Origin: Pseudovibrio sp. M1P-2-3
GTDB taxonomy: Bacteria > Pseudomonadota > Alphaproteobacteria > Rhizobiales > Stappiaceae
Assembly: GCF_031501865.1 (NCBI RefSeq)
Contig: NZ_JARRCW010000001.1
Coordinates: 3,369,001-3,433,000 of the forward strand
Direction: 5' to 3'
Length of the DNA stretch: 64,000 nucleotides
Made by a program: the position numbers and the translations under genes. Shown here piece by piece: positions 1 to 64,000 of the stretch. The first letter of the stretch is position 1. Every line of letters begins with the position of its first letter. The notes below the pieces were generated by a model. That model saw only the letters and a list, made by a program, of their open reading frames with translations. It made no database searches and was not told the DNA's origin.

Positions 1-98
1 GACGAATAAAAAATATTGGCGTCGGCGCCATTTTTGCTGCGGGAGTGATGCTCTCATTCGTGATGGTCTGGTCTTTAACTGCCATTGCTCTCGCTTAA
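1..98 (+). CDS. C-terminal end of a small membrane protein (partial)
   Basis: An open frame enters from the left edge (codons in phase with position 3) and stops at TAA 96-98. The roughly 31 residues seen are mostly hydrophobic (FAAGVMLSFVMVWSLTAIALA), which fits one membrane-spanning helix running to the C-terminus. The start lies outside the window. It converges on fabI. I do not recognise the family, and with so little sequence it could be a chance frame, although the dense hydrophobic run argues for a real membrane segment. Confidence 0.4.
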   Translation, partial: RIKNIGVGAIFAAGVMLSFVMVWSLTAIALA

Positions 99-177
99 TT
101 TCCCTAAAGAGGCAATAGATGCCTCCCTACCGCCATATTTTTAATAATCTACATTCCCCGGGACAAAAATGCGACAC

Positions 178-202
178 AAAAAAGACGCCCCTAAAAGGGG
201 CG
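178..202 (-). terminator. Rho-independent terminator of fabI
   Basis: A perfect 7-bp stem (CGCCCCT / AGGGGCG, loop AAA, 186-202) is followed on the minus strand by a T6 run (the A run at 178-183 on the plus strand). It lies about 30 bases past the fabI stop codon, in the right place and orientation to end that transcript. Confidence 0.8.
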
Positions 203-231
203 CCCCAGCAATTATAGATTTGATAGATATT

Positions 232-1050
232 TTAGTCTTTAACGACTGAAATATCTGGAGCATCTACCGCCTTCATACCAACAACATGATACCCGCTATC
301 AACGTGGTGGTTTTCTCCAGTCACTGAACGACTAAGGTCTGAAAGAAGATAAAGAGCGGAGTTTCCGACATCATCAATGCTTACTGTCTCGCGAAGAGGT
401 GCGTTGTACTCGTTCCACTTCAAAATATAGCGGAAGTCACCAATTCCAGAAGCTGCCAGTGTTTTAATTGGGCCCGCGGAGATAGAGTTCACACGGATTT
501 TCTTTGGCCCAAGATCCACAGCAAGGTACTTCACAGAAGCTTCTAAAGCAGCTTTGGCAACACCCATAACATTATAATTTGGCATTACCTTTTCTGCCCC
601 ATAATAGGACAGAGTAACCATCGACCCACCATCGGTCATCAGTTTCTCAGCCCGCCGGGCAACCGCTGCCAGAGAATAGCAAGAGATATTCAAAGACTTA
701 TTAAAGTTCTCTTCGCTCGTATCTACATAGCGCCCGACCAGTTCGTCTTTATCAGCAAAAGCAATTGCATGAACCAAGAAGTCAATCTTGCCCCACTTTT
801 CTTCAACTGCCTTAAAAACAGCGTCGATGGATTCCCCATCTGTCACATCGCAGTGGCCGGCTACAAAACCATCCAGCTGGTCAGCCAATGGCTCCACGCG
901 TTTCTTCAACGCTTCGCCTTGATAAGTGAGTGCAATTTCGGCTCCAGCATTGTGCAGAGCCTTGGCGATACCCCAAGCGATAGAACGGTTATTGGCAAGC
1001 CCCATAATAAGACCGCGCTTACCCTCCATTAACCCTTTCGCTTCTGCCAT
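232..1050 (-). CDS. fabI: Enoyl-[acyl-carrier-protein] reductase (NADH), FabI
   Basis: FabI catalyses the last step of each fatty-acid elongation cycle in the cytoplasm, reducing trans-2-enoyl-ACP with NAD(P)H. The 272-residue product has the SDR-type nucleotide-binding start typical of FabI (GLANNRSIAWGIA, residues about 17-29) and the catalytic Tyr-x6-Lys in YNVMGVAK near residue 160, preceded by the S-Y-Y-G segment. The length is normal for bacterial FabI. The ATG is followed by the usual MEGKRGLIMG start of the fold. It appears to be transcribed alone and ends at a clear intrinsic terminator. Confidence 0.95.
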   Translation of the reverse strand: MAEAKGLMEGKRGLIMGLANNRSIAWGIAKALHNAGAEIALTYQGEALKKRVEPLADQLDGFVAGHCDVTDGESIDAVFKAVEEKWGKIDFLVHAIAFADKDELVGRYVDTSEENFNKSLNISCYSLAAVARRAEKLMTDGGSMVTLSYYGAEKVMPNYNVMGVAKAALEASVKYLAVDLGPKKIRVNSISAGPIKTLAASGIGDFRYILKWNEYNAPLRETVSIDDVGNSALYLLSDLSRSVTGENHHVDSGYHVVGMKAVDAPDISVVKD

Positions 1051-1225
1051 ATTTTTCTCCTGAATAAGTCCTGCTTGATCAGCAGTGCAGTTTTGAAAAA
1101 TCCTATTGCATACTGTTCACGGTTCATCAAGGTATAGGAGTCCGCAAATGAACACAGAGCTCCGTTGCTTGGCAGCCTCAAGCGTGAGCATACAGGGCAG
1201 ACAATGTAAGAAAGAAGACAGCCAA

Positions 1226-2653
1226 ATGACCTCTAAACTCCCTCTGGAAACCTTCCAGAAACTACTTGGAGAAAAGAATGTTCTGCTGAATGAAGCAGAC
1301 AAAGCACCCTACCTTGTGGAGTGGCGGGATAAATTCAAAGGCAGCACACCAATGGTCCTCCGGCCAGGAAGTACTCATGAAGTCAGTGAGGCTTTGAAAC
1401 TGGCAAATAAGGAGGGTCTAAAAATTGTACCACAAGGAGGCAACACAGGCCTTGTTGGCGGACAAACCCCAAAATTCTGCGGATCAGAGCTGGTTCTTTC
1501 CCTATCCCGACTCAATAAAATCCGTTCTATAGATCCAGATGGATATACAGTTACTGTGGATGCCGGAGTAACTCTGCAGGCTCTTCACGATGCTGTTGAA
1601 CAGCACGACAGACTGTTTCCACTAACCCTTGGCTCACAGGGGTCCTGCCAAATTGGAGGGAACATTTCTACGAATGCTGGAGGGACCGCGGTTCTTTCAT
1701 ACGGCAATACCCGGGACCTTGTTTTGGGGTTAGAAGTCGTTCTTGCAAACGGGGAAATCTGGGAGGGGCTGCGTACCTTACGAAAGGACAATACTGGTTA
1801 CGATTTGAAACAATTATTCATTGGATCAGAAGGTACTCTCGGGGTCATCACTGCTGCCACATTGAAATTATTCCCTAGGCCCATATCGACCGAGGTCGCT
1901 CTTTGCGCAATGGATTCGCCCGCCGCTGCGCTCCAATTATTTACGCTTGCCCGTTCCCAAGCCGGTTCCATGCTGACTGGGTTTGAAATTATGCCCCAAA
2001 CAGGCCTTCAATTTGCGATAAAGCACTTGGAAGGCGCTCGCTCACCATTTACGCAAGAGCATAACTGGTACGTCCTGCTGGAGCTTTCCGCAGGCTCCAA
2101 GACAATTGATCTTTCAAGCGCTACAGAAAACTTGTTCTCCCAAGCTTTCGACCTGAATATTTTATCTGACGCCGTACTTGCCCAAAATAGCACTCAAGCC
2201 CAGAGTTTTTGGAGATTACGTCATGGCATGTCAGAGGTACAAAAACATGAAGGCGGATCAATCAAACATGATGTCTCCGTACCTGTAGCAAAAATTCCAG
2301 AGTTCCTTGAAGAAGCGATTGCAGCAGTTAAATCTTATATTCCCGATGCTCGCCCGGTTCCCTTCGGCCACATGGGAGATGGCAACATTCACTTCAACAT
2401 TTCCCAACCAGCAGGGGCTGACAAAGCGGAGTTTCTCTCCCAATGGGATAAAGTGAATGAAATTGTTCATGGCATAGTAATCAAGTACAACGGCTCCATC
2501 TCAGCAGAACATGGCATTGGACGTCTGAAACGCGACCTTCTACCAAAAGTAAAAAGTACCGTTGAAATGAACCTGATGCATACAATAAAATCTGCCTTGG
2601 ATCCTAAGAATACGCTTAACCCAGATAGGGTCCTGTCCGCTGATCGACTATGA
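1226..2653 (+). CDS. FAD-linked oxidase, D-2-hydroxyglutarate/D-lactate dehydrogenase-like
   Basis: This is a cytoplasmic FAD-binding (PCMH/GlcD type) enzyme expected to oxidise a D-2-hydroxyacid such as D-2-hydroxyglutarate or D-lactate. From the chosen ATG it has 475 residues, normal for the family. The FAD-binding half carries GGNTGLVGG (about residue 70), GSQGSCQIGGN (about 136) and GTLGVIT. The C-terminal cap domain has the metal/substrate motif GHMGDGNIHF (about 380) and SAEHGIGR (about 425). The frame stays open upstream to a TTG at 1106, but those 40 residues look unlike the family, and the ATG at 1226 follows a purine-rich stretch (AAGAAAGAAG). The exact substrate cannot be told from sequence alone. 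Confidence 0.85.
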   Translation: MTSKLPLETFQKLLGEKNVLLNEADKAPYLVEWRDKFKGSTPMVLRPGSTHEVSEALKLANKEGLKIVPQGGNTGLVGGQTPKFCGSELVLSLSRLNKIRSIDPDGYTVTVDAGVTLQALHDAVEQHDRLFPLTLGSQGSCQIGGNISTNAGGTAVLSYGNTRDLVLGLEVVLANGEIWEGLRTLRKDNTGYDLKQLFIGSEGTLGVITAATLKLFPRPISTEVALCAMDSPAAALQLFTLARSQAGSMLTGFEIMPQTGLQFAIKHLEGARSPFTQEHNWYVLLELSAGSKTIDLSSATENLFSQAFDLNILSDAVLAQNSTQAQSFWRLRHGMSEVQKHEGGSIKHDVSVPVAKIPEFLEEAIAAVKSYIPDARPVPFGHMGDGNIHFNISQPAGADKAEFLSQWDKVNEIVHGIVIKYNGSISAEHGIGRLKRDLLPKVKSTVEMNLMHTIKSALDPKNTLNPDRVLSADRL

Positions 2654-2654
2654 T

Positions 2655-3425
2655 TTAAAAAAGATCGAGTTGCTGCGGATTTTCTGATCTCTCTTGCTTT
2701 TTTGTTTTTCCTGTTTGTTTGCTCGTGGAATTCAAGACTGTTTGCCCTTCTGCTTTTTGAAGCTTTACGGGCTCTATTAATTCAGGCAGGTCAAGGGCAC
2801 GGTTATTCACTTGCTGTGATACAGGAACAGCTTGCAAGGTGCTGGCATCTGCGGGTTTCAAATAGTGAACGGCATGGCGGGACAGTACGTCATCGGTATT
2901 CAGCCATGCCTCGAAATCTCTCCTTTCAATAAGAGCAGGCATTCTATGGTGAATTGACTTGAGATCATCGTTGGACTGAACAGTTAAAAGCGCTGCTGTG
3001 TCAATATCTCCCCCGTCAGGATGGCTCCAAGTTTCCCAAAGACCGGCTACAGCCAAAGACTCACCCGACTGACTGCTAATATAATATGGTTGTTTTTTTG
3101 AACCCTCAGACTTCCACTCGTAGAAACCTGTCAGAGGAATAAGACAGCGGCGATGCTTCATAGCGTTTTTAAAGCTAGGCTTTTCCAATACCGTCTCGGC
3201 ACGGGCATTTATAAGCAATGTAAAACTTGCAGGGTCCTTCACCCAAGACGGCACCAGTCCCCACCGAGCCAGCGCGAAATGCCTACCCCCATGCTCATTT
3301 TTCACGAGACCAATGGGCTGTGTTGGGCAGATGTTGTAGCGCGGGGGAAAATTTGGCTGCTCGATATACTCAAAAAGCCTACGAACATCCTCTGGGGATG
3401 CAGTCAAAGTGTATCTTCCACACAT
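2655..3425 (-). CDS. SOS response-associated peptidase (SRAP; YedK/HMCES family)
   Basis: SRAP proteins form a covalent thiazolidine link with abasic sites in single-stranded DNA through the N-terminal Cys2, shielding them from breakage. The ATG at 3425 is chosen because it gives MCGRYTL, placing the essential Cys directly after the initiator Met. An AAGGG ribosome site sits 7 bases before it. An 11-residue upstream extension in the same frame would bury that Cys and is rejected. Other family residues are visible: NARAE, the Glu in GFYEW and the His in HHRMP. At 256 residues it is slightly longer than Escherichia coli YedK because of a lysine-rich tail. No SOS box is seen upstream. Confidence 0.92.
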   Translation of the reverse strand: MCGRYTLTASPEDVRRLFEYIEQPNFPPRYNICPTQPIGLVKNEHGGRHFALARWGLVPSWVKDPASFTLLINARAETVLEKPSFKNAMKHRRCLIPLTGFYEWKSEGSKKQPYYISSQSGESLAVAGLWETWSHPDGGDIDTAALLTVQSNDDLKSIHHRMPALIERRDFEAWLNTDDVLSRHAVHYLKPADASTLQAVPVSQQVNNRALDLPELIEPVKLQKAEGQTVLNSTSKQTGKTKKQERSENPQQLDLF

Positions 3426-3510
3426 ACAACGACCCTTTTTAACTTCATCGTTTGGCAATGTCTCACCAGTAGGTTAAGCATAAATAATCATAATAGTATT
3501 GGAGGAATGA

Positions 3511-4026
3511 ATGAACAGCATGCTCTCACAGCTTGGCCTTGGCACTTTAAATGCCGAGAGACTTGAGAGAGCCAATATTCATCCTCAAACAGGTCTTGCC
3601 ACAGATTACCTCAATCACTTTAATGAGGTTGTGATGCTTCTGGAAATGCTGCCAGATTTACCTGATTGTGTGGAAGACGTTCTGGAATGGCAGCCTAGGA
3701 ACTATGTAGAGCATTTTGAAAACTCATCCTTTTCAGAAAAATCACTAGCAATTAATGCGTACCATGCATCCCCCGCCGAGTTGCGCGAGGCATTGCAAAC
3801 AGCTGTCACAAAGGTAGACAGGAAAGTCGCCGATTTACAGGGGCTACTCACCAAAGAAAACATGCCTCTTGAAGAGCGTCTGAGGCGCGTTGCGCACGAA
3901 ACCGTCGGGACTGTGCGCCCACTTATTAACAAAGTAGGCTCAATCATCCATGGTCACATTCTTGGGTTAGGTGAACAAGATAATACCAAAGCTACTCAGG
4001 AAGCTGTCGACGCTTTGTTTGTGTAA
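3511..4026 (+). CDS. Hypothetical protein
   Basis: This is a 171-residue soluble protein that I do not recognise by function. An excellent ribosome site (GGAGG at 3501-3505) sits 5 bases before this ATG. The sequence is helical and acidic, has no signal peptide or membrane segment, and contains a mid-region (residues about 80-130) rich in Lys, Arg and Glu with likely amphipathic helices. It diverges from the SRAP gene across about 85 bases and stands alone. The strong start signal and ordinary codon use support a real gene. Confidence 0.75.
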   Translation: MNSMLSQLGLGTLNAERLERANIHPQTGLATDYLNHFNEVVMLLEMLPDLPDCVEDVLEWQPRNYVEHFENSSFSEKSLAINAYHASPAELREALQTAVTKVDRKVADLQGLLTKENMPLEERLRRVAHETVGTVRPLINKVGSIIHGHILGLGEQDNTKATQEAVDALFV

Positions 4027-4062
4027 GCGCAACGACTACTCCCAGTGTCAAAAAATAAGTTC

Positions 4063-4698
4063 TTACTTAGGCTTTGAGTTTTCCTTGATAGTGTTTTCTA
4101 TGAAAACCGACTTGGCCTGCGCATACTCATTCATATCCTCCCACTCCTGACAGGCAAGCTGCTGCTTAAGCCGCTGGTAATTGTTCCGAATCTCCTCGCT
4201 CTCACGTAAAGCACTGCGAAAGATTAGATAACGATCAATTTCAATTGATCGCTGGGAGAAAAAATGGATGTGGACATCCCTCATCTGCGAACGAAACATA
4301 CGGTGTTCATCGTGGTCTGGCTCCCGTACCCGCAAACTATAGCCGCACTCCAGCATAATTTGGAGATACTCGTTTTCCTCGGCGGTATTTTCCAGAACTA
4401 CAAGAATATCGACTATAGGCTTTGCCATTAACTTTGGCACTGCGGTGGAGCCAATATGCTCAATTTGGATAACCTTAGTACCAAGAGCCCGCATTATAAC
4501 GGCAGCGTGATACTGGAAGGTATTCACCCACAATGGGTTGTAGGGAACAAGAATAACTGGCCGCTTTTCCTTAGCGCCAATCAGTCCGGTCCTTTTATCT
4601 AATGGCTGTTTCATCGTCCAATTTTCATATTTAATGCAGCTAGAACCCACTCTAATTAATACCTCTGGCATATTTTGAGGAAAATAAATGTTTCTCAA
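4063..4698 (-). CDS. GrpB/UPF0157 family nucleotidyltransferase-fold protein
   Basis: The central part matches the GrpB (UPF0157) family: VPYNPLW near the start of the domain, then IEHIGSTAVP and KPIVDILV, which form the nucleotidyltransferase-like core with its Asp pair. The biological role of the family is not settled. Some members are fused to dephospho-CoA kinases. The start is uncertain. The longest frame begins at a TTG at 4698 and gives 211 residues, but an ATG at 4614 (MKQPLDK) would give 183, closer to the usual family length. Neither has a clear ribosome site. Confidence 0.8.
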   Translation of the reverse strand: MRNIYFPQNMPEVLIRVGSSCIKYENWTMKQPLDKRTGLIGAKEKRPVILVPYNPLWVNTFQYHAAVIMRALGTKVIQIEHIGSTAVPKLMAKPIVDILVVLENTAEENEYLQIMLECGYSLRVREPDHDEHRMFRSQMRDVHIHFFSQRSIEIDRYLIFRSALRESEEIRNNYQRLKQQLACQEWEDMNEYAQAKSVFIENTIKENSKPK

Positions 4699-4764
4699 CT
4701 ATCAGTAGAGCCGATAAGTTATATTTCGCAGTGAATAGAAAACTAACCTGAGGTTACCCAAAAA

Positions 4765-5226
4765 ATGGGACAAAAACGGCTAATATCTGTTCTCATAGGT
4801 TGTACTTTTCTTTTTGTCGCAAACAGCCAAAATTTAAGCTTTGGGCAAACACCCGAACCTGCGCAACAAGAGCAACAGAAGGACCGTAGTCAACAAGAAG
4901 CAGAAGAACTGCGTCTTCAGTCTCCTCCCTATGAAAAACAAGTGATGCGACTGGCAGAAATTATGGGCGGCCTGCACTACTTACGGCCTCTATGTGGCCA
5001 CGACGAGAAGTACGAATGGAGTGGGCGGATGCAAGCGTTCCTTGATTCTGAAGTCAATAATGAGCTCCGCCGTCGCCGCTTTGTAGAACGTTTTAACCAA
5101 GGCTACCGCGGCTTTTCATCTGTCTACAGAAGGTGTACAGCTTCCGCACAGGAATCCTCCAGACGCTATGCCTCAGAAGGCGTGAGAATCACGCAAGATG
5201 TGATTGTGAAATATAGCCGAGATTAG
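4765..5226 (+). CDS. TIGR02301-like exported hypothetical protein
   Basis: A 153-residue protein with an N-terminal signal peptide (basic MGQKR, then ISVLIGCTFLFVA) and a Gln/Glu-rich linker, followed by a conserved domain with MGGLHYLRPLC, a Trp-containing segment, and YRRCTASA. These features match the small periplasmic family TIGR02301 found in rhizobia. Two cysteines (in LRPLCG and YRRCTA) could form a disulphide after export. Its function is unknown. It is divergent from the GrpB gene and GAGG lies about 10 bases before the ATG. Confidence 0.75.
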   Translation: MGQKRLISVLIGCTFLFVANSQNLSFGQTPEPAQQEQQKDRSQQEAEELRLQSPPYEKQVMRLAEIMGGLHYLRPLCGHDEKYEWSGRMQAFLDSEVNNELRRRRFVERFNQGYRGFSSVYRRCTASAQESSRRYASEGVRITQDVIVKYSRD

Positions 5227-5468
5227 TGCTTTATAAGTAGTTTCCACAGATTATCCGTGAATAACGTTTTAATAAGACCTAAGAACGAGAGCTGTTAACC
5301 ATAGTTTACAGAAACTCTGGACGACTTTTTCTCTTCCATTTTCTCCACTTTTCCCCTGCTCAGAGCCTTGCTACCGTCAGATTTAAGTCAGTGAGTCGCC
5401 CCGACGGAATTGGTCATAGGTGTAATTCACTCGCCAACAGGACAGTAACTTGGGAACATGTTGAGCCT

Positions 5469-5753
5469 ATGATTAAAGAACAGAGCACTTGCGTAATGGT
5501 TGATGCCAATGGAAATGAAGTAGAGGTAAGTGATGCCGAAATTAGAAGGCTAGCACTCAGCTTCATTCAAGAGGCATGGGAAGAGGGAACATCTCATGGT
5601 ATTGACTCCACGGCGATGGCGCATGCTGCACTTTTTAATGCGATGATGGATCTAGTTTCCCATTTTGGAGAAAGTGCTGTTTCACAATTTGCGGAAGAAA
5701 TCCCTATGAGAGTGGAACGAGGAGATTATTCAATCGAACGCAATCTCCATTAG
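5469..5753 (+). CDS. Small acidic hypothetical protein
   Basis: I do not recognise this 94-residue acidic protein. It contains VSDAEIRRLALSFIQEAW and a predicted helical C-terminal half, with no signal peptide or membrane segment. The frame is open from 5391 (120 residues), but the first 26 residues look less protein-like, so the ATG at 5469 is preferred; an ATG at 5496 is also possible. No clear ribosome site is seen, which keeps confidence moderate. Confidence 0.5.
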   Translation: MIKEQSTCVMVDANGNEVEVSDAEIRRLALSFIQEAWEEGTSHGIDSTAMAHAALFNAMMDLVSHFGESAVSQFAEEIPMRVERGDYSIERNLH

Positions 5754-5920
5754 TGCACTAGCTGTCCCTTAGGCTCTGAAATTTCAGATCAGTGTTTATG
5801 GCCTACACTAAACTCCTCATGTCAATTTGATGTGTGCAGAAAGCCTTTCGTTTCTGGAGATTAATCATAGATACGACTAGAGTGCTCTTCTGCATTTACT
5901 AAATTATTTTGGAGCCCTTC

Positions 5921-6574
5921 ATGTATTTCCGTCTGCTAGCTATGGGACTTTTGGTCATTACTGCTCCAGTCCAAGCAAGTACCAAAGTGGTTGGGACTGA
6001 AACAATTCGCATTACCAAGCCTCAGCCCGATGGTATTCCGCAAATTGAAGGGGCCTTTCCTGTTGACACTTCTGGTGAACAAACAAAACGCCCTGCAGCC
6101 GAAGATGCAGGAGTTAACCTAACACCCATTTCTGCACTCGAAGAAATACCAAGAGCCGTACAGGAGACACGAAATCGTCTTCTGGACATTGCCCGTAGTG
6201 GTAAAATTGAAAATTTGCGCCCCCTTTTAACGGAGCATAGTACACTTCTCAATTACGAAGAAATCAGCGACCCAATCGCCTACCTACGCGAAAACTCTGG
6301 AGATGGACAAGGCTTCGAAACTCTTGCAATCCTGCAAGACATATTAGAAGCGGAAGGAACGCTGCTTCATGCAGGGCAAGAGAATGAAGCTTATGTCTGG
6401 CCCTATTTCTCGCAGGTTTCACTCAATGAGCTATCGGCGAAAGAGATGGTGTCTCTTTTGCGTGTTATAACCTCCTCTGAGTACTATGAGATGCTGGATT
6501 ATGGCGCATGGACATTTTTCCGCTTGGGAATCGCTCCGGATGGGACACTGCTCTATTTTGTCGCCGGAGACTAA
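5921..6574 (+). CDS. Exported hypothetical protein
   Basis: A 217-residue protein with a good signal peptide (MYFRLLAMGLLVITAPVQA, cleavage probably after QA), so it is likely periplasmic. The mature part starts with a Pro/Thr-rich segment. The rest looks like a compact helical domain with RLLDIARSGKIENLRPLL, which resembles a single ankyrin-like helix pair, and ends in a Trp- and Tyr-rich segment (YGAWTFFRLGIAPDG). GGAG lies 7 bases before the ATG. The role is unknown. Similar exported proteins occur in other alphaproteobacteria, as far as I can judge. Confidence 0.75.
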   Translation: MYFRLLAMGLLVITAPVQASTKVVGTETIRITKPQPDGIPQIEGAFPVDTSGEQTKRPAAEDAGVNLTPISALEEIPRAVQETRNRLLDIARSGKIENLRPLLTEHSTLLNYEEISDPIAYLRENSGDGQGFETLAILQDILEAEGTLLHAGQENEAYVWPYFSQVSLNELSAKEMVSLLRVITSSEYYEMLDYGAWTFFRLGIAPDGTLLYFVAGD

Positions 6575-6718
6575 CTCTTGACGCCCCTCTTGAAATAAAT
6601 GTCTGTTCAAAACAATATTGAGCCTCAAGGTTATGTATTGGCGTTGATTGCAGCTTAGAGTATCAGCCAAAGTCACCTGTATGATGCCCTCTTCCACTCA
6701 ACGCTCAGGAGATTGAAT

Positions 6719-7570
6719 ATGTCTTTCAAATTCGCCCAATTAAGTGAGCGAGGTGTACTCAAAGTTGAAGGGCCAGATGCTCGGGTTTTTCTGCAAAATA
6801 TCATAACATCCGACCTAGATACATTAGAAGTAGGAAAGTCCGCGTATTCGGCACTTCTGACACCTCAAGGCAAGGTTCTCTGGGATTTTTTCATTTATGC
6901 AGAGGAAGAGGATAGCTTTCTACTGGAACTGCCTATTGGCGAACTTCCTGAGTTCCAGAAGCGTCTGGTATTTTATCGGCTACGAGCAAAAGTTGAAATT
7001 CTTGACATCTCGAACGAGAAGACAGTGATAGTTGGCTGGGGAGAGAGCCTACCAGATGGATATCAATTGGATCCACGGCTCCCCGCCCTTGGAATAAGGT
7101 TTCTCGCCTCCTCCCAGAAACCGGAGGAAATTTTCTCCAAAACTCTACCGAAGTCACAAGAACAATGGAATGAGCACCGCATTGCATTGGGCGTTCCTGA
7201 AAGCGGCTTGGACTTTTCTCTTGGAGACGTTTTCCCACACGATGTGGATATGGACTGCCTTAACGGCATATCCTTCCAGAAGGGGTGCTTCATAGGTCAG
7301 GAAGTGGTTTCGCGAATGAAACACAGAGGCACAGCCAGAAAGCGCATCATTCAAGTAAAGGCGCCAGATACATTACCCGAAACTGACACCCCAATCGAAA
7401 TTGATGGAAAGCCAGCGGGAACCCTGTCTTCCTCCTTTGGCAAAACCGGCCTCGCAATGCTGCGTCTGGATCGAGTCAAAACCGGCATTGATGCAGGCCA
7501 TACTCTAACTGCGGCCGGCATAACCTTGGAGCCCCAAATTCCACAATGGGCAAATTTCGACTGGCCTTAA
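6719..7570 (+). CDS. ygfZ: Folate-binding YgfZ/CAF17-like iron-sulfur assembly protein
   Basis: YgfZ binds tetrahydrofolate and helps mature or repair certain Fe-S enzymes such as radical SAM proteins. The 283-residue product has the GcvT-like fold. The family signature K-G-C-[FY]-x-G-Q-E is present as QKGCFIGQEVVSR near residue 190. AGGAG (6707-6711) sits 7 bases before the ATG, which fixes the start. It leads a same-strand run with the HD hydrolase (40 bases later), a phosphatase and nrtR, which suggests co-transcription at least as far as the phosphatase. Confidence 0.92.
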   Translation: MSFKFAQLSERGVLKVEGPDARVFLQNIITSDLDTLEVGKSAYSALLTPQGKVLWDFFIYAEEEDSFLLELPIGELPEFQKRLVFYRLRAKVEILDISNEKTVIVGWGESLPDGYQLDPRLPALGIRFLASSQKPEEIFSKTLPKSQEQWNEHRIALGVPESGLDFSLGDVFPHDVDMDCLNGISFQKGCFIGQEVVSRMKHRGTARKRIIQVKAPDTLPETDTPIEIDGKPAGTLSSSFGKTGLAMLRLDRVKTGIDAGHTLTAAGITLEPQIPQWANFDWP

Positions 7571-7610
7571 TCGCAAACGACAAGAGCACAAAACAGCGGT
7601 GGAAGATAAA

Positions 7611-8240
7611 ATGAGTTCCGGTCAAAAACGAGCATGGCAGCGAATGTTATCGGGCCGAAGACTGGACCTTCTGGAGCCATCTGCTCTTGATATTGAAATC
7701 GAAGACATCGCCCATGGCTTGGCCCGTGTTGCCCGTTGGAATGGACAAACAGTAGGCGCGCATGCCTTCTCTGTTGCTCAGCACAGTATTATCGTGGAGC
7801 AAATTCTGTGTTTTCTCAAGCCAGACATTGAAAATAACTGGAGACTAGCCGCACTCCTACATGATGCGCCTGAGTATGTTATCGGTGACATGATTTCTCC
7901 CTTTAAAACTGTTTTGGGAGAAAGCTATAAAGGCGTGGAGGAGCGCATACACTCAGCGGTCCACCAAAGGTTTAGCTTACCCCACCCTCTACCAATGAAG
8001 ATAAGTAAACTTATAAAAAGAGCTGATATAATCAGTGCCTACTTTGAAGCACTCTACCTTGCCGGGTTTTCCAAAGCCGAAGCAGACACGTACTTCGGCA
8101 CCCCAAAAGACCTGACGAGTCAGCAAGTTCAGTTTATACGAGACGGTATTGTTCCGCTGTCAACAATGGATGCACAAGCGCTTTTTCTAAAACACGTCTC
8201 ACAGGTTTTCGAACAAACAATACTCCGGAAATATCGCTAA
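7611..8240 (+). CDS. HD-domain hydrolase, YfbR-like
   Basis: A 209-residue metal-dependent phosphohydrolase of the HD superfamily. The metal ligands are visible as VAQHS (first His), LLHDAPE (HD) and a later Asp in KRADIISAYFEA. The layout resembles YfbR-type nucleotide 5'-monophosphatases and the alphaproteobacterial HD hydrolases next to Nudix genes. The ATG at 7611 is chosen because GGAAG (7601-7605) precedes it by 5 bases. The stop codon TAA directly abuts the ATG of the next gene, so translation is probably coupled. The substrate is unknown; a nucleotide is likely by family. Confidence 0.85.
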   Translation: MSSGQKRAWQRMLSGRRLDLLEPSALDIEIEDIAHGLARVARWNGQTVGAHAFSVAQHSIIVEQILCFLKPDIENNWRLAALLHDAPEYVIGDMISPFKTVLGESYKGVEERIHSAVHQRFSLPHPLPMKISKLIKRADIISAYFEALYLAGFSKAEADTYFGTPKDLTSQQVQFIRDGIVPLSTMDAQALFLKHVSQVFEQTILRKYR

Positions 8241-8753
8241 ATGCCCACACTCGTCGTTTGCCCACTTTCCAGCCTTGAAACAACTATTCAGTCCCACAAT
8301 ATCAAGCGAGTTGTGTCTTTGATCTCGCCAATCCAAAAAGTGGTGCGCCCTTCGGGCATCGCCAGTAAAGATCACCTGCCCCTCCACTTCAATGACATTA
8401 CAGAGGAACGGGAGGGCTATGTCAGCCCCAATTCATCACATATTGCTGAATTGCTGAGCTTTATGGAAAACAATAGTGAGACTGAGTCAATTCTACTGCA
8501 CTGCTGGTTTGGAATTAGTCGCTCCCCTGCCGCTGCATTTATTCTCGCTTGTGCTTTAAATCCTGCCAAATCTGAAGAACATCATGCCAAGCAGCTGCGC
8601 TCATGTGCACCCACCGCTACTCCCAATGCTCTCATGGTTTCTCACGCGGACAAGCTGCTTCAAAGAGACGGGCGTATGTCAAAGGCAATTGCAGGAATAG
8701 GAAGAGGTGCCGAAGCTTCCTGTGGAACCTCCTTCATATATCCAGTGTATTGA
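8241..8753 (+). CDS. Tyrosine/dual-specificity protein phosphatase family protein
   Basis: This 170-residue protein has the cysteine phosphatase P-loop HCWFGISRSPAAA (H-C-x5-R-S, near residue 92) and an upstream region compatible with a general-acid Asp (HFNDITEE). It therefore probably hydrolyses a phosphomonoester on a protein or small molecule. It starts immediately after the stop of the HD hydrolase with no spacer, the tightest coupling in this run. The C-terminus is small and Gly/Ser-rich, with no targeting signal. Its substrate cannot be predicted. Confidence 0.85.
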   Translation: MPTLVVCPLSSLETTIQSHNIKRVVSLISPIQKVVRPSGIASKDHLPLHFNDITEEREGYVSPNSSHIAELLSFMENNSETESILLHCWFGISRSPAAAFILACALNPAKSEEHHAKQLRSCAPTATPNALMVSHADKLLQRDGRMSKAIAGIGRGAEASCGTSFIYPVY

Positions 8754-8810
8754 CTTAGAACACTAATACTCATTTATAAACACATAGAAAAAGAGAGGGA
8801 AGTTTACTCA

Positions 8811-9800
8811 ATGACGCATCAAGACGCCATGATCGAGATTGGTCTGAATGCCGTCATCGTCTCCGTGGTAAATGCAACGCCATATGTTCTGACAGTTCCT
8901 AAGGAAAGTACTCAGAATGTTAAAGGCCTACCCTCTGGCCCCTTTAATCCACTTCAACATAGAACATTCGAAATTGGCCTGAGAGAGTTTGTTGAAGAGC
9001 AGACAGCTTTGCGCCTTGGTCATGTAGAGCAATTATACACCTTCGGGGATCGAGGCAGACACATGACTTACTCTCCAAATAAACCTCATATGGTATCTGT
9101 TGGCTACCTGGCCCTGACGCGACAAACCCCAGAATCAGACAGGATTCTTTTTGCTCAAGGCGCGCGCTGGCGGTCATGGTATGATTTCTTTCCATGGGAG
9201 GATTGGCGCAATGGAGCCCCATCTCAGGTTGAAAACAATTTGGTTCCGCAGGTAAAAACGTTCTACGAACGAAAGTCTCAAGTTTCCTCTAGAAGCCGTA
9301 TACCTAAACTTGGGGCCAATGAGCAGTTTTCCCTCGCCTTTGGATCAGCTCCAGAAAACTGGGATGAAGAAAGGGTTCTGGATCGCTATGAATTAATGTA
9401 CGGAGCAGGCCTTGTTACCGAGTCAAAGCGGGACGGCCGTTTACCGGAAAATGATAGCAGTGCTCCTCTCGTATTTGGAGAGGACCTCATCATTGACCAT
9501 CGCCGCATGCTGGCAACCGCAGTTTCACGGTTGCGCGCAAAACTTAAGTACAGGCCAGTCGTCTTCGAACTCATGCCCTCGGAGTTTACCTTAACGGACC
9601 TACAGCGTACAGTTGAGGCAATTTCAGGCCATCATCTTCACAAGCAGAACTTCAGGCGCCTTGTTGAATCTGCACAAATTGTGGAGCCCATAGGAAAAAC
9701 ATCTACAACAACGGGTGGAAGGCCGGCGGCTATGTACCGCTTTCGACGGGAAATATTGAAAGAAAGGCCTTCATTGGGACTGCGAGTTGGGCGCTCTTAG
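8811..9800 (+). CDS. nrtR: NrtR-family NAD metabolism transcriptional regulator (Nudix-wHTH)
   Basis: NrtR proteins are repressors of NAD biosynthesis or salvage with a Nudix-like ligand domain fused to a winged helix. The N-terminal domain (residues about 1-170) has a degenerate Nudix box, with REFVEEQTAL in place of the catalytic REUxEExGU, so it probably senses rather than hydrolyses. The C-terminal domain has the family signature FTLTDLQ, then KQNFRRLV, then GRPAAMYRFR. The length of 329 residues is usual for alphaproteobacterial members. The start codon follows GAGGGAAG. It sits 3.7 kb upstream of nadABC, whose leader has two palindromes that could be its operators. The pairing is inference. 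Confidence 0.88.
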   Translation: MTHQDAMIEIGLNAVIVSVVNATPYVLTVPKESTQNVKGLPSGPFNPLQHRTFEIGLREFVEEQTALRLGHVEQLYTFGDRGRHMTYSPNKPHMVSVGYLALTRQTPESDRILFAQGARWRSWYDFFPWEDWRNGAPSQVENNLVPQVKTFYERKSQVSSRSRIPKLGANEQFSLAFGSAPENWDEERVLDRYELMYGAGLVTESKRDGRLPENDSSAPLVFGEDLIIDHRRMLATAVSRLRAKLKYRPVVFELMPSEFTLTDLQRTVEAISGHHLHKQNFRRLVESAQIVEPIGKTSTTTGGRPAAMYRFRREILKERPSLGLRVGRS

Positions 9801-9953
9801 TCTTTATTCACCCCTTTCTATAGTTTAAAAAGCACTCTTTTAATCATATCCATGTTGAGTTTAACACTCTGTCAAGGTTAATAGATCAACTTTGACAGGT
9901 TCCTTACGTATTTGGAAAAGTGTTTAGTATGGTTAATAGGGATATGTAACAGC

Positions 9954-11051
9954 ATGGCTATTGGACAAAGGTTGCGCCTGCTGGTTGTCGATATTATGCC
10001 AAGTTTTCGTATTCAGCTTTTTCTGGAACACAGTCTCTTTTCAGTGTGTCTGGCTGGAATTGGCATATTCGTCAGCGCCCTACCAGTTTCCCTGCAAGAT
10101 ATTCCAGCAATATCTGATGAATACGATTATTCCAAACCGCGGTGGATGCAAATAATAGAAGCCCCTCTGGGGGGACTTTCCTACGATTTGACAGAGCTAA
10201 CTCCTCAATCCAAGCCGGGTGCTCCACCTAAAAAGCAAGCTCAAAGTTTTGAAGATAAAAGCGGCAGCTTCTCCACTGCACGTATCAGTCAAAATAACAT
10301 GGAATTAACCTCTGCTGTCAAAACAACTAGCCTTATCCGCCCAGCTCTGAGGGTGGCACCTACCAGCACTGATGACGCGTCTGCTAACAGGACAAACTCT
10401 ACTGTAATTCCGAAAGCGAAACTAAGGGCTTCAAACCAACCGACTACCACAACGACCGATTTAATTAGTGCTTATGCCCCTAGCCCAAAGAACTTGAATG
10501 ACGCTCCATTCAATGCTCTGTTAAATAGTAGTGCACTCGGTGCTCTGAACGAGATTCCCACACCCAAAGCCAATATGGTCAAGCTTTCTAAAAGTAACCC
10601 TCACTGGTGGTACCACAGCAAGCTTCCCCAAAGCGTCCACAAGAAGAAACAGCAGCAATGTTTGGCCGAGGCAATTTACTTTGAAGCTCAAGGAGAGCCC
10701 TATCGCGGCCAAGTCGCTGTTGCCCAAGTCGTCCTAAACAGAGTTAAAAACCCAACGTATCCCAATACGGTTTGTGATGTCGTCTATCAAAACCAGCACA
10801 AGCGAAATGCCTGCCAGTTCTCCTTTGCCTGCGATGGCAAGGCAGAGACGGTTATAAAGGGAAGAGCGTGGAACCGGGCCAAGGATATCGCTTGGAAGGC
10901 AGCAGAGCAAAACTTGGGTATGGATGTCATCGGTGCCTCAACACATTACCATGCAACATATGTGCGTCCCAATTGGGCTGGTTCAATGCAACGCCTTTAC
11001 CGCGTCGGCCAGCATATTTTTTATAAGACCTACGGTGGAGGTTGGAGCTAA
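9954..11051 (+). CDS. Cell wall hydrolase, SleB/Hydrolase_2 family
   Basis: The last 140 residues form a Hydrolase_2 (SleB-like) domain with the typical start CLAEAIYFEAQGE, then AQVVLNRV, CQFSFACDG and the ending THYHATYVRPNW. Such proteins cleave peptidoglycan, probably as lytic transglycosylases. The N-terminus has one hydrophobic segment (SLFSVCLAGIGIFVSALPV), so the enzyme is probably anchored in the inner membrane with its domain in the periplasm. A long Thr/Ser/Pro-rich linker joins the two. The ATG at 9954 (365 residues) is chosen over a TTG at 9912 because AGGGA lies about 11 bases before it. Confidence 0.85.
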   Translation: MAIGQRLRLLVVDIMPSFRIQLFLEHSLFSVCLAGIGIFVSALPVSLQDIPAISDEYDYSKPRWMQIIEAPLGGLSYDLTELTPQSKPGAPPKKQAQSFEDKSGSFSTARISQNNMELTSAVKTTSLIRPALRVAPTSTDDASANRTNSTVIPKAKLRASNQPTTTTTDLISAYAPSPKNLNDAPFNALLNSSALGALNEIPTPKANMVKLSKSNPHWWYHSKLPQSVHKKKQQQCLAEAIYFEAQGEPYRGQVAVAQVVLNRVKNPTYPNTVCDVVYQNQHKRNACQFSFACDGKAETVIKGRAWNRAKDIAWKAAEQNLGMDVIGASTHYHATYVRPNWAGSMQRLYRVGQHIFYKTYGGGWS

Positions 11052-11174
11052 CCCTCTCTCTCAACAGTAGTAATTTGTAATTCAAGACTTCATCTGCACC
11101 ATCAAACGATCACCCTCTCGCTTGGAAGTTAAAGTGAGTGGGTGAACTCGCAAATATGGTCAGCACATGGAGGC

Positions 11175-12170
11175 CTAATCAACCTCGACAACTAACCTGC
11201 CGCGGATTTTCCCTTGCAAAATTGCTGCTGCTTTTTCTGGAACCTCATCCAGCTGACAGCTTTCAGACAAACTATCGAGCTTATGTAAATCCAGATCACA
11301 AACAAGCCTCTCATAAGCTTGCTCGCGCAAGTGCATTGGCGCATGAACACTGTCAACGCCCAAAAGAGCTACAGAGCGAAGAATGAACGGCAGCATTGAC
11401 GCCTCCAAGCCATATCCTTGCGCAATGCCACAGGCAGCTACAGCTCCACCGTAGTTGGCGCGGGAAATCAAGTTTGCTAGAGTATGGCTGCCCGCAACAT
11501 CAACAGCACCAGCCCAACTTTCTTTCTGGAACGGCTCTCCAGCAAGCCCTATCTCCGAGCGATTTCGAACCTCGTTGGCTCCAAGACCTTTCAAAAATTC
11601 TGTTTCATTTTCCCGACCTGTAAAAGCAATCGTATGGTAACCCAACTTTGAAAGGATGCTCAAAGCCACAGTACCCACACCGCCGGAAGCTCCGGAAACC
11701 GCAACTGGACCTTTGTCAGGACTGATTCCATACTGTTCGAGTGCGAGTACACACAGCATTGCAGTATAACCAGCAGTCCCAATTGCTGCAGCACGCCTTG
11801 CCGAAATTTCTGCAGGACGGCGAACCAACCAATTACTATTGACCCTTGCATAAGACGCATACCCTCCTGTGTGTACCTCACTCAGGCCATAGCCATTCAA
11901 AATCACAGGATCGCCCTCAGAGAACTTTGGGGATGAACTTTGAGCAACCTCACCAATGACATCTATTCCAGGGATCATCGGAAACCTGCGAATAATCGCG
12001 GGGTTATTAGATAATGCCATACCATCTTTATAGTTCACTGTAGTATGGGTGACTTTGACAAGTACATCACCCGCGGAAAGGTCATCAACACGAGTGCTTT
12101 TCCAAGTAGCAGGCATAATTTTACCACTGCTTTCATCCTTTGTAATCCAAAGAGCTTTAAACTGTTCCAC
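11175..12170 (-). CDS. Acrylyl-CoA reductase-like MDR oxidoreductase (AcuI/YhdH family)
   Basis: A 331-residue medium-chain dehydrogenase/reductase of the YhdH/AcuI group. These NADPH enzymes reduce acrylyl-CoA and related compounds, and in marine alphaproteobacteria AcuI handles acrylate from DMSP breakdown. Visible features are the N-terminal TTVNYKDGMAL and GIDVIGEV segments, the Rossmann motif VSGASGGVGTVA near residue 158, and no zinc-binding cysteine pattern. It is transcribed away from nadA, and the two genes share a 372-base intergenic region. No DMSP genes lie next to it, so acrylate specificity is not proven. Confidence 0.88.
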   Translation of the reverse strand: MEQFKALWITKDESSGKIMPATWKSTRVDDLSAGDVLVKVTHTTVNYKDGMALSNNPAIIRRFPMIPGIDVIGEVAQSSSPKFSEGDPVILNGYGLSEVHTGGYASYARVNSNWLVRRPAEISARRAAAIGTAGYTAMLCVLALEQYGISPDKGPVAVSGASGGVGTVALSILSKLGYHTIAFTGRENETEFLKGLGANEVRNRSEIGLAGEPFQKESWAGAVDVAGSHTLANLISRANYGGAVAACGIAQGYGLEASMLPFILRSVALLGVDSVHAPMHLREQAYERLVCDLDLHKLDSLSESCQLDEVPEKAAAILQGKIRGRLVVEVD

Positions 12171-12426
12171 AACTTACTTCCTTACGCGGGCACTTACAAA
12201 AAGACTATTTCCAAGTCATTCAACACATATTACTGACTTCATCTCACTTACATACAAAGGTAAAAATAATCGTCCATTAAGAACAAGCAGTATAAATGGG
12301 ATTAGCCCCCAACTACCGGTGTCTCAGCAAGCCATTGTCTATTTTGAAGAATTTACTTTTCAAGTTGGTATGCTTGAGTTTCTTAGAATTATTGGCACAA
12401 GATTTCTTTTGATTTCCACTTCTAGA

Positions 12427-12455
12427 CCTTATATATGCACTAGTTGAGCATAAGG
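12427..12455. promoter_or_regulatory. Candidate NrtR operator 1 in the nadA leader
   Basis: CCTTAT and ATAAGG (12427-12432 and 12450-12455) form outer inverted arms around a 17-base centre that includes TTGAGC. The right half (TTGAGCATAAGG) repeats exactly at operator 2. A possible sigma-70 promoter (TTGATT about 12409, TATATG about 12432, 17-base spacer) would overlap it. The left arm matches only at its outer 6 bases, so this copy is weaker than the downstream one. The link to NrtR is inferred. Confidence 0.4.
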
Positions 12456-12475
12456 CGGCAAAGGCCGCAATTTTT
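12455..12475 (+). terminator. Weak hairpin with T-run between the two nadA-leader palindromes
   Basis: GCGGC and GCCGC (12455-12459 and 12464-12468, loop AAAG) form a short GC-rich stem followed by AATTTTT. It resembles a weak intrinsic terminator on the plus strand about 70 bases before nadA. It could attenuate transcripts started upstream of it, or be incidental. Confidence 0.3.
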
Positions 12476-12483
12476 ATTAGTCT

Positions 12484-12508
12484 CCTTATACTCATTTTGA
12501 GCATAAGG
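12484..12508. promoter_or_regulatory. Candidate NrtR operator 2 in the nadA leader
   Basis: A 25-base near-perfect palindrome: CCTTATACTCA, a TTT centre, then TGAGCATAAGG. The arms are 11 bases with one mismatch (A against C). It lies 35 bases before the nadA ATG and includes TATACT, which could be a -10 element, so a bound repressor would block initiation. Such A/T-edged palindromes with ACTCA/TGAG cores suit a dimeric winged-helix regulator. With nrtR encoded nearby, NrtR is the natural candidate. Confidence 0.6.
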
Positions 12509-12542
12509 AAGACAGAACTACAGGTTGCCAAAGGAGCGACGC

Positions 12543-13634
12543 ATGACTGCCACACTTGAAAAGGCCACGACATTGCAGAATGGTGTGCCAACGCCGCCGC
12601 TTACTGCAAAAGAGCGGTTTGGTGTTCTGCCACGCCCTGATCTTTCGTACACTGAAGAAGTGGCTCGAGAAACAGCACCTATCTATGAGAAGCTAAAGGA
12701 TTTTATTCCCGCAATTGAGTGGCCTGCGTTAGCTCCTTACATGTATGCAATCAACAAACTAAAGAAGCAGCGTAACGCTGTTATTCTCGCTCATAACTAT
12801 ATGACTCCTGATATTTTCCATGGGGTTGCAGATATTGTTGGTGACAGCTTACAGCTGGCTAAGGAAGCACAAAAAACTGATGCAGAAGTGATCGTGCAAT
12901 GCGGCGTTCATTTTATGGCAGAGACTTCTAAAATTCTCAGTCCAGAAAAAACTGTACTCATACCCGACATGGATGCAGGGTGTTCTCTTGCAGAATCCAT
13001 TACAGGAGCAGATGTACGAAAGCTACGGGAAGAAAACCCGGGCATTCCAATCATCACCTATGTCAACACGTCAGCGGATGTAAAAGCCGAGTGTGATATC
13101 TGCTGCACCTCTTCCAACGCCGTTCAAGTAGTTGAAGCTATGGGGACAGATAGAGTTTTCCTTGTCCCTGACCAGTACCTTGCTGCAAATGTTGGGCGCC
13201 AAACCGACGTGGAGGTTCTTACCTACGCCGGTTCCTGTGAAGTCCACGAGCGCTTCACCGCAGAAGAGCTGCGCGATTACCGGAAAGTTGATCCTGATGT
13301 AAAAATCATAGCTCACCCAGAATGCCCCCCGGAGGTAGTTGACGAGGCTGATTTTGCAGGTTCAACAGCCCATATGATCAACTGGGTTAAGGAAAAGCGC
13401 CCTAAGAAAGTCATGATGATTACCGAGTGCTCCATGGCGGACAACGTTGCCTCGGAAACGCCGGACGTCAATTTCATTAAACCTTGCAACCTATGTCCGC
13501 ATATGAAGAGGATTACATTGAACAAGATTCTCGACAGCCTATTAGATATGTCCGGTGAGGTTATTGTTGATGAAAGCATTGCCGAGCGTGCGCGCGCATC
13601 TGTTGAGCGCATGATCAACCTCAAAACAAACTAA
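12543..13634 (+). CDS. nadA: Quinolinate synthase NadA
   Basis: NadA condenses iminoaspartate with dihydroxyacetone phosphate to quinolinate, the second step of de novo NAD synthesis, using an oxygen-sensitive [4Fe-4S] cluster. The product is 363 residues. The cluster cysteines and active-site segments are visible: [27 protein letters not shown] and CNLCPHM. AGGAG (12531-12535) sits 7 bases before this ATG; a TTG at 12525 in frame is rejected. nadB follows after 118 bases and nadC after that, so the three steps are encoded together. Two palindromes upstream suggest repression by NrtR. Confidence 0.96.
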
Positions 13635-13650
13635 TATATTTTCAGGTTAC

Positions 13651-13682
13651 GCAGACTGATTAGTTCAGTATAGTCAGTCTGC
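13651..13682. repeat. Inverted repeat between nadA and nadB
   Basis: GCAGACTGA and TCAGTCTGC form a perfect 9-bp stem around a 14-base loop, in the 118-base gap between nadA and nadB. No T-run follows, so it is not a standard terminator. It may stabilise the nadA mRNA 3' end or be a processing site. Confidence 0.5.
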
Positions 13683-13752
13683 CATCGCCATCTGGTTCGA
13701 TGCACTCTACATGTCGCATAGTTTATTCACCAATTATTGAACTGACCATTCC

Positions 13753-15390
13753 ATGATCAAATCTTCCTCTTCACTCGCCCCTGCTGTGGCTCTGCACGGA
13801 GTTGATGATGTAGTAATTCTGGGAGGTGGTCTTGCAGGCCTCTTCTGTGCGTTAAAACTCGCACCCAGACCTGTTACAATCGTCACGAATGCCCCCGTTG
13901 GCGGCGGAACCTCTTCTTCTTGGGCTCAGGGCGGCATCGCCGCTGCTGTTGCAGAAGGAGACTCCTACGTAAAACACGCAAGAGACACAATGGAAGCCGG
14001 AGACGGCATTTGTCTTCCCAATATCGTGGAGGGCATGACCAAGGAAGCGTCTGAACGCATTCATGACCTTCTGTCCTATGGCGTTCCCTTTGATAAAGAT
14101 CTGGCAGGCAAACTGGAGCTCTCACGAGAGGCCGCTCATTCGGCAAGTCGTATTGTGCGCGTTCGCGGTGATATGGCGGGCAAAGCGATTATGGACGCTT
14201 TGGTGGAAGCCACTCGCAACACACCGTCCATTCGGATCATAGAAGGTTATATCGGCTGTAAGCTGCTCACACATGGACGCTATGTGACCGGTATTACCGC
14301 GCGCCGCCGAGGTGGCACACAGCGCATAAACATTCCGGCTAAAGCCGTTGTTTTGGCGTCCGGCGGTGTTGGGCACCTTTACCGTACGACCACCAACCCA
14401 ATTGAAGCCAATGGCCATGGCATGGCAATGGCCGCACAAGCCGGAGCAATTATCGCGGACGCGGAGTTTGTTCAGTTTCACCCGACCGCTTTGGATGTAA
14501 ACACGGACCCGGCCCCCTTGGCCAGTGAAGCCTTGCGCGGAGAAGGTGCAACGCTTATTGATGGCAGCGGACACCGTATAATGGAAGGGGTCCACCCCGA
14601 CCTAGAATTGGCACCACGTGATGTTGTGGCACGTGCCATACATCGTCAAATAGCTAAAGGTGGCAAGGCCTTTATGGATTGCCGACAGGCAATTGGGGCT
14701 GACTTCAAAACAGCCTTCCCAACTGTCTATGCAGCCTGCAAAGCCGCCGACATTGACCCAATGACAACTCCAATTCCGGTTTGTCCCGCGGCTCACTATC
14801 ACATGGGCGGCGTCTTAACTGATGCCAGCGGCAGAACATCTTTGGACGGTTTATGGGCCGCAGGTGAAGTCGCCTCTACCGGTGCGCATGGGGCCAATAG
14901 GCTTGCATCGAATTCACTTCTAGAAGCTGTAGTTTTTGCCACAAGAATTGCCGAGGATATTCAAGGTCTGATGCCTCATCCCAAAGTTCATCATTGGGCT
15001 GAAATAGATGACCATCAGGACCAAGCTTCGGAAAGAAATCCGGTAGAGCGCTCAGTTGTTGACTTGATCCGCTCAAATATGAGTAAACATGTTGGTGTGG
15101 AGCGAAACGCAGAAGGCTTGCAGGTAACCTTAGCGTTACTGGGTAAAGCAAGTGCCCTATGCCATCGAGAATCCATCCGAAATATGGTAGAAGCCGCAAA
15201 AATAATTACAGCTTCCGCCCTACTTCGGGAAGAAAGTCGTGGCGGCCATTTTCGCTCAGATTTCCCAGAAAAGAAAGAGGCACTCGCCCGTCGTTCCAAC
15301 ATTACTTATAAAACAGTGGCCGAATTGGTTGAAATAGCCATGGAAACCCCTGTTGGTCAAAATGCAATCAAAGGCGAGAAAATCCTATGA
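13753..15390 (+). CDS. nadB: L-aspartate oxidase NadB
   Basis: NadB is the FAD enzyme that oxidises L-aspartate to iminoaspartate, the first step of de novo NAD synthesis, and hands it to NadA. The 545-residue product has the FAD-binding VILGGGLAGLFCAL near the N-terminus, SSSWAQGGIAAA, the active-site REAAHSASRI, EFVQFHPTAL, and the FAD-contact end AAGEVASTGAHGANRLASN. The succinate dehydrogenase-like C-terminal domain is complete. No good ribosome site precedes the ATG. Its stop codon overlaps the nadC ATG by four bases (ATGA), so the two are translationally coupled. Confidence 0.95.
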   Translation: MIKSSSSLAPAVALHGVDDVVILGGGLAGLFCALKLAPRPVTIVTNAPVGGGTSSSWAQGGIAAAVAEGDSYVKHARDTMEAGDGICLPNIVEGMTKEASERIHDLLSYGVPFDKDLAGKLELSREAAHSASRIVRVRGDMAGKAIMDALVEATRNTPSIRIIEGYIGCKLLTHGRYVTGITARRRGGTQRINIPAKAVVLASGGVGHLYRTTTNPIEANGHGMAMAAQAGAIIADAEFVQFHPTALDVNTDPAPLASEALRGEGATLIDGSGHRIMEGVHPDLELAPRDVVARAIHRQIAKGGKAFMDCRQAIGADFKTAFPTVYAACKAADIDPMTTPIPVCPAAHYHMGGVLTDASGRTSLDGLWAAGEVASTGAHGANRLASNSLLEAVVFATRIAEDIQGLMPHPKVHHWAEIDDHQDQASERNPVERSVVDLIRSNMSKHVGVERNAEGLQVTLALLGKASALCHRESIRNMVEAAKIITASALLREESRGGHFRSDFPEKKEALARRSNITYKTVAELVEIAMETPVGQNAIKGEKIL

Positions 15391-16247
15391 CTTCCCCACT
15401 GCCGACACTATCCCCCTTGATGGTTGACGAGGCGGTTAAAGCCGCCCTATTGGAAGACTTGGGCCGAGCCGGTGACATCACCTCACAGGCAACAATTCCC
15501 GCTGATGCACAAGCCAATGCAGTCATTGTTTCCCGACAAAACGGCGTACTATCCGGTTTAGATCTAGCTATTAGCGCATTTGCCCAATGCAGCACTGATT
15601 TCGAATTGGAAATACTAGAGGAAGACGGGAGTACTTTGGTGCCCGGCAGCATCGTCATGCAAATTAAAGGGCCAGCTCAAGCTCTTCTTTCTGCTGAGCG
15701 CGTTGCATTGAACTATCTAGGGCACCTGTCCGGCATCGCAAGCGCTACAAAAAAATTCGCAGATGAAATAGCTCACACCAATTGCAAAGTAGTGTGCACT
15801 CGGAAAACCACACCCGGTTTGCGCGCCTTTGAAAAATACGCCGTTCGTTGCGGCAATGGGGCAAATCACCGCTTTGGTCTGGATGATGCTATTTTGATTA
15901 AAGACAATCATATAGCAGTCGCAGGTGGCATTAAGCTTGCTATTGAACGGGCAAGGTCCTTCGCAGGTCACTTGGTACGCGTTGAAGTGGAAGTAGACAC
16001 TCTAGACCAGATGAAAGATGCGCTGGAAGTATCTCCAGACGTCATCATGCTTGATAATATCGGGCCTGAAATGCTGGCTCAAGCAGTAGAGCTCAACAAA
16101 GGCCGAGCAATCCTAGAAGCATCAGGCGGGGTTAACCTCTCCACTGTCAAGGCTATTGCAGAAAGCGGCGTTGATCTGGTTTCCACTGGCTGGATTACTC
16201 ACTCTGCACCGGTACTTGACCTTGGTCTGGATATCTCAATTGACTAG
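15387..16247 (+). CDS. nadC: Nicotinate-nucleotide diphosphorylase (quinolinate phosphoribosyltransferase) NadC
   Basis: NadC converts quinolinate and PRPP to nicotinate mononucleotide with loss of CO2, completing the nadABC pathway. The 286-residue product has the expected N-terminal segment ALLEDLGRAGDITS, the phosphoribosyl-binding TRKTTPGLRAFEKYAV, KDNHI, and the barrel-end motifs EVEVDTL, MLDNIGPE and EASGGVN. It overlaps the end of nadB by 4 bases. The insertion sequence begins within 50 bases of its stop codon, so any original downstream sequence is displaced. Confidence 0.96.
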   Translation: MTSPLPTLSPLMVDEAVKAALLEDLGRAGDITSQATIPADAQANAVIVSRQNGVLSGLDLAISAFAQCSTDFELEILEEDGSTLVPGSIVMQIKGPAQALLSAERVALNYLGHLSGIASATKKFADEIAHTNCKVVCTRKTTPGLRAFEKYAVRCGNGANHRFGLDDAILIKDNHIAVAGGIKLAIERARSFAGHLVRVEVEVDTLDQMKDALEVSPDVIMLDNIGPEMLAQAVELNKGRAILEASGGVNLSTVKAIAESGVDLVSTGWITHSAPVLDLGLDISID

Positions 16248-16251
16248 GGAC

Positions 16252-16284
16252 TTCGCCGAAAGGTGATTTCCGTTCTTCGGCGAA
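16252..16284. terminator. Inverted repeat just after nadC
   Basis: TTCGCCGAA and TTCGGCGAA form a perfect 9-bp stem starting 5 bases after the nadC stop. There is no T-run directly after it. This may be the remains of the native nadC terminator, cut off from its U-tract by the nearby insertion, or simply a 3'-stabilising hairpin. Confidence 0.5.
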
Positions 16285-16295
16285 ATGGGCGATTA

Positions 16296-16306
16296 AAGCA
16301 ATGAAG
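16296..16306 (+). repeat. Left terminal inverted repeat of the IS630-family element
   Basis: AAGCAATGAAG, directly preceded by TA, matches the inverse of the right end (AAGCAATGAGG) at 10 of 11 bases. IS630 elements insert at TA and duplicate it. The positions give an element of a size normal for the family. Confidence 0.55.
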
Positions 16307-16361
16307 TCCCGTAGACAATGTCTGCTTCAACTGCTCAAAATCCAATGCAAATAAATCCTAC

Positions 16362-16392
16362 AAAAAAGGCGCCTATAGCAGGCGCCTTTTTT
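16362..16392. terminator. Bidirectional intrinsic terminator
   Basis: A strong symmetric hairpin: A6-GGCGCC, loop TATAGCA, GGCGCC-T6. It can end transcription from both directions, both nadABC read-through (plus) and the transposase mRNA (minus). With the ends proposed here it lies inside the insertion sequence, downstream of the transposase. Confidence 0.85.
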
Positions 16393-16416
16393 AATGCAAT
16401 CTATAGTCTTGAGCCT

Positions 16417-17022
16417 TTATACTGAAACATATCCAGCTGCCTTGAAGTAATTCCAACACTCTTGGGGTGTGAACAGATCGCATATGTCACCCAGAGCCTT
16501 TATCAAGGTCTCAAAGGTTCTGGCTTTCATTCTGCGTAGGTGTGCTTTGAGCTTGGAAAACGCCATTTCGATAGGATTGAGATCAGGAGAATAGGGCGGC
16601 AGAAAAAGGAACCAACACCCGCTTTGTCTGAGGGCCCTTGCGGCTTCTGGAACTTTGTGTGTGGACAGGTTATCCAGAATGACCACCGTTTTAGGGTGCA
16701 AGCATGGAGCCAGTTGTGTCGTGATATAAGTGGTGAATGCCTTGCCATTCATGGCCCCGTCCAGAACCCAGGGCGCAATGAGTCCCTCGTGGGTCAAACC
16801 GGCGATAAAGGTCTGGTTCTGCCAGCGTCCAAACGGCGCTGTGTCAAGGGCTCGTTCCCCTTTAAAGGCTCGGCCTCGCAGCCGGGTTAAATTCGTTTTA
16901 ACACTGGTTTCATCGAGAAACACCAGTCTCTCAGGCAGATCACGCATTATAGGCTGACGGGTGTGGCGCCATTCATCTCTGGCATTTTGTACATGGAGTT
17001 TGCCACGCTCGGTTGCCACCAA
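16417..17022 (-). CDS. IS630-family transposase, OrfB (DDE catalytic part)
   Basis: This frame encodes the catalytic half of the transposase. The DDE triad is visible as FLDETS (first Asp, near residue 36), [11 protein letters not shown] (second Asp) and [17 protein letters not shown] (Glu), typical of the IS630 DDE_3 domain. The nominal ATG gives MVATERGK, but the domain really begins upstream, in the frame reached by a -1 shift from OrfA at the A8 run (17026-17033), giving [13 protein letters not shown]. It is therefore best read as the second half of an OrfAB fusion of about 319 residues. Confidence 0.88.
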
Positions 17023-17375
17023 CGATTTTTTTTATAGGTGTAGCCAAGACGGCGCAAAGCCTTGGAGACGGAAGTATGGTGAACCCTCACTCCCTCAGCC
17101 ATGAAAAGTGCATCACATAACTCCATCAACGTGATATCTCCGTCTTGATTGACCAGCTCGCGCAAGAAGGAGAGGTAGGGCTCCAATTTTCCGCCTCCCT
17201 TTGGGCGCCCTGTCCTGACCGGGATTAAACTCTGCCCCTCCCGAACTTTACGGGCCAAGCGAGATCCTGATGCTGGAGAGATCAGCAGGCGGCGTGCTGC
17301 TTCACGCCCGCTCATCCCGGATAAAATGAGCCTTTTAAAGCGAAGGCGTAAATCAAGTGAAAGTGGCCGGCCCAT
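16947..17375 (-). CDS. IS630-family transposase, OrfA (DNA-binding part)
   Basis: OrfA encodes the helix-turn-helix half of the transposase: [13 protein letters not shown], then [21 protein letters not shown], then GRPKGGGK between two helical subdomains, ending in the winged part RLGYTYKK. Translation in this frame runs past the A8 stretch into an unrelated tail (NRWWQPS...), which is the normal product without frameshifting. A -1 shift on AAAAAAAA joins it to OrfB. The ATG follows GGGAGGAGATCAC, a strong ribosome site. Confidence 0.85.
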
Positions 17376-17447
17376 GTGATCTCCTCCCTAAAAGGAGTGA
17401 ATCACAAATCAACCTGATTGGGAATCCCCAATCGATTCAGCGTTGCG

Positions 17448-17458
17448 CCTCATTGCTT
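17448..17458 (-). repeat. Right terminal inverted repeat of the IS630-family element
   Basis: CCTCATTGCTT, followed by TA (17459-17460), is the inverse of the left end with one mismatch. It lies about 70 bases upstream of the OrfA start, room enough for the transposase promoter. Confidence 0.55.
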
Positions 17459-17460
17459 TA

Positions 17461-17878
17461 GGTTCTGCCTGTCCGCCGGTGGTTATTTTGTCGACGTGTC
17501 CCGAATGTAAAGCGGGAGCACCCAACCACACGCTTTTTAGCTAAAGCCTGTCAGCTACTTTGGCTTTATCCCGATAACGGCGTTTATCAGCAGTTCACTT
17601 GAGTTAACCATACCATTCAGCCTAGCACCTCATCCGCCTTTGTAGCTGGCAGAATCTGCTGTGCACCTTGCAGTGAACAACACCTCCTAGGAGGGGTTAC
17701 ATTGTTAGGATGCTCTGCACATGATCGTTGCCAACCATGCACGCTCCCTAGGCTACCCTTGGTCGAACAGGGGGTCTGACTATCACCTGCATCTGTCCTG
17801 AGATAGACACGGGCAACCCAGACAATGACACCACCAGCTTCTCCACGGAGACTGGTGGGCAATTTAACCGAAATGCAC
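17461..17878 (-). other. Probable group II intron remnant (5' part, no reverse transcriptase)
   Basis: Read on the minus strand, this stretch has the look of group II intron domain I: a possible 5' end GTGCATTTCGG near 17878, then many short helices, among them CACCAG/CTGGTG enclosing CTCC/GGAG, and the perfect palindrome CCTCCTAGGAGG. Segments such as GCAGATTCTGCC and GGCGGATGAGGTG also resemble bacterial intron sequences I remember. No reverse transcriptase frame or domain V/VI follows; the IS630 element starts exactly where the intron would continue. The assignment is by recall and structure, not by alignment, so it is tentative. Confidence 0.4.
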
Positions 17879-17948
17879 GTCCGAAACAGAGCGCAACATC
17901 TCACCCAAACAACACCTGAAGCAGGCTTCAGACCGTTGCTCGCTTATG

Positions 17949-17968
17949 CTGTGCAAAGCACAGTTTTT
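17949..17968 (+). terminator. Short intrinsic terminator-like hairpin
   Basis: CTGTGC, loop AAA, GCACAG, then T5 on the plus strand: a compact perfect 6-bp stem with a U-tract. No plus-strand gene lies directly upstream, so it may stop stray transcription or belong to an unrecognised RNA. Confidence 0.5.
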
Positions 17969-18028
17969 GACGACTTGAGAAGGGTGATTCTCCCGAATCA
18001 AAACCCGTTTCAAGCCCTTAAATAAGGA

Positions 18029-18061
18029 CCGGAAAACCGGGTTTCGAACCCGGAAATCCGG
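18029..18061. repeat. Nested GC-rich palindrome downstream of the ETF-QO gene
   Basis: Two nested inverted repeats share a centre: outer CCGGA/TCCGG and inner CCGGGTT/AACCCGG, separated on both sides by AAA, with a TCG loop. This forms a long hairpin with a symmetric internal A-loop about 95 bases past the ETF-QO stop codon. No U-tract follows on either strand. It could be a 3' mRNA stabiliser or a binding site. Confidence 0.6.
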
Positions 18062-18154
18062 CTAAATTAAATGCTATTTCTTTTCGATGTTACCTTTGTT
18101 TTTCAAAGGCTTAGTCTCGAAAAGGCTAGCTACCTCCGCGACAACTTGTCGCAC

Positions 18155-19834
18155 TTACATATTCGGGTAGTTCGGCCCGCCAGTACCTTCCGGCACTGTC
18201 CAAGTAATATTTCCGTTCGGATCTTTGATATCGCAGGTTTTACAGTGAACACAGTTCTGCGCATTGATCTGGAAGCGAGGAGCTTCATCCCCTTCTTCCA
18301 CCCACTCATAAACCCCAGCAGGGCAATAGCGATTGGATGGTCCAGCGAACACATCGTGCTCTGACAGTTTCTGTAGAGTTTCATCCGCCAATTTTAGATG
18401 AATTGGCTGATCTTCCTCATGGTTTGTATTCGACAAGAACACGGAGGACAACTTATCGAAAGAGATTTTCCCATCCGGCTTGGGATACTCAATCTTCTTA
18501 CAGTCTTTTGCTGGCTTGAGACTAGCAGCATCTGTTTTGCCGTGCTTCAGAGTACCAAAAAACGAGAAGCCAAACAATTCGTTCGTCCACATATCAAGCC
18601 CAGACAAAGCTGTACCGACTGCCGTTCCAAAGCGCGTCAGCAGAGGTTTGGAGTTACGAACCTTCTTCAGATCCTTTCCAATTTCACTCTCACGCCAAGA
18701 ACGGTCAAAGCTTGTCAACTCCGCATGACTTTCGCCTTTTCCAAGGGAATCAAACACAGTTTCGGCGGCCAGGATGCCAGAAAGCATCGCATTGTGAGAG
18801 CCTTTAATCCGCGGAACGTTAACAAACCCAGCAGAACAACCGATCATCAGACCGCCAGGGAAGGAAAGTTTAGGAACAGATTGGTAACCACCCTCAGTAA
18901 TAGCTCTAGCACCATAAGAAATACGCTTACCACCTTCAAACACATCGCGGATAGCAAGGTGCGTTTTAAAACGCTGGAACTCATCAAATGGTGACAGATG
19001 TGGGTTTTGATAGTTGAGGTTTACAACAAACCCAACAGAAACCTGATTGTTTTCCAAGTGATATAGGAATGAACCGCCTTGTGTCTTATTGTCCAGCGGC
19101 CAGCCCATTGTGTGCTGCACAAGACCTAGCTTATGCTTTTCCGGATCAACTTCCCAAAGTTCCTTAATACCAATACCGAACTTCGGGTGGTCACTGTCAC
19201 GGTCTAGGTCAAATTTACTAATCAGTGTTTTAGCAAGAGAGCCACGAACACCCTCCGCAATTAAAGTGTACTTACCAAGCAAAGCCATTCCGCGCATGTA
19301 ACCATCTTTTTGGTTACCATCGCGAGCAACACCCATATCACCTGTCGCAACACCAATAACGTTATCGTTATCGTCATAGAGGACTTCGGCCGCTGCAAAT
19401 CCTGGGTAAATCTCAACACCCAAGGCTTCAGCCTTTTCAGCCATCCAACGGCAAACGTTGCCCAAGGAAACAATGTAGTTTCCATGGTTATTCATTAACT
19501 TCGGGAACATGAAGTTTGGCAGGCGCATAGACCCTGCAGGCCCCAAAACAAGAAACTTGTCGTCAGTCACTTCTGTTTTGAGGGGCGCGCTATCGTCTTC
19601 CCGCCAATCTGGGAAAAGTTTATCCAAGCCGATCGGATCAACTACGGCGCCCGATAAAATATGAGCACCAACTTCTGATCCTTTTTCCAGAACAACAACG
19701 CTGACATCCTCACCTTTTTCGGCTGCCAGCTGTTTGATGCGAATGGCTGCGGAAAGACCTGCTGGTCCCGCGCCAACAATAACAACATCAAACTCCATGG
19801 ACTCGCGTTCTGGTAGCGCTTGCGCCTCGACCAT
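18155..19834 (-). CDS. Electron transfer flavoprotein-ubiquinone oxidoreductase (ETF-QO)
   Basis: ETF-QO takes electrons from reduced electron transfer flavoprotein, fed by acyl-CoA and other dehydrogenases, and passes them to ubiquinone at the inner membrane. The 559-residue product has the FAD motif VVIVGAGPAGLSAAIR (residues about 17-32), the ubiquinone-binding GAHILSGAVVDP region, and a C-terminal ferredoxin-like [4Fe-4S] site with RYCPAGVYEW and NCVHCKTCDIKDP. AAGGGAG lies 7 bases before the ATG. It is a stand-alone unit with no ETF genes nearby. The length and all cofactor motifs are complete. Confidence 0.95.
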   Translation of the reverse strand: MVEAQALPERESMEFDVVIVGAGPAGLSAAIRIKQLAAEKGEDVSVVVLEKGSEVGAHILSGAVVDPIGLDKLFPDWREDDSAPLKTEVTDDKFLVLGPAGSMRLPNFMFPKLMNNHGNYIVSLGNVCRWMAEKAEALGVEIYPGFAAAEVLYDDNDNVIGVATGDMGVARDGNQKDGYMRGMALLGKYTLIAEGVRGSLAKTLISKFDLDRDSDHPKFGIGIKELWEVDPEKHKLGLVQHTMGWPLDNKTQGGSFLYHLENNQVSVGFVVNLNYQNPHLSPFDEFQRFKTHLAIRDVFEGGKRISYGARAITEGGYQSVPKLSFPGGLMIGCSAGFVNVPRIKGSHNAMLSGILAAETVFDSLGKGESHAELTSFDRSWRESEIGKDLKKVRNSKPLLTRFGTAVGTALSGLDMWTNELFGFSFFGTLKHGKTDAASLKPAKDCKKIEYPKPDGKISFDKLSSVFLSNTNHEEDQPIHLKLADETLQKLSEHDVFAGPSNRYCPAGVYEWVEEGDEAPRFQINAQNCVHCKTCDIKDPNGNITWTVPEGTGGPNYPNM

Positions 19835-20190
19835 TTATATCTCCCTTCGCCTCCAAGGCTCCTTCGCGTCCGGCCCTGAAACTTCTCCAGCGTGTAATGA
19901 TTGCTTGATGCAATACTTCAAGCCATAATCTGCCATGTGTAATTGACCCTGAAGTTTTGTGCAATGCGATTTTGGACGCACTTTTTGCCGGATATACCCG
20001 ATTTTAAAGGGAGTATTGGATAACTCGGCCGTAAGTTCTCCACACTCCAATTGCCAAGGCTTGAGATAAAAGAATAAAATACCCAAACAAATTCATTGGG
20101 GCTTTCATTCCTCACAGAATTAAGTGAAACACAGACAGTGATTTTGCATCACAGTGAATTCAAAGGACTATAGGGGTCAATACACAGTCC
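19835..20190. other. Intergenic region between divergent ETF-QO and UDG genes
   Basis: 356 bases without a convincing gene. The ETF-QO ribosome site is at the left end. I see no clear promoter boxes, strong hairpin or operator palindrome beyond short A/T-rich segments. It presumably holds both divergent promoters. Confidence 0.5.
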
Positions 20191-21120
20191 ATGACACAAC
20201 ACAACACCATAGATTTGGCGAGTTTGGAAAGCTATCTGGAGTTTTTGGCCAGCGCAGGTGTGGACTGTTGTCTCAATGAGGCGCCAGTAGACCGTTTCAT
20301 GGAACAGCCCAAGCAATATCTTCCGGTAGAGACAACTAGTATCTCAAGTGCGCCGAGAGATACTGCGGCTCCAAAGCGTACTTATTCAATCCCTCATAGT
20401 CCCCCAGATGACTTTGATGCCCGTTCGGCCGCACAGTCCATTCTTCAAAGACAAAAAGCGCAGGCAAAGAAAAGTGCAAGTACCAACGGACCTGAGCAAT
20501 CCAAATCAGTTATTCCAGATTCAGCCGCCATTGAAGATGCGCGGCAAAGGGCATCACAAGCGCAGTCACTCGAAGAGCTGCAAAGAATTCTCGGTGATTT
20601 CAGCGGATGTAATTTGAAGCTAACCGCAAAGAATCTTGTGTTTGGCAAAGGATCGAAGAATGCCAAACTCATGTTTATAGGTGAAGCACCGGGCCGCGAT
20701 GAGGATATTCAAGGTCAACCATTTGTAGGGCGTTCAGGAGCGCTTTTGGATCGTATAATCCACGCAGCCAAACTCAATACTCACGCCATATATCTTTCAA
20801 ATATTGTACCATGGCGCCCTCCGGGAAATCGCACTCCAACACCGCAAGAAACAGAAATCTGCCGCCCATTTATTGAAAGGCAAATTGAGCTTGTGGATCC
20901 TGATATCCTCGTATATTTGGGAGCTGCCTCAGCACAAACTCTAAGTGGGACGAAAGAGGGAATTCGAAAGCTGCGTGGCCGCTGGTTTACTTACTCTCGA
21001 GACGGAAGAGAGCGGCAGGCAACGGCCACATATCACCCTGCTTACCTCTTGAGAACTCCAGTGGAAAAACGGTTAGCATGGCGGGACTTTCTGTCTATTC
21101 GCGCAAGACTGGAGTCATAA
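20191..21120 (+). CDS. Uracil-DNA glycosylase, family 4-like
   Basis: A base-excision repair enzyme that removes uracil from DNA. The catalytic domain occupies the last 190 residues, with motif 1 GEAPGRDEDIQGQPFVGRSG, SNIVPWRPPGNRTP, and motif 2 TYHPAYLLR. The N-terminal 110 residues are low-complexity and Gln/Ala-rich with a short conserved start (EAPVDRF), as in alphaproteobacterial members of the family. The usual CxxC near the domain start is reduced to a single Cys (SGCNLKLTAKNLVF), so the Fe-S ligand set may differ from classical family 4. No strong ribosome site is seen before the ATG. Confidence 0.88.
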   Translation: MTQHNTIDLASLESYLEFLASAGVDCCLNEAPVDRFMEQPKQYLPVETTSISSAPRDTAAPKRTYSIPHSPPDDFDARSAAQSILQRQKAQAKKSASTNGPEQSKSVIPDSAAIEDARQRASQAQSLEELQRILGDFSGCNLKLTAKNLVFGKGSKNAKLMFIGEAPGRDEDIQGQPFVGRSGALLDRIIHAAKLNTHAIYLSNIVPWRPPGNRTPTPQETEICRPFIERQIELVDPDILVYLGAASAQTLSGTKEGIRKLRGRWFTYSRDGRERQATATYHPAYLLRTPVEKRLAWRDFLSIRARLES

Positions 21121-21284
21121 CAGCGAGCCTGCCCTACTCTAAATTGCATTAGGTTCCATATGATATTAAGATCTATATTACGTGATATTCAGATGTAGTT
21201 TAGGTGCACCTCTTATAATTTTCGGGACATCCCCTATATTTCTTTTCAACACCAGATTGAATTATTTTCAGGAGAAGACATTCC

Positions 21285-22148
21285 ATGCTTAGAAAGCTTC
21301 GAAAACACCTTCCAGGTAAATTGGGACAAGTGAAGCCAACGGTTCCAGTCGTCCGCCTGCAAGGTGCCATCGGGACGTCTTCAACTATCATGCGAAAAGA
21401 TCTGAACCTGTCTTCGGTTGAGGACGCACTCGACAGTGCATTCAAAATGAAGGATGCACCCGCTGTTGCGCTGATCGTGAACTCTCCTGGAGGCTCTCCA
21501 GTCCAGTCCAATCTCATTTATAAAAGAATTCGCTCACTGGCAGAAGAGCACGATAAAGATGTCCTTGTTTTTGTCGAAGACTTGGCAGCTTCTGGCGGCT
21601 ATATGATCGCACTTGCAGGAGATGATATCTATGTAGATTCATCCTCTATAATTGGCTCCATTGGAGTTGTGTCCGCAGGCTTTGGTTTTACCGAGCTCAT
21701 CAATAAGGTTGGCATCCAACGCAGAGTCTATACTGCTGGTGACAAAAAAGTCACTTTGGATCCATTTTCTCCAGAAAACAGTAGTGACATCGACCATCTT
21801 AAAGGTTTGCAAAAAGAAGTACACGAGACTTTTATCGACTTGGTCAAGAGCCGCCGCGGTTCCGTTTTGAGTGACGACCCTGACCTTTTCTCCGGCTTAT
21901 TCTGGGCAGGCCAGAAGGCCAAAGACCTTGGTCTGGTTGATGATATTGGAGATATTCGCGGTGTTCTAAAAAAGAGGTATGGAAAAGATACAAAAACAGA
22001 AATTATGGGTGAAAAACGCGGAATTTTGTCTCGAGTCATGACAAAGTCATATTTTCCTCACCACATAGGATCCGTTACCGAAAAACTGCCGGCAGCCACA
22101 CTTTCTACCCTTGAAGAGCGTAGTTTGTGGGCTAGATTCGGTCTCTAG
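21285..22148 (+). CDS. S49 family serine peptidase (SppA/SohB-like)
   Basis: A 287-residue short-form signal-peptide-peptidase-like enzyme. The Ser-Lys catalytic dyad is recognisable: the Ser in EDLAASGGYMIAL (near residue 105) and the Lys in RVYTAGDKKVTLDPF. NSPGGSP near residue 65 forms the oxyanion/ClpP-like turn. The N-terminus has no obvious transmembrane helix, unlike many SppA proteins, so it may be cytoplasmic or peripheral. AGGAG precedes the ATG by about 10 bases. A small membrane-protein gene follows after 35 bases and is probably co-transcribed. Confidence 0.88.
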   Translation: MLRKLRKHLPGKLGQVKPTVPVVRLQGAIGTSSTIMRKDLNLSSVEDALDSAFKMKDAPAVALIVNSPGGSPVQSNLIYKRIRSLAEEHDKDVLVFVEDLAASGGYMIALAGDDIYVDSSSIIGSIGVVSAGFGFTELINKVGIQRRVYTAGDKKVTLDPFSPENSSDIDHLKGLQKEVHETFIDLVKSRRGSVLSDDPDLFSGLFWAGQKAKDLGLVDDIGDIRGVLKKRYGKDTKTEIMGEKRGILSRVMTKSYFPHHIGSVTEKLPAATLSTLEERSLWARFGL

Positions 22149-22183
22149 GCATAGCAGGCAGACAACGCGAAGGGATAAATAAG

Positions 22184-22378
22184 ATGACAGAAGTTTTGGG
22201 GACCATTGCAATGGTTGCTGGGGGATATGCACTTTACAAGCTTGCTAAAAAAGAACTGAACCGGTTTCAGCAAACAGTAGCAAAACCTGCTTACGCAAGG
22301 GCTGCCTCTCAAAACCGCCCAATTCAAACACTGGTTCAAGATCCTGTAACTGGCAAATATCATCCTATTGAGCGGTAA
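22184..22378 (+). CDS. Small membrane-associated hypothetical protein
   Basis: A 64-residue protein with a short N-terminal hydrophobic helix (VLGTIAMVAGGYALYKLA) followed by a basic segment and a conserved-looking tail (LVQDPVTGKYHPIE). It directly follows the S49 peptidase gene, as small proteins of this kind seem to in related genomes. AAGGGATAA precedes the ATG. The function is unknown; it may be a partner or membrane anchor for the peptidase, which is inference from position. Confidence 0.65.
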   Translation: MTEVLGTIAMVAGGYALYKLAKKELNRFQQTVAKPAYARAASQNRPIQTLVQDPVTGKYHPIER

Positions 22379-22583
22379 ATACCAAGGTATTCGCGGAGTT
22401 TATCCCTACGCTTCTTTATCGCTGTGTTATCACAACACGGATGCTTGCGGTAAGTGCATTTTTCCTTGAATTTGCGCTTGCCTTGCTCTCCAACGCTTGA
22501 CCAATCAGTTGTGTCGTGGCACCTGTCCTGACAACAGTGCGCACCTTGCGTTATATTTCCATTGATTTCAGGGTATTCAATCC

Positions 22584-23540
22584 ATGTCTAGCGAAGCTGT
22601 TCCAGCTCACATGCAACCAACAAAATCCTTTCAGGGCCTGCTCCTGACGCTTCAGCAGTTCTGGGCAGATAAGGGCTGCGCTATTTTACAGCCCTATGAT
22701 ATGGAAGTCGGCGCTGGTACATCCCACCCTGCCACAACCCTGCGTTCTCTAGGGCCACGCCCGTGGAAAGCTGCGTACGTTCAGCCTTCCAGACGTCCAA
22801 CGGATGGTCGATATGGCGAAAACCCTATGCGCTTGCAACACTACTACCAGTTTCAAGTAATCCTTAAACCTTCTCCAGAAAACCTTCAGGAGCTTTACAT
22901 TGAGAGCTTGCAGGCAATTGGAATCGATACAGACCTGCATGATGTACGCTTTGTAGAAGATGATTGGGAAAACCCAACACTTGGCGCCTGGGGCCTTGGT
23001 TGGGAGTGCTGGTGCGATGGCATGGAAGTTTCCCAGTTCACATACTTTCAGCAGGTTGCGGGCTTTGAGTGCAACCCTGTTTCTGGTGAACTGACATACG
23101 GTCTGGAGCGCATTGCTATGTATGTTCAGGGCGTAGACAACGTCTATGACTTGAACTTTAATGGCCGCGATGGCGACGACAAAGTTACTTATGGTGATGT
23201 CTTCCTTCAAGCAGAAGAAGAGTACTCTCGTCACAACTTCGAGCACTCAGATACAGACATGTTGTTCCGACACTTCAAAGAGCATGAACAAGAATGTAAG
23301 CGCTTGTTGGAGCTTGGCGAAAAAGCAATGCAAGAAGCGGGCGACGGCATCTATAAGATGGTATTTCCAGCCTATGATCAGGCTTTGAAATGTTCACATG
23401 TTTTCAATTTGCTTGACGCGCGTGGTGTTATTTCAGTTACCGAACGGCAAAGTTATATTCTGCGCGTGCGTGAACTTTCTCGAGCATGCGGCGCTGCATT
23501 CTTGCAGACAAAAGCCGGCGGCGTTGGCTTTGAAGGCTGA
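22584..23540 (+). CDS. glyQ: Glycyl-tRNA synthetase alpha subunit GlyQ
   Basis: GlyQ is the catalytic alpha chain of the bacterial alpha2-beta2 glycyl-tRNA synthetase, which charges tRNA-Gly. At 318 residues it covers the full family, with [17 protein letters not shown], the class II motif regions [18 protein letters not shown] and [11 protein letters not shown], and [14 protein letters not shown] near the C-terminal part. Unusually, glyS does not follow directly: a glycoside hydrolase gene lies between them. Confidence 0.96.
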
Positions 23541-23567
23541 TTAACTAAACCAGTCTTAAACATATCG

Positions 23568-23586
23568 GGCGCCGACTTTCGGCGCT
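23568..23586. terminator. Hairpin after glyQ
   Basis: GCGCCGA, loop CTT, TCGGCGC: a perfect 7-bp GC-rich stem about 30 bases after the glyQ stop, followed by CATTTACTCC rather than a T-run. It may be a weak terminator or a processing hairpin separating glyQ from the glycoside hydrolase. Confidence 0.45.
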
Positions 23587-23687
23587 CATTTACTCCCCTC
23601 AAAAATAACGGCTTATAAAACAGAGGATTTCACGTTTTCCTCCCTCCCCCTAAACTGCGCAGAGCAGGCAATTGGGGACGCCGAAAA

Positions 23688-25925
23688 ATGAACGAGGAAC
23701 TGGTTCGTAAGAATAAGCAAAAAAAAACAACCCTTCACAATCAACTTGATCCAATTCCCCTCCTAAAGGCTCGTCATCAAACTGTAGACGAGCTACTTAA
23801 AGCACTAGACTCACAAGATAAAATCTCTCTACGCGATGGGGATCTTCCGTTCTGGAAGGGTCTATCCAGAATGCTAAAATTGGGAAATGGGGCAGGCCCT
23901 TGGTCGGCAGGTAGCCTACCCGAACACGGAATTCCTGGAATAAAATGGCTAGAGGGAGCAAAGGGCATTGTATTACGCGGCGCCACAACATTTCCTGTTC
24001 CTATTGCAAGGGCTGCAACCTTTGACAGGAACCTTGAGGAGCGCATTGGGGACGTTATAGGGTATGAATTAAGAGCACTCGGAGGCACAGTCTTTGGCGG
24101 TGTGTGCTTGAATCTGATGCGCCACCCCTCATGGGGCAAAGCACAGGAAAGCTATGGAGAGGACCCGGTTCTCGCCGGCACTATGGGAACTGCGCTTGTT
24201 CAGGGAGTACAAAGGCATGCCATGGCATGCCTAAAACACTTCTGTCTTTCATCTAAAGAAAATACCCGATTTGAGAGTGATATCATCATATCCAAGCGAG
24301 CTCTTCACGAACTTTTTCTCCCTCAGTTTCGAAAAGCCATAGGCGCTGGGGCCGCAGCCGTTATGACCGGCTACAACGCCGTAAACGGAATTCCCACCTC
24401 ACAAAACTATGAGTTACTGACAGGAATCCTCCGTAAAAGGTGGCACTTCAGCGGTATTATCCTAAGTGACTTTATGTTTGCAATTAATGATCCTTCTGCT
24501 GCACTGGAAGCTGGCATTGATATTGAAATGCCTTTCCAAATGCACTTGCGCTCAGAACTTCAGCGGCAGACGAAAGGAAAGAAATTATATCGGGACAACC
24601 ATCTTCAGAGCTGTAAAAGGATCTTACAACAACAGTTCACCTTCTTGAAGCAAGGGAATTATGAACGCAAATACGTAGGTGGAGCGAAGGCCCGTCTCCT
24701 AGCCCTTGAGGCCGCAGAGAAATCCATGGTTCTGCTTCAAAACGAAGAGAGCGCCCTCCCCCTTCTCTCCATTCGCTCACTTGCAGTTGTAGGGCCACTA
24801 GTGAGAAGCGATAATCTAGGTGATACAAGGTCAAGCGCTACCAGCCCAACAAGTGTCACCAACCCAATTAGTGGCCTTAAACGTATACTACCTTCTTCTG
24901 TCACCATTCGCCAGAGCCAAGGACACCACTTGGAGAAGTCCTCAGAGATTGCTGCCAAGAGTGACGCAACAATCGTTATAGTGGGATATAATGCGAATGA
25001 CGAAGGAGAACACATCCCCCTTGACCTTGCGGGAAAAGTGAAACCGTTGCTCCCTTATCCAAGAACTCGAGAAGACAACGAAACTCATAATATCTTTATG
25101 CGTAGTTACGGTGGAGACAGCAAAGGAAAGTATCAAAAGCCCGCAGGAGACCGTAAATCTCTTCAGCTCCGCGATGCAGATATTAAATTGATTGAGACTG
25201 TTTGTGCAGTCAGTCAGCGCGTGATTGTAGTCATTGTTGCAGGTAGCCCAGTCCTTATCAGCGAATGGAGACATAAGGCTCAAGCCATATTGCTTCATTG
25301 GTACGCGGGTATGGAAGGAGGGTTGGCACTGGCCCGAATATTGAAAGGAGAAGTTTCCCCAGCAGGAAAGCTTCCTTTTGCTCTACCCCATAAATCTTCG
25401 GACCTACAAGATTTTCACGGCTCAAGTTCCAAGGATTTCTATGACCTTTGGCATGGTTATAGGAAACTTGACCACGATAAAACTACACCGGCTTATCCGT
25501 TTGGCTTTGGCCTATCCTATTCCTCCTTCCAGTTTTCCGAGCTGGAGATACGTCATGAAGGACAAGGTGGAAGTGAAACAGTTATAGCACACTTCTTAAT
25601 TACCAACACCGGCTCTTATGACAGTGATGTCGTAGCTCAGCTATACGTCTCGGTTCCACGTTCCAAAGTCTCCCGCCCGCCAGTTGAGCTAAAAGGATTT
25701 GAACGAATCCATCTAAAGTCAGGAGAGTTTCGCTATATTGATATTCCTGTACCGATTAACTCGCTCGCCTATTTCTGCGAAGATGCCGATAACTTTACCT
25801 TGGAACCCACCACCTACGATATTTATGTTGGTCATCATGCACACGATGCGAATGCCCTAGTCACCCGCTTTGCATTGAATATGGAGCACAGTCAAATTAA
25901 TCTTGACAAAATTGCAGATGAGTAA
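23688..25925 (+). CDS. Glycoside hydrolase family 3 (beta-glucosidase-like)
   Basis: A 745-residue GH3 enzyme that should hydrolyse a beta-linked glucoside or xyloside. The N-terminal barrel has NLMRHPSWGKAQESYGEDP, MACLKHF and the nucleophile Asp in GIILSDFMFA (SDF where SDW is common). The second domain runs from about residue 340 with SMVLLQNEESALPLL and GHHLEKSS, and a fibronectin III-like domain forms the C-terminus (VAQLYVSVP, PPVELKGFERI). No signal peptide is present, so it probably acts in the cytoplasm on imported oligosaccharides. It sits between glyQ and glyS, which are usually adjacent, and has hairpins on both sides. Confidence 0.9.
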   Translation: MNEELVRKNKQKKTTLHNQLDPIPLLKARHQTVDELLKALDSQDKISLRDGDLPFWKGLSRMLKLGNGAGPWSAGSLPEHGIPGIKWLEGAKGIVLRGATTFPVPIARAATFDRNLEERIGDVIGYELRALGGTVFGGVCLNLMRHPSWGKAQESYGEDPVLAGTMGTALVQGVQRHAMACLKHFCLSSKENTRFESDIIISKRALHELFLPQFRKAIGAGAAAVMTGYNAVNGIPTSQNYELLTGILRKRWHFSGIILSDFMFAINDPSAALEAGIDIEMPFQMHLRSELQRQTKGKKLYRDNHLQSCKRILQQQFTFLKQGNYERKYVGGAKARLLALEAAEKSMVLLQNEESALPLLSIRSLAVVGPLVRSDNLGDTRSSATSPTSVTNPISGLKRILPSSVTIRQSQGHHLEKSSEIAAKSDATIVIVGYNANDEGEHIPLDLAGKVKPLLPYPRTREDNETHNIFMRSYGGDSKGKYQKPAGDRKSLQLRDADIKLIETVCAVSQRVIVVIVAGSPVLISEWRHKAQAILLHWYAGMEGGLALARILKGEVSPAGKLPFALPHKSSDLQDFHGSSSKDFYDLWHGYRKLDHDKTTPAYPFGFGLSYSSFQFSELEIRHEGQGGSETVIAHFLITNTGSYDSDVVAQLYVSVPRSKVSRPPVELKGFERIHLKSGEFRYIDIPVPINSLAYFCEDADNFTLEPTTYDIYVGHHAHDANALVTRFALNMEHSQINLDKIADE

Positions 25926-25967
25926 ACTTCACTCGCTTTACCTTCTTAAAAACTTTATAATTTAGCA

Positions 25968-26011
25968 GCAAAAAGTCCCTGTCCTTTTCCAAATGGGGGT
26001 GACTTTTTTGC
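25968..26011 (+). terminator. Terminator-like hairpin between the GH3 gene and glyS
   Basis: GCAAAAAGTC pairs with GACTTTTTTGC across a 23-base loop that contains a further CC/GG pairing. The descending arm carries a T6 run. It lies 43 bases after the GH3 stop and would limit read-through into glyS. Confidence 0.5.
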
Positions 26012-26077
26012 ATAAGGTTGTTACGCACTACGCCAAACTTTTTGCTATTAAATGACCACACAAGGCGTAACTCTCCG

Positions 26078-28315
26078 ATGCCCGATCTACTCCTAGAGAT
26101 TTTTAGTGAGGAAATTCCAGCACGCATGCAACGACGTGCCGCTGAGGATCTTAAATCCCTCCTGACCAATGCTCTTGTTGAAGCAGGTCTGACCTACGAA
26201 GGGGCAAAAGCATTTGCGACCCCTCGTCGCCTTACCCTTACAGTTGCTGGATTAACAAAATCTTCAGCTGCGACACGCGAAGAACGCAAAGGTCCTCGTG
26301 TTGGCGCGCCAGAAAAGGCTGTTGCCGGCTTCCTAAGGGGGGCAGGCCTTAAATCCTTAGAAGACGCACAAATTCACACTGACCCCAAAAAAGGTGAGTT
26401 CTATGTGGCTGTCATAGAAAAACCGGGGCGTGAGGCGACTGATATTATTGCCGAAGTTATGCCGGGAATTATTCGTAACTTCCCTTGGCCAAAGTCCCAA
26501 CGCTGGGGAACAGGCAAGTTAAAGTGGGTACGCCCCCTCCACTCCATTCTCTGCACATTCGGTCCAGAAACAGAAGAACCTGAGATAGTCGAGTTTGAAG
26601 TCGACGGAATTAAAGCTGGAAATACCACACGCGGTCATCGCTTTATGTCTCCCGAAGCTTTTACAGTTCGCCGCTTTGAGGATTACCAAAGCAAGCTGGA
26701 AGCTGCAAAAGTAGTTCTGGATGCCGACCGTCGTAAGGACATTATTTTGCATGATGCAAAAAATGCAGCACTGGCATTGGGCTTGGACCTTGTGGAAGAT
26801 CAAGGCCTTCTGGAGGAAGTTGCAGGCCTAAATGAATGGCCAACTGTTCTCATTGGTTCCTTTGAGGAAGAGTTCCTTGAAATACCTGACGAAGCAGTTC
26901 AGCTCACCATTAAAGTCAACCAAAAGAACTTTGTTCTCAAGGACCCTAAAACTGGACGCCTTTCCAACAAGTTTGCCCTGACAACCAATATTGAAGCCAA
27001 AGATGGTGGCTTGAAAATCATTGCAGGCAACGAAAAAGTTGTTCGAGCCCGTCTGGCTGATGCCAAGTTCTTCTGGGATACCGACCTCAAAAACAATCTG
27101 GAAAAGAATAACTCGAAACTTAAAGATATTGTCTTTCATGAAAAGCTCGGGAGCGTAGCCAATCGCATAGAGCGACTGGAAAAGCTTGCAGCCGAAATTG
27201 CCCCGCTGATTGGCGCTGATGTAGAGCTGACACGGCGTGCAGCAAAGCTTTCAAAAGCTGATCTTGTCTCATCCATGGTCTACGAGTTCCCAGAGCTTCA
27301 AGGCTTGATGGGCCGTTACTACGCCGCAGCTCAGGGCGAAAATGAAGCTATCGCTCATGCTATTGAAGATCACTACAAACCCGCTGGTGCTTCAGATAGT
27401 GTCCCGTCAGGTCCCGTTTCCATTGCGGTTGCCTTAGCTGATAAGATAGACATTCTCACCGGATTTTGGGCGATAAATGAAAAACCAACCGGTTCAAAAG
27501 ACCCATTTGCATTACGCCGTGCTGCACTTGGTGTGATCCGTCTGATTTTGGAAAATGATCTGCGCATTCCTATGCGAGATGTGCTTGTTCAAAGCTTGCG
27601 GCGCAATATTGCCGACATCGCCTCCCATAAAGGCGAGGATACAGTGGTTTCCCTCCCGTTCGTAAAAGAATCGGAAGCTGCTGGCAGTTTGATCAAGGAT
27701 ATGTTCTCACTGGTATCTAAAGCCACTGGTATTATCCTTGATAACCTTTCCAACAAAGTTCCTGAAACGGCCTTGGAAAGCGGTCTAATTGACGATCTGA
27801 TGGCCTTCTTTGTTGATCGGCTGAAAGTGGTTTTGAAAGATAAAGGCGTACGCCACGATCTCGCGGATGCAGTCTTCGCCTTGGGTGGGCAGGATGACAT
27901 TGCCCTAATGGTTAAGCGCGCTGAAGCTTTGGGAACTCTGCTTGCGACCGAAGACGGTAAAAACCTGCTTGCGGGCTACAAGCGTGCTGCAAATATTTTG
28001 CGGGCAGAAGAAAAGAAAGACCAAAAAAGTTATGGCGGGTCGCCATCTGAGGAACTTCTTGAAGAGCCTGCAGAAATAAAGCTAACAAACGCTATCTCTG
28101 ATACACAGAAAAAACTTACAGCGCTCATCTTGAACACGGACTACTCCGGTGCAATGAGCGAGTTAGCTCTACTACGAGGCCCCGTTGACGCTTTCTTTGA
28201 AGAAATTCATGTAAATGCCGAGAATATGGATGTAAGGGAGAACCGTTTGAAAATTCTCGCTCAAATTCGTGCAGCAGTACATGAAGTGGCTGACTTCTCC
28301 AAAATTTCTGGGTAG
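26078..28315 (+). CDS. glyS: Glycyl-tRNA synthetase beta subunit GlyS
   Basis: GlyS is the tRNA-binding and HD-like beta chain of glycyl-tRNA synthetase. From this ATG the product is 745 residues and starts with the family signature [18 protein letters not shown] 20-residue upstream extension in frame is not typical and is left out. Further landmarks are [48 protein letters not shown]-like residues, and a C-terminal anticodon-binding region. It ends at a strong terminator. Separation from glyQ by the GH3 gene means the two subunits may be transcribed from different promoters. Confidence 0.95.
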
Positions 28316-28338
28316 CACTGATCCTGATTAATCCTAAA

Positions 28339-28369
28339 AGGCTCATATAAATTATATGGGCCTTTTTTT
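28339..28369 (+). terminator. Rho-independent terminator of glyS
   Basis: AGGC-t-CATATA pairs with TATATG-g-GCCT around an AAT loop, followed by T7, about 25 bases after the glyS stop. Confidence 0.85.
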
Positions 28370-28437
28370 GTTTTACAGAACACTTTCAACGAATACTCTG
28401 GAGCTATCATTCACCTAGCTTGATAGCCGAGGGACCT

Positions 28438-28893
28438 ATGAAAATTCGCCAAGCTGATGCCGCAGACCTCCCATGGGTAACAGAGTGTGCAGAAATGGCT
28501 TACCGCGTATACGAGGAGCGCTTGGGACTTCCTCCCGCTCCAAAGTTCACCGACTACAATGCTCAGGTTTTGGCGGGTATTCTACATATCATTGAAGATA
28601 ATCTTATTCCGCGTGGCTTCATTGTTCTTTACCCCCACCAAAAACGGCTGTTTATTGAAAGTGTAGCGGTCCATCCCATGCATCAAGGTGCTGGGTATGG
28701 AAAAGAACTCTTCAAATATGCAGAGGCAATGGCGAAGCGAACAGGTTTTGATTCTATCGAACTGTACACAAATGAACATATGCGCGAAAATCTGAAGATA
28801 TTTGTAAAACTGGGCTACCGAGAAACTGATCGGGTTGAGGCTGGGGGTTATAAGCACATCTACTTTAATAAAACCACCAGTAAACCAGATTGA
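28438..28893 (+). CDS. GNAT family N-acetyltransferase
   Basis: A 151-residue acetyltransferase with the GNAT fold: motif A is visible as VESVAVHPMHQGAGYGKELFKYAE (shown here in part: HPMHQGAGYGKEL), with the acetyl-CoA pyrophosphate loop Q-G-A-G-Y-G, and the C-terminal NLKIFVKLGYRETDR is typical of small-molecule GNATs. The ATG at 28438 follows GAGGGA; an upstream TTG in frame is rejected. The substrate is unknown. It converges on the LysR gene, with only 6 bases between the stops. Confidence 0.88.
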   Translation: MKIRQADAADLPWVTECAEMAYRVYEERLGLPPAPKFTDYNAQVLAGILHIIEDNLIPRGFIVLYPHQKRLFIESVAVHPMHQGAGYGKELFKYAEAMAKRTGFDSIELYTNEHMRENLKIFVKLGYRETDRVEAGGYKHIYFNKTTSKPD

Positions 28894-28899
28894 GTTACC

Positions 28900-29796
28900 C
28901 TAGGTTACATCCCCAAAATCTCTTTGAAACTGTTCAAATAACCACTCTTTGAACCGGCGAACGCTTGTAGTTTTTCGCGTCTCATCCCGAGTGAGGAACC
29001 AATACGAAAGTCCAGAATCAGCCCTATGTTCAAAAGGTACAACAACGGCTCCCCGTTCAATGGCATCAAATGCAAGTGTTTCCCAACCCAAAAACACTCC
29101 CTGTCCTGCAATAGCGGCATCAAGGCATAAGGACGCATTAGAAAGCTCCAAGCCTCTTGCAAGGTCTTTTTGATCCAGCTGAAACGGCTCTAGCCATAGG
29201 TTCCAGTCAAACATCCGGTTAGTATCATATATAATTGGGACCTTTCGTAAGTCCTCCAGTGACTGCAATTGTCTGGCTACCATTGGGCTACAAACTGGGA
29301 ATATATAATTAGCCCGAAGTTTTTCACGGTGTAGATTTTCATCAATCTGTGCAGCTATCCGGATACAGGCATCGATATCAACATTACTCACATCAACCAG
29401 ATCACGAGCAGCCTCCAAGCGGACGTTAATCTCCGGATATTTGTCCAAGAACCCTTTTAGACGCCAGACGAGCCATTTTTCAGCAAGTACGGGTGGAGCA
29501 GAAATAAACAATGTCTCCTTCCGGTCCCTATCAGACAGGGCGATCGCTTCAGAAAGGCTCCGCATTCCCTTTGTCAATTCTGCGCAGACTTTCTTTCCGT
29601 GTTCTGTCAGCTTTAACCCACTGCTTTGGCGTTCAAATAAGGACCTTCCCAACTGGCCTTCTGTTTTTTGGACCTGCTGACTAACCGCGCCAACCGTAAT
29701 GCCAAGTTCCCCAGCCGCAGCTTTTAGGGTTCCCAGCCGTCCGACGGCCTCTATAGCTCTAAGGCCCACTAGGCTGACCTGATTTAAGTTCTTCAT
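28900..29796 (-). CDS. LysR family transcriptional regulator (GcvA-like)
   Basis: A 298-residue LysR regulator with an N-terminal winged helix (LGTLKAAAGELGITVGAVSQQVQKTE) and a C-terminal periplasmic-binding-like effector domain. The form of the helix-turn-helix, with VGAVSQQV, resembles the GcvA/AmpR-like subgroup. It diverges from a small gene starting at 29888, a possible target, across about 90 bases. The effector is unknown, and nothing in this window links it to the gcv operon 25 kb away. Confidence 0.9.
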   Translation of the reverse strand: MKNLNQVSLVGLRAIEAVGRLGTLKAAAGELGITVGAVSQQVQKTEGQLGRSLFERQSSGLKLTEHGKKVCAELTKGMRSLSEAIALSDRDRKETLFISAPPVLAEKWLVWRLKGFLDKYPEINVRLEAARDLVDVSNVDIDACIRIAAQIDENLHREKLRANYIFPVCSPMVARQLQSLEDLRKVPIIYDTNRMFDWNLWLEPFQLDQKDLARGLELSNASLCLDAAIAGQGVFLGWETLAFDAIERGAVVVPFEHRADSGLSYWFLTRDETRKTTSVRRFKEWLFEQFQRDFGDVT

Positions 29797-29887
29797 TAAG
29801 CGCTTCTATATGGGTGTTTAGAAATTCTGGATAGCGAAAATCGCTAAACTGCAAGATAGTATCGACAGACAGAAAAGGACATTAAGA

Positions 29888-30073
29888 ATGACAACGACAA
29901 TCAGAAAATTTGCAAACTCCATTGGGCTGATCAGACGCCGACATACACCGTGTACGAGTACACAGGCAACGGATATTGCTCGAGATCCCCTCTCTCACCC
30001 AGATATACAGCGTATGAACAGGCGTGAACAGGCAGATCTTCCTATCGATCCAAGAGCGGTTATTCCCGAATAA
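29888..30073 (+). CDS. Small basic hypothetical protein
   Basis: A 61-residue basic protein with TSTQATDIARDPLSHPDIQRM and a Pro-rich ending (LPIDPRAVIPE). I believe the DPLSHPDI segment recurs in short alphaproteobacterial proteins, but I do not know a function. The start has AAAGGA 10 bases upstream, and the gene ends inside a strong intrinsic terminator whose stem contains the TAA stop. It diverges from the LysR gene, so it could be that regulator's target. Confidence 0.6.
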   Translation: MTTTIRKFANSIGLIRRRHTPCTSTQATDIARDPLSHPDIQRMNRREQADLPIDPRAVIPE

Positions 30074-30090
30074 CCGCTCTTTCTTTTTCT
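30052..30090 (+). terminator. Strong terminator overlapping the stop codon of the 29888 gene
   Basis: AAGAGCGGTTATT and AATAACCGCTCTT form a perfect 13-bp stem with a CCCG loop, followed by TCTTTTTCT. The TAA stop codon (30071-30073) lies within the descending arm, so ribosomes ending translation would compete with hairpin formation. Confidence 0.9.
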
Positions 30091-30091
30091 A

Positions 30092-30574
30092 TTAATAGGG
30101 AATACCAACCCGTTTATAAATAAATGAAAGCAGCCAAGCAGGACCAATCAGAAGGAACTGTATATCCTTGAAGAAGGACGGTTTTTTCCCTTCAATTTTA
30201 TGCCCTACAAACTGGAAAATCCAAGCAACTACAAATACAATTAGAGCCGCCTGCCACAACGGAAGGCCTGCGGAATACACTGCATTGATATATGCACATG
30301 CCGCTGTAATCACACTCATTCCCACAGCAAGGGTCAATGAAAGTGTGATATAGTAGGCGATGGCCAGCACCATAGTAATGGTATACCAATTCAGATAGGG
30401 TATACTTTTGAAAACTGTGGGTGTTGGTATGCTCCACAAGAAAGCACTTACTGTCCACACTATAACTGGAACACAAATCCAATGAATGAACTTGTTTTTG
30501 TGATCCTGATGGCTTTCCCCATATTCATCTAATAGGCGATCAACCCGACGGTTTCCGGCGATTTTTCTCTCCAT
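30092..30574 (-). CDS. Mpo1-like (DUF962) membrane protein
   Basis: A 160-residue integral membrane protein of the DUF962/Mpo1 family. Yeast Mpo1 is an Fe(II) dioxygenase that shortens 2-hydroxy fatty acids. The His-rich signature is present: SHQDHKNKFIHWICVPV near residue 22 and FQFVGHKIEGKKPSFFKD near residue 115, with four hydrophobic segments between and after. The metal-binding histidines therefore appear intact. It lies alone between two terminators. The alpha-oxidation role is transferred from the yeast protein and is not proven in bacteria. Confidence 0.85.
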   Translation of the reverse strand: MERKIAGNRRVDRLLDEYGESHQDHKNKFIHWICVPVIVWTVSAFLWSIPTPTVFKSIPYLNWYTITMVLAIAYYITLSLTLAVGMSVITAACAYINAVYSAGLPLWQAALIVFVVAWIFQFVGHKIEGKKPSFFKDIQFLLIGPAWLLSFIYKRVGIPY

Positions 30575-30650
30575 AATATCCTCCCCAATCTACAGAGAGC
30601 CCGAGAGTGCCTCAGTGTTTACCGTAAATCAATGTCCCTTCATAAGGCCT

Positions 30651-30684
30651 TGGAAAGAAAAGGCAGCCAACAATGGGCTGCCTT
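30651..30684 (-). terminator. Rho-independent terminator of maeB
   Basis: On the minus strand AAGGCAGCC, loop CATTGTT, GGCTGCCTT is followed by TTCTTTCC. The 9-bp stem with a T-rich tail lies about 33 bases after the maeB stop codon. Confidence 0.85.
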
Positions 30685-30716
30685 ACATCACATCTGTATA
30701 TTATGACAAACTAGGC

Positions 30717-33005
30717 TTATCTGGACTGCGCATCGACGGCTGCAAATGCTGTCATATTCACGATCCCCCGCGAAGTAACTGAAGGCGTTAGAATATGAGC
30801 TGGCTTAGCGGCTCCGAGCAATATTGGTCCCACATGTAGGGCGTTTGTCATTGCCTTAATGAGGTTCAGGGCGATATTCGAGGCATCTAGCGTTGGAAAC
30901 ACTAGAAGGTTGGCTGGGCCTTGCAGGCGTGAATGGGGCATATACCGTTTGAGCACGTCACTTCTCAATGCTGCATCCCCATGCATTTCTCCATCCACTT
31001 CCAAGTCGGGACAGACTTGCCATATTTTCTCAAGTGCCCGTCGCATCTTCAGTGATGAGTCAGTACTTCTGGAACCAAAGTTTGAATGAGAAAGAAGAGC
31101 TGCACGAGGGGTGATGCCAAAACGGCGTATCTGGGTTGCAGCAGCCTGCGTTATCTCGACAATTTCATCCGAACACGGGTTTTCGGTTACATAAGTGTCT
31201 GCGAGGAAGAAAGCTCCCTTACTATTAATCAATAGTGAGAGCGTTGAATAGTCCGTCACATCTGGTGACTGTCCAATAATCCCGTGAATGTCTCGCAGAT
31301 GTTTATCGAAACGCCCTTCCAGTCCGGTCAAGAGAGCATCTGCTTCACCGCGATGAACCGCAAGCGCTCCAATTACTGTTGTATTGGTACGAACCATGGT
31401 TCGTGCTGCTTCTGGCGTGACACCATTTCGCCCGACCAGCTCGAAGAAATTGTCTACATACTCGCGATAACGAGGGTCATCTTGAGGGTCAATAACTTCG
31501 AAATCCCGATCAGGGAGGATTTTCAAGCCATATCGCTTGCAACGAGCTTCCAGAACACTAGGACGACCAATCAAAATGGGACGTGCTAAACCATCCTCGA
31601 TGGCAACCTGAGCGGCACGTAACACACGCTCATCTTCCCCATCAGCATAGATTACCCGCTTTAAATCTGCTTTAGCCTGTTGAATTATAGGCTTCATAAC
31701 AAGGCCAGACCTGAACACGAACCGATTGAGCCGGTCCATGTAAGCTTCAAAGTCCTCAATGGGACGCGTGGCAACGCCAGTGCTCATCGCAGCTTTCGCC
31801 ACTGCTGGAGCAATACGCAGGATCAATCGATTATCAAAAGGTAGAGGAATGAGATAATTCGATCCGAAAGTTTCCAGAGCTCCGCCATAGGCCTTTGCAA
31901 CAGCATCACTTGGCTCCTCTCGAGCAAGCGCGGCAATTGCTTCCACAGCGGCCAGCTTCATTTCCTCATTAATTGTTGTTGCACCACAATCGAGCGCACC
32001 TCTGAAAATATAGGGGAAGCAAAGAACATTATTGACCTGATTGGGATAGTCCGAACGTCCCGTACACATCATCACATCGGAGCGAACAGCAAGTGCAGCT
32101 TCTGGCATAATCTCTGGGTTTGGATTTGCCAGAGCCATAACCAGTGGCTTTTCGGCCATTCTTGAAACCATTTCTGGCTTAAGAACTCCAGAAGCGGACA
32201 GGCCGAGGAAAACGTCGGCTCCGTCAATCACATCCCCAAGACTACGTTTGTCCGTAGGCTGTGCAAACTTGGCTTTCCATTCATCCATATGAATTTCACG
32301 CCCCTGGTAGACAACGCCTTCCAGATCTGTCACCCAGATATTCTCACGCTTTGCGCCCAAAGAAACCAAAAGATTCAAGCAAGCCAATGCAGCTGCTCCG
32401 GCACCGGAGGCAACAATTTTCACGTCTTCAATGGACTTTTCAGCAAGCTCCAGAGCGTTGCGAACTGCAGCAGCTACAATGATAGCTGTACCGTGCTGGT
32501 CGTCATGGAAGACGGGAATATTCATTTTCTCCCGCAAACGCTGTTCAATTTGGAAACACTCAGGAGCTTTGATGTCCTCAAGGTTGATGCCACCAAAAGT
32601 TGGTTCCAGCACAGAAACTGCATCAACAAACCTATCGACATCCAGCTCATCTACTTCGATATCGAAAACATCAACGCCCGCGAACTTTTTAAATAGAACC
32701 GCCTTCCCTTCCATTACAGGCTTTGATGCAAGTGGACCGATAGCTCCCAACCCCAAAACCGCTGTTCCGTTTGAAATGACTGCAACAAGGTTGGAACGGG
32801 CTGTATATAATGCAGCCTTTTCGGGATTCTTAGCAATTTCCAGACATGGAGAGGCTACGCCGGGGGAGTAAGCTAGCGCGAGATCTCGCTGGTTTCCCAA
32901 AGGGGTTGTCGCCTGAATTTCCAATTTACCTGGTCTTGGATACTCATGGTAGAAAAGGGCGTTTTGGTCCAGATCCCCGGATGGGGCGCGCTTCTTATCG
33001 GTCAT
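30717..33005 (-). CDS. maeB: NADP-dependent malic enzyme with phosphotransacetylase-like domain
   Basis: This large malic enzyme oxidatively decarboxylates malate to pyruvate, supplying NADPH and a gluconeogenic or acetyl-CoA precursor. At 762 residues it has the full two-part layout: the malic domain (about 1-430) with [13 protein letters not shown], the metal site in [10 protein letters not shown] and the Rossmann motif [15 protein letters not shown], then a C-terminal PTA-like domain (about 440-762) with [12 protein letters not shown] and DALLTG. In this class the PTA domain is usually regulatory rather than catalytic. The promoter must lie in the 415-base gap shared with the radical SAM gene. 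Confidence 0.95.
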
Positions 33006-33420
33006 TTATTTTTTCTTGCCTGTTTTCACAAAGGAGAGCGGTTCATTTTGTAAAGTTCTGCCGGTCTCTATTTGGTTTTCTCCTCACAATTGGAAATTGC
33101 GACCAATGACCTATTGTGACATTTCCTTACGGTTAAAAACTAGGTTCGTTCGCTTGAAAATACATAAATGAGCACTTCTTATAATAGGCCACAGAAAAAT
33201 GTTTACTTTCTAAAGAAAGAGCTGCTTTTCTAACACTATAAGTCTTAAGTCGTTTTCTTTTCCTCTAAAGCTCTGTCATTGGCAGATCCAATCAAAACAC
33301 TCGAAGTAAGCACTCCATCAACTTTATTTCGCTCAAAAAATAACTTGATTTTTGAAGATAACTTCAAGATGTTCACTATATGTTCCTATTAGTGCAGCAA
33401 ATTTAAAAGCGAGACATATA
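33006..33420. other. Intergenic region between divergent maeB and radical SAM genes
   Basis: 415 A/T-rich bases with no convincing gene. It should hold the two divergent promoters. The only clear motif is a GTTC-N7-GTTC sequence near the right end. I see no strong hairpins. Confidence 0.5.
33371..33385 (+). promoter_or_regulatory. Candidate LexA (SOS) box, GTTC-N7-GTTC
   Basis: GTTC, then ACTATAT, then GTTC: an exact match to the direct-repeat SOS box reported for alphaproteobacterial LexA. It lies 36 bases before the ATG of the radical SAM gene, where a repressor would block transcription. The motif has only eight fixed bases, so about two matches are expected by chance in a window of this size when both strands are counted. 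The placement is what makes it worth noting. Confidence 0.45.
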
Positions 33421-34530
33421 ATGGCCAGCACAGGCACCCCTTCTCCAGTATCAGATGAACTGAGATTACCCAAGACACTGCACAGGGGGCGCGGTTCCGC
33501 AGTAAACCCTGCGGGACGCTATGAAAAAACTCAAAATATCTGTTTTGATGACAACTGGGATTCTCTAAATACCTTAGCTCCCCTAAATACTTCAGTTACC
33601 TCCGAAAAGGCGCGATCCGTTATAATCAGAAATGATTCGCCAGATATTCCTTTTGACAGATCCATAAACCCCTATAGAGGGTGTGAGCATGGCTGTACTT
33701 ACTGTTTCGCACGCCCCAGTCATGCTTATATCGGACTTTCAGCAGGCCTAGATTTCGAAACTCGGCTTTATTCTAAAGATAACTGCGCAGACGTTTTGGA
33801 AAGAGAGCTCTCGTCTCCCTCCTATAAACCACGGACCATCGCAATTGGCACCAACACGGATCCATACCAACCCATTGAACGCGAACGAGAAGTTATGCGA
33901 AATGTGCTCAGGGTACTTGAGCGTTATCAACACCCAGTTACAATCGTAACCAAGTCTTCTCTTATTCTCCGTGACTTGGATATACTAGAAAAGCTGGCTG
34001 AAAATAATCTGGTAAAGGTGGCACTCTCAGTTACAACTTTAGATCATCGCGTTTCACGGTCCATGGAACCAAGAGCATCCAGCCCCAAACGTCGCCTTGA
34101 AGCCATAAGAAGTTTAACTACTGCAGGAGTGCAAACAGCAGTTATGGTGGCTCCCGTGATCCCAGGACTTACCGACCATGAAATCGAGCGCATTTTAGAG
34201 GAAGCAAAATTAGCAGGAGCCAGCGAAGCAAGTTATATCCTCCTCAGGCTTCCCAAAGAAGTTGCCCCCTTGTTTAAAGAATGGCTTCTAAGGGATCACC
34301 CAGGAAAATACAGACATGTCTTAAGTCTCATTCGATCCATGCGAAATGGTAAGGACTATGACTTTCAATGGAACAAGAGGTTTCTCGGAGAAGGGCCGTA
34401 CGCACAGCAATTGGAGAAACGTTTTTCCCTAGCATGTAAGCGTCTGAAAATCGGTAGCCGCTCCCAAAACCTAACCTCAAATCACTTTATCAGCCCACAA
34501 AAAGGAGGAGTGCAACTTAGCTTGCTTTAA
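33421..34530 (+). CDS. PA0069-type radical SAM protein (SplB-related)
   Basis: A 369-residue radical SAM protein of the PA0069 family, distantly related to spore photoproduct lyase. The [4Fe-4S]-binding motif CxxxCxYC is present in NPYRGCEHGCTYCFARPSH near residue 84, and the barrel continues with AIGTNTDPYQPIE and VMVAPVIPGLTDHE. Its reaction is not established. The ATG at 33421 removes a poorly conserved 23-residue leader. The upstream GTTC-N7-GTTC motif suggests it could be DNA-damage inducible. rnhB follows after 36 bases and may share the transcript. Confidence 0.9.
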   Translation: MASTGTPSPVSDELRLPKTLHRGRGSAVNPAGRYEKTQNICFDDNWDSLNTLAPLNTSVTSEKARSVIIRNDSPDIPFDRSINPYRGCEHGCTYCFARPSHAYIGLSAGLDFETRLYSKDNCADVLERELSSPSYKPRTIAIGTNTDPYQPIEREREVMRNVLRVLERYQHPVTIVTKSSLILRDLDILEKLAENNLVKVALSVTTLDHRVSRSMEPRASSPKRRLEAIRSLTTAGVQTAVMVAPVIPGLTDHEIERILEEAKLAGASEASYILLRLPKEVAPLFKEWLLRDHPGKYRHVLSLIRSMRNGKDYDFQWNKRFLGEGPYAQQLEKRFSLACKRLKIGSRSQNLTSNHFISPQKGGVQLSLL

Positions 34531-34566
34531 CTTGCCTTCCCCTCGCCCAGCATCTAAGTGGGGAGT

Positions 34567-35226
34567 ATGACCTACAAAATACCATCCTTATTTGACATTC
34601 CCTTTCCCGATACTCCTGATGTAAATTTTGAACGTGACTTAGTCCAAAAGCTCAACGGCCCCATAATTGGTGTTGATGAAGCAGGAAGAGGCCCATGGGC
34701 AGGTCCTGTAGTTGTGGCCGCTGCATCACTTAATTACGATAGATTACCCGATGGGCTCAACGATTCCAAAAAGCTCTCGCAAGCGAAGCGAGAGGGTTTG
34801 TATCAACAAATATTGGAGAACGCAGTTGTCAGTGTTTGCATTCAAAGTGCCCAGACCATAGACAAAATGAATATCCGTGCGGCCACCCTTGACGGCATGG
34901 CACAGGTTGCAACATCTCTCCCCCAAAAAGCGAAAATAACTTTCTTCGATGGTCGCGATATTCCACCAACCTTCAATGAAAACGCTCAAGCCTTGGTCAA
35001 GGGCGACGGTCGCTGCTTAGCAATATCTGCGGCGTCCATTATTGCAAAAGTTGTCAGAGACAGGCTAATGGTACAGCTAGAAGACGAAGCTCCTGGTTAT
35101 GGCTTTGCCAAACATAAGGGATATGGAACAAAGGAGCATCAGGAAGCCTTGGAAAGGCTTGGTGCAAGCCCTTTTCATCGCCGCTCCTTTCGGCCTATTC
35201 GCGAACGCTTGCAAAAAGAAGCATAA
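34567..35226 (+). CDS. rnhB: Ribonuclease HII RnhB
   Basis: RNase HII removes single ribonucleotides and RNA primers from DNA-RNA hybrids. The 219-residue product has the family's catalytic acids in IIGVDEAGRGPWAGPV (Asp-Glu), LNDSKKLS, and AISAASIIAKVVRDR (with the following Asp), and ends with YGTKEHQEALERLG and FHRRSF. GGGG lies just before the ATG at 34567; the GTG at 34558 is less likely. It ends at a symmetric terminator facing the F0 ATP synthase operon. Confidence 0.95.
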   Translation: MTYKIPSLFDIPFPDTPDVNFERDLVQKLNGPIIGVDEAGRGPWAGPVVVAAASLNYDRLPDGLNDSKKLSQAKREGLYQQILENAVVSVCIQSAQTIDKMNIRAATLDGMAQVATSLPQKAKITFFDGRDIPPTFNENAQALVKGDGRCLAISAASIIAKVVRDRLMVQLEDEAPGYGFAKHKGYGTKEHQEALERLGASPFHRRSFRPIRERLQKEA

Positions 35227-35256
35227 AAAAAACCCTGCTTTAAAAGCAGGGTTTTT
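35225..35256. terminator. Bidirectional terminator between rnhB and atpF
   Basis: A-rich run, CCCTGCTT, loop TA, AAGCAGGG, then T5: a strong symmetric hairpin that can serve rnhB on the plus strand and the atp operon on the minus strand. Confidence 0.9.
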
Positions 35257-35280
35257 AAATTTCCAGCAGCTACAAAACGA

Positions 35281-35766
35281 TTAGTTCAGGTGACCAGTAA
35301 TTTGCGAAATACTTGTCTTTAAAACTTCGTCTTGCTTCGCCTGATCCGTCAAACTAGCGGAAACAAGCTTTTCCGCCGCAGCAGCTGCAACATCCGCTGC
35401 TTTGGCACGAACTTCAGCGATTGCATTTGCTTCTGCTTGCGCAATTTTTACTTCTGCTGCTTTTGTCCGACGTTCAATCATATCTTGAACGGCTGCATTA
35501 GCTTGCTCGCCAATGCGTACAGCCTCAGCTTTTGCATGCTCAACAATCTGCTCGGCCTCACCCTCAGCAACTTTACGTTTGCGTTGGTAGTCGGCTAGAA
35601 GAGATTGAGCTTCTTCACGTAACTGACGCGCACCTTCCAGTTCCTGCTTGATGTTATCTGCCTGCTTATCGAGGGCACCACCAACCTTGGTAGGTACCTT
35701 CAAGTAGAACAGCATCGCAAAAAATAGTAGGAGGCTTACGAGGGCCCAAAAGGATGCATCCATCAT
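35281..35766 (-). CDS. atpF: F0F1 ATP synthase subunit b
   Basis: The b subunit is part of the peripheral stator stalk, with one N-terminal membrane helix (FWALVSLLLFFAMLFYLKV) and a long charged coiled coil that reaches F1. The 161 residues fit the family. The C-terminal two thirds are Ala/Glu/Lys/Gln-rich, as expected for a coiled coil. It is the last gene of the F0 operon, 14 bases after the b' gene. Confidence 0.93.
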   Translation of the reverse strand: MMDASFWALVSLLLFFAMLFYLKVPTKVGGALDKQADNIKQELEGARQLREEAQSLLADYQRKRKVAEGEAEQIVEHAKAEAVRIGEQANAAVQDMIERRTKAAEVKIAQAEANAIAEVRAKAADVAAAAAEKLVSASLTDQAKQDEVLKTSISQITGHLN

Positions 35767-35780
35767 AATATCAAGCCCTC

Positions 35781-36341
35781 TTACTTCATCACACTAGAAA
35801 CTGCCGATGATACTTCAGCATTAGCTGGAGCATTTCCGCCGATGAGTGCTTTAACCAATTCACCTGTCGTCTCATTGGCAATTTCACCAACTTGAGAAAG
35901 GCTCTTGGTCTTAATCTCTGCAATATTACGCTCAGCTTCACTCAGCTTTGCAGCAAGTTTTTCTTCAGCCTCGACACGAATAGCCTCAGTCTGCGCTTTT
36001 ACCGTAGAATGCGCTTCCTGTGCCAATGTGTTGGCCTTCTTGCGTGCATCAGCAAGAGCCTGCTCGTAACTGGCAATTGCTTCGTCTGTTTCTTTTTTCA
36101 AACGAGAAGCTTCAGCCATGTCACCAGCAATGCGATCGCGACGATCTTCCAGAATTCCGCCGATCCGTGGTAGAACCACTTTTGCCATCAGAAGATAGAA
36201 GACGCCAAAAGTAATTGCCAGCCACAACAGCTGCGAAGGATAGCTTGTAGAATCAAACGGAGGGAATGAACCTCCCGCCGGATGGTCGACAATACCAACC
36301 TGACTTCCAGTTGTTTGCTGTCCGCTCTGGTTATTCGACAT
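35781..36341 (-). CDS. F0F1 ATP synthase subunit b' (second b-type stator subunit)
   Basis: Alphaproteobacteria use a b/b' heterodimer in the stator. This 186-residue protein has a Gly/Pro-rich N-terminal extension, the b'-typical FPPFDSTSYPSQLLWL, one membrane helix, and a long Ala/Glu-rich coiled coil. The start is placed at the second ATG (36341), because GGAG lies 6 bases before it, whereas GGAG directly abuts the first ATG (36347). It lies between atpE and atpF, as in rhizobial F0 operons. Confidence 0.92.
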   Translation of the reverse strand: MSNNQSGQQTTGSQVGIVDHPAGGSFPPFDSTSYPSQLLWLAITFGVFYLLMAKVVLPRIGGILEDRRDRIAGDMAEASRLKKETDEAIASYEQALADARKKANTLAQEAHSTVKAQTEAIRVEAEEKLAAKLSEAERNIAEIKTKSLSQVGEIANETTGELVKALIGGNAPANAEVSSAVSSVMK

Positions 36342-36448
36342 GGTCATCTCCGTGAACGCTCAAAAACGTTAATCTCAAAACGACGGCACCCAATCATTTG
36401 TTTGGCATACCGTCGAAATCAGATAACGTCTATTACTTGATCTATCGC

Positions 36449-36676
36449 TTATACGGCGAACAGAAGAAGAAGAGCGACCAGAAGGGAGAAGATGCCAAGA
36501 GCTTCAGTCACAGCAAAGCCAAGAATAAGGCGACCGAACTGACCGTCAGCTGCGGAAGGGTTACGAAGTGCGCCGGCAAGGAAGTTGCCGAAGATGTTAC
36601 CCAGACCAAGAGCTGCACCGCCCATACCAAGACATGCGATACCAGCACCAATGTATTTTGCTGCTTCTGCGTCCAT
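36449..36676 (-). CDS. atpE: F0F1 ATP synthase subunit c
   Basis: Subunit c forms the rotating proton-carrying ring in the inner membrane. At 75 residues it is a typical helical hairpin: [22 protein letters not shown], the polar loop LRNPSA, and the second helix with the proton-binding Glu in [15 protein letters not shown]. The AGGAG ribosome site is 6 bases before the ATG. Confidence 0.96.
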
Positions 36677-36749
36677 TTCATGTGCTCCTAATTAGCAAAT
36701 TTCGCGTTTTATTTTAGTGGGTTTAAAACCCGGATATCTGTAGTCCTAA

Positions 36750-37517
36750 TTAATGGCTCGGATGGAGCGCATCTGCCAGGTACATACAAGTGAGAACTGT
36801 AAAGACGTAGGCCTGCAGGAATGCCACCAAAAACTCCAGAACAGTAATTGCAACTGTTAGAATTAACGGTAATATAGCAGCCCCAATTCCTACGGCGCCG
36901 AGACCTGTTAGCATGACGACAAAGCCTGCAAACACTTTCAGCGTAATGTGACCTGCAAGCATGTTCGCAAACAAACGAACGGACAAGCTAACAGGGCGAG
37001 ACAGGAATGAAATTACTTCAATTACAGAAACCAACGGAATGACCATGGCAGGAACGCCGCTTGGCACAAAGAGCTTGAGAAAGCCTGCACCATGCTTCAA
37101 GAACCCGTAGATGGTCACTGTCAGAATTACCAGCATGGACAAAGCAAATGTTACGATGATCTGACTGGTGATTGTAAAGAAATAAGGGAACATTCCCAAC
37201 AGGTTCGCTACAAAAACGAACATGAAGAGAGAGAAAACCAACGGAAAAAAGCGCATTCCGTCGTTGCCCGCCGAACCGCGCAGTGTTGCTGCAACAAATT
37301 CGTAGGACATTTCCGCCATCAGCTGCATACGGTTGGGAACCAGACCGCGTCTATTTGTAGACATGATCAGGAAAACTGTCGCCACAGCGACTGTCACAAC
37401 CATAAAGAGAGAGGCGTTTGTAAAGGAGAAGTCCACACCAGCAATGTTCAAATCAAAAATTTTATTGATCTGAAACTGGTGGATCGGATCGATCGCGTTG
37501 CTTGAATTTCCAGCCAC
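36750..37517 (-). CDS. atpB: F0F1 ATP synthase subunit a
   Basis: Subunit a forms the two proton half-channels against the c-ring. The 255-residue product has several membrane helices. The essential Arg lies in [17 protein letters not shown], and the last helices ([20 protein letters not shown]) carry the Gln and Tyr typical of the channel. DPIHQFQI near the N-terminus is the usual entry segment. It lies second in the operon after atpI. Confidence 0.96.
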
Positions 37518-37571
37518 CGGTTATATCCCCTAAAGTGCCCATACACCTGCGCAAAAGCGCGATTAATTTCG

Positions 37572-37943
37572 TCAATCTCGCTTTGTGCGAGTGTTCAAAC
37601 GCCGCTCAGGCTCAGCCATTCGACCAGCAGAGCGCAACAGATTTACAACGCCCGCAGCAAAGCCAAGCAAAAGGAAGATTATTAACCCCCACGGCTTGGT
37701 TCCGAGCCAACTGTCAAACATCCATCCCATAGCCGCACCCACAAGGACGCCAGCAACAAACTCGGAAGACATCTTCCAAGCCTGAGATAGGCCAGTTACC
37801 GTACCCGTACTTACTCCCTTTTTCCCAGAAGTGGGAGGGGCGTCAAGTTCGTCTAAGGTCTGACTTAACTTTTCCAATCGCTCAGACAGGTGCCGATCAG
37901 AGGAAACCTCCCGATTAGTCACTTGCTTTTTATCGTCGGGCAT
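37572..37943 (-). CDS. atpI: ATP synthase protein I (AtpI/AtpZ-type)
   Basis: AtpI is a small membrane protein that assists c-ring assembly. The 123-residue product has a charged N-terminal half and two hydrophobic helices (AGVLVGAAMGWMFDSWL and WGLIIFLLLGFAAGVVNLLR) separated by the conserved Gly-Thr-Lys-Pro-Trp turn. It leads the F0 operon, as in other alphaproteobacteria. The F1 genes are not in this window. Confidence 0.9.
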   Translation of the reverse strand: MPDDKKQVTNREVSSDRHLSERLEKLSQTLDELDAPPTSGKKGVSTGTVTGLSQAWKMSSEFVAGVLVGAAMGWMFDSWLGTKPWGLIIFLLLGFAAGVVNLLRSAGRMAEPERRLNTRTKRD

Positions 37944-38138
37944 TGATTTTTACCTTCAAGTAGCAAGTGTTTTAACCAGACCAAACGGCCCCTGAAAGAC
38001 GGGGGCACAATAGTAGGCAGCCCTGTCCCTGTCAAGATCCAGCCACCCACTTATAAGTATCTGTAAAATATAACATATTCTATATTATTAACAAACAAAT
38101 GGAAGCAAACATTAAGGTTTTACCATTTTGTGAGAGAT

Positions 38139-41100
38139 TCAGGATGCCTTTTGATAACTTTCTGCGGTTTGCAAATTGACCGAAACCAGCTGCGAGACTC
38201 CCCTTTCAGACATAGTGACCCCAAACAGACAATCCATCCGGGACATAGTAATTGGATTGTGCGTAATCACAGCAAACCGTGTTTGCGTACTGTCGCTAAC
38301 ATCTTCCAATAGGGCACAATATCTCTCCACGTTTGCATCATCTAGCGGAGCGTCTACCTCATCTAGAACACAGATCGGGGTAGGGTTCGTTAAAAAGACT
38401 GCAAATATAAGCGCCAGAGCTGTAAGCGCTTGCTCTCCACCTGACAAAAGGGTCATTGTTTGCGGTTTCTTACCCGGTGGGCGGGCAAAAATTTCCAAGC
38501 CTGCTTCTAAGGGATCCTCAGAATCAATCAGCTTTAGTTGCGCTTCCCCACCACCAAACAAATGTTGGAACAATCGCTGAAAGTGACCATCAACCACATC
38601 GAAAGCTGTGAGCAATCGCTTTCTGGCTTCACGATTCAAAGTGGAAATACTGCCCCTTAGTCTTTTTATCGCCTCAATAAGGTCCTCTCGTTCACTAACA
38701 AGAGTTCCCAGCTGCTCCTCAAGACTCGTTAGCTCCTCTTCCGCCTGCAAGTTGACACCACCTAAGCGCTCTCTTTCAGCTTTCAAAAGCACCAAGCGTC
38801 GCTCAATAGTATCAGGCTCCGGAATAGCAGCTTCATCGCTCACTCTTACTTGTTCTGCCAGCTCAGTGATTGACAGGTCCAACGTTTCGTAGATGCGCCC
38901 TTCAACCTCTCCTTTATGTAGTCGAGCGGAAGCCAAACGTTCTTCTGCCCGCACATGCTCTTCTCTCAATCGCGTATATAGCTCAAGAACCTCCTTCGCG
39001 GTCTGGTCCTTTTCTCTAAGCTCTTTCTCTAGTAGAAGTAGATTGTCGGCTGTTTGCTTTCGTAGACTGTCAGCTTTTGAAATGTCAGTGGCCAAACCTA
39101 GCCGTTTCTCAGCGATGTGCTCAGGCTCTTCAAGGTACCTTCGCAGGCTGTTACAAGTTTCATCCAGACGCTTTTCCAGCTCACTTACCTGCTCTCTGGC
39201 ATTTTCTTGTCGCCTTTTCCAATCAGATTGATCGCGTTTGACCTTATCTCTGCGGCTGTTTCTTACATCTCTTTCTCTGACAAGAGCTTGGCCCTTGGCC
39301 CGAACCTCAGTTAAACGATCACGCAAATCTTCAACTTCCGCCCGTAGAGTATCAAGAGAGTTCTCCATGGCCTGTGCGCCGACAATATTTTCTAGAACAA
39401 TCTGAGTGTTTTGTTTTTCTTCCAGCGTAGCTTTAAGGTCTTCTTCATCCCTTGTAATCCGAGCATCTAGGATTTGTTGCTGATTCAAAAATTGAGTGTT
39501 TCGCTCCTCCGCAAGCCGTACTTGTTCCCTTTGCTCATCCATTTGATGCCGCAACTGTTTAAACTGTTGTTGCTCACTTAACAGTTCATTTTCTGCTTGC
39601 TCCTGAGTGTGACGAGCTTTTTCCAGAGTATCATTCAGCTTAGATATAACATTGGAACCATCTTCAACTTCGATATTCAATGCAGCTAGACGGTTGCGTT
39701 GAGCCATTCGTTGCGCGGCGGGAGTGAGAACCTCTGCGGATACTTGAACCCCGTCCCACCTTCTAACTGCGCCGGACCGGCTCACCACGAGCTGCCCAAC
39801 CTGTAATTTCTTAATCGTGCAAAGCGCGTCATCGTTTTCCACGAAGCCGATTTGAGCAAGTGCGCGTGACAACTGAGCCGGGGCATCAACAAAATCAGAA
39901 AGTGGCTGGCAGCCATTTGGTAGCGGGGGGTCATTCTCCATTATCTGAGCACCTGCCCAGAAAGCTGGGGCCTCTTCATTTAATGGATACTCGATCGCAT
40001 CGCTAAGGGCTGCAGCCAAAGCCACCTCATATCCATCGAACACATTCAACTGATCCGCTAAAGGCTGCCACCGCCCATCGATTGAAGAAGACAGTACCTC
40101 TTCCAAGGTTTTCGCCTCTGTTTTTAGAGCTAGATGGTAGCTACGCTGTTTCGCAAGAGGGACTAAGGCAGCCTCGACCCTTACCCTTGCTTTTTCATTC
40201 TCGACATTCGCAATATCAAGAGCTTTCTCTGCTTCACTTAATTTCTCTTCAAGCAATGAGAAACCAGATTTCGCCTGATTAAGCTCCACAGCTTTGGTAA
40301 GCTGTTCATTCACAAAGTACCTTTCAGTCAACAAAGCACTCAATTTACCATTCAGGTCTGTTTCTTTTAGAGTGAGCTTTTCTACTAAGACTTCTAGCTG
40401 TCGGCACTCTACTTCAAAACCAGCATGTTTACGCAACTGCTCAGAGAGTTCGACTTCTTTTTCTCGCAATATCACTTCATAATTTTCTGCAGTTTCATGA
40501 GCATTCTCCCAAAGCTCCTCACTCCCCTCCTCTTCACAAGTAAGAACCTCAAGCTCCTCTGCCAAATTTTCGAGAACATCAGAGTTTTCGAGATAAATTT
40601 TTCTTTCTCTTCTAATGTCCGTTTCTAACTGCTTTTGGCGTTGAGAAAGTTCATTGGTCCGTTCTTTATTTTGCTTCTCAACAGCGTCTAACTGCCCGTT
40701 TGCTACAGTTAACTCCTGATAAAATGCCTCAGCTTTCGCGACTTCACCTCTAAACTGAGGTACGCGATGAGCAACAAGGGCTTGCTCACGTGCTGCAGAA
40801 GCCTGTTTGGCAGTGGCCTGACGTAAAGCTACTTCAACCTCAGCAAATTCCCGCCTGCCATTTTCCAAGCTCTCACAGGCTTCACTCCATCGCATATAAA
40901 GGATGGTCGCTTCCGCTTTCCGAATATCTGAGGAGAGGTTTTTATATCGCCTTGCCTGCCGCGCCTGCTTACCTAAAGATATGACCTGGGTGTCTACTTG
41001 CCCGATCATATCTTCAAGTCGAACCAGATTACTTTCTGCCGCTCGCAAGCGCATTTCAGATTCATTGCGTCTTGAATGTAGTCCTGAAATTCCCGAGGCT

Positions 41101-41597
41101 TCTTCGAGAACTTTTCGGCGAGCTGTGGGCTTTTGTGAAATCAACTCACCAATTTGCCCTTGCCGAACCATTGCTGGGGATCGCGCACCTGTCGATGCAT
41201 CGGCAAATAATAGCTGCACATCACGAGCTCTAACATCCTGCCCGTTTATTCTATAGGTAGAGCCCGCCTCACGTTCTATGTGACGACTAACTTCAATACT
41301 ATCAAAGTTATTGTATGCTGGAGGTGCGGAGCGGTCACGATTATCAAGAAATAACGTCACTTCCGCTGCATTTCTCGGAGGCCTGTTTGCACTACCGGAG
41401 AAAATCACATCGTCCATACCAGAGGCCCGCATGTTTTTATAAGAGTTTTCTCCCATAACCCATCGCAGAGCTTCTACCAGATTTGATTTGCCGCAACCGT
41501 TTGGGCCGACAACACCTGTCAGTCCATCTCCAAGGATAAACTCCATTGGCTCGACAAAAGACTTGAAACCAAGGACGCGCAAGCGATCAAATTTCAC
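38139..41597 (-). CDS. smc: Chromosome segregation protein Smc
   Basis: Smc is a long coiled-coil ATPase that, with ScpA and ScpB, extrudes and organises DNA loops. From the GTG at 41597 it has 1152 residues. The N-terminal ATPase half has Walker A GPNGCGKSNLVEALRWVMGE, here near residue 33. Two long heptad-rich coiled coils flank a hinge at about residues 490-640. The C-terminal ATPase half has the signature LLSGGEQALTALAL and Walker B CVLDEVDAPLDD. The GTG (giving VKFDRLRVLGFKSF) is chosen because GGAGG lies 9 bases before it; the frame extends 7 codons further to a TTG. Upstream genes are dsbA and a DciA-like gene, a usual alphaproteobacterial order. Confidence 0.96.
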   Translation of the reverse strand: MKFDRLRVLGFKSFVEPMEFILGDGLTGVVGPNGCGKSNLVEALRWVMGENSYKNMRASGMDDVIFSGSANRPPRNAAEVTLFLDNRDRSAPPAYNNFDSIEVSRHIEREAGSTYRINGQDVRARDVQLLFADASTGARSPAMVRQGQIGELISQKPTARRKVLEEASGISGLHSRRNESEMRLRAAESNLVRLEDMIGQVDTQVISLGKQARQARRYKNLSSDIRKAEATILYMRWSEACESLENGRREFAEVEVALRQATAKQASAAREQALVAHRVPQFRGEVAKAEAFYQELTVANGQLDAVEKQNKERTNELSQRQKQLETDIRRERKIYLENSDVLENLAEELEVLTCEEEGSEELWENAHETAENYEVILREKEVELSEQLRKHAGFEVECRQLEVLVEKLTLKETDLNGKLSALLTERYFVNEQLTKAVELNQAKSGFSLLEEKLSEAEKALDIANVENEKARVRVEAALVPLAKQRSYHLALKTEAKTLEEVLSSSIDGRWQPLADQLNVFDGYEVALAAALSDAIEYPLNEEAPAFWAGAQIMENDPPLPNGCQPLSDFVDAPAQLSRALAQIGFVENDDALCTIKKLQVGQLVVSRSGAVRRWDGVQVSAEVLTPAAQRMAQRNRLAALNIEVEDGSNVISKLNDTLEKARHTQEQAENELLSEQQQFKQLRHQMDEQREQVRLAEERNTQFLNQQQILDARITRDEEDLKATLEEKQNTQIVLENIVGAQAMENSLDTLRAEVEDLRDRLTEVRAKGQALVRERDVRNSRRDKVKRDQSDWKRRQENAREQVSELEKRLDETCNSLRRYLEEPEHIAEKRLGLATDISKADSLRKQTADNLLLLEKELREKDQTAKEVLELYTRLREEHVRAEERLASARLHKGEVEGRIYETLDLSITELAEQVRVSDEAAIPEPDTIERRLVLLKAERERLGGVNLQAEEELTSLEEQLGTLVSEREDLIEAIKRLRGSISTLNREARKRLLTAFDVVDGHFQRLFQHLFGGGEAQLKLIDSEDPLEAGLEIFARPPGKKPQTMTLLSGGEQALTALALIFAVFLTNPTPICVLDEVDAPLDDANVERYCALLEDVSDSTQTRFAVITHNPITMSRMDCLFGVTMSERGVSQLVSVNLQTAESYQKAS

Positions 41598-41669
41598 TGA
41601 ACGCGTCCTCCATGACAACAGGCCTTTCTTTTCAACCTCCAGATATCATACCTAGAGTGATTTCATTGC

Positions 41670-42314
41670 CTATAGGTCTTTATCAACGTGCTCGCTCAGC
41701 TCTTCCAAAGAAAGAGCTCCTGGAACACGCTCACCGTTAATAAAGAATGTTGGAGTGGATTGTACGCCCAGTTTGTTTGCAGCAACATCACGTACAGACA
41801 CGATACCATTGAGGATTGTCTGGTCTGACAAACAGTCTTTCACTTGTTTTTCAGTAAAACCAATCTGCTTGCCCAAATTGATTAGGGCGCCGTATGGATC
41901 ACTCGTAAAAGCCCATTTCTTCTGCTCTTCGAACATGAGACCGGTTACATCGAAGTACTTATCCTTGGGAGCGCAGCGAGCAAGCATAGACGCGGCGGCA
42001 GCTGTATTATCAAGAGGGAACTCACGGAAAATAAAACGTACTTTCCCTGTATCAATATACTTTTCTTTAAAAGCCTTAAACGTGTTATTGTGGAAGCTCG
42101 CACAATGACTGCAGGTCATAGAGGCATACTCCACGACTGTCACTGGAGCATCCTCACTTCCAAGAGATACATCCCCTAGAGGGCCTGCTTGGAGCAAGAG
42201 TGTTTCGTCAACTCCTTGAGCGTTTGCTAAAGGTGGAGTGATTGAGGTCAATGCAAATGCTGTAACGGCCAGTGCACTGGTGCGCTTGATTAATGATCTG
42301 CGGGTAATAGTCAC
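41670..42314 (-). CDS. DsbA-family thiol:disulfide oxidoreductase, exported
   Basis: A 214-residue periplasmic thioredoxin-fold protein. The signal sequence begins MTITRRSLIKR and continues into a hydrophobic run ending ANA, and the RRSL hints at Tat-type export. The active site is C-S-H-C in EYASMTCSHCASFH near residue 72, and the cis-Pro loop is VQSTPTFFI. This layout matches DsbA-like oxidases (Thioredoxin_4). It directly precedes smc, 72 bases away, an arrangement common in rhizobia. Confidence 0.9.
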   Translation of the reverse strand: MTITRRSLIKRTSALAVTAFALTSITPPLANAQGVDETLLLQAGPLGDVSLGSEDAPVTVVEYASMTCSHCASFHNNTFKAFKEKYIDTGKVRFIFREFPLDNTAAAASMLARCAPKDKYFDVTGLMFEEQKKWAFTSDPYGALINLGKQIGFTEKQVKDCLSDQTILNGIVSVRDVAANKLGVQSTPTFFINGERVPGALSLEELSEHVDKDL

Positions 42315-42775
42315 TCTTGTTGTCCTTAACTTGGATAAGCCTTAAGTTATCAATGGCATTAGATATAGTATCAGGTCAACACAATCAGTAAATTGTGTTC
42401 ACACTTTGCCGCACTTAAACCCATACTTGTTTTTGTTATTAATCGAAATTTGTTGGCTGGTGGGTCTTCTGGCGTAGACCTGTCGCCTCCAACCAGCCTC
42501 TTTCCAGAGCTTATCTAGAGCGCGTTCCGTTTGATTGGGTTCAATCAAACGACAAGAATTCGCTCAAAATAAATAAGTTAGAGTGCACAGCGTGAATGCG
42601 ATGTGCTTTAAACCATACATTAATAACAGGGCCAAGCCATACTCTAAAGTACCCCCTTTCGTAGTACCCTGTTGAATGGTGGGATAAGAATGGAAATCAA
42701 CTTTGATTTTACGAGTGCATATGAGATGAAATATTCTCATCGATTAAATAAAAACTCCTTAAATCAAAGCGTTCA
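42315..42775. other. Intergenic region between divergent dsbA and lipoprotein genes
   Basis: 461 bases without a convincing gene. It contains the hairpin repeat at 42518-42565 described separately. The rest is A/T-rich and should hold both divergent promoters; I see no other clear signal. Confidence 0.5.
42518..42565. repeat. Short palindromic element, resembling a dispersed rhizobial repeat
   Basis: GAGCG and CGCTC bound a 48-base unit whose centre is a perfect 8-bp stem, GTTTGATT and AATCAAAC, with loop GGGTTC. The sequence (GAGCGCGTTCCGTTTGATT at its left) resembles the small intergenic palindromes I recall scattered through rhizobial genomes. It occurs once in this window as far as I can see. 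Confidence 0.55.
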
Positions 42776-43261
42776 ATGTCAGTTCGATCACTTGTAATCA
42801 TCACAACACTTGCTTTAGCCGGCTGCCAATCGGCAAATACTGCCAAGCCTCATAACCAATTACGCACACAAGCTTCTCCCCCATCCACTTCCCAAGTTGA
42901 AAAACAGGCCTCTCCGATTTCTTACTCCGGTACAACGGACTTAAAGGAGCTGACTTCACATAACTGGTCTGTAGATGAAACTGGAACTGCTGCGCGCCAA
43001 TGCACGCTTAAGTTTTCATTAGGTACCCAGAACGAGGACGAACCGGCTTCCCCTTCTCGATCAACCCCAAGCGGTAGTACCCAAATCACTGGTTGCAAAA
43101 ATGCAGAATTAGCAAAAATTAAAAGCTGGAGCATCGCAGGAAACACTATCGAATTACTTGGCTCAGAGAACACCAAGATTGCCTTCCTTTTGATGGAACG
43201 ACCTGACTTGTTACTAGGGTACACAGCCAGTGGACATGACTTAGTTGTGAGCCAACTATAA
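42776..43261 (+). CDS. Lipoprotein with AprI/Inh-like domain
   Basis: A 161-residue protein with a short lipoprotein signal peptide and lipobox LALAGC, so it is probably anchored in a membrane and faces the periplasm. A Ser/Thr/Pro-rich linker precedes a C-terminal domain with the pattern of AprI/Inh protease inhibitors: W near its start (HNWSV), two cysteines about 35 residues apart (RQCTL and TGCKN), then W (KSWSIAG) and a closing LLGYTASGHDLVV. Inh proteins protect hosts against their own secreted metalloproteases, but no protease gene lies nearby. The assignment is moderate. Confidence 0.65.
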   Translation: MSVRSLVIITTLALAGCQSANTAKPHNQLRTQASPPSTSQVEKQASPISYSGTTDLKELTSHNWSVDETGTAARQCTLKFSLGTQNEDEPASPSRSTPSGSTQITGCKNAELAKIKSWSIAGNTIELLGSENTKIAFLLMERPDLLLGYTASGHDLVVSQL

Positions 43262-43264
43262 ATT

Positions 43265-43798
43265 TCAGGTGGAATGAGGAGATCGAGACACGATCTCCCT
43301 ACCTAGCTTTTCAAGGGCTTTTTGCAGCTTCTCATCGGAAACTCTACTGACTTTTGACTTGATTTCCAGCTCTTCGCTTTTTGAAAGAAGCCGCTGCCGC
43401 CTTACGGGTTTGAATGTTTTTTTTGGCAGCGCCCGTTGTACAATCTTGATACGCGAGATTGCATACCAGCCCAGAAACGCATTTAGCCGCTCACGAATAG
43501 CATTCACTTCATGAGAAAGCATAAGGGCTGAAGCGGAATCAGAATGGACAACAAGGGTAGCGGGAGCCGGGATCACTTCTCCATCAGCTTCTCGTCTGCG
43601 CGGCCAAATCAACTGCCCGGGTTGAACGCGCCCAGCATACCGTTCCCCAATCAATTCCGGCCATGCACCCAGCAAGTCAGCCGTTGCAAAACCTCGTTTA
43701 CGAGCCAGCGGATGCATTGTAGAACCTACCAGCTCACTCAACTGCCGGCGTGTCGGACCTCTATTTTTCTTCGGCGCAGCTTTGACCATCATACTCAA
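43265..43798 (-). CDS. DUF721/DciA-family protein
   Basis: A 177-residue protein of the DUF721 group, whose best-known member DciA loads the replicative helicase in bacteria without DnaC. The conserved segment FATADLLGAWPELIGERYAGRVQPGQLIW lies near residues 37-65 (key residues WPELIG and RYAGR). The C-terminal half is basic and probably disordered. Its place next to mutY and dsbA/smc is typical of rhizobia. The start is uncertain: a TTG at 43798 or ATGs at 43792 and 43789, none with a strong ribosome site. Confidence 0.82.
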   Translation of the reverse strand: MSMMVKAAPKKNRGPTRRQLSELVGSTMHPLARKRGFATADLLGAWPELIGERYAGRVQPGQLIWPRRREADGEVIPAPATLVVHSDSASALMLSHEVNAIRERLNAFLGWYAISRIKIVQRALPKKTFKPVRRQRLLSKSEELEIKSKVSRVSDEKLQKALEKLGREIVSRSPHST

Positions 43799-43930
43799 TC
43801 GGTTTACAGAGCTCGGACGTTTAAATGACCTTACCTACCAACAGATTTAAACTAGTAACTTCTCAAACGATACCTTTAAATACCAAGGGTTAGATACTAT
43901 TTTCACACTTAAAATTTACAGAAAGACCAA

Positions 43931-45004
43931 ATGACTGCCCCTGACAGCACAACTTTACTTAAATGGTACGACAAAAATTCGCGTTCTTTACCATGGCGCA
44001 CCTCCCCACAAGAGAGAGGTTGTGGCATAAATCCGAACCCTTACCATGTTTGGCTCTCAGAAATCATGCTTCAACAAACAACTGTGGCAGCGGTAAGGGG
44101 TTACTTTGAGAAGTTTATAACTCTTTGGCCAAAATTAGAAAATCTCGCAGAGGCAGAAGAAGAAGATCTTCTTAAGGCATGGGCCGGTTTGGGGTACTAT
44201 TCCCGAGCTAGAAACCTGCACAAATGTGCAAGAGAGCTGATCCGTTTTCATAATGGCCGCTTCCCGGAGGAAGAAAAGCGCCTATTAAAGCTACCAGGTA
44301 TTGGCCCTTATACCGCAGCTGCCATATCCACTATTGCTTTCAACCGGCATGCAGCCGTTGTGGATGGGAATGTTGAGCGGGTGATAACGCGCATTTTTGC
44401 ATTAACAGCAGAATTGCCAAAGAGCAGACATCAGATCAAAAAGTATATGCATGAACTTACGCCCCATGAAAGACCAGGTGACTTTGCTCAGGCGATGATG
44501 GATCTGGGAGCAACGATTTGTAAACCGCGTGCACCAAACTGCCTCCTCTGCCCCTGGAGAACAAAATGCGATGGCTATAAGTCGGGAATTGCTGAATCCC
44601 TTCCTCGCAAAACGCCAAAACCCATAAAGCCAACAAGGCACGGTATGGCATTTGTTGTTCGGCGAGATGATGGATCTGTCCTACTTCGCAAGCGAGCCGA
44701 TAAGGGACTTCTAGCTGGGATGAGTGAGCCGCCGTCAACAACTTGGGCGGAAACTGCGGCAATGGACGACCTTTCACTTGTACCGTTCAAGCTGAGAAGT
44801 ACTAATCTCAAATGGCAGCGAGCAAAGCATGATGTCAAGCATACCTTTACCCATTTTCATCTCAAGATGAGTGTATGGATTACCTTTTTGAACGAAGAAC
44901 CCATTTTACCCGATGGGTATTGGTGGTCTTCAATAAAGATGCAGCAGGATGAGGCTCTGCCAACAGTTATGAAGAAAGCTCTTAAAGCGTCACTCAACGA
45001 ATAG
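43931..45004 (+). CDS. mutY: A/G-specific adenine glycosylase MutY
   Basis: MutY removes adenine mispaired with 8-oxoguanine. The 357-residue product has the helix-hairpin-helix domain with LPGIGPYTAAAI and the catalytic Asp in VVDGNVERVITRI. It also has the [4Fe-4S] cluster cysteines in CKPRAPNCLLCPWRTKC near residue 197, and a C-terminal NUDT1-like domain for 8-oxoG recognition (GSVLLRKRADKGLLAGM, then FTHFHL). It is divergent from the DciA-like gene and ends at a terminator shared with amn. Confidence 0.95.
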   Translation: MTAPDSTTLLKWYDKNSRSLPWRTSPQERGCGINPNPYHVWLSEIMLQQTTVAAVRGYFEKFITLWPKLENLAEAEEEDLLKAWAGLGYYSRARNLHKCARELIRFHNGRFPEEEKRLLKLPGIGPYTAAAISTIAFNRHAAVVDGNVERVITRIFALTAELPKSRHQIKKYMHELTPHERPGDFAQAMMDLGATICKPRAPNCLLCPWRTKCDGYKSGIAESLPRKTPKPIKPTRHGMAFVVRRDDGSVLLRKRADKGLLAGMSEPPSTTWAETAAMDDLSLVPFKLRSTNLKWQRAKHDVKHTFTHFHLKMSVWITFLNEEPILPDGYWWSSIKMQQDEALPTVMKKALKASLNE

Positions 45005-45014
45005 ATAAGAAAGA

Positions 45015-45058
45015 GCCCCCTCACCTCATATGTGTATGAGGGGGCAATAGCATTTTTA
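45015..45058. terminator. Bidirectional terminator between mutY and amn
   Basis: GCCCCCTCA and TGAGGGGGC form a perfect 9-bp stem with a 13-base loop. ATTTTTAA follows on the plus strand within 15 bases, and TCTTTCTT follows on the minus strand. It can serve both converging genes. Confidence 0.8.
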
Positions 45059-45063
45059 AAAAA

Positions 45064-46572
45064 CTACTGAAACGCGGTTTCGGCAAAGCTGCGTAATTTA
45101 CGCGAATGCAGGCGCTCTGGAGGCATTTTCCGTAGCTCCTCCATAGTTTTAAAACCAATTTCAAGATGTTGCGCGACCTGTCTTTTGTAAAAATCTGTCG
45201 CCATGCCGGGCAATTTTAGTTCCCCATGCAAGGGTTTATCCGAGACACATAGAAGTGTTCCATATGGTACACGGAACCTGAAACCATTTGCGGCAATTGT
45301 GGCAGACTCCATATCCAGTGCGATAGCTCTGGATTGAGAAAAACGCTGAACTGGCTCACGGTGGTCTCGTAACTCCCAGTTTCGGTTGTCAATGGAGGCA
45401 ACCGTTCCTGTTCTCATGATCCGCTTCAGTTCAAATCCTTCCAGACCTGTAACTTCTTCGACCGCTTTTTCCAATGCGACCTGCACTTCTGCAAGCGGCG
45501 GGATAGGCACCCATGACGGTAGGTCTGCGTCGAGAACCTTATCCTCGCGTACATAGCCATGTGCAAGAACATAATCTCCCAATTGCTGGCTATTACGCAG
45601 CCCTGCACAATGCCCTAACATGAGCCATGCATGAGGACGTAGTACAGCAACATGATCCGTAATCGTTTTGGCGTTCGAGGGACCTACCCCAATATTCACC
45701 ATTGTAATACCACGATTGTCCGGCATCGTGAGATGATAAGCTGGCATTTGAGGCAAGCGAGGAGGCGCTTCCCCTTCTGAAGGAGCCGTATCTCCCGCAC
45801 GTGTTATCACATTGCCCGGCTCTACAAAACTTGTGTATCCACTATTGGGATCGGCAAGAAGATCCCGTGCCATCTGCGCGAAGCCGTCAATATAGAACTG
45901 ATAGTTTGTGAACAAAACATAGTTCTGGAAATGCTTGGGTGCTGTTGCTGTGTAATGCTGTAAGCGATGGAGTGAATAGTCCACCCGAGGGGCTGTAAAT
46001 GGGGCGAGAGCTTCTGGGCCATCCCCAGCTTCAAAGGTCCCGTTTGCGATGGAATCGTCCATTACAGCAAGATCTGGCACATCAAAGATATCCCGCAAGG
46101 GACGCGTAGAAGAAGCTTCAAATGACCCTTCAACATGGGCACCATTATAGAAGGCAAAATGCAAAGGAATAGGAATATTGCTTTGAGCAACTTCTACCAC
46201 TCCTTCATAATTCCGCAGCAACTGCTCTATTTGGTGTGTCAGGTATTCCTTAAATAAATCCGGACGCGTAATGGTCGTGGCATATTTGCCCGGGCCCGCT
46301 ACAAAACCATAGGAAAGACGGCTATCAGCTCTGGAGTGGCTGGAAACTTCTACTCTAAGTTCCGGGTAAAAAGCCCGTACAGGCTTATCTGGAAGACGGC
46401 CCGCACTTGCCTCTTTAAATGCATTTCGTAAAAAAGCAGTATTCGTTTCAAATAGTTCAATCAAATGTGCAACTGCTTTTTCAGCATTCTCGAACATCTG
46501 CGTTTTTGGGGCTTGGGGACTTAAAAACAATTCGGTTTTACCGTTACCGTCGCTACCGGATATAGTCGACAC
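45064..46572 (-). CDS. amn: AMP nucleosidase
   Basis: Amn hydrolyses AMP to adenine and ribose 5-phosphate in the cytoplasm, helping to set the adenylate pool. The 502-residue protein has an Amn-specific N-terminal domain (about 1-180) and a C-terminal nucleoside-phosphorylase-like domain with NIGVGPSNAKTITDHVA, LMLGHCAGLR, ALDMESATIAANGFRFRVP and LLCVSDKPLHGE. The length and motifs are normal. It is transcribed towards mutY and stands alone. Confidence 0.95.
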   Translation of the reverse strand: MSTISGSDGNGKTELFLSPQAPKTQMFENAEKAVAHLIELFETNTAFLRNAFKEASAGRLPDKPVRAFYPELRVEVSSHSRADSRLSYGFVAGPGKYATTITRPDLFKEYLTHQIEQLLRNYEGVVEVAQSNIPIPLHFAFYNGAHVEGSFEASSTRPLRDIFDVPDLAVMDDSIANGTFEAGDGPEALAPFTAPRVDYSLHRLQHYTATAPKHFQNYVLFTNYQFYIDGFAQMARDLLADPNSGYTSFVEPGNVITRAGDTAPSEGEAPPRLPQMPAYHLTMPDNRGITMVNIGVGPSNAKTITDHVAVLRPHAWLMLGHCAGLRNSQQLGDYVLAHGYVREDKVLDADLPSWVPIPPLAEVQVALEKAVEEVTGLEGFELKRIMRTGTVASIDNRNWELRDHREPVQRFSQSRAIALDMESATIAANGFRFRVPYGTLLCVSDKPLHGELKLPGMATDFYKRQVAQHLEIGFKTMEELRKMPPERLHSRKLRSFAETAFQ

Positions 46573-46751
46573 TCATTTTCTCCTTATTTTGTATCGCAGT
46601 ATCTGTTGCAAAGCTTTGAACCGGCGTCAAGCTGAATGCACTGCAAACATGAAAATATAATCTCAAGTCGAGATTTTTTTCATGACCTACGGTAAAATGA
46701 ATTTCAGGCTGGAAAACTGGGCCGAGTTGAGTTCCTATAAAACTCAGTTAA

Positions 46752-47264
46752 TTAGATCTCAAGAATTCTCCGGAGAGAGCCGAGGAATTCGAGTGTCTTC
46801 CCTTTCATTCTCACCAAAGGATAGCCCAACAGTTTTTCTTGGGTCCACCCGTCATCTGGCTCAAGCTGCCCAAGCAAACTCTCCAGACCGCGCATTACGT
46901 CTTCAGGCAGGGGGAGCTTTTTCGCTTCGAACAACATTGCCTGTAGTTCGTGTATTTGGCGAAGAGACCAGAATGCAACAGTCATCCCTTCAAGAAGCGC
47001 CGGATCACTCTGCCAAGATAGCCCGCCAAAAATCTCATTCGAAACCCGCTGCCCCGCTCCAAAACAACTAAAGCGTATGCAGCCTTTAAAACCATTTTCT
47101 TCAAGCTTTGAGTGGATTTTACAAAGACCCTTGCAGTCCAAGTTAGAGCACTTCATGCCTGCTGGTTTATCAAATGGGAAGAAGTCAGATTTATCAAAAG
47201 CCAACGAAACACAACACAATGACACACAGTTTAGGCAGTCATCTTTTAATCTAGCGGGAAGCAT
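46752..47264 (-). CDS. Cysteine-cluster hypothetical protein
   Basis: This 170-residue protein has a conserved cysteine pattern in its first half: CLNCVSLCCVSLAF near residue 10, C-x4-C-x3-C in MKCSNLDCKGLC, and GCIRFSCFGAGQRV near residue 62. Such clusters resemble the YkgJ-like CxxCxxxCC group that binds zinc or an Fe-S centre. The second half looks helical. Similar proteins in other alphaproteobacteria share the CIRF-x-CFGAGQRV segment, as far as I recall. The function is unknown. Antisense frames on the plus strand over this gene are not supported. Confidence 0.75.
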   Translation of the reverse strand: MLPARLKDDCLNCVSLCCVSLAFDKSDFFPFDKPAGMKCSNLDCKGLCKIHSKLEENGFKGCIRFSCFGAGQRVSNEIFGGLSWQSDPALLEGMTVAFWSLRQIHELQAMLFEAKKLPLPEDVMRGLESLLGQLEPDDGWTQEKLLGYPLVRMKGKTLEFLGSLRRILEI

Positions 47265-48852
<1,588 letters not shown>

Positions 48853-48900
48853 CAGAGGCAGCATAGCTAAAGGGCACAGTTCCACATCTAAAAGTTTAAA

Positions 48901-48927
48901 CCCACCTTCTCATTTAGAGAAGGTGGG
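48901..48927. terminator. Strong hairpin between converging ccrM and tyrS fragment
   Basis: CCCACCTTCTC and GAGAAGGTGGG form a perfect 11-bp stem with a 5-base loop. On the minus strand it is followed by TTTAAACTTTTAG, so it is a better terminator for the tyrS fragment than for ccrM, where AACACAATTTCG follows. Confidence 0.7.
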
Positions 48928-48949
48928 AACACAATTTCGATATCACTTC

Positions 48950-49318
48950 TTAGGTAAATTGCACCAAGGCTCGGCCATCTTTCCCGATGGCCATATCAAG
49001 CCGCTCGCCCACGCCAATATCACCTTCAGAAATAATACGGGATTCGTTCACAACCAAAACATTATTGATTCGGACAGCTCCCGATCGCACTAAGCCACGA
49101 GCTTCACTGCTGGAACCAGCAAAGCCTGTTTCAATCATCAACTCTAGAAGCCTCACAGGCTTTGCAAGTAAGGAAAGGGGTAACAAATGGGTCGGTCTTT
49201 TGTCATCTTCATGATTTTGAAGAAAAGTCTGCCCCGAGTCCGAAGTCATATCAGTAACGTCAAGGTAACGCATTGCCCCTGTTATCTTTGTTGCAAGAGC
49301 CTTTTTAGCTTCGGTCAT
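48950..49318 (-). CDS. S4 RNA-binding domain protein (3' part of a broken tyrS)
   Basis: A 122-residue frame with a good ribosome site (AAAGG 8-9 bases before the ATG). Its first residues (MTEAKKALATKIT) match the helical segment of tyrosyl-tRNA synthetase just before the S4 domain. The rest is the S4 fold itself: GFAGSSSEARGLVRSGAVRIN, then IDVG-like turns and the final DMAIGKDGRALVQF. It could be made as a free S4 protein, or be the tail of a TyrS chain reached by a -1 shift at the A7 run before its start. See the enclosing pseudogene. Confidence 0.6.
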   Translation of the reverse strand: MTEAKKALATKITGAMRYLDVTDMTSDSGQTFLQNHEDDKRPTHLLPLSLLAKPVRLLELMIETGFAGSSSEARGLVRSGAVRINNVLVVNESRIISEGDIGVGERLDMAIGKDGRALVQFT

Positions 49319-49755
49319 TTTTTTGCACCTTTCAAATTTGCTAAGCAATGAACTGTATCTAACAATACTGAGAAGATTTGTTTCACTAATCGGTTCAGCT
49401 CTCTGTTATCGTTGGCCCGCCTTATTTGTCCAAAATCATGATCGGTCAGGAGGTGATAGTTTAACCAAACATTACGTTGGCGACCTCCCCGCAATTTCTT
49501 TCCATTCAAACTCCTAATCAAAGAGCACATTGGTCCAAACAAAACATCCCTTTGTTGATCAACGTCACCAAGTGGCGAGAAACACTGGAGTAGTTTCAAT
49601 GCTTGAGGAGTGAAGCTACAGGACGGACCAGTGTTTGTGTATTTCCGGAATTGATGGTGTTCCGGAGTTTCTCGAATACCTATTGAGAATTTGAACCGAA
49701 AAAGTTCCCGGACAAGTCCATGATTATTAGCTAGACTATCGGCGGAGCAAATCAT
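48950..49755 (-). pseudogene. tyrS: Truncated and frame-split tyrosyl-tRNA synthetase (C-terminal half)
   Basis: The upstream frame (49315-49755) ends with clear TyrS landmarks in order: LFGPMCSLI (LFG-LTCPLI in TyrS), NGKKLRGGRQR where KMGKT-type catalytic residues belong, NVWLN, LLTDHDFGQ, and LANLKGAKK. The overlapping S4 frame then continues with TEAKKALATK. The two are joined in phase by a -1 shift at AAAAAAATGA (near 49317-49324). The N-terminal Rossmann half with HIGH is absent, the signature lysines are lost and the GGSDQWGN region is shortened, so it cannot be an active synthetase. A working tyrS must exist elsewhere. Confidence 0.7.
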
Positions 49756-50161
49756 ACTTCACCTATGCATTCTGACTTTAGGCTGCATCGCCAAGTCCTG
49801 CCGAACGGCAACTCACATAAGCAAACTAGCTGAGGCGTCTTATAAAAAAGCTGACGCCCTATTGGATTATTTTGATACGATTTTGCCATTTGGATCCCCT
49901 GTTGCCGCATCAGGGACCCAAAAAAACAAAAGCCGCCCTAAGCGGCGGCTGTTTGTTTTCTTAAACTCTTGTCAGAAGCAATAGGAAACACGTGCCGCTC
50001 GTATGTGCGCCACGGTAAAATATACATAAGAAAATGTGCTCTGTTTCCTGCTCATACCTTTTTATTGCCCCAGTCTTTCAAGAGTTGTCAAGTGGTTTCA
50101 GGAGCATCACAGTTCATTGTCAGGAAATTGTGAAGGATTTTTTTGTTAAAAGGACGCTATC
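49756..50161. other. Intergenic region between the tyrS fragment and the GT11 gene
   Basis: 406 bases without a supported gene or any recognisable TyrS N-terminal coding remnant. It holds the GGCGTC/GACGCC hairpin at 49834-49858, the strong terminator at 49931-49959 and, at the right end, the promoter and AAAGGA ribosome site of the fucosyltransferase. Confidence 0.5.
49921..49959. terminator. Bidirectional terminator without an adjacent gene
   Basis: AGCCGCC and GGCGGCT form a 7-bp stem with loop CTAAGC. GTTTGTTTTC follows on the plus strand, and TTTGTTTTTTT follows on the minus strand. The nearest genes start outward from it, so it looks orphaned or may end an unseen small RNA. Confidence 0.75.
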
Positions 50162-51073
50162 GTGATTATCCTAAGGCTTCGTGGTGGATTAGGGAATCAG
50201 CTCTTTCAATATGCAATCGGCAGGCATCTCTCCATCGTTCACCGCTGCCCCCTTAAGTTCGATTGCAGTCATTACGCTGAATACAAAGACCGGTCCCCTC
50301 TTATATTTTCCTTTAATATTTTTGGCGAACAAGCAACATTGGCAGACATGAAGCATGTTTTCTGGCCTGCAGAAGGAAGAGGACAATTCTCACAATCCTT
50401 GAAGAAAATTTTTCCAAGTTACCAAAGGCACTTTGTGGTAGAAAAGAAGATGAAGGAGCCCCATCAGCTCCCCCTCAACTCCCCTCCTCTTTATGTGGAC
50501 GGTTTCTTCCAGTGCTTCACGCACGCACGTGCTATCAAACAAGAATTGCTAACCGATCTCACACTCAAAGTAGGCCTATCTGAATCACGGCTCAACTTTC
50601 TAGAACTGGCAAAGCGCGACAATTCAATTGCCATGCATATAAGGCGCGGTGATTACCTGAATGCGCAATTTCTTCAAAATTTTGGCCAATGCTCAAACAC
50701 ATACTACTACAATGCGATTTCTAAATTGAGAGATCAGGTTGGGAGCTCTCCTCTCCTTGTTTTTTCAGATGACCCACAATATGCTAAGGACACTTACGGT
50801 CACTTTCCCAATATTTATATCATTCCCAATTTTAACGACCAAAATGATGAACAGGATCTCTACCTGATGCAGCAATGCAACCACACCATCATGGCCAATA
50901 GCAGCTTCAGTTGGTGGGCGGCCTTTATGAACACACAAAAGAACCAGCAGGTAATAGCCCCAAAGCGCTGGTTTAAAAATCGCTCAGTAGATGAGAACAA
51001 TCTACTTCCACCCAATTGGACTAGGTTGGAAACCTTCACCCAGAAAGTTACTCAGACATCAGATATCTGGTAA
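50162..51073 (+). CDS. Glycosyltransferase family 11 (alpha-1,2-fucosyltransferase-like)
   Basis: A 303-residue GT11 enzyme expected to transfer fucose from GDP-fucose to a sugar of a surface glycan. The signatures are present: the N-terminal [17 protein letters not shown], the nucleotide-sugar site HIRRGDY near residue 160 (H-x-R-R-x-D), and the C-terminal [14 protein letters not shown]. The start is a GTG with AAGGA about 8 bases upstream. No GDP-fucose synthesis genes lie in this window. The gene converges on the HAD gene and its end overlaps that gene by 26 bases. Confidence 0.9.
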
Positions 51074-51710
51074 GCTCTCGCATATTTGAGAAAATACGAT
51101 GAGGAGAGGATCGCTCCAGTTGTCTTCTTAACCCCTCAGTGTAGTGAGAAGCACCTGTAAAGCCCAGAACTGTCATACCGGCTTTCAAAGCCCCCTCAAC
51201 TCCGTGACAACTATCCTCAATAACAAGACACCGCTCAGGACTAACTCCCATTTTGTCCGCGGCATACAAGAAAATATCTGGAGCAGGTTTGCCCAGTTCC
51301 ACTTGATCCGCCGAAAAAATGTGCCCATGTAAGCGAGGGTATAATCCGGTTAGCTTCAATGTATATTCCAACCGCCTTAGCGAACTACCGGAAGCCACAC
51401 ACATCTCGCCTCGATATATTTCAAAAAGCTCATAGACACCTGAAACGGATTCTAACTTGTTTTTGAAAAGAGCCTCAAGTTGTTCAGTAAGGTTACTAAA
51501 GACACCATGATAACGAAAATCTCGTCCGGTTTCTTTTTCGATCTGAGCAAAAACATCCGCTTCGCGAACGCCCATGAACCGCTCAATATAGGTATTCGTA
51601 GATATGAAATATCCTGCTTTTGTTAAAAGCTCCGCCTCCAGAGCACAAGCAAGATACTCACTATCAATCAAACAACCGTCACAGTCCCATATAAGCAAAT
51701 CATAGTTCAT
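51048..51710 (-). CDS. HAD family phosphatase (beta-phosphoglucomutase-like)
   Basis: A 220-residue HAD hydrolase with the nucleophile motif [12 protein letters not shown] at the start (D-x-D), the Thr/Ser motif [11 protein letters not shown], the Lys in [13 protein letters not shown], and the acidic motif [17 protein letters not shown]. The cap domain and overall form resemble sugar-phosphate phosphatases and beta-phosphoglucomutase. The ATG at 51710 follows GGAAG by 5 bases, so the frame's upstream extension is dropped. It lies between glycosyltransferases, so a sugar phosphate is a reasonable guess for the substrate. Confidence 0.88.
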
Positions 51711-51746
51711 AATAGCTTCCCATCTTTCCAACTCCTTATATGGAAG

Positions 51747-52982
51747 CTATGAGAAGGGTAGCAAATCACTCTTTGTGCTATTTCTTTTCAAAGAGATAGG
51801 GTGACATTGTATGCCATCTAGTGTGCGTTCCAACTCCATAAATGCCTTTGCAGAAACTGAAAAATGCTGGTGTGCCCCGCCCAATTCGCACAGAATCGGT
51901 GTGTAACTTTGATTTTTCAAAACCGAGATCCACATATACGCACTTTGGACATAGTTACGAGGAAGAAGCTCTAATACGACACCTCCAGATTGGGAGAATA
52001 AAATGTTGGTTAATCCAGCTCCGTGAGCCCCTATAATCACCTTCGCTTCATTAAATATCTTTACTTGTTCAGGGTGGCTCAGTTCACCGGGGCAAATTAT
52101 ATCAAACCCTTTTCTCAACAAGAATTTTTCCAGTTGCTCCTCATTGAGAATTCTTCGAATTCTAGCATCCCTACGGGACACGTAGATTTTTCGATATGGC
52201 CGTACACCTTCCAAAATACCGTAGGATCTTTTGAAATAGGCTGAAACCTTGTTTGCAGAGATCCTTGAGGGCGGACTTCTGAAATTGTTCGCTCTTTGCT
52301 CAGATAAGAAAATGAGATTTTCGCACGCGTAACGCTCGGTTTCAGATGTAATAGCAAACTCCAAAAATGGATATAACTTCTGCAGATATGAAAATATATT
52401 TCTTTGAAAACTACTTAAGTCAGAGCGAACTAAAACTGTAATTTTATCATAATTTCCAGATACTTCCTCACAGAGGCGAATGAACTGAGGCAAGATATGG
52501 CTAATGAACATATAGTAGTGTTTATGCCCTTTAGGAAGACCAAGAAAGTTAGAGACTGTTCCATTCAGATGAACAGTCTCTAACTTTCTAAAGCGAGCAG
52601 TATTGTGTTGCAGGTCCTCAACCTGTGATTTATCACCGCGTATAATTGAAGAACCGGAATGCCCAAGGACATAACACTTCGACAGTTTGTAAAGCGTTCC
52701 TTCCACTACTCCATCAATTCGCAATCCAGTTTTTGATTTGAGTTTTTCCAAGTCAGCGAACTGTTGTAGAAACACCATTTGTGCCTCATTTAAAGCGCAC
52801 TCACTCTCATCTTTCCATTGTGCAACAATTTTCTGAGAGAATTCACTGAGATCAGATTGTTTGGAGTAAAAATTGTACTTTCGAGCGTATTCAGGAAATA
52901 ATCTCGCAATTCTCAGCTGAACAAAAAAGCGTATCTGCCGTGCGGTTGGTATCCAGCGCCGCCAAACCGGTGCCTGCCTCAT
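51747..52982 (-). CDS. Glycosyltransferase family 61 protein (copy 1)
   Basis: A 411-residue protein with the GT61/DUF563 core: RKIYVSRRDARIRRILNEE, then VIIGAHGAGLTNILFSQSGGVVLEL near residue 325. GT61 enzymes transfer xylose, arabinose or related sugars. There is no signal peptide or transmembrane helix; the N-terminus (MRQAPVWRRW) is basic and aromatic and may bind the membrane surface. The ATG at 52982 is chosen because the second copy begins the same way and GGGGGGA precedes it. It sits 147 bases downstream of its paralogue on the same strand. Confidence 0.85.
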   Translation of the reverse strand: MRQAPVWRRWIPTARQIRFFVQLRIARLFPEYARKYNFYSKQSDLSEFSQKIVAQWKDESECALNEAQMVFLQQFADLEKLKSKTGLRIDGVVEGTLYKLSKCYVLGHSGSSIIRGDKSQVEDLQHNTARFRKLETVHLNGTVSNFLGLPKGHKHYYMFISHILPQFIRLCEEVSGNYDKITVLVRSDLSSFQRNIFSYLQKLYPFLEFAITSETERYACENLIFLSEQRANNFRSPPSRISANKVSAYFKRSYGILEGVRPYRKIYVSRRDARIRRILNEEQLEKFLLRKGFDIICPGELSHPEQVKIFNEAKVIIGAHGAGLTNILFSQSGGVVLELLPRNYVQSAYMWISVLKNQSYTPILCELGGAHQHFSVSAKAFMELERTLDGIQCHPISLKRNSTKSDLLPFS

Positions 52983-53081
52983 ATTTCCCCCCATCTATCC
53001 TAGCCCAGCATAGATGGGTCAAACCAATAGGTTCAGCTCCATATTTTAAGGGGCAATAAACGAAGGAAACCGACAAAGATA

Positions 53082-53105
53082 AGCGAGAAAACCACTCTTC
53101 TCGCT
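53082..53105 (-). terminator. Hairpin between the two GT61 genes
   Basis: AGCGAGAA and TTCTCGCT form a perfect 8-bp stem with an 8-base loop, 25 bases after the stop of the upstream GT61 copy. TATCTTTG follows on the minus strand, so it is a weak terminator at best and may allow read-through to copy 1. Confidence 0.55.
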
Positions 53106-53129
53106 TTGAAAATTTACCAGTTAGTTCAG

Positions 53130-54332
53130 TTAGGCAACTTGTGCAGCTTCACCTTCAGTATGCCCTGACAAAATGCTTTCAAGCTCACTCAAATTTTCCT
53201 CAGTTAATGAAAAATTCTGATGACCCAAGCTTTTACTTCCCACAATCGGAGTATACTGATGTTCCTTCAATGTTGACATCCAAGTATAGGCTCCCTGAAT
53301 ATAATCAGCCGGGAAGATTTCTATGACATGTCCCTCAGGCTGCGTAAACATCAAATTTGTAAGACCTGCGCCGTGAACACCTACAACAATCTTGGCTTCC
53401 GAGAAGACCTTTACTTGCTCTTTATGGCTGAGGTTCCCTGGTGTAACAACCTCAAATCCATAAGAACCGAGTAGATCGATCAGTTTTTGCTCATTCAGAA
53501 CCTGCCTGATTTTCGCATCCTGCCGGCACACGTATATCTTCCTAAATGGCTTCTGTAAGGCACTGAGCTCATAGGCTGCTCGGTAAACGCCAGCAACCAA
53601 CTCCATAGCATTTTGGGAGTATGGACTCCTGAACTTACTTGAGCCACGTCCACGCAAATATACAAGCTCGTCGCACAGGACACGTTCAGTTGTATTGATT
53701 ATCTCGAAACGAACGTTCGGCTTCCAACTTTCAATTTGTTTATAAAAAGTTTTTTGGAAACCGGATAAATCTTCTCGCACCAGAATTGTCAGCTTCTCAT
53801 AGCGGGAGCTGAAGCCATCAAGAAACTGGAGGAATGACGGCATGAAGAGGCAGTGAAAGAAGTAATAGTGCCTATGACCTTTTGGGACGCCCAATAAGTT
53901 TAAGCAATACCCCTTGATATGCCGATCCTTCATAGTTTGAAAGCGCATCGTATTTTTTGATAATGCCTCAACCTGACACCGCTCATCTTTTAGAAGATTT
54001 GAGCCGGTATGCCCCAGCACATAGACGTTTTTGAATTCATAAACACGGGCAAACAAATGGGCACTTTTAGGAGTTTTTCCGCCGGTTCTCTGCTTCTCAT
54101 TGTCTCCAAAGTCCTGCAGAAAATCATGCAATTCTTCGGATAAAGAAACTTCACTATAGTCTGCCCAGCTCAAGGCCTCGGTTTGATCGACTTGATCCCA
54201 ATCCATTTGCTTCAATACAAAATTGTAGCGTAATGCCAGTGTGGGAAATAACTTCGCAATGGTAGATTGAATAAAAAACCTGATTTCTCTTCCGGTTGGA
54301 AACCAGCTTCTCCACTTTGGAGCTTGACGCAT
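53130..54332 (-). CDS. Glycosyltransferase family 61 protein (copy 2)
   Basis: A 400-residue paralogue of the neighbouring GT61 protein. They share the start (MRQAPKWRSWFPTGREIRFF), the middle segment LGVPKGHRHYYFF, and the core KIYVCRQDAKIRQVLNEQ with IVVGVHGAGLTNLMFTQPEG, but differ widely elsewhere, so the duplication is old or the copies have been selected for different acceptors. The C-terminus is longer and Glu-rich. It is the first gene of the minus-strand pair. Confidence 0.87.
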   Translation of the reverse strand: MRQAPKWRSWFPTGREIRFFIQSTIAKLFPTLALRYNFVLKQMDWDQVDQTEALSWADYSEVSLSEELHDFLQDFGDNEKQRTGGKTPKSAHLFARVYEFKNVYVLGHTGSNLLKDERCQVEALSKNTMRFQTMKDRHIKGYCLNLLGVPKGHRHYYFFHCLFMPSFLQFLDGFSSRYEKLTILVREDLSGFQKTFYKQIESWKPNVRFEIINTTERVLCDELVYLRGRGSSKFRSPYSQNAMELVAGVYRAAYELSALQKPFRKIYVCRQDAKIRQVLNEQKLIDLLGSYGFEVVTPGNLSHKEQVKVFSEAKIVVGVHGAGLTNLMFTQPEGHVIEIFPADYIQGAYTWMSTLKEHQYTPIVGSKSLGHQNFSLTEENLSELESILSGHTEGEAAQVA

Positions 54333-54447
54333 TTCATACCCTCTTCAATTAAGGGGAAAATAAAACGCGTTCGTTAAACCTACATTAACTATTTTTAATT
54401 TTTGCACAACTACCCCCTCAGATTTCTTCCGAAGGGGTACTTGGGCG

Positions 54448-56040
54448 TTATTCAGCAGCAATTTTTGGCTCAACTTCAGTTTGAGCGGGGGCCTGCCATT
54501 TTAGTACTGGCTTTCTCGCAGCTGTTGTCTCATCCAGTCGGCGACGTGGGGCGTGGAAAGGAGCACCTTCAAAGCGATCCATTTCGCCATTTTGAGCTGA
54601 CAAGACAAGGTCTCGAAGGGTAGCAACAAACAGATCTAGTGAAGCTCTGCTCTCAGACTCGGTAGGTTCAATCAGCATGGCCCCATGCACCACAAGAGGG
54701 AAGTACATGGTCATAGGATGATAGCCTTCGTCTATCATTGCCTTAGCGAAGTCCAGTGTTGTCACACCTGTCCCTTTGAGGAAGGTATCATCAAACAAAA
54801 CCTCATGCATGCATGGCTTTTCACCATAGGGTAGGCTCATTACATCTTGCAGACCAACACGAACATAGTTGGCGTTAAGAACGGCATCTTCTGAAGCTTG
54901 TTTTAGTCCTTCCGCGCCATGAGATAGCATATAGCTTAGTGCGCGGACAAACATTCCCATTTGACCATGGAAAGCTGTCATGCGGCCGAAAGGATTCTCC
55001 TCCCCTGTTAACTGGCTGCTTGTCTCTACGACTTCGTTTCCCTCTTTACCTTTTCGAAGGAAAGGTAACGGAGCGAAAGGAGCAAGCCTTTCCGACAAAA
55101 CCACAGGTCCGGAACCGGGTCCCCCGCCTCCATGCGGAGTTGAAAAGGTTTTGTGGAGATTGATGTGCATGGCATCAATGCCCAAATCCCCAAGCCTTAC
55201 TTTTCCAACAATAGCGTTGAAATTAGCACCATCACAGTAAAAGTAAGCACCAGCATCATGGATTGCTTTTGCAATCTCAATCACTTGTGGTTCAAACAAC
55301 CCGCAGGTATTTGGATTTGTGAGCATTAAGGCAGCAATATCATCCTTATGCTCCTCCAGTTTCTCAGTCACAGCAGAAATATCTACCGTTCCGTCGTCTC
55401 TAGCGGGAATAGAAACAACCTTAAACCCAAGTACAGCAGCTGTTGCAGGGTTGGTCCCATGAGCACTTTCCGAAACCAGTACAATAGAGCGCGGTTCACC
55501 ACGTACCTCCAGTGCCTTTTTAATTGCCATCATACCGCACTGCTCGCCATGTGCGCCCGCTTTAGGGCTCATGGCAACCGCTTGTGTACCGGTTGTCACC
55601 ATCAGCCAATGGGCAAGCTCCGCAATGAGTTCAAAGGCCCCTTCAGCTGTTGATATTGGCTGTAACGGGTGAAGATCAGCAAAGCCCGGCAAACGCGCCA
55701 GCTTCTCATTAAGCCGCGGGTTATGCTTCATGGTGCAGGATCCTAATGGATAAAGCCCAGCATCAATCGCATAGTTGTTTCTGGAAAGGCGCACATAGTG
55801 ACGCATTACCTCCGGCTCAGAAAGTCCAACAAGGTCAATCGGACTTTTTCGCTCATGATTACCTAAACGCGGCTGAAAATCTTCTGGCTCATCCAAGTCG
55901 ACACCGCAGATATCCGTCCGGCCAATCTCAAAGAGCAATGGCTCTTCCATGTCCAGCGCTCTATTGCCTGTAAACGTCTGCGGTTTCTCTGTGGAGTGTA
56001 AGCCAACTGAAGTTGGGCGGCCCTGTTTATTCATAGTCAT
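54448..56040 (-). CDS. gcvPB: Glycine dehydrogenase (decarboxylating) subunit 2, GcvPB
   Basis: GcvPB is the PLP-carrying half of the two-subunit P-protein of the glycine cleavage system. The 530-residue product has the PLP Lys in [18 protein letters not shown] near residue 290, with [13 protein letters not shown] and [10 protein letters not shown] upstream. Its ATG overlaps the gcvPA stop by 4 bases (ATGA), so the two subunits are coupled. It is the last gene of the riboswitch-controlled operon. No clear terminator follows. Confidence 0.95.
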
Positions 56041-57389
56041 GCCAGAGCCTCCTTAAGAGCCAAAACAAACGCCGCACGGTCAGCATCTGTATTCACTTCA
56101 GTATTTGCAACCACAATCAAGTCTTTCAAGCTGTTTTTGTCAGGCTCGAGCCGCGAAACAGGTAGCCCCCCTAAAATACCTGAGGAAGCAAGGGACTCAA
56201 TGACTTCAGCAGCATCTGCAGGCACTTTGATTGTGAACTCATTGAAGAAGCTAGAGTTTAACACTTCAACACCGGCTATCACCTCAAGTTGATCTGCAAG
56301 TTTCACCGCATTTGCATGGTTGATACGGGCAAGCTTCCGTAAACCGGTTTCACCTAGCAGTGTCATGTGAATGGTAAAGGCCAAACAACAAAGACCCGAG
56401 TTGGTACATATATTTGAGGTCGCTTTATCGCGCCGAATATGTTGCTCTCTCGTCGACAGGGTTAGCACAAAGCCTCTTCTCCCTTCAGCATCTGTCGTCT
56501 CACCGCAAACACGTCCGGGCATATTGCGAACATATTTTTGTCGTGTCGCAAACAGACCGACATATGGGCCGCCAAAAGTAAGAGGATTCCCCAATGACTG
56601 CCCTTCCCCAACAACAATATCAGCTCCCTGCGCACCGGGGCTTTCAATGAGCCCAAGAGAGACGACCTCTGTAAATACGGATATGAGCAAAGCTTTATGC
56701 TGATGAGCTTTTTCAGCAATCAGTTTTAAGTCAATCAGTTGCCCGTAAAACGAGGGCGACTGAACGACCACACACGAAACACTATCATCAATCTGGGAGA
56801 GAATGTCCTCTGTTCCCTCTGGGTCTGCAGGCAAGGCCACAACGTCCCCATCCGGCAACTGGCGGGATATGCTTTCAATCACCTCCCGATATTGTGGGTG
56901 CAACCCTCCAGAAATAAGTGCTTTTTTCTTCTTCGTAATACGATGGGCCATGAGAACGGCCTCAGCAGCTCCTGTAGACCCATCATACATGGAGGCATTG
57001 GCTACTTCCATTCCAGTCAGGTGCGCAACCTGTGTTTGAAATTCAAACAGGGCCTGCAAGGTTCCTTGAGTAATCTCGGGCTGATAAGGCGTGTAGCTTG
57101 TTAGAAACTCGGAGCGTTGAATCAGATGATCCACGGTCGCAGGGACATGGTGCTTGTAGGCCCCGGCGCCCACAAAAAACGGAAGAGAGCCAGCCGACCT
57201 ATTTTTATTTGCAAGCGCAGTGAGATGCCGTTCCACTTCCATTTCACTCTTCCGCTTGGGGAGAGAGGAAAGTTCACCAAGGCGAACGTTCTCAGGAATC
57301 TCGGCAAACAGATCATCTATGCTGTCTACGCCAACCCGCACCAACATTTCGGCGCGGTCGCTATCAGAAAGCGGAAGATACCGCATCAT
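56037..57389 (-). CDS. gcvPA: Glycine dehydrogenase (decarboxylating) subunit 1, GcvPA
   Basis: GcvPA is the other half of the split P-protein. The 450-residue product begins [16 protein letters not shown] and has the family segments [56 protein letters not shown] and [10 protein letters not shown]. The gene lies 66 bases downstream of gcvH and overlaps gcvPB. Split P-proteins are usual in some bacterial lineages and in archaea. Confidence 0.95.
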
Positions 57390-57455
57390 TTCACTCCAGA
57401 TAAGAGGCTGAGTACCCCTGAGGCACTCTATGGGTTTTTAAAAAGATCACTCGAT

Positions 57456-57827
57456 TTAAAGAGTGTTCACAAACGCCTTGTAATCGACTTCGTTCATCAA
57501 CCCCTCCAGCTGGTCAGGACTTGAGACCTTTAATTTAAAGAACCATGCGGAGTTTTCAGGGTCTTCATTCACCTTGCCGGGCTCGTCTTCGAGATCATTA
57601 TTGCCACCCGTGACTTCTCCACTAATTGGGGCATAAACTTCACTAGCCGCCTTCACTGATTCAACAACAGCTGCTTCATCACCCTTTGAGAGGCTCTTCC
57701 CGACCTCTGGCAGTTCAACGAATACAATATCCCCCAGTTGAGATTGGGCATATTCCGTAATGCCGATTGTCGCCTCTTCCCCTTCGAGAGAAACCCATTC
57801 ATGATCCTTAGTGTAAAAAGTGCTCAT
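57456..57827 (-). CDS. gcvH: Glycine cleavage system H protein
   Basis: GcvH is the lipoylated shuttle of the glycine cleavage system. The 123-residue product has the lipoyl domain with the modified Lys in VESVKAASEVYAPISGE near residue 63, and HEWVSLEGEEATIGIT at the start. A ribosome site (GAGGAAGA) precedes the ATG. It lies between gcvT and gcvPA, the usual order. Confidence 0.97.
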   Translation of the reverse strand: MSTFYTKDHEWVSLEGEEATIGITEYAQSQLGDIVFVELPEVGKSLSKGDEAAVVESVKAASEVYAPISGEVTGGNNDLEDEPGKVNEDPENSAWFFKLKVSSPDQLEGLMNEVDYKAFVNTL

Positions 57828-57891
57828 CTTCTTCCTCTTAGTTCTGAGAACTCATCGTGTTTATTACTGAAATGCAGTCATTCAGACCGTT

Positions 57892-59037
57892 TCAACGCTT
57901 CGCCCGATAATAACGTTGCTGGACAAACGGCATTGACGTGACCGTTGCTTTCAAAGCCTTTCCCCGAACAATCAAGGAAAATTCTGTTCCCTCAGCAGTC
58001 AATTTTTCTGGCACATAACCCATGGCAATGGGTTGGCCCAATGTTGGAGAAAAACCACCTGAGGTCACTTTGCCAATCACTTCATTTGTTTCGGGCAGGC
58101 AAATATCAGCACCTTCACGGGCGGGAGCCCGGCCTTTCAACAACAGGCCAATGCGGCGTTTGTCAGGCCCTTGGGCCAATTCCCGCACTATCCGCTCCCC
58201 ACCCACAAAGTTTGCAGTCTCACGTCTTCTTTTTTGGATGCAAAAGGCAATATTGGCCTCAATGGGTGAATTGCTCTCATTCATATCATGGCCATAAAGG
58301 CAAAGACCTGCCTCAAGACGCAGGCTGTCTCGTGCACCAAGGCCAATGGGCCGAACACGTTCATCAGCAAGAAGGGCACGTGCGATAGGCTCTGCCGTTC
58401 CAGCTGGCATACTTAGCTCAAAGCCATCTTCCCCAGTATATCCAGAGCGAGAAACCATGATTTCGATATCATCAAACCTAATTCGTTTAACGGACATAAA
58501 TGCCATCCCAGAGACTTCCGGCGCATGAAGGGCCAATACCTCCTCAGCCTTTGGCCCTTGAAGAGCTATAAGCGCCTTTTCATCGAGTTGAATGAGGGAA
58601 AACCCTTCGGGTAACACGGCATTGATATAGTCGAAGTCCGTATGCTTACACGCAGCATTGACCACCAGAAGCAGATTGCCATCCATTTCAGGCTCTTCCG
58701 GACGTGCGATCATTAAGTCATCAAGAATGCCGCCAGACTGGTTCAAAAGAACGGTATATCGCTGTTTGCCACGTTGCAGTTCCCTGATGTTGGAGGGGAC
58801 CAGAGCTTCAATAAAGTCCGAAGTGGCTTCGTGGTTCGGCCCTTCAAGCACAAACTGTCCCATGTGGGAAACATCAAACAGACCTACCGCTTTACGCGTA
58901 TGAAGATGCTCTTTCATGATACCATCTGGATACTGCACAGGCATGGAATACCCAGCAAATGGCACCATACGCGCGCCACATTCCATATGAAGGTCATATA
59001 ATGGGGTAAATTTCAATCCAGCATTCTTTGCTGCCAT
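57892..59037 (-). CDS. gcvT: Aminomethyltransferase GcvT (T protein)
   Basis: GcvT releases ammonia and transfers the methylene unit from the H protein to tetrahydrofolate. The 381-residue product has HMECGARMVPFAGYSMPVQY, VSHMGQF, SRSGYTGEDGFEL and LGARDSLRLEAGLCLYGHD, with the folate-site Asp in the last of these. GAGG lies just before the ATG. The gene starts directly behind a tandem glycine riboswitch and heads the operon gcvT-gcvH-gcvPA-gcvPB. Confidence 0.96.
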   Translation of the reverse strand: MAAKNAGLKFTPLYDLHMECGARMVPFAGYSMPVQYPDGIMKEHLHTRKAVGLFDVSHMGQFVLEGPNHEATSDFIEALVPSNIRELQRGKQRYTVLLNQSGGILDDLMIARPEEPEMDGNLLLVVNAACKHTDFDYINAVLPEGFSLIQLDEKALIALQGPKAEEVLALHAPEVSGMAFMSVKRIRFDDIEIMVSRSGYTGEDGFELSMPAGTAEPIARALLADERVRPIGLGARDSLRLEAGLCLYGHDMNESNSPIEANIAFCIQKRRRETANFVGGERIVRELAQGPDKRRIGLLLKGRAPAREGADICLPETNEVIGKVTSGGFSPTLGQPIAMGYVPEKLTAEGTEFSLIVRGKALKATVTSMPFVQQRYYRAKR

Positions 59038-59097
59038 ATAGTCCTCATCAAAGTTGGCGCATTCAACACCTGGTTTTCCTAATAAAGGAAAATCGGT

Positions 59098-59292
59098 TGC
59101 GCCCCCTCTGTCCTGAGAACCTGAGAGATTCCCGACATGGTAAGTCGGTTACTCCTTCGGTGAGCCGGTTTTCTCAAACCGGCTGCTTTCCAGAGTGTTG
59201 TATACGTCGCGGTCCTTTTGCCTGAGAGTTTCCGGGGCGGTTGCTCCTTCGGCGTCACCAATTTTTTAAAGCGATCTCTCCCGCGAGCGCAT
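59098..59292 (-). promoter_or_regulatory. Tandem glycine riboswitch controlling gcvTHP
   Basis: Read on the minus strand, two glycine aptamers follow one another. The first has CGGGAGAGATCGC, then GCCGAAGGAGCAACCGCC, then GGAAACTCTCAGGCAAAAGGACCG. The second has a longer variable stem (CAGCCGG/CCGGCT), CCGAAGGAGTAACC, and GGAATCTCTCAGG with CAGGACAGAGG. Both carry the CCGAAGGAG and CTCTCAGG signatures of the class. It ends about 60 bases before gcvT. The intervening sequence can fold into a long hairpin (GGCGCA/TGCGCC enclosing TTTTCCT/AGGAAAA). Glycine binding normally turns such operons on. Confidence 0.93.
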
Positions 59293-59410
59293 AAGCACTC
59301 CAGCCATAGCTGAAGTGCAAGAAGTCAGGACACAACACAATCCCGACTTCGAATCATAATACTATTCTCTATACCTAGTTTTACGGATCAAAGAAATAAC
59401 CGAACCAACA

Positions 59411-59995
59411 TTAATTCTCGTCAAATCCATAAAGCACTTCATAACCTCTGGACCGAGGGATGAAAATGTTTTCTTCGACCACTGCCCAAGCATGGCTTGG
59501 AGACCCGGCAGGAAGGTTAGTGTCCGCCTTCAACCGCTTTGAAAAAATTGCTTTTTTTGCAGTGTTGTCTTCAACAACAGCCACACGAACAGGCAGATCA
59601 ATACTTCCGCCACGCCAAACAGGACCGGGTGTCACATGTCCTGCTATCCCTACCTTCATCGAGATGCCACCAGCAGCCACTCGGCAGGTATTTGCTGATT
59701 TCTCAATATTTGCCTGATAGACAAGAGCGGTTGGATCGCCTTCCTTCCCACGTTGATACTTTACAAGCAAGTGAGTTTCGGGAAGCCCTTTAATGGGTGG
59801 GCAGTCTACCTGTGTTCCCAGAGGCAAAGATGGTGGCGCTGCCCGCTGAACTGCGAACGATTCTACATCTGTATTGCTGTTTTTGTCCAAATCATCTTCA
59901 GAGGATGAAAACGAGCCACACGCTGTCAACGCACCCAATGCCATTGCTATCGCTGTGACTTTAAACAGCTTCTTAGAAACTGACTTCCCCACCAT
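59411..59995 (-). CDS. Hypothetical lipoprotein
   Basis: A 194-residue protein with a lipoprotein signal peptide (basic start, hydrophobic run, lipobox LTAC) and a Ser/Asp-rich spacer. The domain carries two cysteines (QVDCPPI and ANTCRVA) and ends with PRSRGYEVLYGFDE. This layout looks like a conserved alphaproteobacterial outer-membrane or periplasmic lipoprotein family, but I do not know a function. It is divergent from ispH and converges on nothing; the riboswitch leader lies downstream. Confidence 0.75.
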   Translation of the reverse strand: MVGKSVSKKLFKVTAIAMALGALTACGSFSSSEDDLDKNSNTDVESFAVQRAAPPSLPLGTQVDCPPIKGLPETHLLVKYQRGKEGDPTALVYQANIEKSANTCRVAAGGISMKVGIAGHVTPGPVWRGGSIDLPVRVAVVEDNTAKKAIFSKRLKADTNLPAGSPSHAWAVVEENIFIPRSRGYEVLYGFDEN

Positions 59996-60212
59996 TCGAA
60001 TCCCATTCCAATTAAAACCCGCAGGCTATATAGCAAGCAAACACATGTTTGGCGAGTTATGAGTGTAAAATCAATTATTTTGAATAATACACACAGAGCC
60101 AACCCACAAACCTTCTTCAATTCGCCAGTCTTATCTTGACAGAAAGGCCCACTAACCCTCAAGTGCCTTCTAAGAGATTTTGCGTTGAGACAAAGTAGGC
60201 CAAACCCGTTCA

Positions 60213-61175
60213 ATGTCATCACTGAAGATACTTATAGCAGCCCCACGTGGGTTTTGTGCAGGCGTGGATAGAGCTATTCAAATTGTTGAACTCGCTCTCG
60301 AAAAGTATGGTAGCCCAGTATATGTGCGCCACGAGATTGTTCATAATAAGTATGTTGTTGAATCCCTTCGCAGCAAGGGTGCGATTTTTATTGAAGAGCT
60401 TGATGAGATTACCGATGAGGATCGCCCCGTCATTTTCTCGGCTCATGGCGTTCCAAAGTCGGTTCCAGAAGCTGCGCAACGAAGAAACCTGTTCTACCTT
60501 GATGCGACTTGCCCTCTTGTCTCCAAGGTCCATAAAGAAGCCATGATCCACTCCAAAAGAGAGCGGGAAATTCTTCTTATTGGTCATGCTGGGCACCCTG
60601 AAGTCATTGGAACAATGGGCCAACTTCCAGAGGGACAAGTGTCACTCATTGAAACTGTCGAAGATGCTCGTACATTCGCTCCCAAGAGCAACAGGCAACT
60701 GGCCTGGATTTCGCAGACGACTCTTTCTGTAGATGACACAAAAGAGATCATTGAGGTTCTGAAAGCCCGATTTCCGGAAATTGCATCTCCCCATAAAGAC
60801 GATATTTGCTACGCAACAACCAACCGGCAAGAAGCGGTTAAGCATATAGCACCGCAATGTGATGCTATGCTGGTGGTAGGTGCACCCAATTCCTCGAACT
60901 CCAAACGCCTACGCGAAGTTGCCGAGCGTGTCGGCTGCAAAAAGGCGTTCTTGATACAGCGGGCAAGCGAACTGGTCTGGTCTGACTTTGAAGGGGTTAA
61001 AACACTTGGAATCACCGCGGGCGCATCAGCTCCTGAAATTCTCGTGGAAGAGGTCGTGGAGGCATTTCGCGACAAGTTTGCAGTTGAAATAGAAACAGTG
61101 CAAACCGCGATAGAAGATATTTCCTTTAACCTGCCCCAAGTTCTTCGGGGGATCAAAGCGCAAGCGACTACATAA
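60213..61175 (+). CDS. ispH: 4-hydroxy-3-methylbut-2-enyl diphosphate reductase IspH
   Basis: IspH carries out the last step of the MEP pathway, making IPP and DMAPP, with a [4Fe-4S] cluster. The 320-residue product has the three cluster cysteines in [22 protein letters not shown] and [11 protein letters not shown], plus [29 protein letters not shown] and [11 protein letters not shown]. The length is normal. It is followed after 1 base by thrB and then by rnhA, an order conserved in many alphaproteobacteria. Confidence 0.96.
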
Positions 61176-61176
61176 A

Positions 61177-62142
61177 ATGGCTGTTTATACTGAAGTATCC
61201 GCGGAAGAACTTTCCTCATTCATTGAGCTATATGACGTTGGCACCCTACTTTCATACAAGGGCATAGCCGAGGGGGTAGAGAATACCAACTTTCTGGTTC
61301 AGACCGATAAGGGGCATTATATTCTTACTCTCTATGAAAAGAGAGTGTCTCCCGATGACCTGCCTTTCTTCATCGGCTTGAAGCAACACCTCGCTAAAGG
61401 CGGTATCAGCTGTCCCACACCTATCATTCGCAGAGATGGGAAAGTCCTTGGGGAGTTAGCCGGAAAACCAGCCGCAATGGTCTCCTTTTTGAACGGCATG
61501 TCAATTCGCAAACCCAAATTGCAACACTGTGAGGAACTGGGAAAAGGACTTGCGCAGCTACATCTGGCAGGAAGAGGCTTTCCCCAACAACGGCCAAACA
61601 CTCTTTCCGTAGATGGCTGGGAACCACTTTTTGAAGCCTCAAAGGACAGAGCCGGAGAAGTGAAAGCTGGCCTTGCAACAGAGCTCCGCACAGAGCTTGA
61701 CGAGTTGCTTAACCTTTGGCCCAGAGACCTCCCCAGCGGGGTCATCCACGCTGACCTGTTCCCAGACAATGCCTTTTTCCTCGGCGATAACCTATCGGGA
61801 ATCATCGACTTCTACTTTGCCTGCAATGACGCCTTTGCCTATGATGTAGCCATCTGCATCAATGCTTGGTGCTTTGAGCCAGATGGAGCATTCAACGTCA
61901 CCAAAGCGCGAGCACTTTTAAATGCTTACAAGAGTGTACGCCCTTTCAGCAATCTGGAGTTTGATAGTTTACCCCTGCTTTGCCGCGGAGCGGCCCTTCG
62001 CTTTCTCTTGACGCGCCTTTACGACTGGATCAGTGTACCGGAAGGTGCTCTCGTTACTCCAAAGAACCCTCTCGAATATCTCGCCAAACTCCGGTTCCAC
62101 CGTGATGTTTCAAGTGCAAGCGCATATGGATTAGATCGATGA
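61177..62142 (+). CDS. thrB: Homoserine kinase, ThrB type II (APH-fold)
   Basis: This homoserine kinase phosphorylates homoserine on the way to threonine and belongs to the aminoglycoside phosphotransferase/choline kinase fold rather than the GHMP fold. The 321-residue product has [11 protein letters not shown] near the nucleotide loop and the catalytic [11 protein letters not shown] with the Asp of Brenner's motif, followed by GIIDFYFA with the metal-binding Asp. Its stop codon overlaps the rnhA start (ATGA). The neighbourhood is typical of rhizobia. Confidence 0.94.
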
Positions 62143-62594
62143 CAAGTCAATCACGAGTAAAAGCATGGACAGATGGGGCATGCTCGGGTAACCCCGGTCC
62201 TGGTGGCTGGGGCGTTTTACTTCGCTATGGGACCCACGAAAAAGAACTGTCCGGCGGCGAACAAGACACCACAAACAACAGAATGGAGCTTCAAGCTGCA
62301 ATCCAAGCTCTGGATAGCTTAAAGCGCCCCTGTTCTATTGATCTTTACACGGATAGTTCCTACGTCAAAAACGGCATTACACAATGGATGCATAACTGGA
62401 AGCGTAAGGGCTGGCGAACTGCATCGAACTCTCCAGTAAAAAATGCCGATCTTTGGCAAACCTTGGACGAGGCTGCCAAACGACATGATGTGGCTTGGCA
62501 TTGGATTAAGGGCCATGCAGGACATGAGGAAAATGAAAAAGCCGATGAATTGGCCCGCAGAGGCATGCAACCCTTTAAAGAGCTAAAGGCATAG
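62139..62594 (+). CDS. rnhA: Ribonuclease HI RnhA
   Basis: RNase HI cleaves the RNA strand of RNA-DNA hybrids. The 151-residue product has the four catalytic acids in order: Asp in [18 protein letters not shown], Glu in [11 protein letters not shown], Asp in [13 protein letters not shown] and Asp near the end ([12 protein letters not shown]). It overlaps thrB by 4 bases and is probably co-transcribed with ispH-thrB. RNase HII is encoded elsewhere in the window. Confidence 0.97.
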
Positions 62595-62605
62595 ATTGCA
62601 CCGCT

Positions 62606-63532
62606 ATGGATACATTGGCTTTAAGCAAGTGTGCGAGCAAAAGTGTATCAGACTACGTGGTTTGTCGCAAAGTTCTTATAGTCGCCAATCCAACAGCAAG
62701 CCATTATAGTTCAAATAGAATAGGGAAGCTTAAGTGCGAGCTGGAAAAGCTATCTTACAGTGTTGAGCTGATCCAAACAAAAAAAGTAGGCGAGATTTCT
62801 GCAATTTGCGCTGATCCTCAGCTTGACGCAGAAATTATTGTTGTGGCTGGTGGAGATGGGTCTGTAAATGAAGCGGCCCAAACAATCCAAGAGCTTGGCG
62901 TAAAACCAGTTATTACCATTTTACCCATGGGTACAGCTAATCTATTAGCACGAGAACTGAGCCTACCTGAAAATCCACTTAAACTTGCTCACCTCATTCA
63001 CGCAGGGCATATCTCACATTTATACCACTGCATTGCAAATGGTCGTCCATTTTACTCTTGTGCTTCTGCTGGAATAGATGCGGAGATCATTCACACTCTG
63101 CCCTATTCAGCCAAACGAAGATTTGGGAAAGTAGCCTACTTCTTTAAGGCCTTACAGATTGGCCTCACAAGACGGCAAAGCCTGTTCAAAGTCAGAGCCA
63201 ACAATGAAACTCATCTATGTAATATGGTTATTGCGCTCAATGGAAACTACTATGCAAGCCTTTCTGTAACGAAAGAACAAGGTAGCATTTTAGAACAAGG
63301 AATGTTTCTGGTTCTGGTCAAGCAAGATCGGCTGTTGAGTTTGATCAATTTAGGTATCCGTCTTTATTTCAATCGCTTTTTTAAGTCCAATGATATTGAA
63401 ATTATCAAGACGAATGAAGCCTATGTCGTTAGCCACCGATCCGCGGCTGTCCAGATAGATGGGGAACCGTTTGGCGGCACACCAATACTCCTCGAGTGTA
63501 AAGAAAAGACGCTTCCAGTCTTAGTACCTTGA
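62606..63532 (+). CDS. Diacylglycerol kinase-type lipid kinase (YegS-like)
   Basis: A 308-residue protein with the DAGK catalytic domain: VLIVANPTAS near the start, the nucleotide motif VVAGGDGSVNEAAQ near residue 92, and LPMGTANLLARELSLP. The C-terminal half resembles the second domain of YegS/DgkB-type kinases. It probably phosphorylates a membrane lipid such as diacylglycerol or a sphingoid base. It starts 11 bases after rnhA and may be the last gene of that operon. Confidence 0.88.
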   Translation: MDTLALSKCASKSVSDYVVCRKVLIVANPTASHYSSNRIGKLKCELEKLSYSVELIQTKKVGEISAICADPQLDAEIIVVAGGDGSVNEAAQTIQELGVKPVITILPMGTANLLARELSLPENPLKLAHLIHAGHISHLYHCIANGRPFYSCASAGIDAEIIHTLPYSAKRRFGKVAYFFKALQIGLTRRQSLFKVRANNETHLCNMVIALNGNYYASLSVTKEQGSILEQGMFLVLVKQDRLLSLINLGIRLYFNRFFKSNDIEIIKTNEAYVVSHRSAAVQIDGEPFGGTPILLECKEKTLPVLVP

Positions 63533-63644
63533 ACTATCAGAGTGCTTTTCACTCCAATAGCCCATATCCCTATCCAACTTTCAGAAAACAATTTATAACT
63601 GCTATCTGCTCAAAGCTATCCTTTAAAAGAGCCTGCTACCTTGG

Positions 63645-64000
63645 CTAATGCGTTTTCAAAAGTTTCGTGGCATCAGCAGCCGTCATTGGCCGTCCATACA
63701 AATATCCTTGAACATATTCGCAGCCTAATTGGTACAATTCGAGGGCATCAGATTCTGTCTCCGCCCCTTCTGCAATAACCTCCATTCCAAGGTCATGCCC
63801 AAGCGCAACGATAGAACGCAAAATAACAGGCCGAGCACTTTGGCCATTCGGCCGCACGAATGACTGATCAACTTTAATCGTATCAAACTGAAAACGCTGC
63901 AGATAACTTAAGGACGAATACCCAGTACCAAAGTCATCGAGAGAAAGGCCTGCCCCAAGATCACGAAGCTTCTCCAGAACCTTAACCGAGAACTCGGGAT
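63645..64000 (-). CDS. EAL-domain protein, C-terminal part (runs off the window)
   Basis: The frame is open from the right edge to its stop codon at 63645 and encodes the end of an EAL (c-di-GMP phosphodiesterase) domain: [38 protein letters not shown] and [13 protein letters not shown]. The DDFGTG loop and the EGAETE Glu are intact, so catalysis is possible. The ExLxR motif and any partner domains lie beyond the window, so it is not known whether it also carries GGDEF, PAS or membrane parts. Confidence 0.9.

Follow-up and report, generated by a model that had tools for sequence, protein, structure and literature searches.

The closest described systems are the solved enzymes of glycosyltransferase family GT61, POMGNT2 and EOGT (7e9j-l, 6xfi, 8kb7, 9wjk), the GT11 alpha-1,2-fucosyltransferases (PF01531), and the sugar phosphatases of HAD subfamily IA (2fdr; YieH-like). 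A triad of one asparagine and two arginines (N-R-R) has been published for GT61, and glycine has been reported at the asparagine position in Proteobacteria. According to PMC13123520, residue H248 of EOGT, which corresponds to H166 of POMGNT2, is the proposed catalytic base, the substitution H248A markedly lowers the activity of EOGT, and the catalytic base of GT61 is still only a proposal, even for disease-linked mammalian members of the family. A literature search found nothing on GT61 enzymes or fucosyltransferases in Pseudovibrio, and, among the papers listed, nothing on a pair of GT61 proteins retaining the fold in the absence of the catalytic histidine, as described here for Pseudovibrio sp. 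M1P-2-3.

Organization of the locus

The window, i.e. the whole stretch of 64,000 nucleotides that was analysed, contains a GT11 gene (50162-51073, plus strand) encoding a fucosyltransferase-like protein of 303 residues that matches PF01531 (Glyco_transf_11, 94.7 bits for a curated cut-off of 23.9). It is followed on the minus strand by a HAD phosphatase gene (51048-51731; 227 residues; PF00702/PF13419; Hydrolase, 74.1 bits for a cut-off of 26.4) and by two genes matching PF04577 (Glyco_transf_61, gathering cut-off of 27 bits), GT61a (51747-52994; 415 residues; 87.3 bits) and GT61b (53130-54332; 400 residues; 81.9 bits). The open reading frames and the Pfam scores thus confirm the coordinates and identities proposed for the four genes in the preliminary description, which had also correctly pointed out that they comprise two diverged tandem GT61 paralogues (neighbouring frames, 43% identity, about 57% of the residues being different) and neither a polymerase nor a flippase. 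The conserved left flank is a ccrM-like DNA methyltransferase gene (47725-48852, plus strand; 623.1 bits, under the cut-off of 830), and the conserved right flank is the gcvPB-gcvPA-gcvH-gcvT cluster (54448-59037, minus strand). Between positions 49700 and 54700, promoter-like sites were found at chance level (6 versus 8.3 expected); terminator-like sites numbered 11 versus 4.8 expected, and one of these, located ahead of GT11 at 49931-49950, is bidirectional.

The remnant of a second tyrosyl-tRNA synthetase gene, tyrS (48950-49542, minus strand), consists of a C-terminal fragment of 132 residues containing an S4 domain (48950-49348) and, in a different frame extending to about 49542, of a segment similar to residues ~228-299 of the TyrRS of the relatives. 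For the N-terminal ~227 residues, tblastn gave no match within 48800-50300. With its C-terminal fragment and frame break, this gene is a pseudogene, as previously proposed. The second TyrRS is full-length in all 15 relatives, and another TyrRS is retained in the window genome. Since the decay of tyrS is confined to this genome among the 16 compared, it is no mark of insertion.

The HAD gene is present at the locus in 13 of the 15 relatives. It was rejected as part of a four-gene unit, since HAD and the glycosyltransferases each occur there without the other (HAD alone in G006; glycosyltransferases alone in G007 and G014). Like the tyrS remnant, the HAD gene lies next to the glycosyltransferase pair without being a member of the locus. 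The HAD protein retains the HAD motifs DxD and EDS. It resembles the subfamily IA sugar phosphatases by a near full-length profile match, the solved structure closest to the family profile being 2fdr (E 3.3e-56), but for the 25 NCBIfam families listed its scores stay under the equivalog thresholds.

Conservation of the locus across Pseudovibrio

The window genome groups with the marine genus Pseudovibrio. GT11 and GT61 are located between the second tyrS and gcvPB in 14 of the 15 other Pseudovibrio species. The locus is old, mostly vertically inherited and genus-wide, and GT11 and GT61 form a conserved pair. This result contradicts a recent acquisition of GT11 and GT61. Acquisition had been suggested in the preliminary description together with the proviso that synteny and conservation of the four genes in all close relatives, with normal composition, would refute it. 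This is nearly the situation of GT11, one GT61 and HAD, but not that of the second GT61. Used alone as a protein query of the genome contigs, GT61b retrieved no relative; an alignment query retrieved 12 Pseudovibrio loci. Identity of the glycosyltransferases across the relatives mostly follows kinship, and both the ten-species group and the pairing of G007 with G014 come out in the trees. G007 and G014 are much more divergent in the glycosyltransferases than in the flanks, and replacement of these genes may have occurred in some lineages. A tandem of GT61 and GT11 is also present in another genus of the same family (L130). The copies of the relatives are subject to purifying selection: in the three closest pairs, the dN/dS of both glycosyltransferase genes, GT11 and GT61, was 0.01-0.12, four of the eight pairs giving no value for these genes owing to saturation and the G001/G003 pair displaying dS >1 for both.

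The total GC content of the four genes is mildly low (0.41-0.44 versus 0.49-0.50 for the gcv genes), and their GC3 is 0.39-0.49 versus 0.44-0.47, GT61a and HAD being slightly under the flanks at 0.39. Since the GC content of GT61 is also below that of GcvPA in 14 of 14 relatives, the dip is normal at this locus. In the composition analysis, which had been proposed as a check, the four genes were close to their flanks apart from this mild dip.

GT11 and its donor

The GT11 protein of the window has both the PF01531 domain and, as HIRRGDY at residue 159, the HxRRxD motif of GT11 fucosyltransferases. Based on the Pfam match and HxRRGDY, it may belong with the alpha-1,2-fucosyltransferases, the linkage being putative. 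Comparison of the GT11 profile with solved structures revealed no relative, the only row being at chance level (E 0.49). The window genome harbors gmd (589.8 bits, over the cut-off) and an fcl-like gene (488.1 bits versus a cut-off of 500) about 168 kb away, in agreement with the earlier remark that synthesis of sugar nucleotides is not encoded by the four genes. Gmd above the cut-off was absent from three of the 15 locus carriers (G007, G013, and G014), and no fucose-salvage match was found in the six genomes searched, which included these three. Since, in the families searched, no GDP-fucose route scored over the cut-offs in these three carriers, the donor of GT11 need not be GDP-fucose. The G013 assembly comprises 980 contigs, and gmd may simply be missed there.

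In the GT11 tree, the window copy groups with the upstream copies and with those of G007 and G014 (82/96), none of four other groupings being rejected by AU tests (p 0.138-0.485). We conjecture that an ancestral order GT11-HAD-GT11-GT61 followed by differential loss would explain the gene order of the window. Stops have been reported inside the GT11 genes of the relatives, where the table of open reading frames shows GT11 frames of 300-361 residues.

Replacement of the proposed catalytic histidine in both GT61 copies

The tandem GT61 pair was found only in this species, the other Pseudovibrio carriers having a single GT61 at the locus. GT61a and GT61b, the only GT61 genes found in the window genome, are sister genes in a tree with outgroups (support 97/92), although trees splitting the pair were not rejected by the AU test (p 0.098) and long branches were flagged. 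The basic and aromatic N-terminus noted in the preliminary description is a signature of the genus, MRxAPxWRxxxPTxRxxR being present in 16 of 16 GT61 proteins at the locus, including the window pair. The single GT61 of the other species is 34-42% identical to the window copies and has the same signature and the same neighbours, but keeps the sequence HYYHF..D (14 of 14), which the window pair does not.

The column on which profile alignment places EOGT H248 and POMGNT2 H166 is occupied by histidine in 14 of 14 syntenic relatives; of the 49 other GT61 rows from the class, 48 have histidine, the single exception being a serine (L171). In the window, sequence and alignment show Met162 in GT61a (codon 52509-52511, minus strand) and Phe158 in GT61b (codon 53859-53861, minus strand). 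Of the 14 syntenic relatives, 12 entered the 49-row alignment, all except G004 and G011, together with the best open reading frame of each of 28 loci (L165-L192), matches assigned to no locus being left out. The loss of the histidine is invisible without relatives to compare. Four residues on, the aspartate column is occupied by His166 in GT61a and by Leu162 in GT61b. The aspartate at this column is not family-wide, since Asp or Glu was found in 37 of the 49 rows and in only two of the nine members of the family set.

A comparison based on all 14 syntenic relatives identified 67 invariant columns, of which 61 are kept in GT61a and 58 in GT61b. The losses common to GT61a and GT61b are limited to H158, D162, and L167; R270, R276, H320, N326, and E338 are present in both. 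The number of changed columns in the window copies is not unusual: a leave-one-lineage-out control gave 3-14 changes in six other rows, compared with 6 for GT61a and 9 for GT61b. As its 'others' included the window rows, this control says nothing about columns 158 and 162. Both arginines of the N-R-R triad are present (R270 and R276), and the asparagine position is occupied by His155 in both copies. Histidine is also found there in all 12 syntenic relatives of the 49-row alignment, and all 14 read HYY at this place.

Structure prediction indicates that both copies have the GT-B fold of the solved GT61 enzymes, with POMGNT2 as the nearest among the families listed. The model of GT61b (pLDDT 87.2, pTM 0.84) matches POMGNT2 with a Z score of 18.1 (273 aligned residues, rmsd 4.2) and Foldseek TMq values of 0.43-0.46; for the model of GT61a (pLDDT 86.6, pTM 0.85), the best Foldseek match was also POMGNT2 (E 1.4e-11, TMq 0.43). 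The fold search gave little information on residues 1-46. The profile match to EOGT (E 2.3e-12) aligns the arginines within one residue, R270 being one off EOGT R372. The relationship is distant, with 13-16% identity in the fold alignments among the POMGNT2 rows, and, in contrast to the solved enzymes, which have the N-R-R asparagine and the catalytic histidine, the window pair has His155 and Phe or Met.

GT61a also contains a perfect 19-bp inverted repeat with a 9-nt loop (52543-52589; codons 136-151; z -6.54), which is located just before the site of the lost histidine and whose arm sequence occurs nowhere else in the genome. This hairpin looks mutational.

Discussion

We propose, with a probability of roughly 0.6, that the locus decorates a surface glycan and that its GT61 step has been rebuilt in this species, probably with UDP-sugar binding kept and the chemistry changed. 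The locus would act at the membrane surface on a glycan built elsewhere, to which GT11 would probably add a 6-deoxyhexose from a GDP-sugar and GT61 a sugar supplied by a UDP-sugar. The ancestral GT61 would have lost the proposed catalytic histidine, and the aspartate four residues on, before the tandem duplication, and both copies would then have diverged with their fold and donor-binding residues kept. Most likely, the two copies still bind UDP-sugars and are transferases whose chemistry or acceptor has changed; a role as non-catalytic partners is less likely. A more detailed scenario is put forward tentatively, at somewhat short of even odds: having given up the histidine and the aspartate one helical turn on before duplicating, the pair may rely on another base or form a joint module that binds UDP-sugars and steers another transferase, the hairpin of GT61a tuning expression or marking a recent template-switch rewrite near the active site.

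The pair could instead consist of ordinary active enzymes that form the same product with another residue as the base, such as His160 of GT61b or His166 of GT61a, which are two and four positions along from the lost histidine, respectively. Retention of most of the invariant columns is in keeping with this explanation, which we nonetheless regard as unlikely since the substitute histidine would differ in position between the copies and since the aspartate column is lost too. Loss of the proposed base and of its aspartate in both copies, in a genome in which no other GT61 was found, would also fit pseudo-glycosyltransferases, which would fold, perhaps bind a UDP-sugar, and serve without transfer activity as a partner or regulator of, for example, the neighbouring GT11. 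Non-catalytic proteins need not, however, keep R270, R276, N326, and E338 despite such a large divergence, and no interaction of this kind has been described; this possibility appears rather unlikely. Decay of the GT61 genes, as seen for the adjoining tyrS, might account for the missing catalytic residues and for the mutational-looking hairpin, but it is very improbable for frames that remain intact at 400 and 415 codons in spite of that divergence, with 58 to 61 of the 67 invariant columns kept. Finally, a recently acquired glycan island, for which low GC and GC3 values and a neighbouring pseudogene could be invoked, is rejected on the basis of synteny and scarcely deserves credence, since the slot and the GC dip are shared with the relatives, the trees yield the groupings given above, and only the extra GT61 copy, sister to its neighbour, is new.

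This case shows how genes taken for an acquired island in a single genome can turn out to be old when relatives are compared. Pseudovibrio sp. M1P-2-3 provides a natural bacterial pair with the GT61 fold and donor arginines but no catalytic histidine, beside 14 related species that bear this residue. The window pair and its relatives constitute a ready comparison for the role of the histidine and for whether GT61 can work without it.

An old Pseudovibrio locus with a second GT61 gene

The genome under study (4.96 Mb, 8 contigs) carries, in this order, a ccrM-like gene, a broken tyrS, GT11 (50162-51073, + strand), HAD (51048-51731, - strand), two GT61 genes designated GT61a (51747-52994, - strand) and GT61b (53130-54332, - strand), and the gcv operon. 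GT61a is followed, 15 bases downstream, by HAD, whose 3' end overlaps that of GT11 by 26 bases. The four genes have the identities and positions assigned to them in the preliminary description, which had also suggested acquisition or turnover of this small island. However, 14 of the 15 genomes of other Pseudovibrio species have GT11 (+) facing GT61 (-) in the corresponding interval, which is bounded by gcvPB and an intact second tyrS (two GT11 copies in five of these 14). In the exception, G006, the locus reads tyrS-HAD-gcvPB, both glycosyltransferase genes being absent there, and GT11-like genes are present elsewhere in the genome. In a separate scan, all 12 named loci belonged to Pseudovibrio. 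Thirteen of the 15 relatives have HAD at this locus; it is missing from G007 and G014, taken as P. hongkongensis and P. stylochi, where the glycosyltransferase genes remain. Since HAD and the glycosyltransferase genes occur without each other, HAD is not bound to them and the four genes do not form a single unit. Synteny with most of the relatives extends to GT11, HAD and one GT61 gene. The second GT61 gene at the locus is restricted to the window genome, that of G005 (taken as P. exalbescens) being located elsewhere in its genome.

The total GC content of the four genes (0.41-0.44) is below that of the window (0.468) and of the gcv genes shown (0.49-0.50). GC3 is 0.39-0.49, versus 0.44-0.47 for gcv, with the lowest value (0.39) in GT61a and HAD. 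GT61 also has a lower GC content than the GcvPA gene in all 14 syntenic relatives. The dip is mild, a property of the locus and no clear mark of recent arrival. The supposed island is mostly an old locus. The ccrM-tyrS spacing is below 100 bp in the window (48852-48950) and in G006 (L092), versus 1.05-3.1 kb in the other 14 species. In G004, taken as P. denitrificans (L043, oriented positions 11065-12653), two overlapping open reading frames stand in place of an intact gcvPB, possibly owing to an assembly error.

Divergence of the glycosyltransferases

Identity of the relatives' proteins to those of the window was 80-84% for GcvPA, 82-87% for CcrM and 62-66% for GcvT, versus 47-55% for HAD, 37-43% for GT11 and 38-42% for GT61. 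This divergence reads as fast change in place, given that glycosyltransferase identity among the relatives mostly drops with decreasing kinship, that both a ten-species group and the pair G007-G014 are recovered in the trees, and that GT11 and GT61 have low dN/dS values (0.01-0.12 in the three closest pairs of relatives). In the G007-G014 pair, the glycosyltransferases (GT61, 42%; GT11, 52%) are far less alike than the flanking proteins (GcvPA, 94%; GcvT, 92%; CcrM, 88%; TyrRS2, 83%), so that they may have been replaced locally.

Loss of the second tyrS

The tyrS remnant (48950-49542, - strand), correctly recognized as broken in the preliminary description, is similar to approximately residues 228-423 of the relatives' second TyrRS in two frames; a sequence search detected no match to the N-terminal part at the window locus. 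The second TyrRS is full-length (423-449 residues) in all 15 relatives, and the TyrRS fragment had two or more matches in each of their genomes. Loss of the second tyrS is therefore particular to the window genome among the 16 Pseudovibrio genomes compared. It should be tolerable to the cell; a complete but only distantly similar TyrRS (432 residues, 365.2 bits for a cut-off of 113.8) is encoded elsewhere in the genome.

Both window GT61 proteins lack the proposed catalytic base

According to a 2026 structure paper, an N-R-R triad serves UDP binding, and a histidine described as invariant among GT61 members (H248 in EOGT, H166 in POMGNT2) is the proposed catalytic base of POMGNT2, the H248A substitution markedly reducing EOGT activity (PMC13123520). 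In a profile alignment, this histidine falls on GT61b column 158, where GT61b has Phe and GT61a has Met. Histidine is present in 48 of 49 other GT61 rows (12/12 of the genus-locus rows used, 9/9 from the family set, including the second copy of G005, and 27/28 class-wide) and in all 14 syntenic relatives. Since the substitution sits within an otherwise unchanged, gap-free G-x-x-HYY-x-F motif, the alignment at this column is secure. An Asp located four residues further, present in the 14 syntenic relatives, is also absent from both window proteins; this column is less constant beyond the genus (37 of the 49 rows overall have Asp or Glu).

The 14 relatives share 67 invariant columns, of which 61 are retained by GT61a and 58 by GT61b; only H158, D162 and L167 are missing from both. 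These counts are ordinary, as six other rows subjected to a leave-out control had 3 to 14 changed columns; the control is uninformative on columns 158 and 162. R270, R276, H320, N326 and E338 are retained in both proteins. On this comparison, the changes do not appear to be general decay; their position, not their number, stands out. Gly is reported at the first N-R-R position in Proteobacteria in the same paper (PMC13123520); of the 37 GT61 rows from the class that do not belong to the locus (L129-L137 and L165-L192), 33 have Asn there in our sequence alignment.

Within GT61a, two perfectly matching 19-bp arms flank a 9-base loop (52543-52589) and form an inverted repeat that covers codons 136-151; its end lies 11 codons ahead of the lost histidine. 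This is the longest such repeat in the 64-kb window for loops of up to 20 bases (next, 14; five Markov shuffles, 9-11), with a folding z of -6.54 as RNA. No other copy of the arm was found in the genome, allowing up to 3 mismatches, and no arm longer than 9 in 50 other GT61, GT11 and HAD genes compared. The hairpin, which is not accompanied by a length change, may have arisen by a template-switch mutation; a regulatory role is possible. GT61b has no such hairpin, yet has also lost the histidine.

Origin, fold and possible function

GT61a and GT61b are 43% identical and were recovered as sister genes (support 86/92 without and 97/92 with outgroups), although long branches were flagged in both trees and trees splitting the pair were not formally rejected (AU p = 0.098). 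For both predicted models (pLDDT 86.6 for GT61a and 87.2 for GT61b), the nearest solved fold was POMGNT2 (GT61b: Z 18.1, 273 aligned residues, 4.2 Å, TMq 0.43-0.46; GT61a: Foldseek E 1.4e-11, TMq 0.43). The N-terminal motif MRxAPxWRxxxPTxRxxR, present in 16/16 GT61 proteins of the locus and 0/37 other rows, may act at the membrane surface.

The window GT11 retains the HIRRGDY motif. GDP-fucose is a plausible supply for this enzyme, judging from a gmd gene above cut-off directly followed by an fcl-like gene just under it. The donor need not be fucose across the genus, since G013 and the G007-G014 pair (L045 and L052) have the glycosyltransferases but no gmd above cut-off and no salvage match. 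In 10 species (L040-L043 and L046-L051), the motif of the GT11 that faces GT61 is HVRYGDY/F, Tyr replacing the second Arg of HxRRGD; a further GT11, with HIRRGDF, is present in three of these species. A GT61-GT11 tandem occurs in another genus of the family (L130, 9241-11230), and two opposite-strand open reading frames just downstream may be glycosyltransferase genes. Based on family knowledge and the absence of assembly genes among the four, the locus would decorate a surface glycan. Its interest, which is not visible from the window sequence alone, is a species-specific pair of GT61 proteins devoid of the proposed catalytic base.
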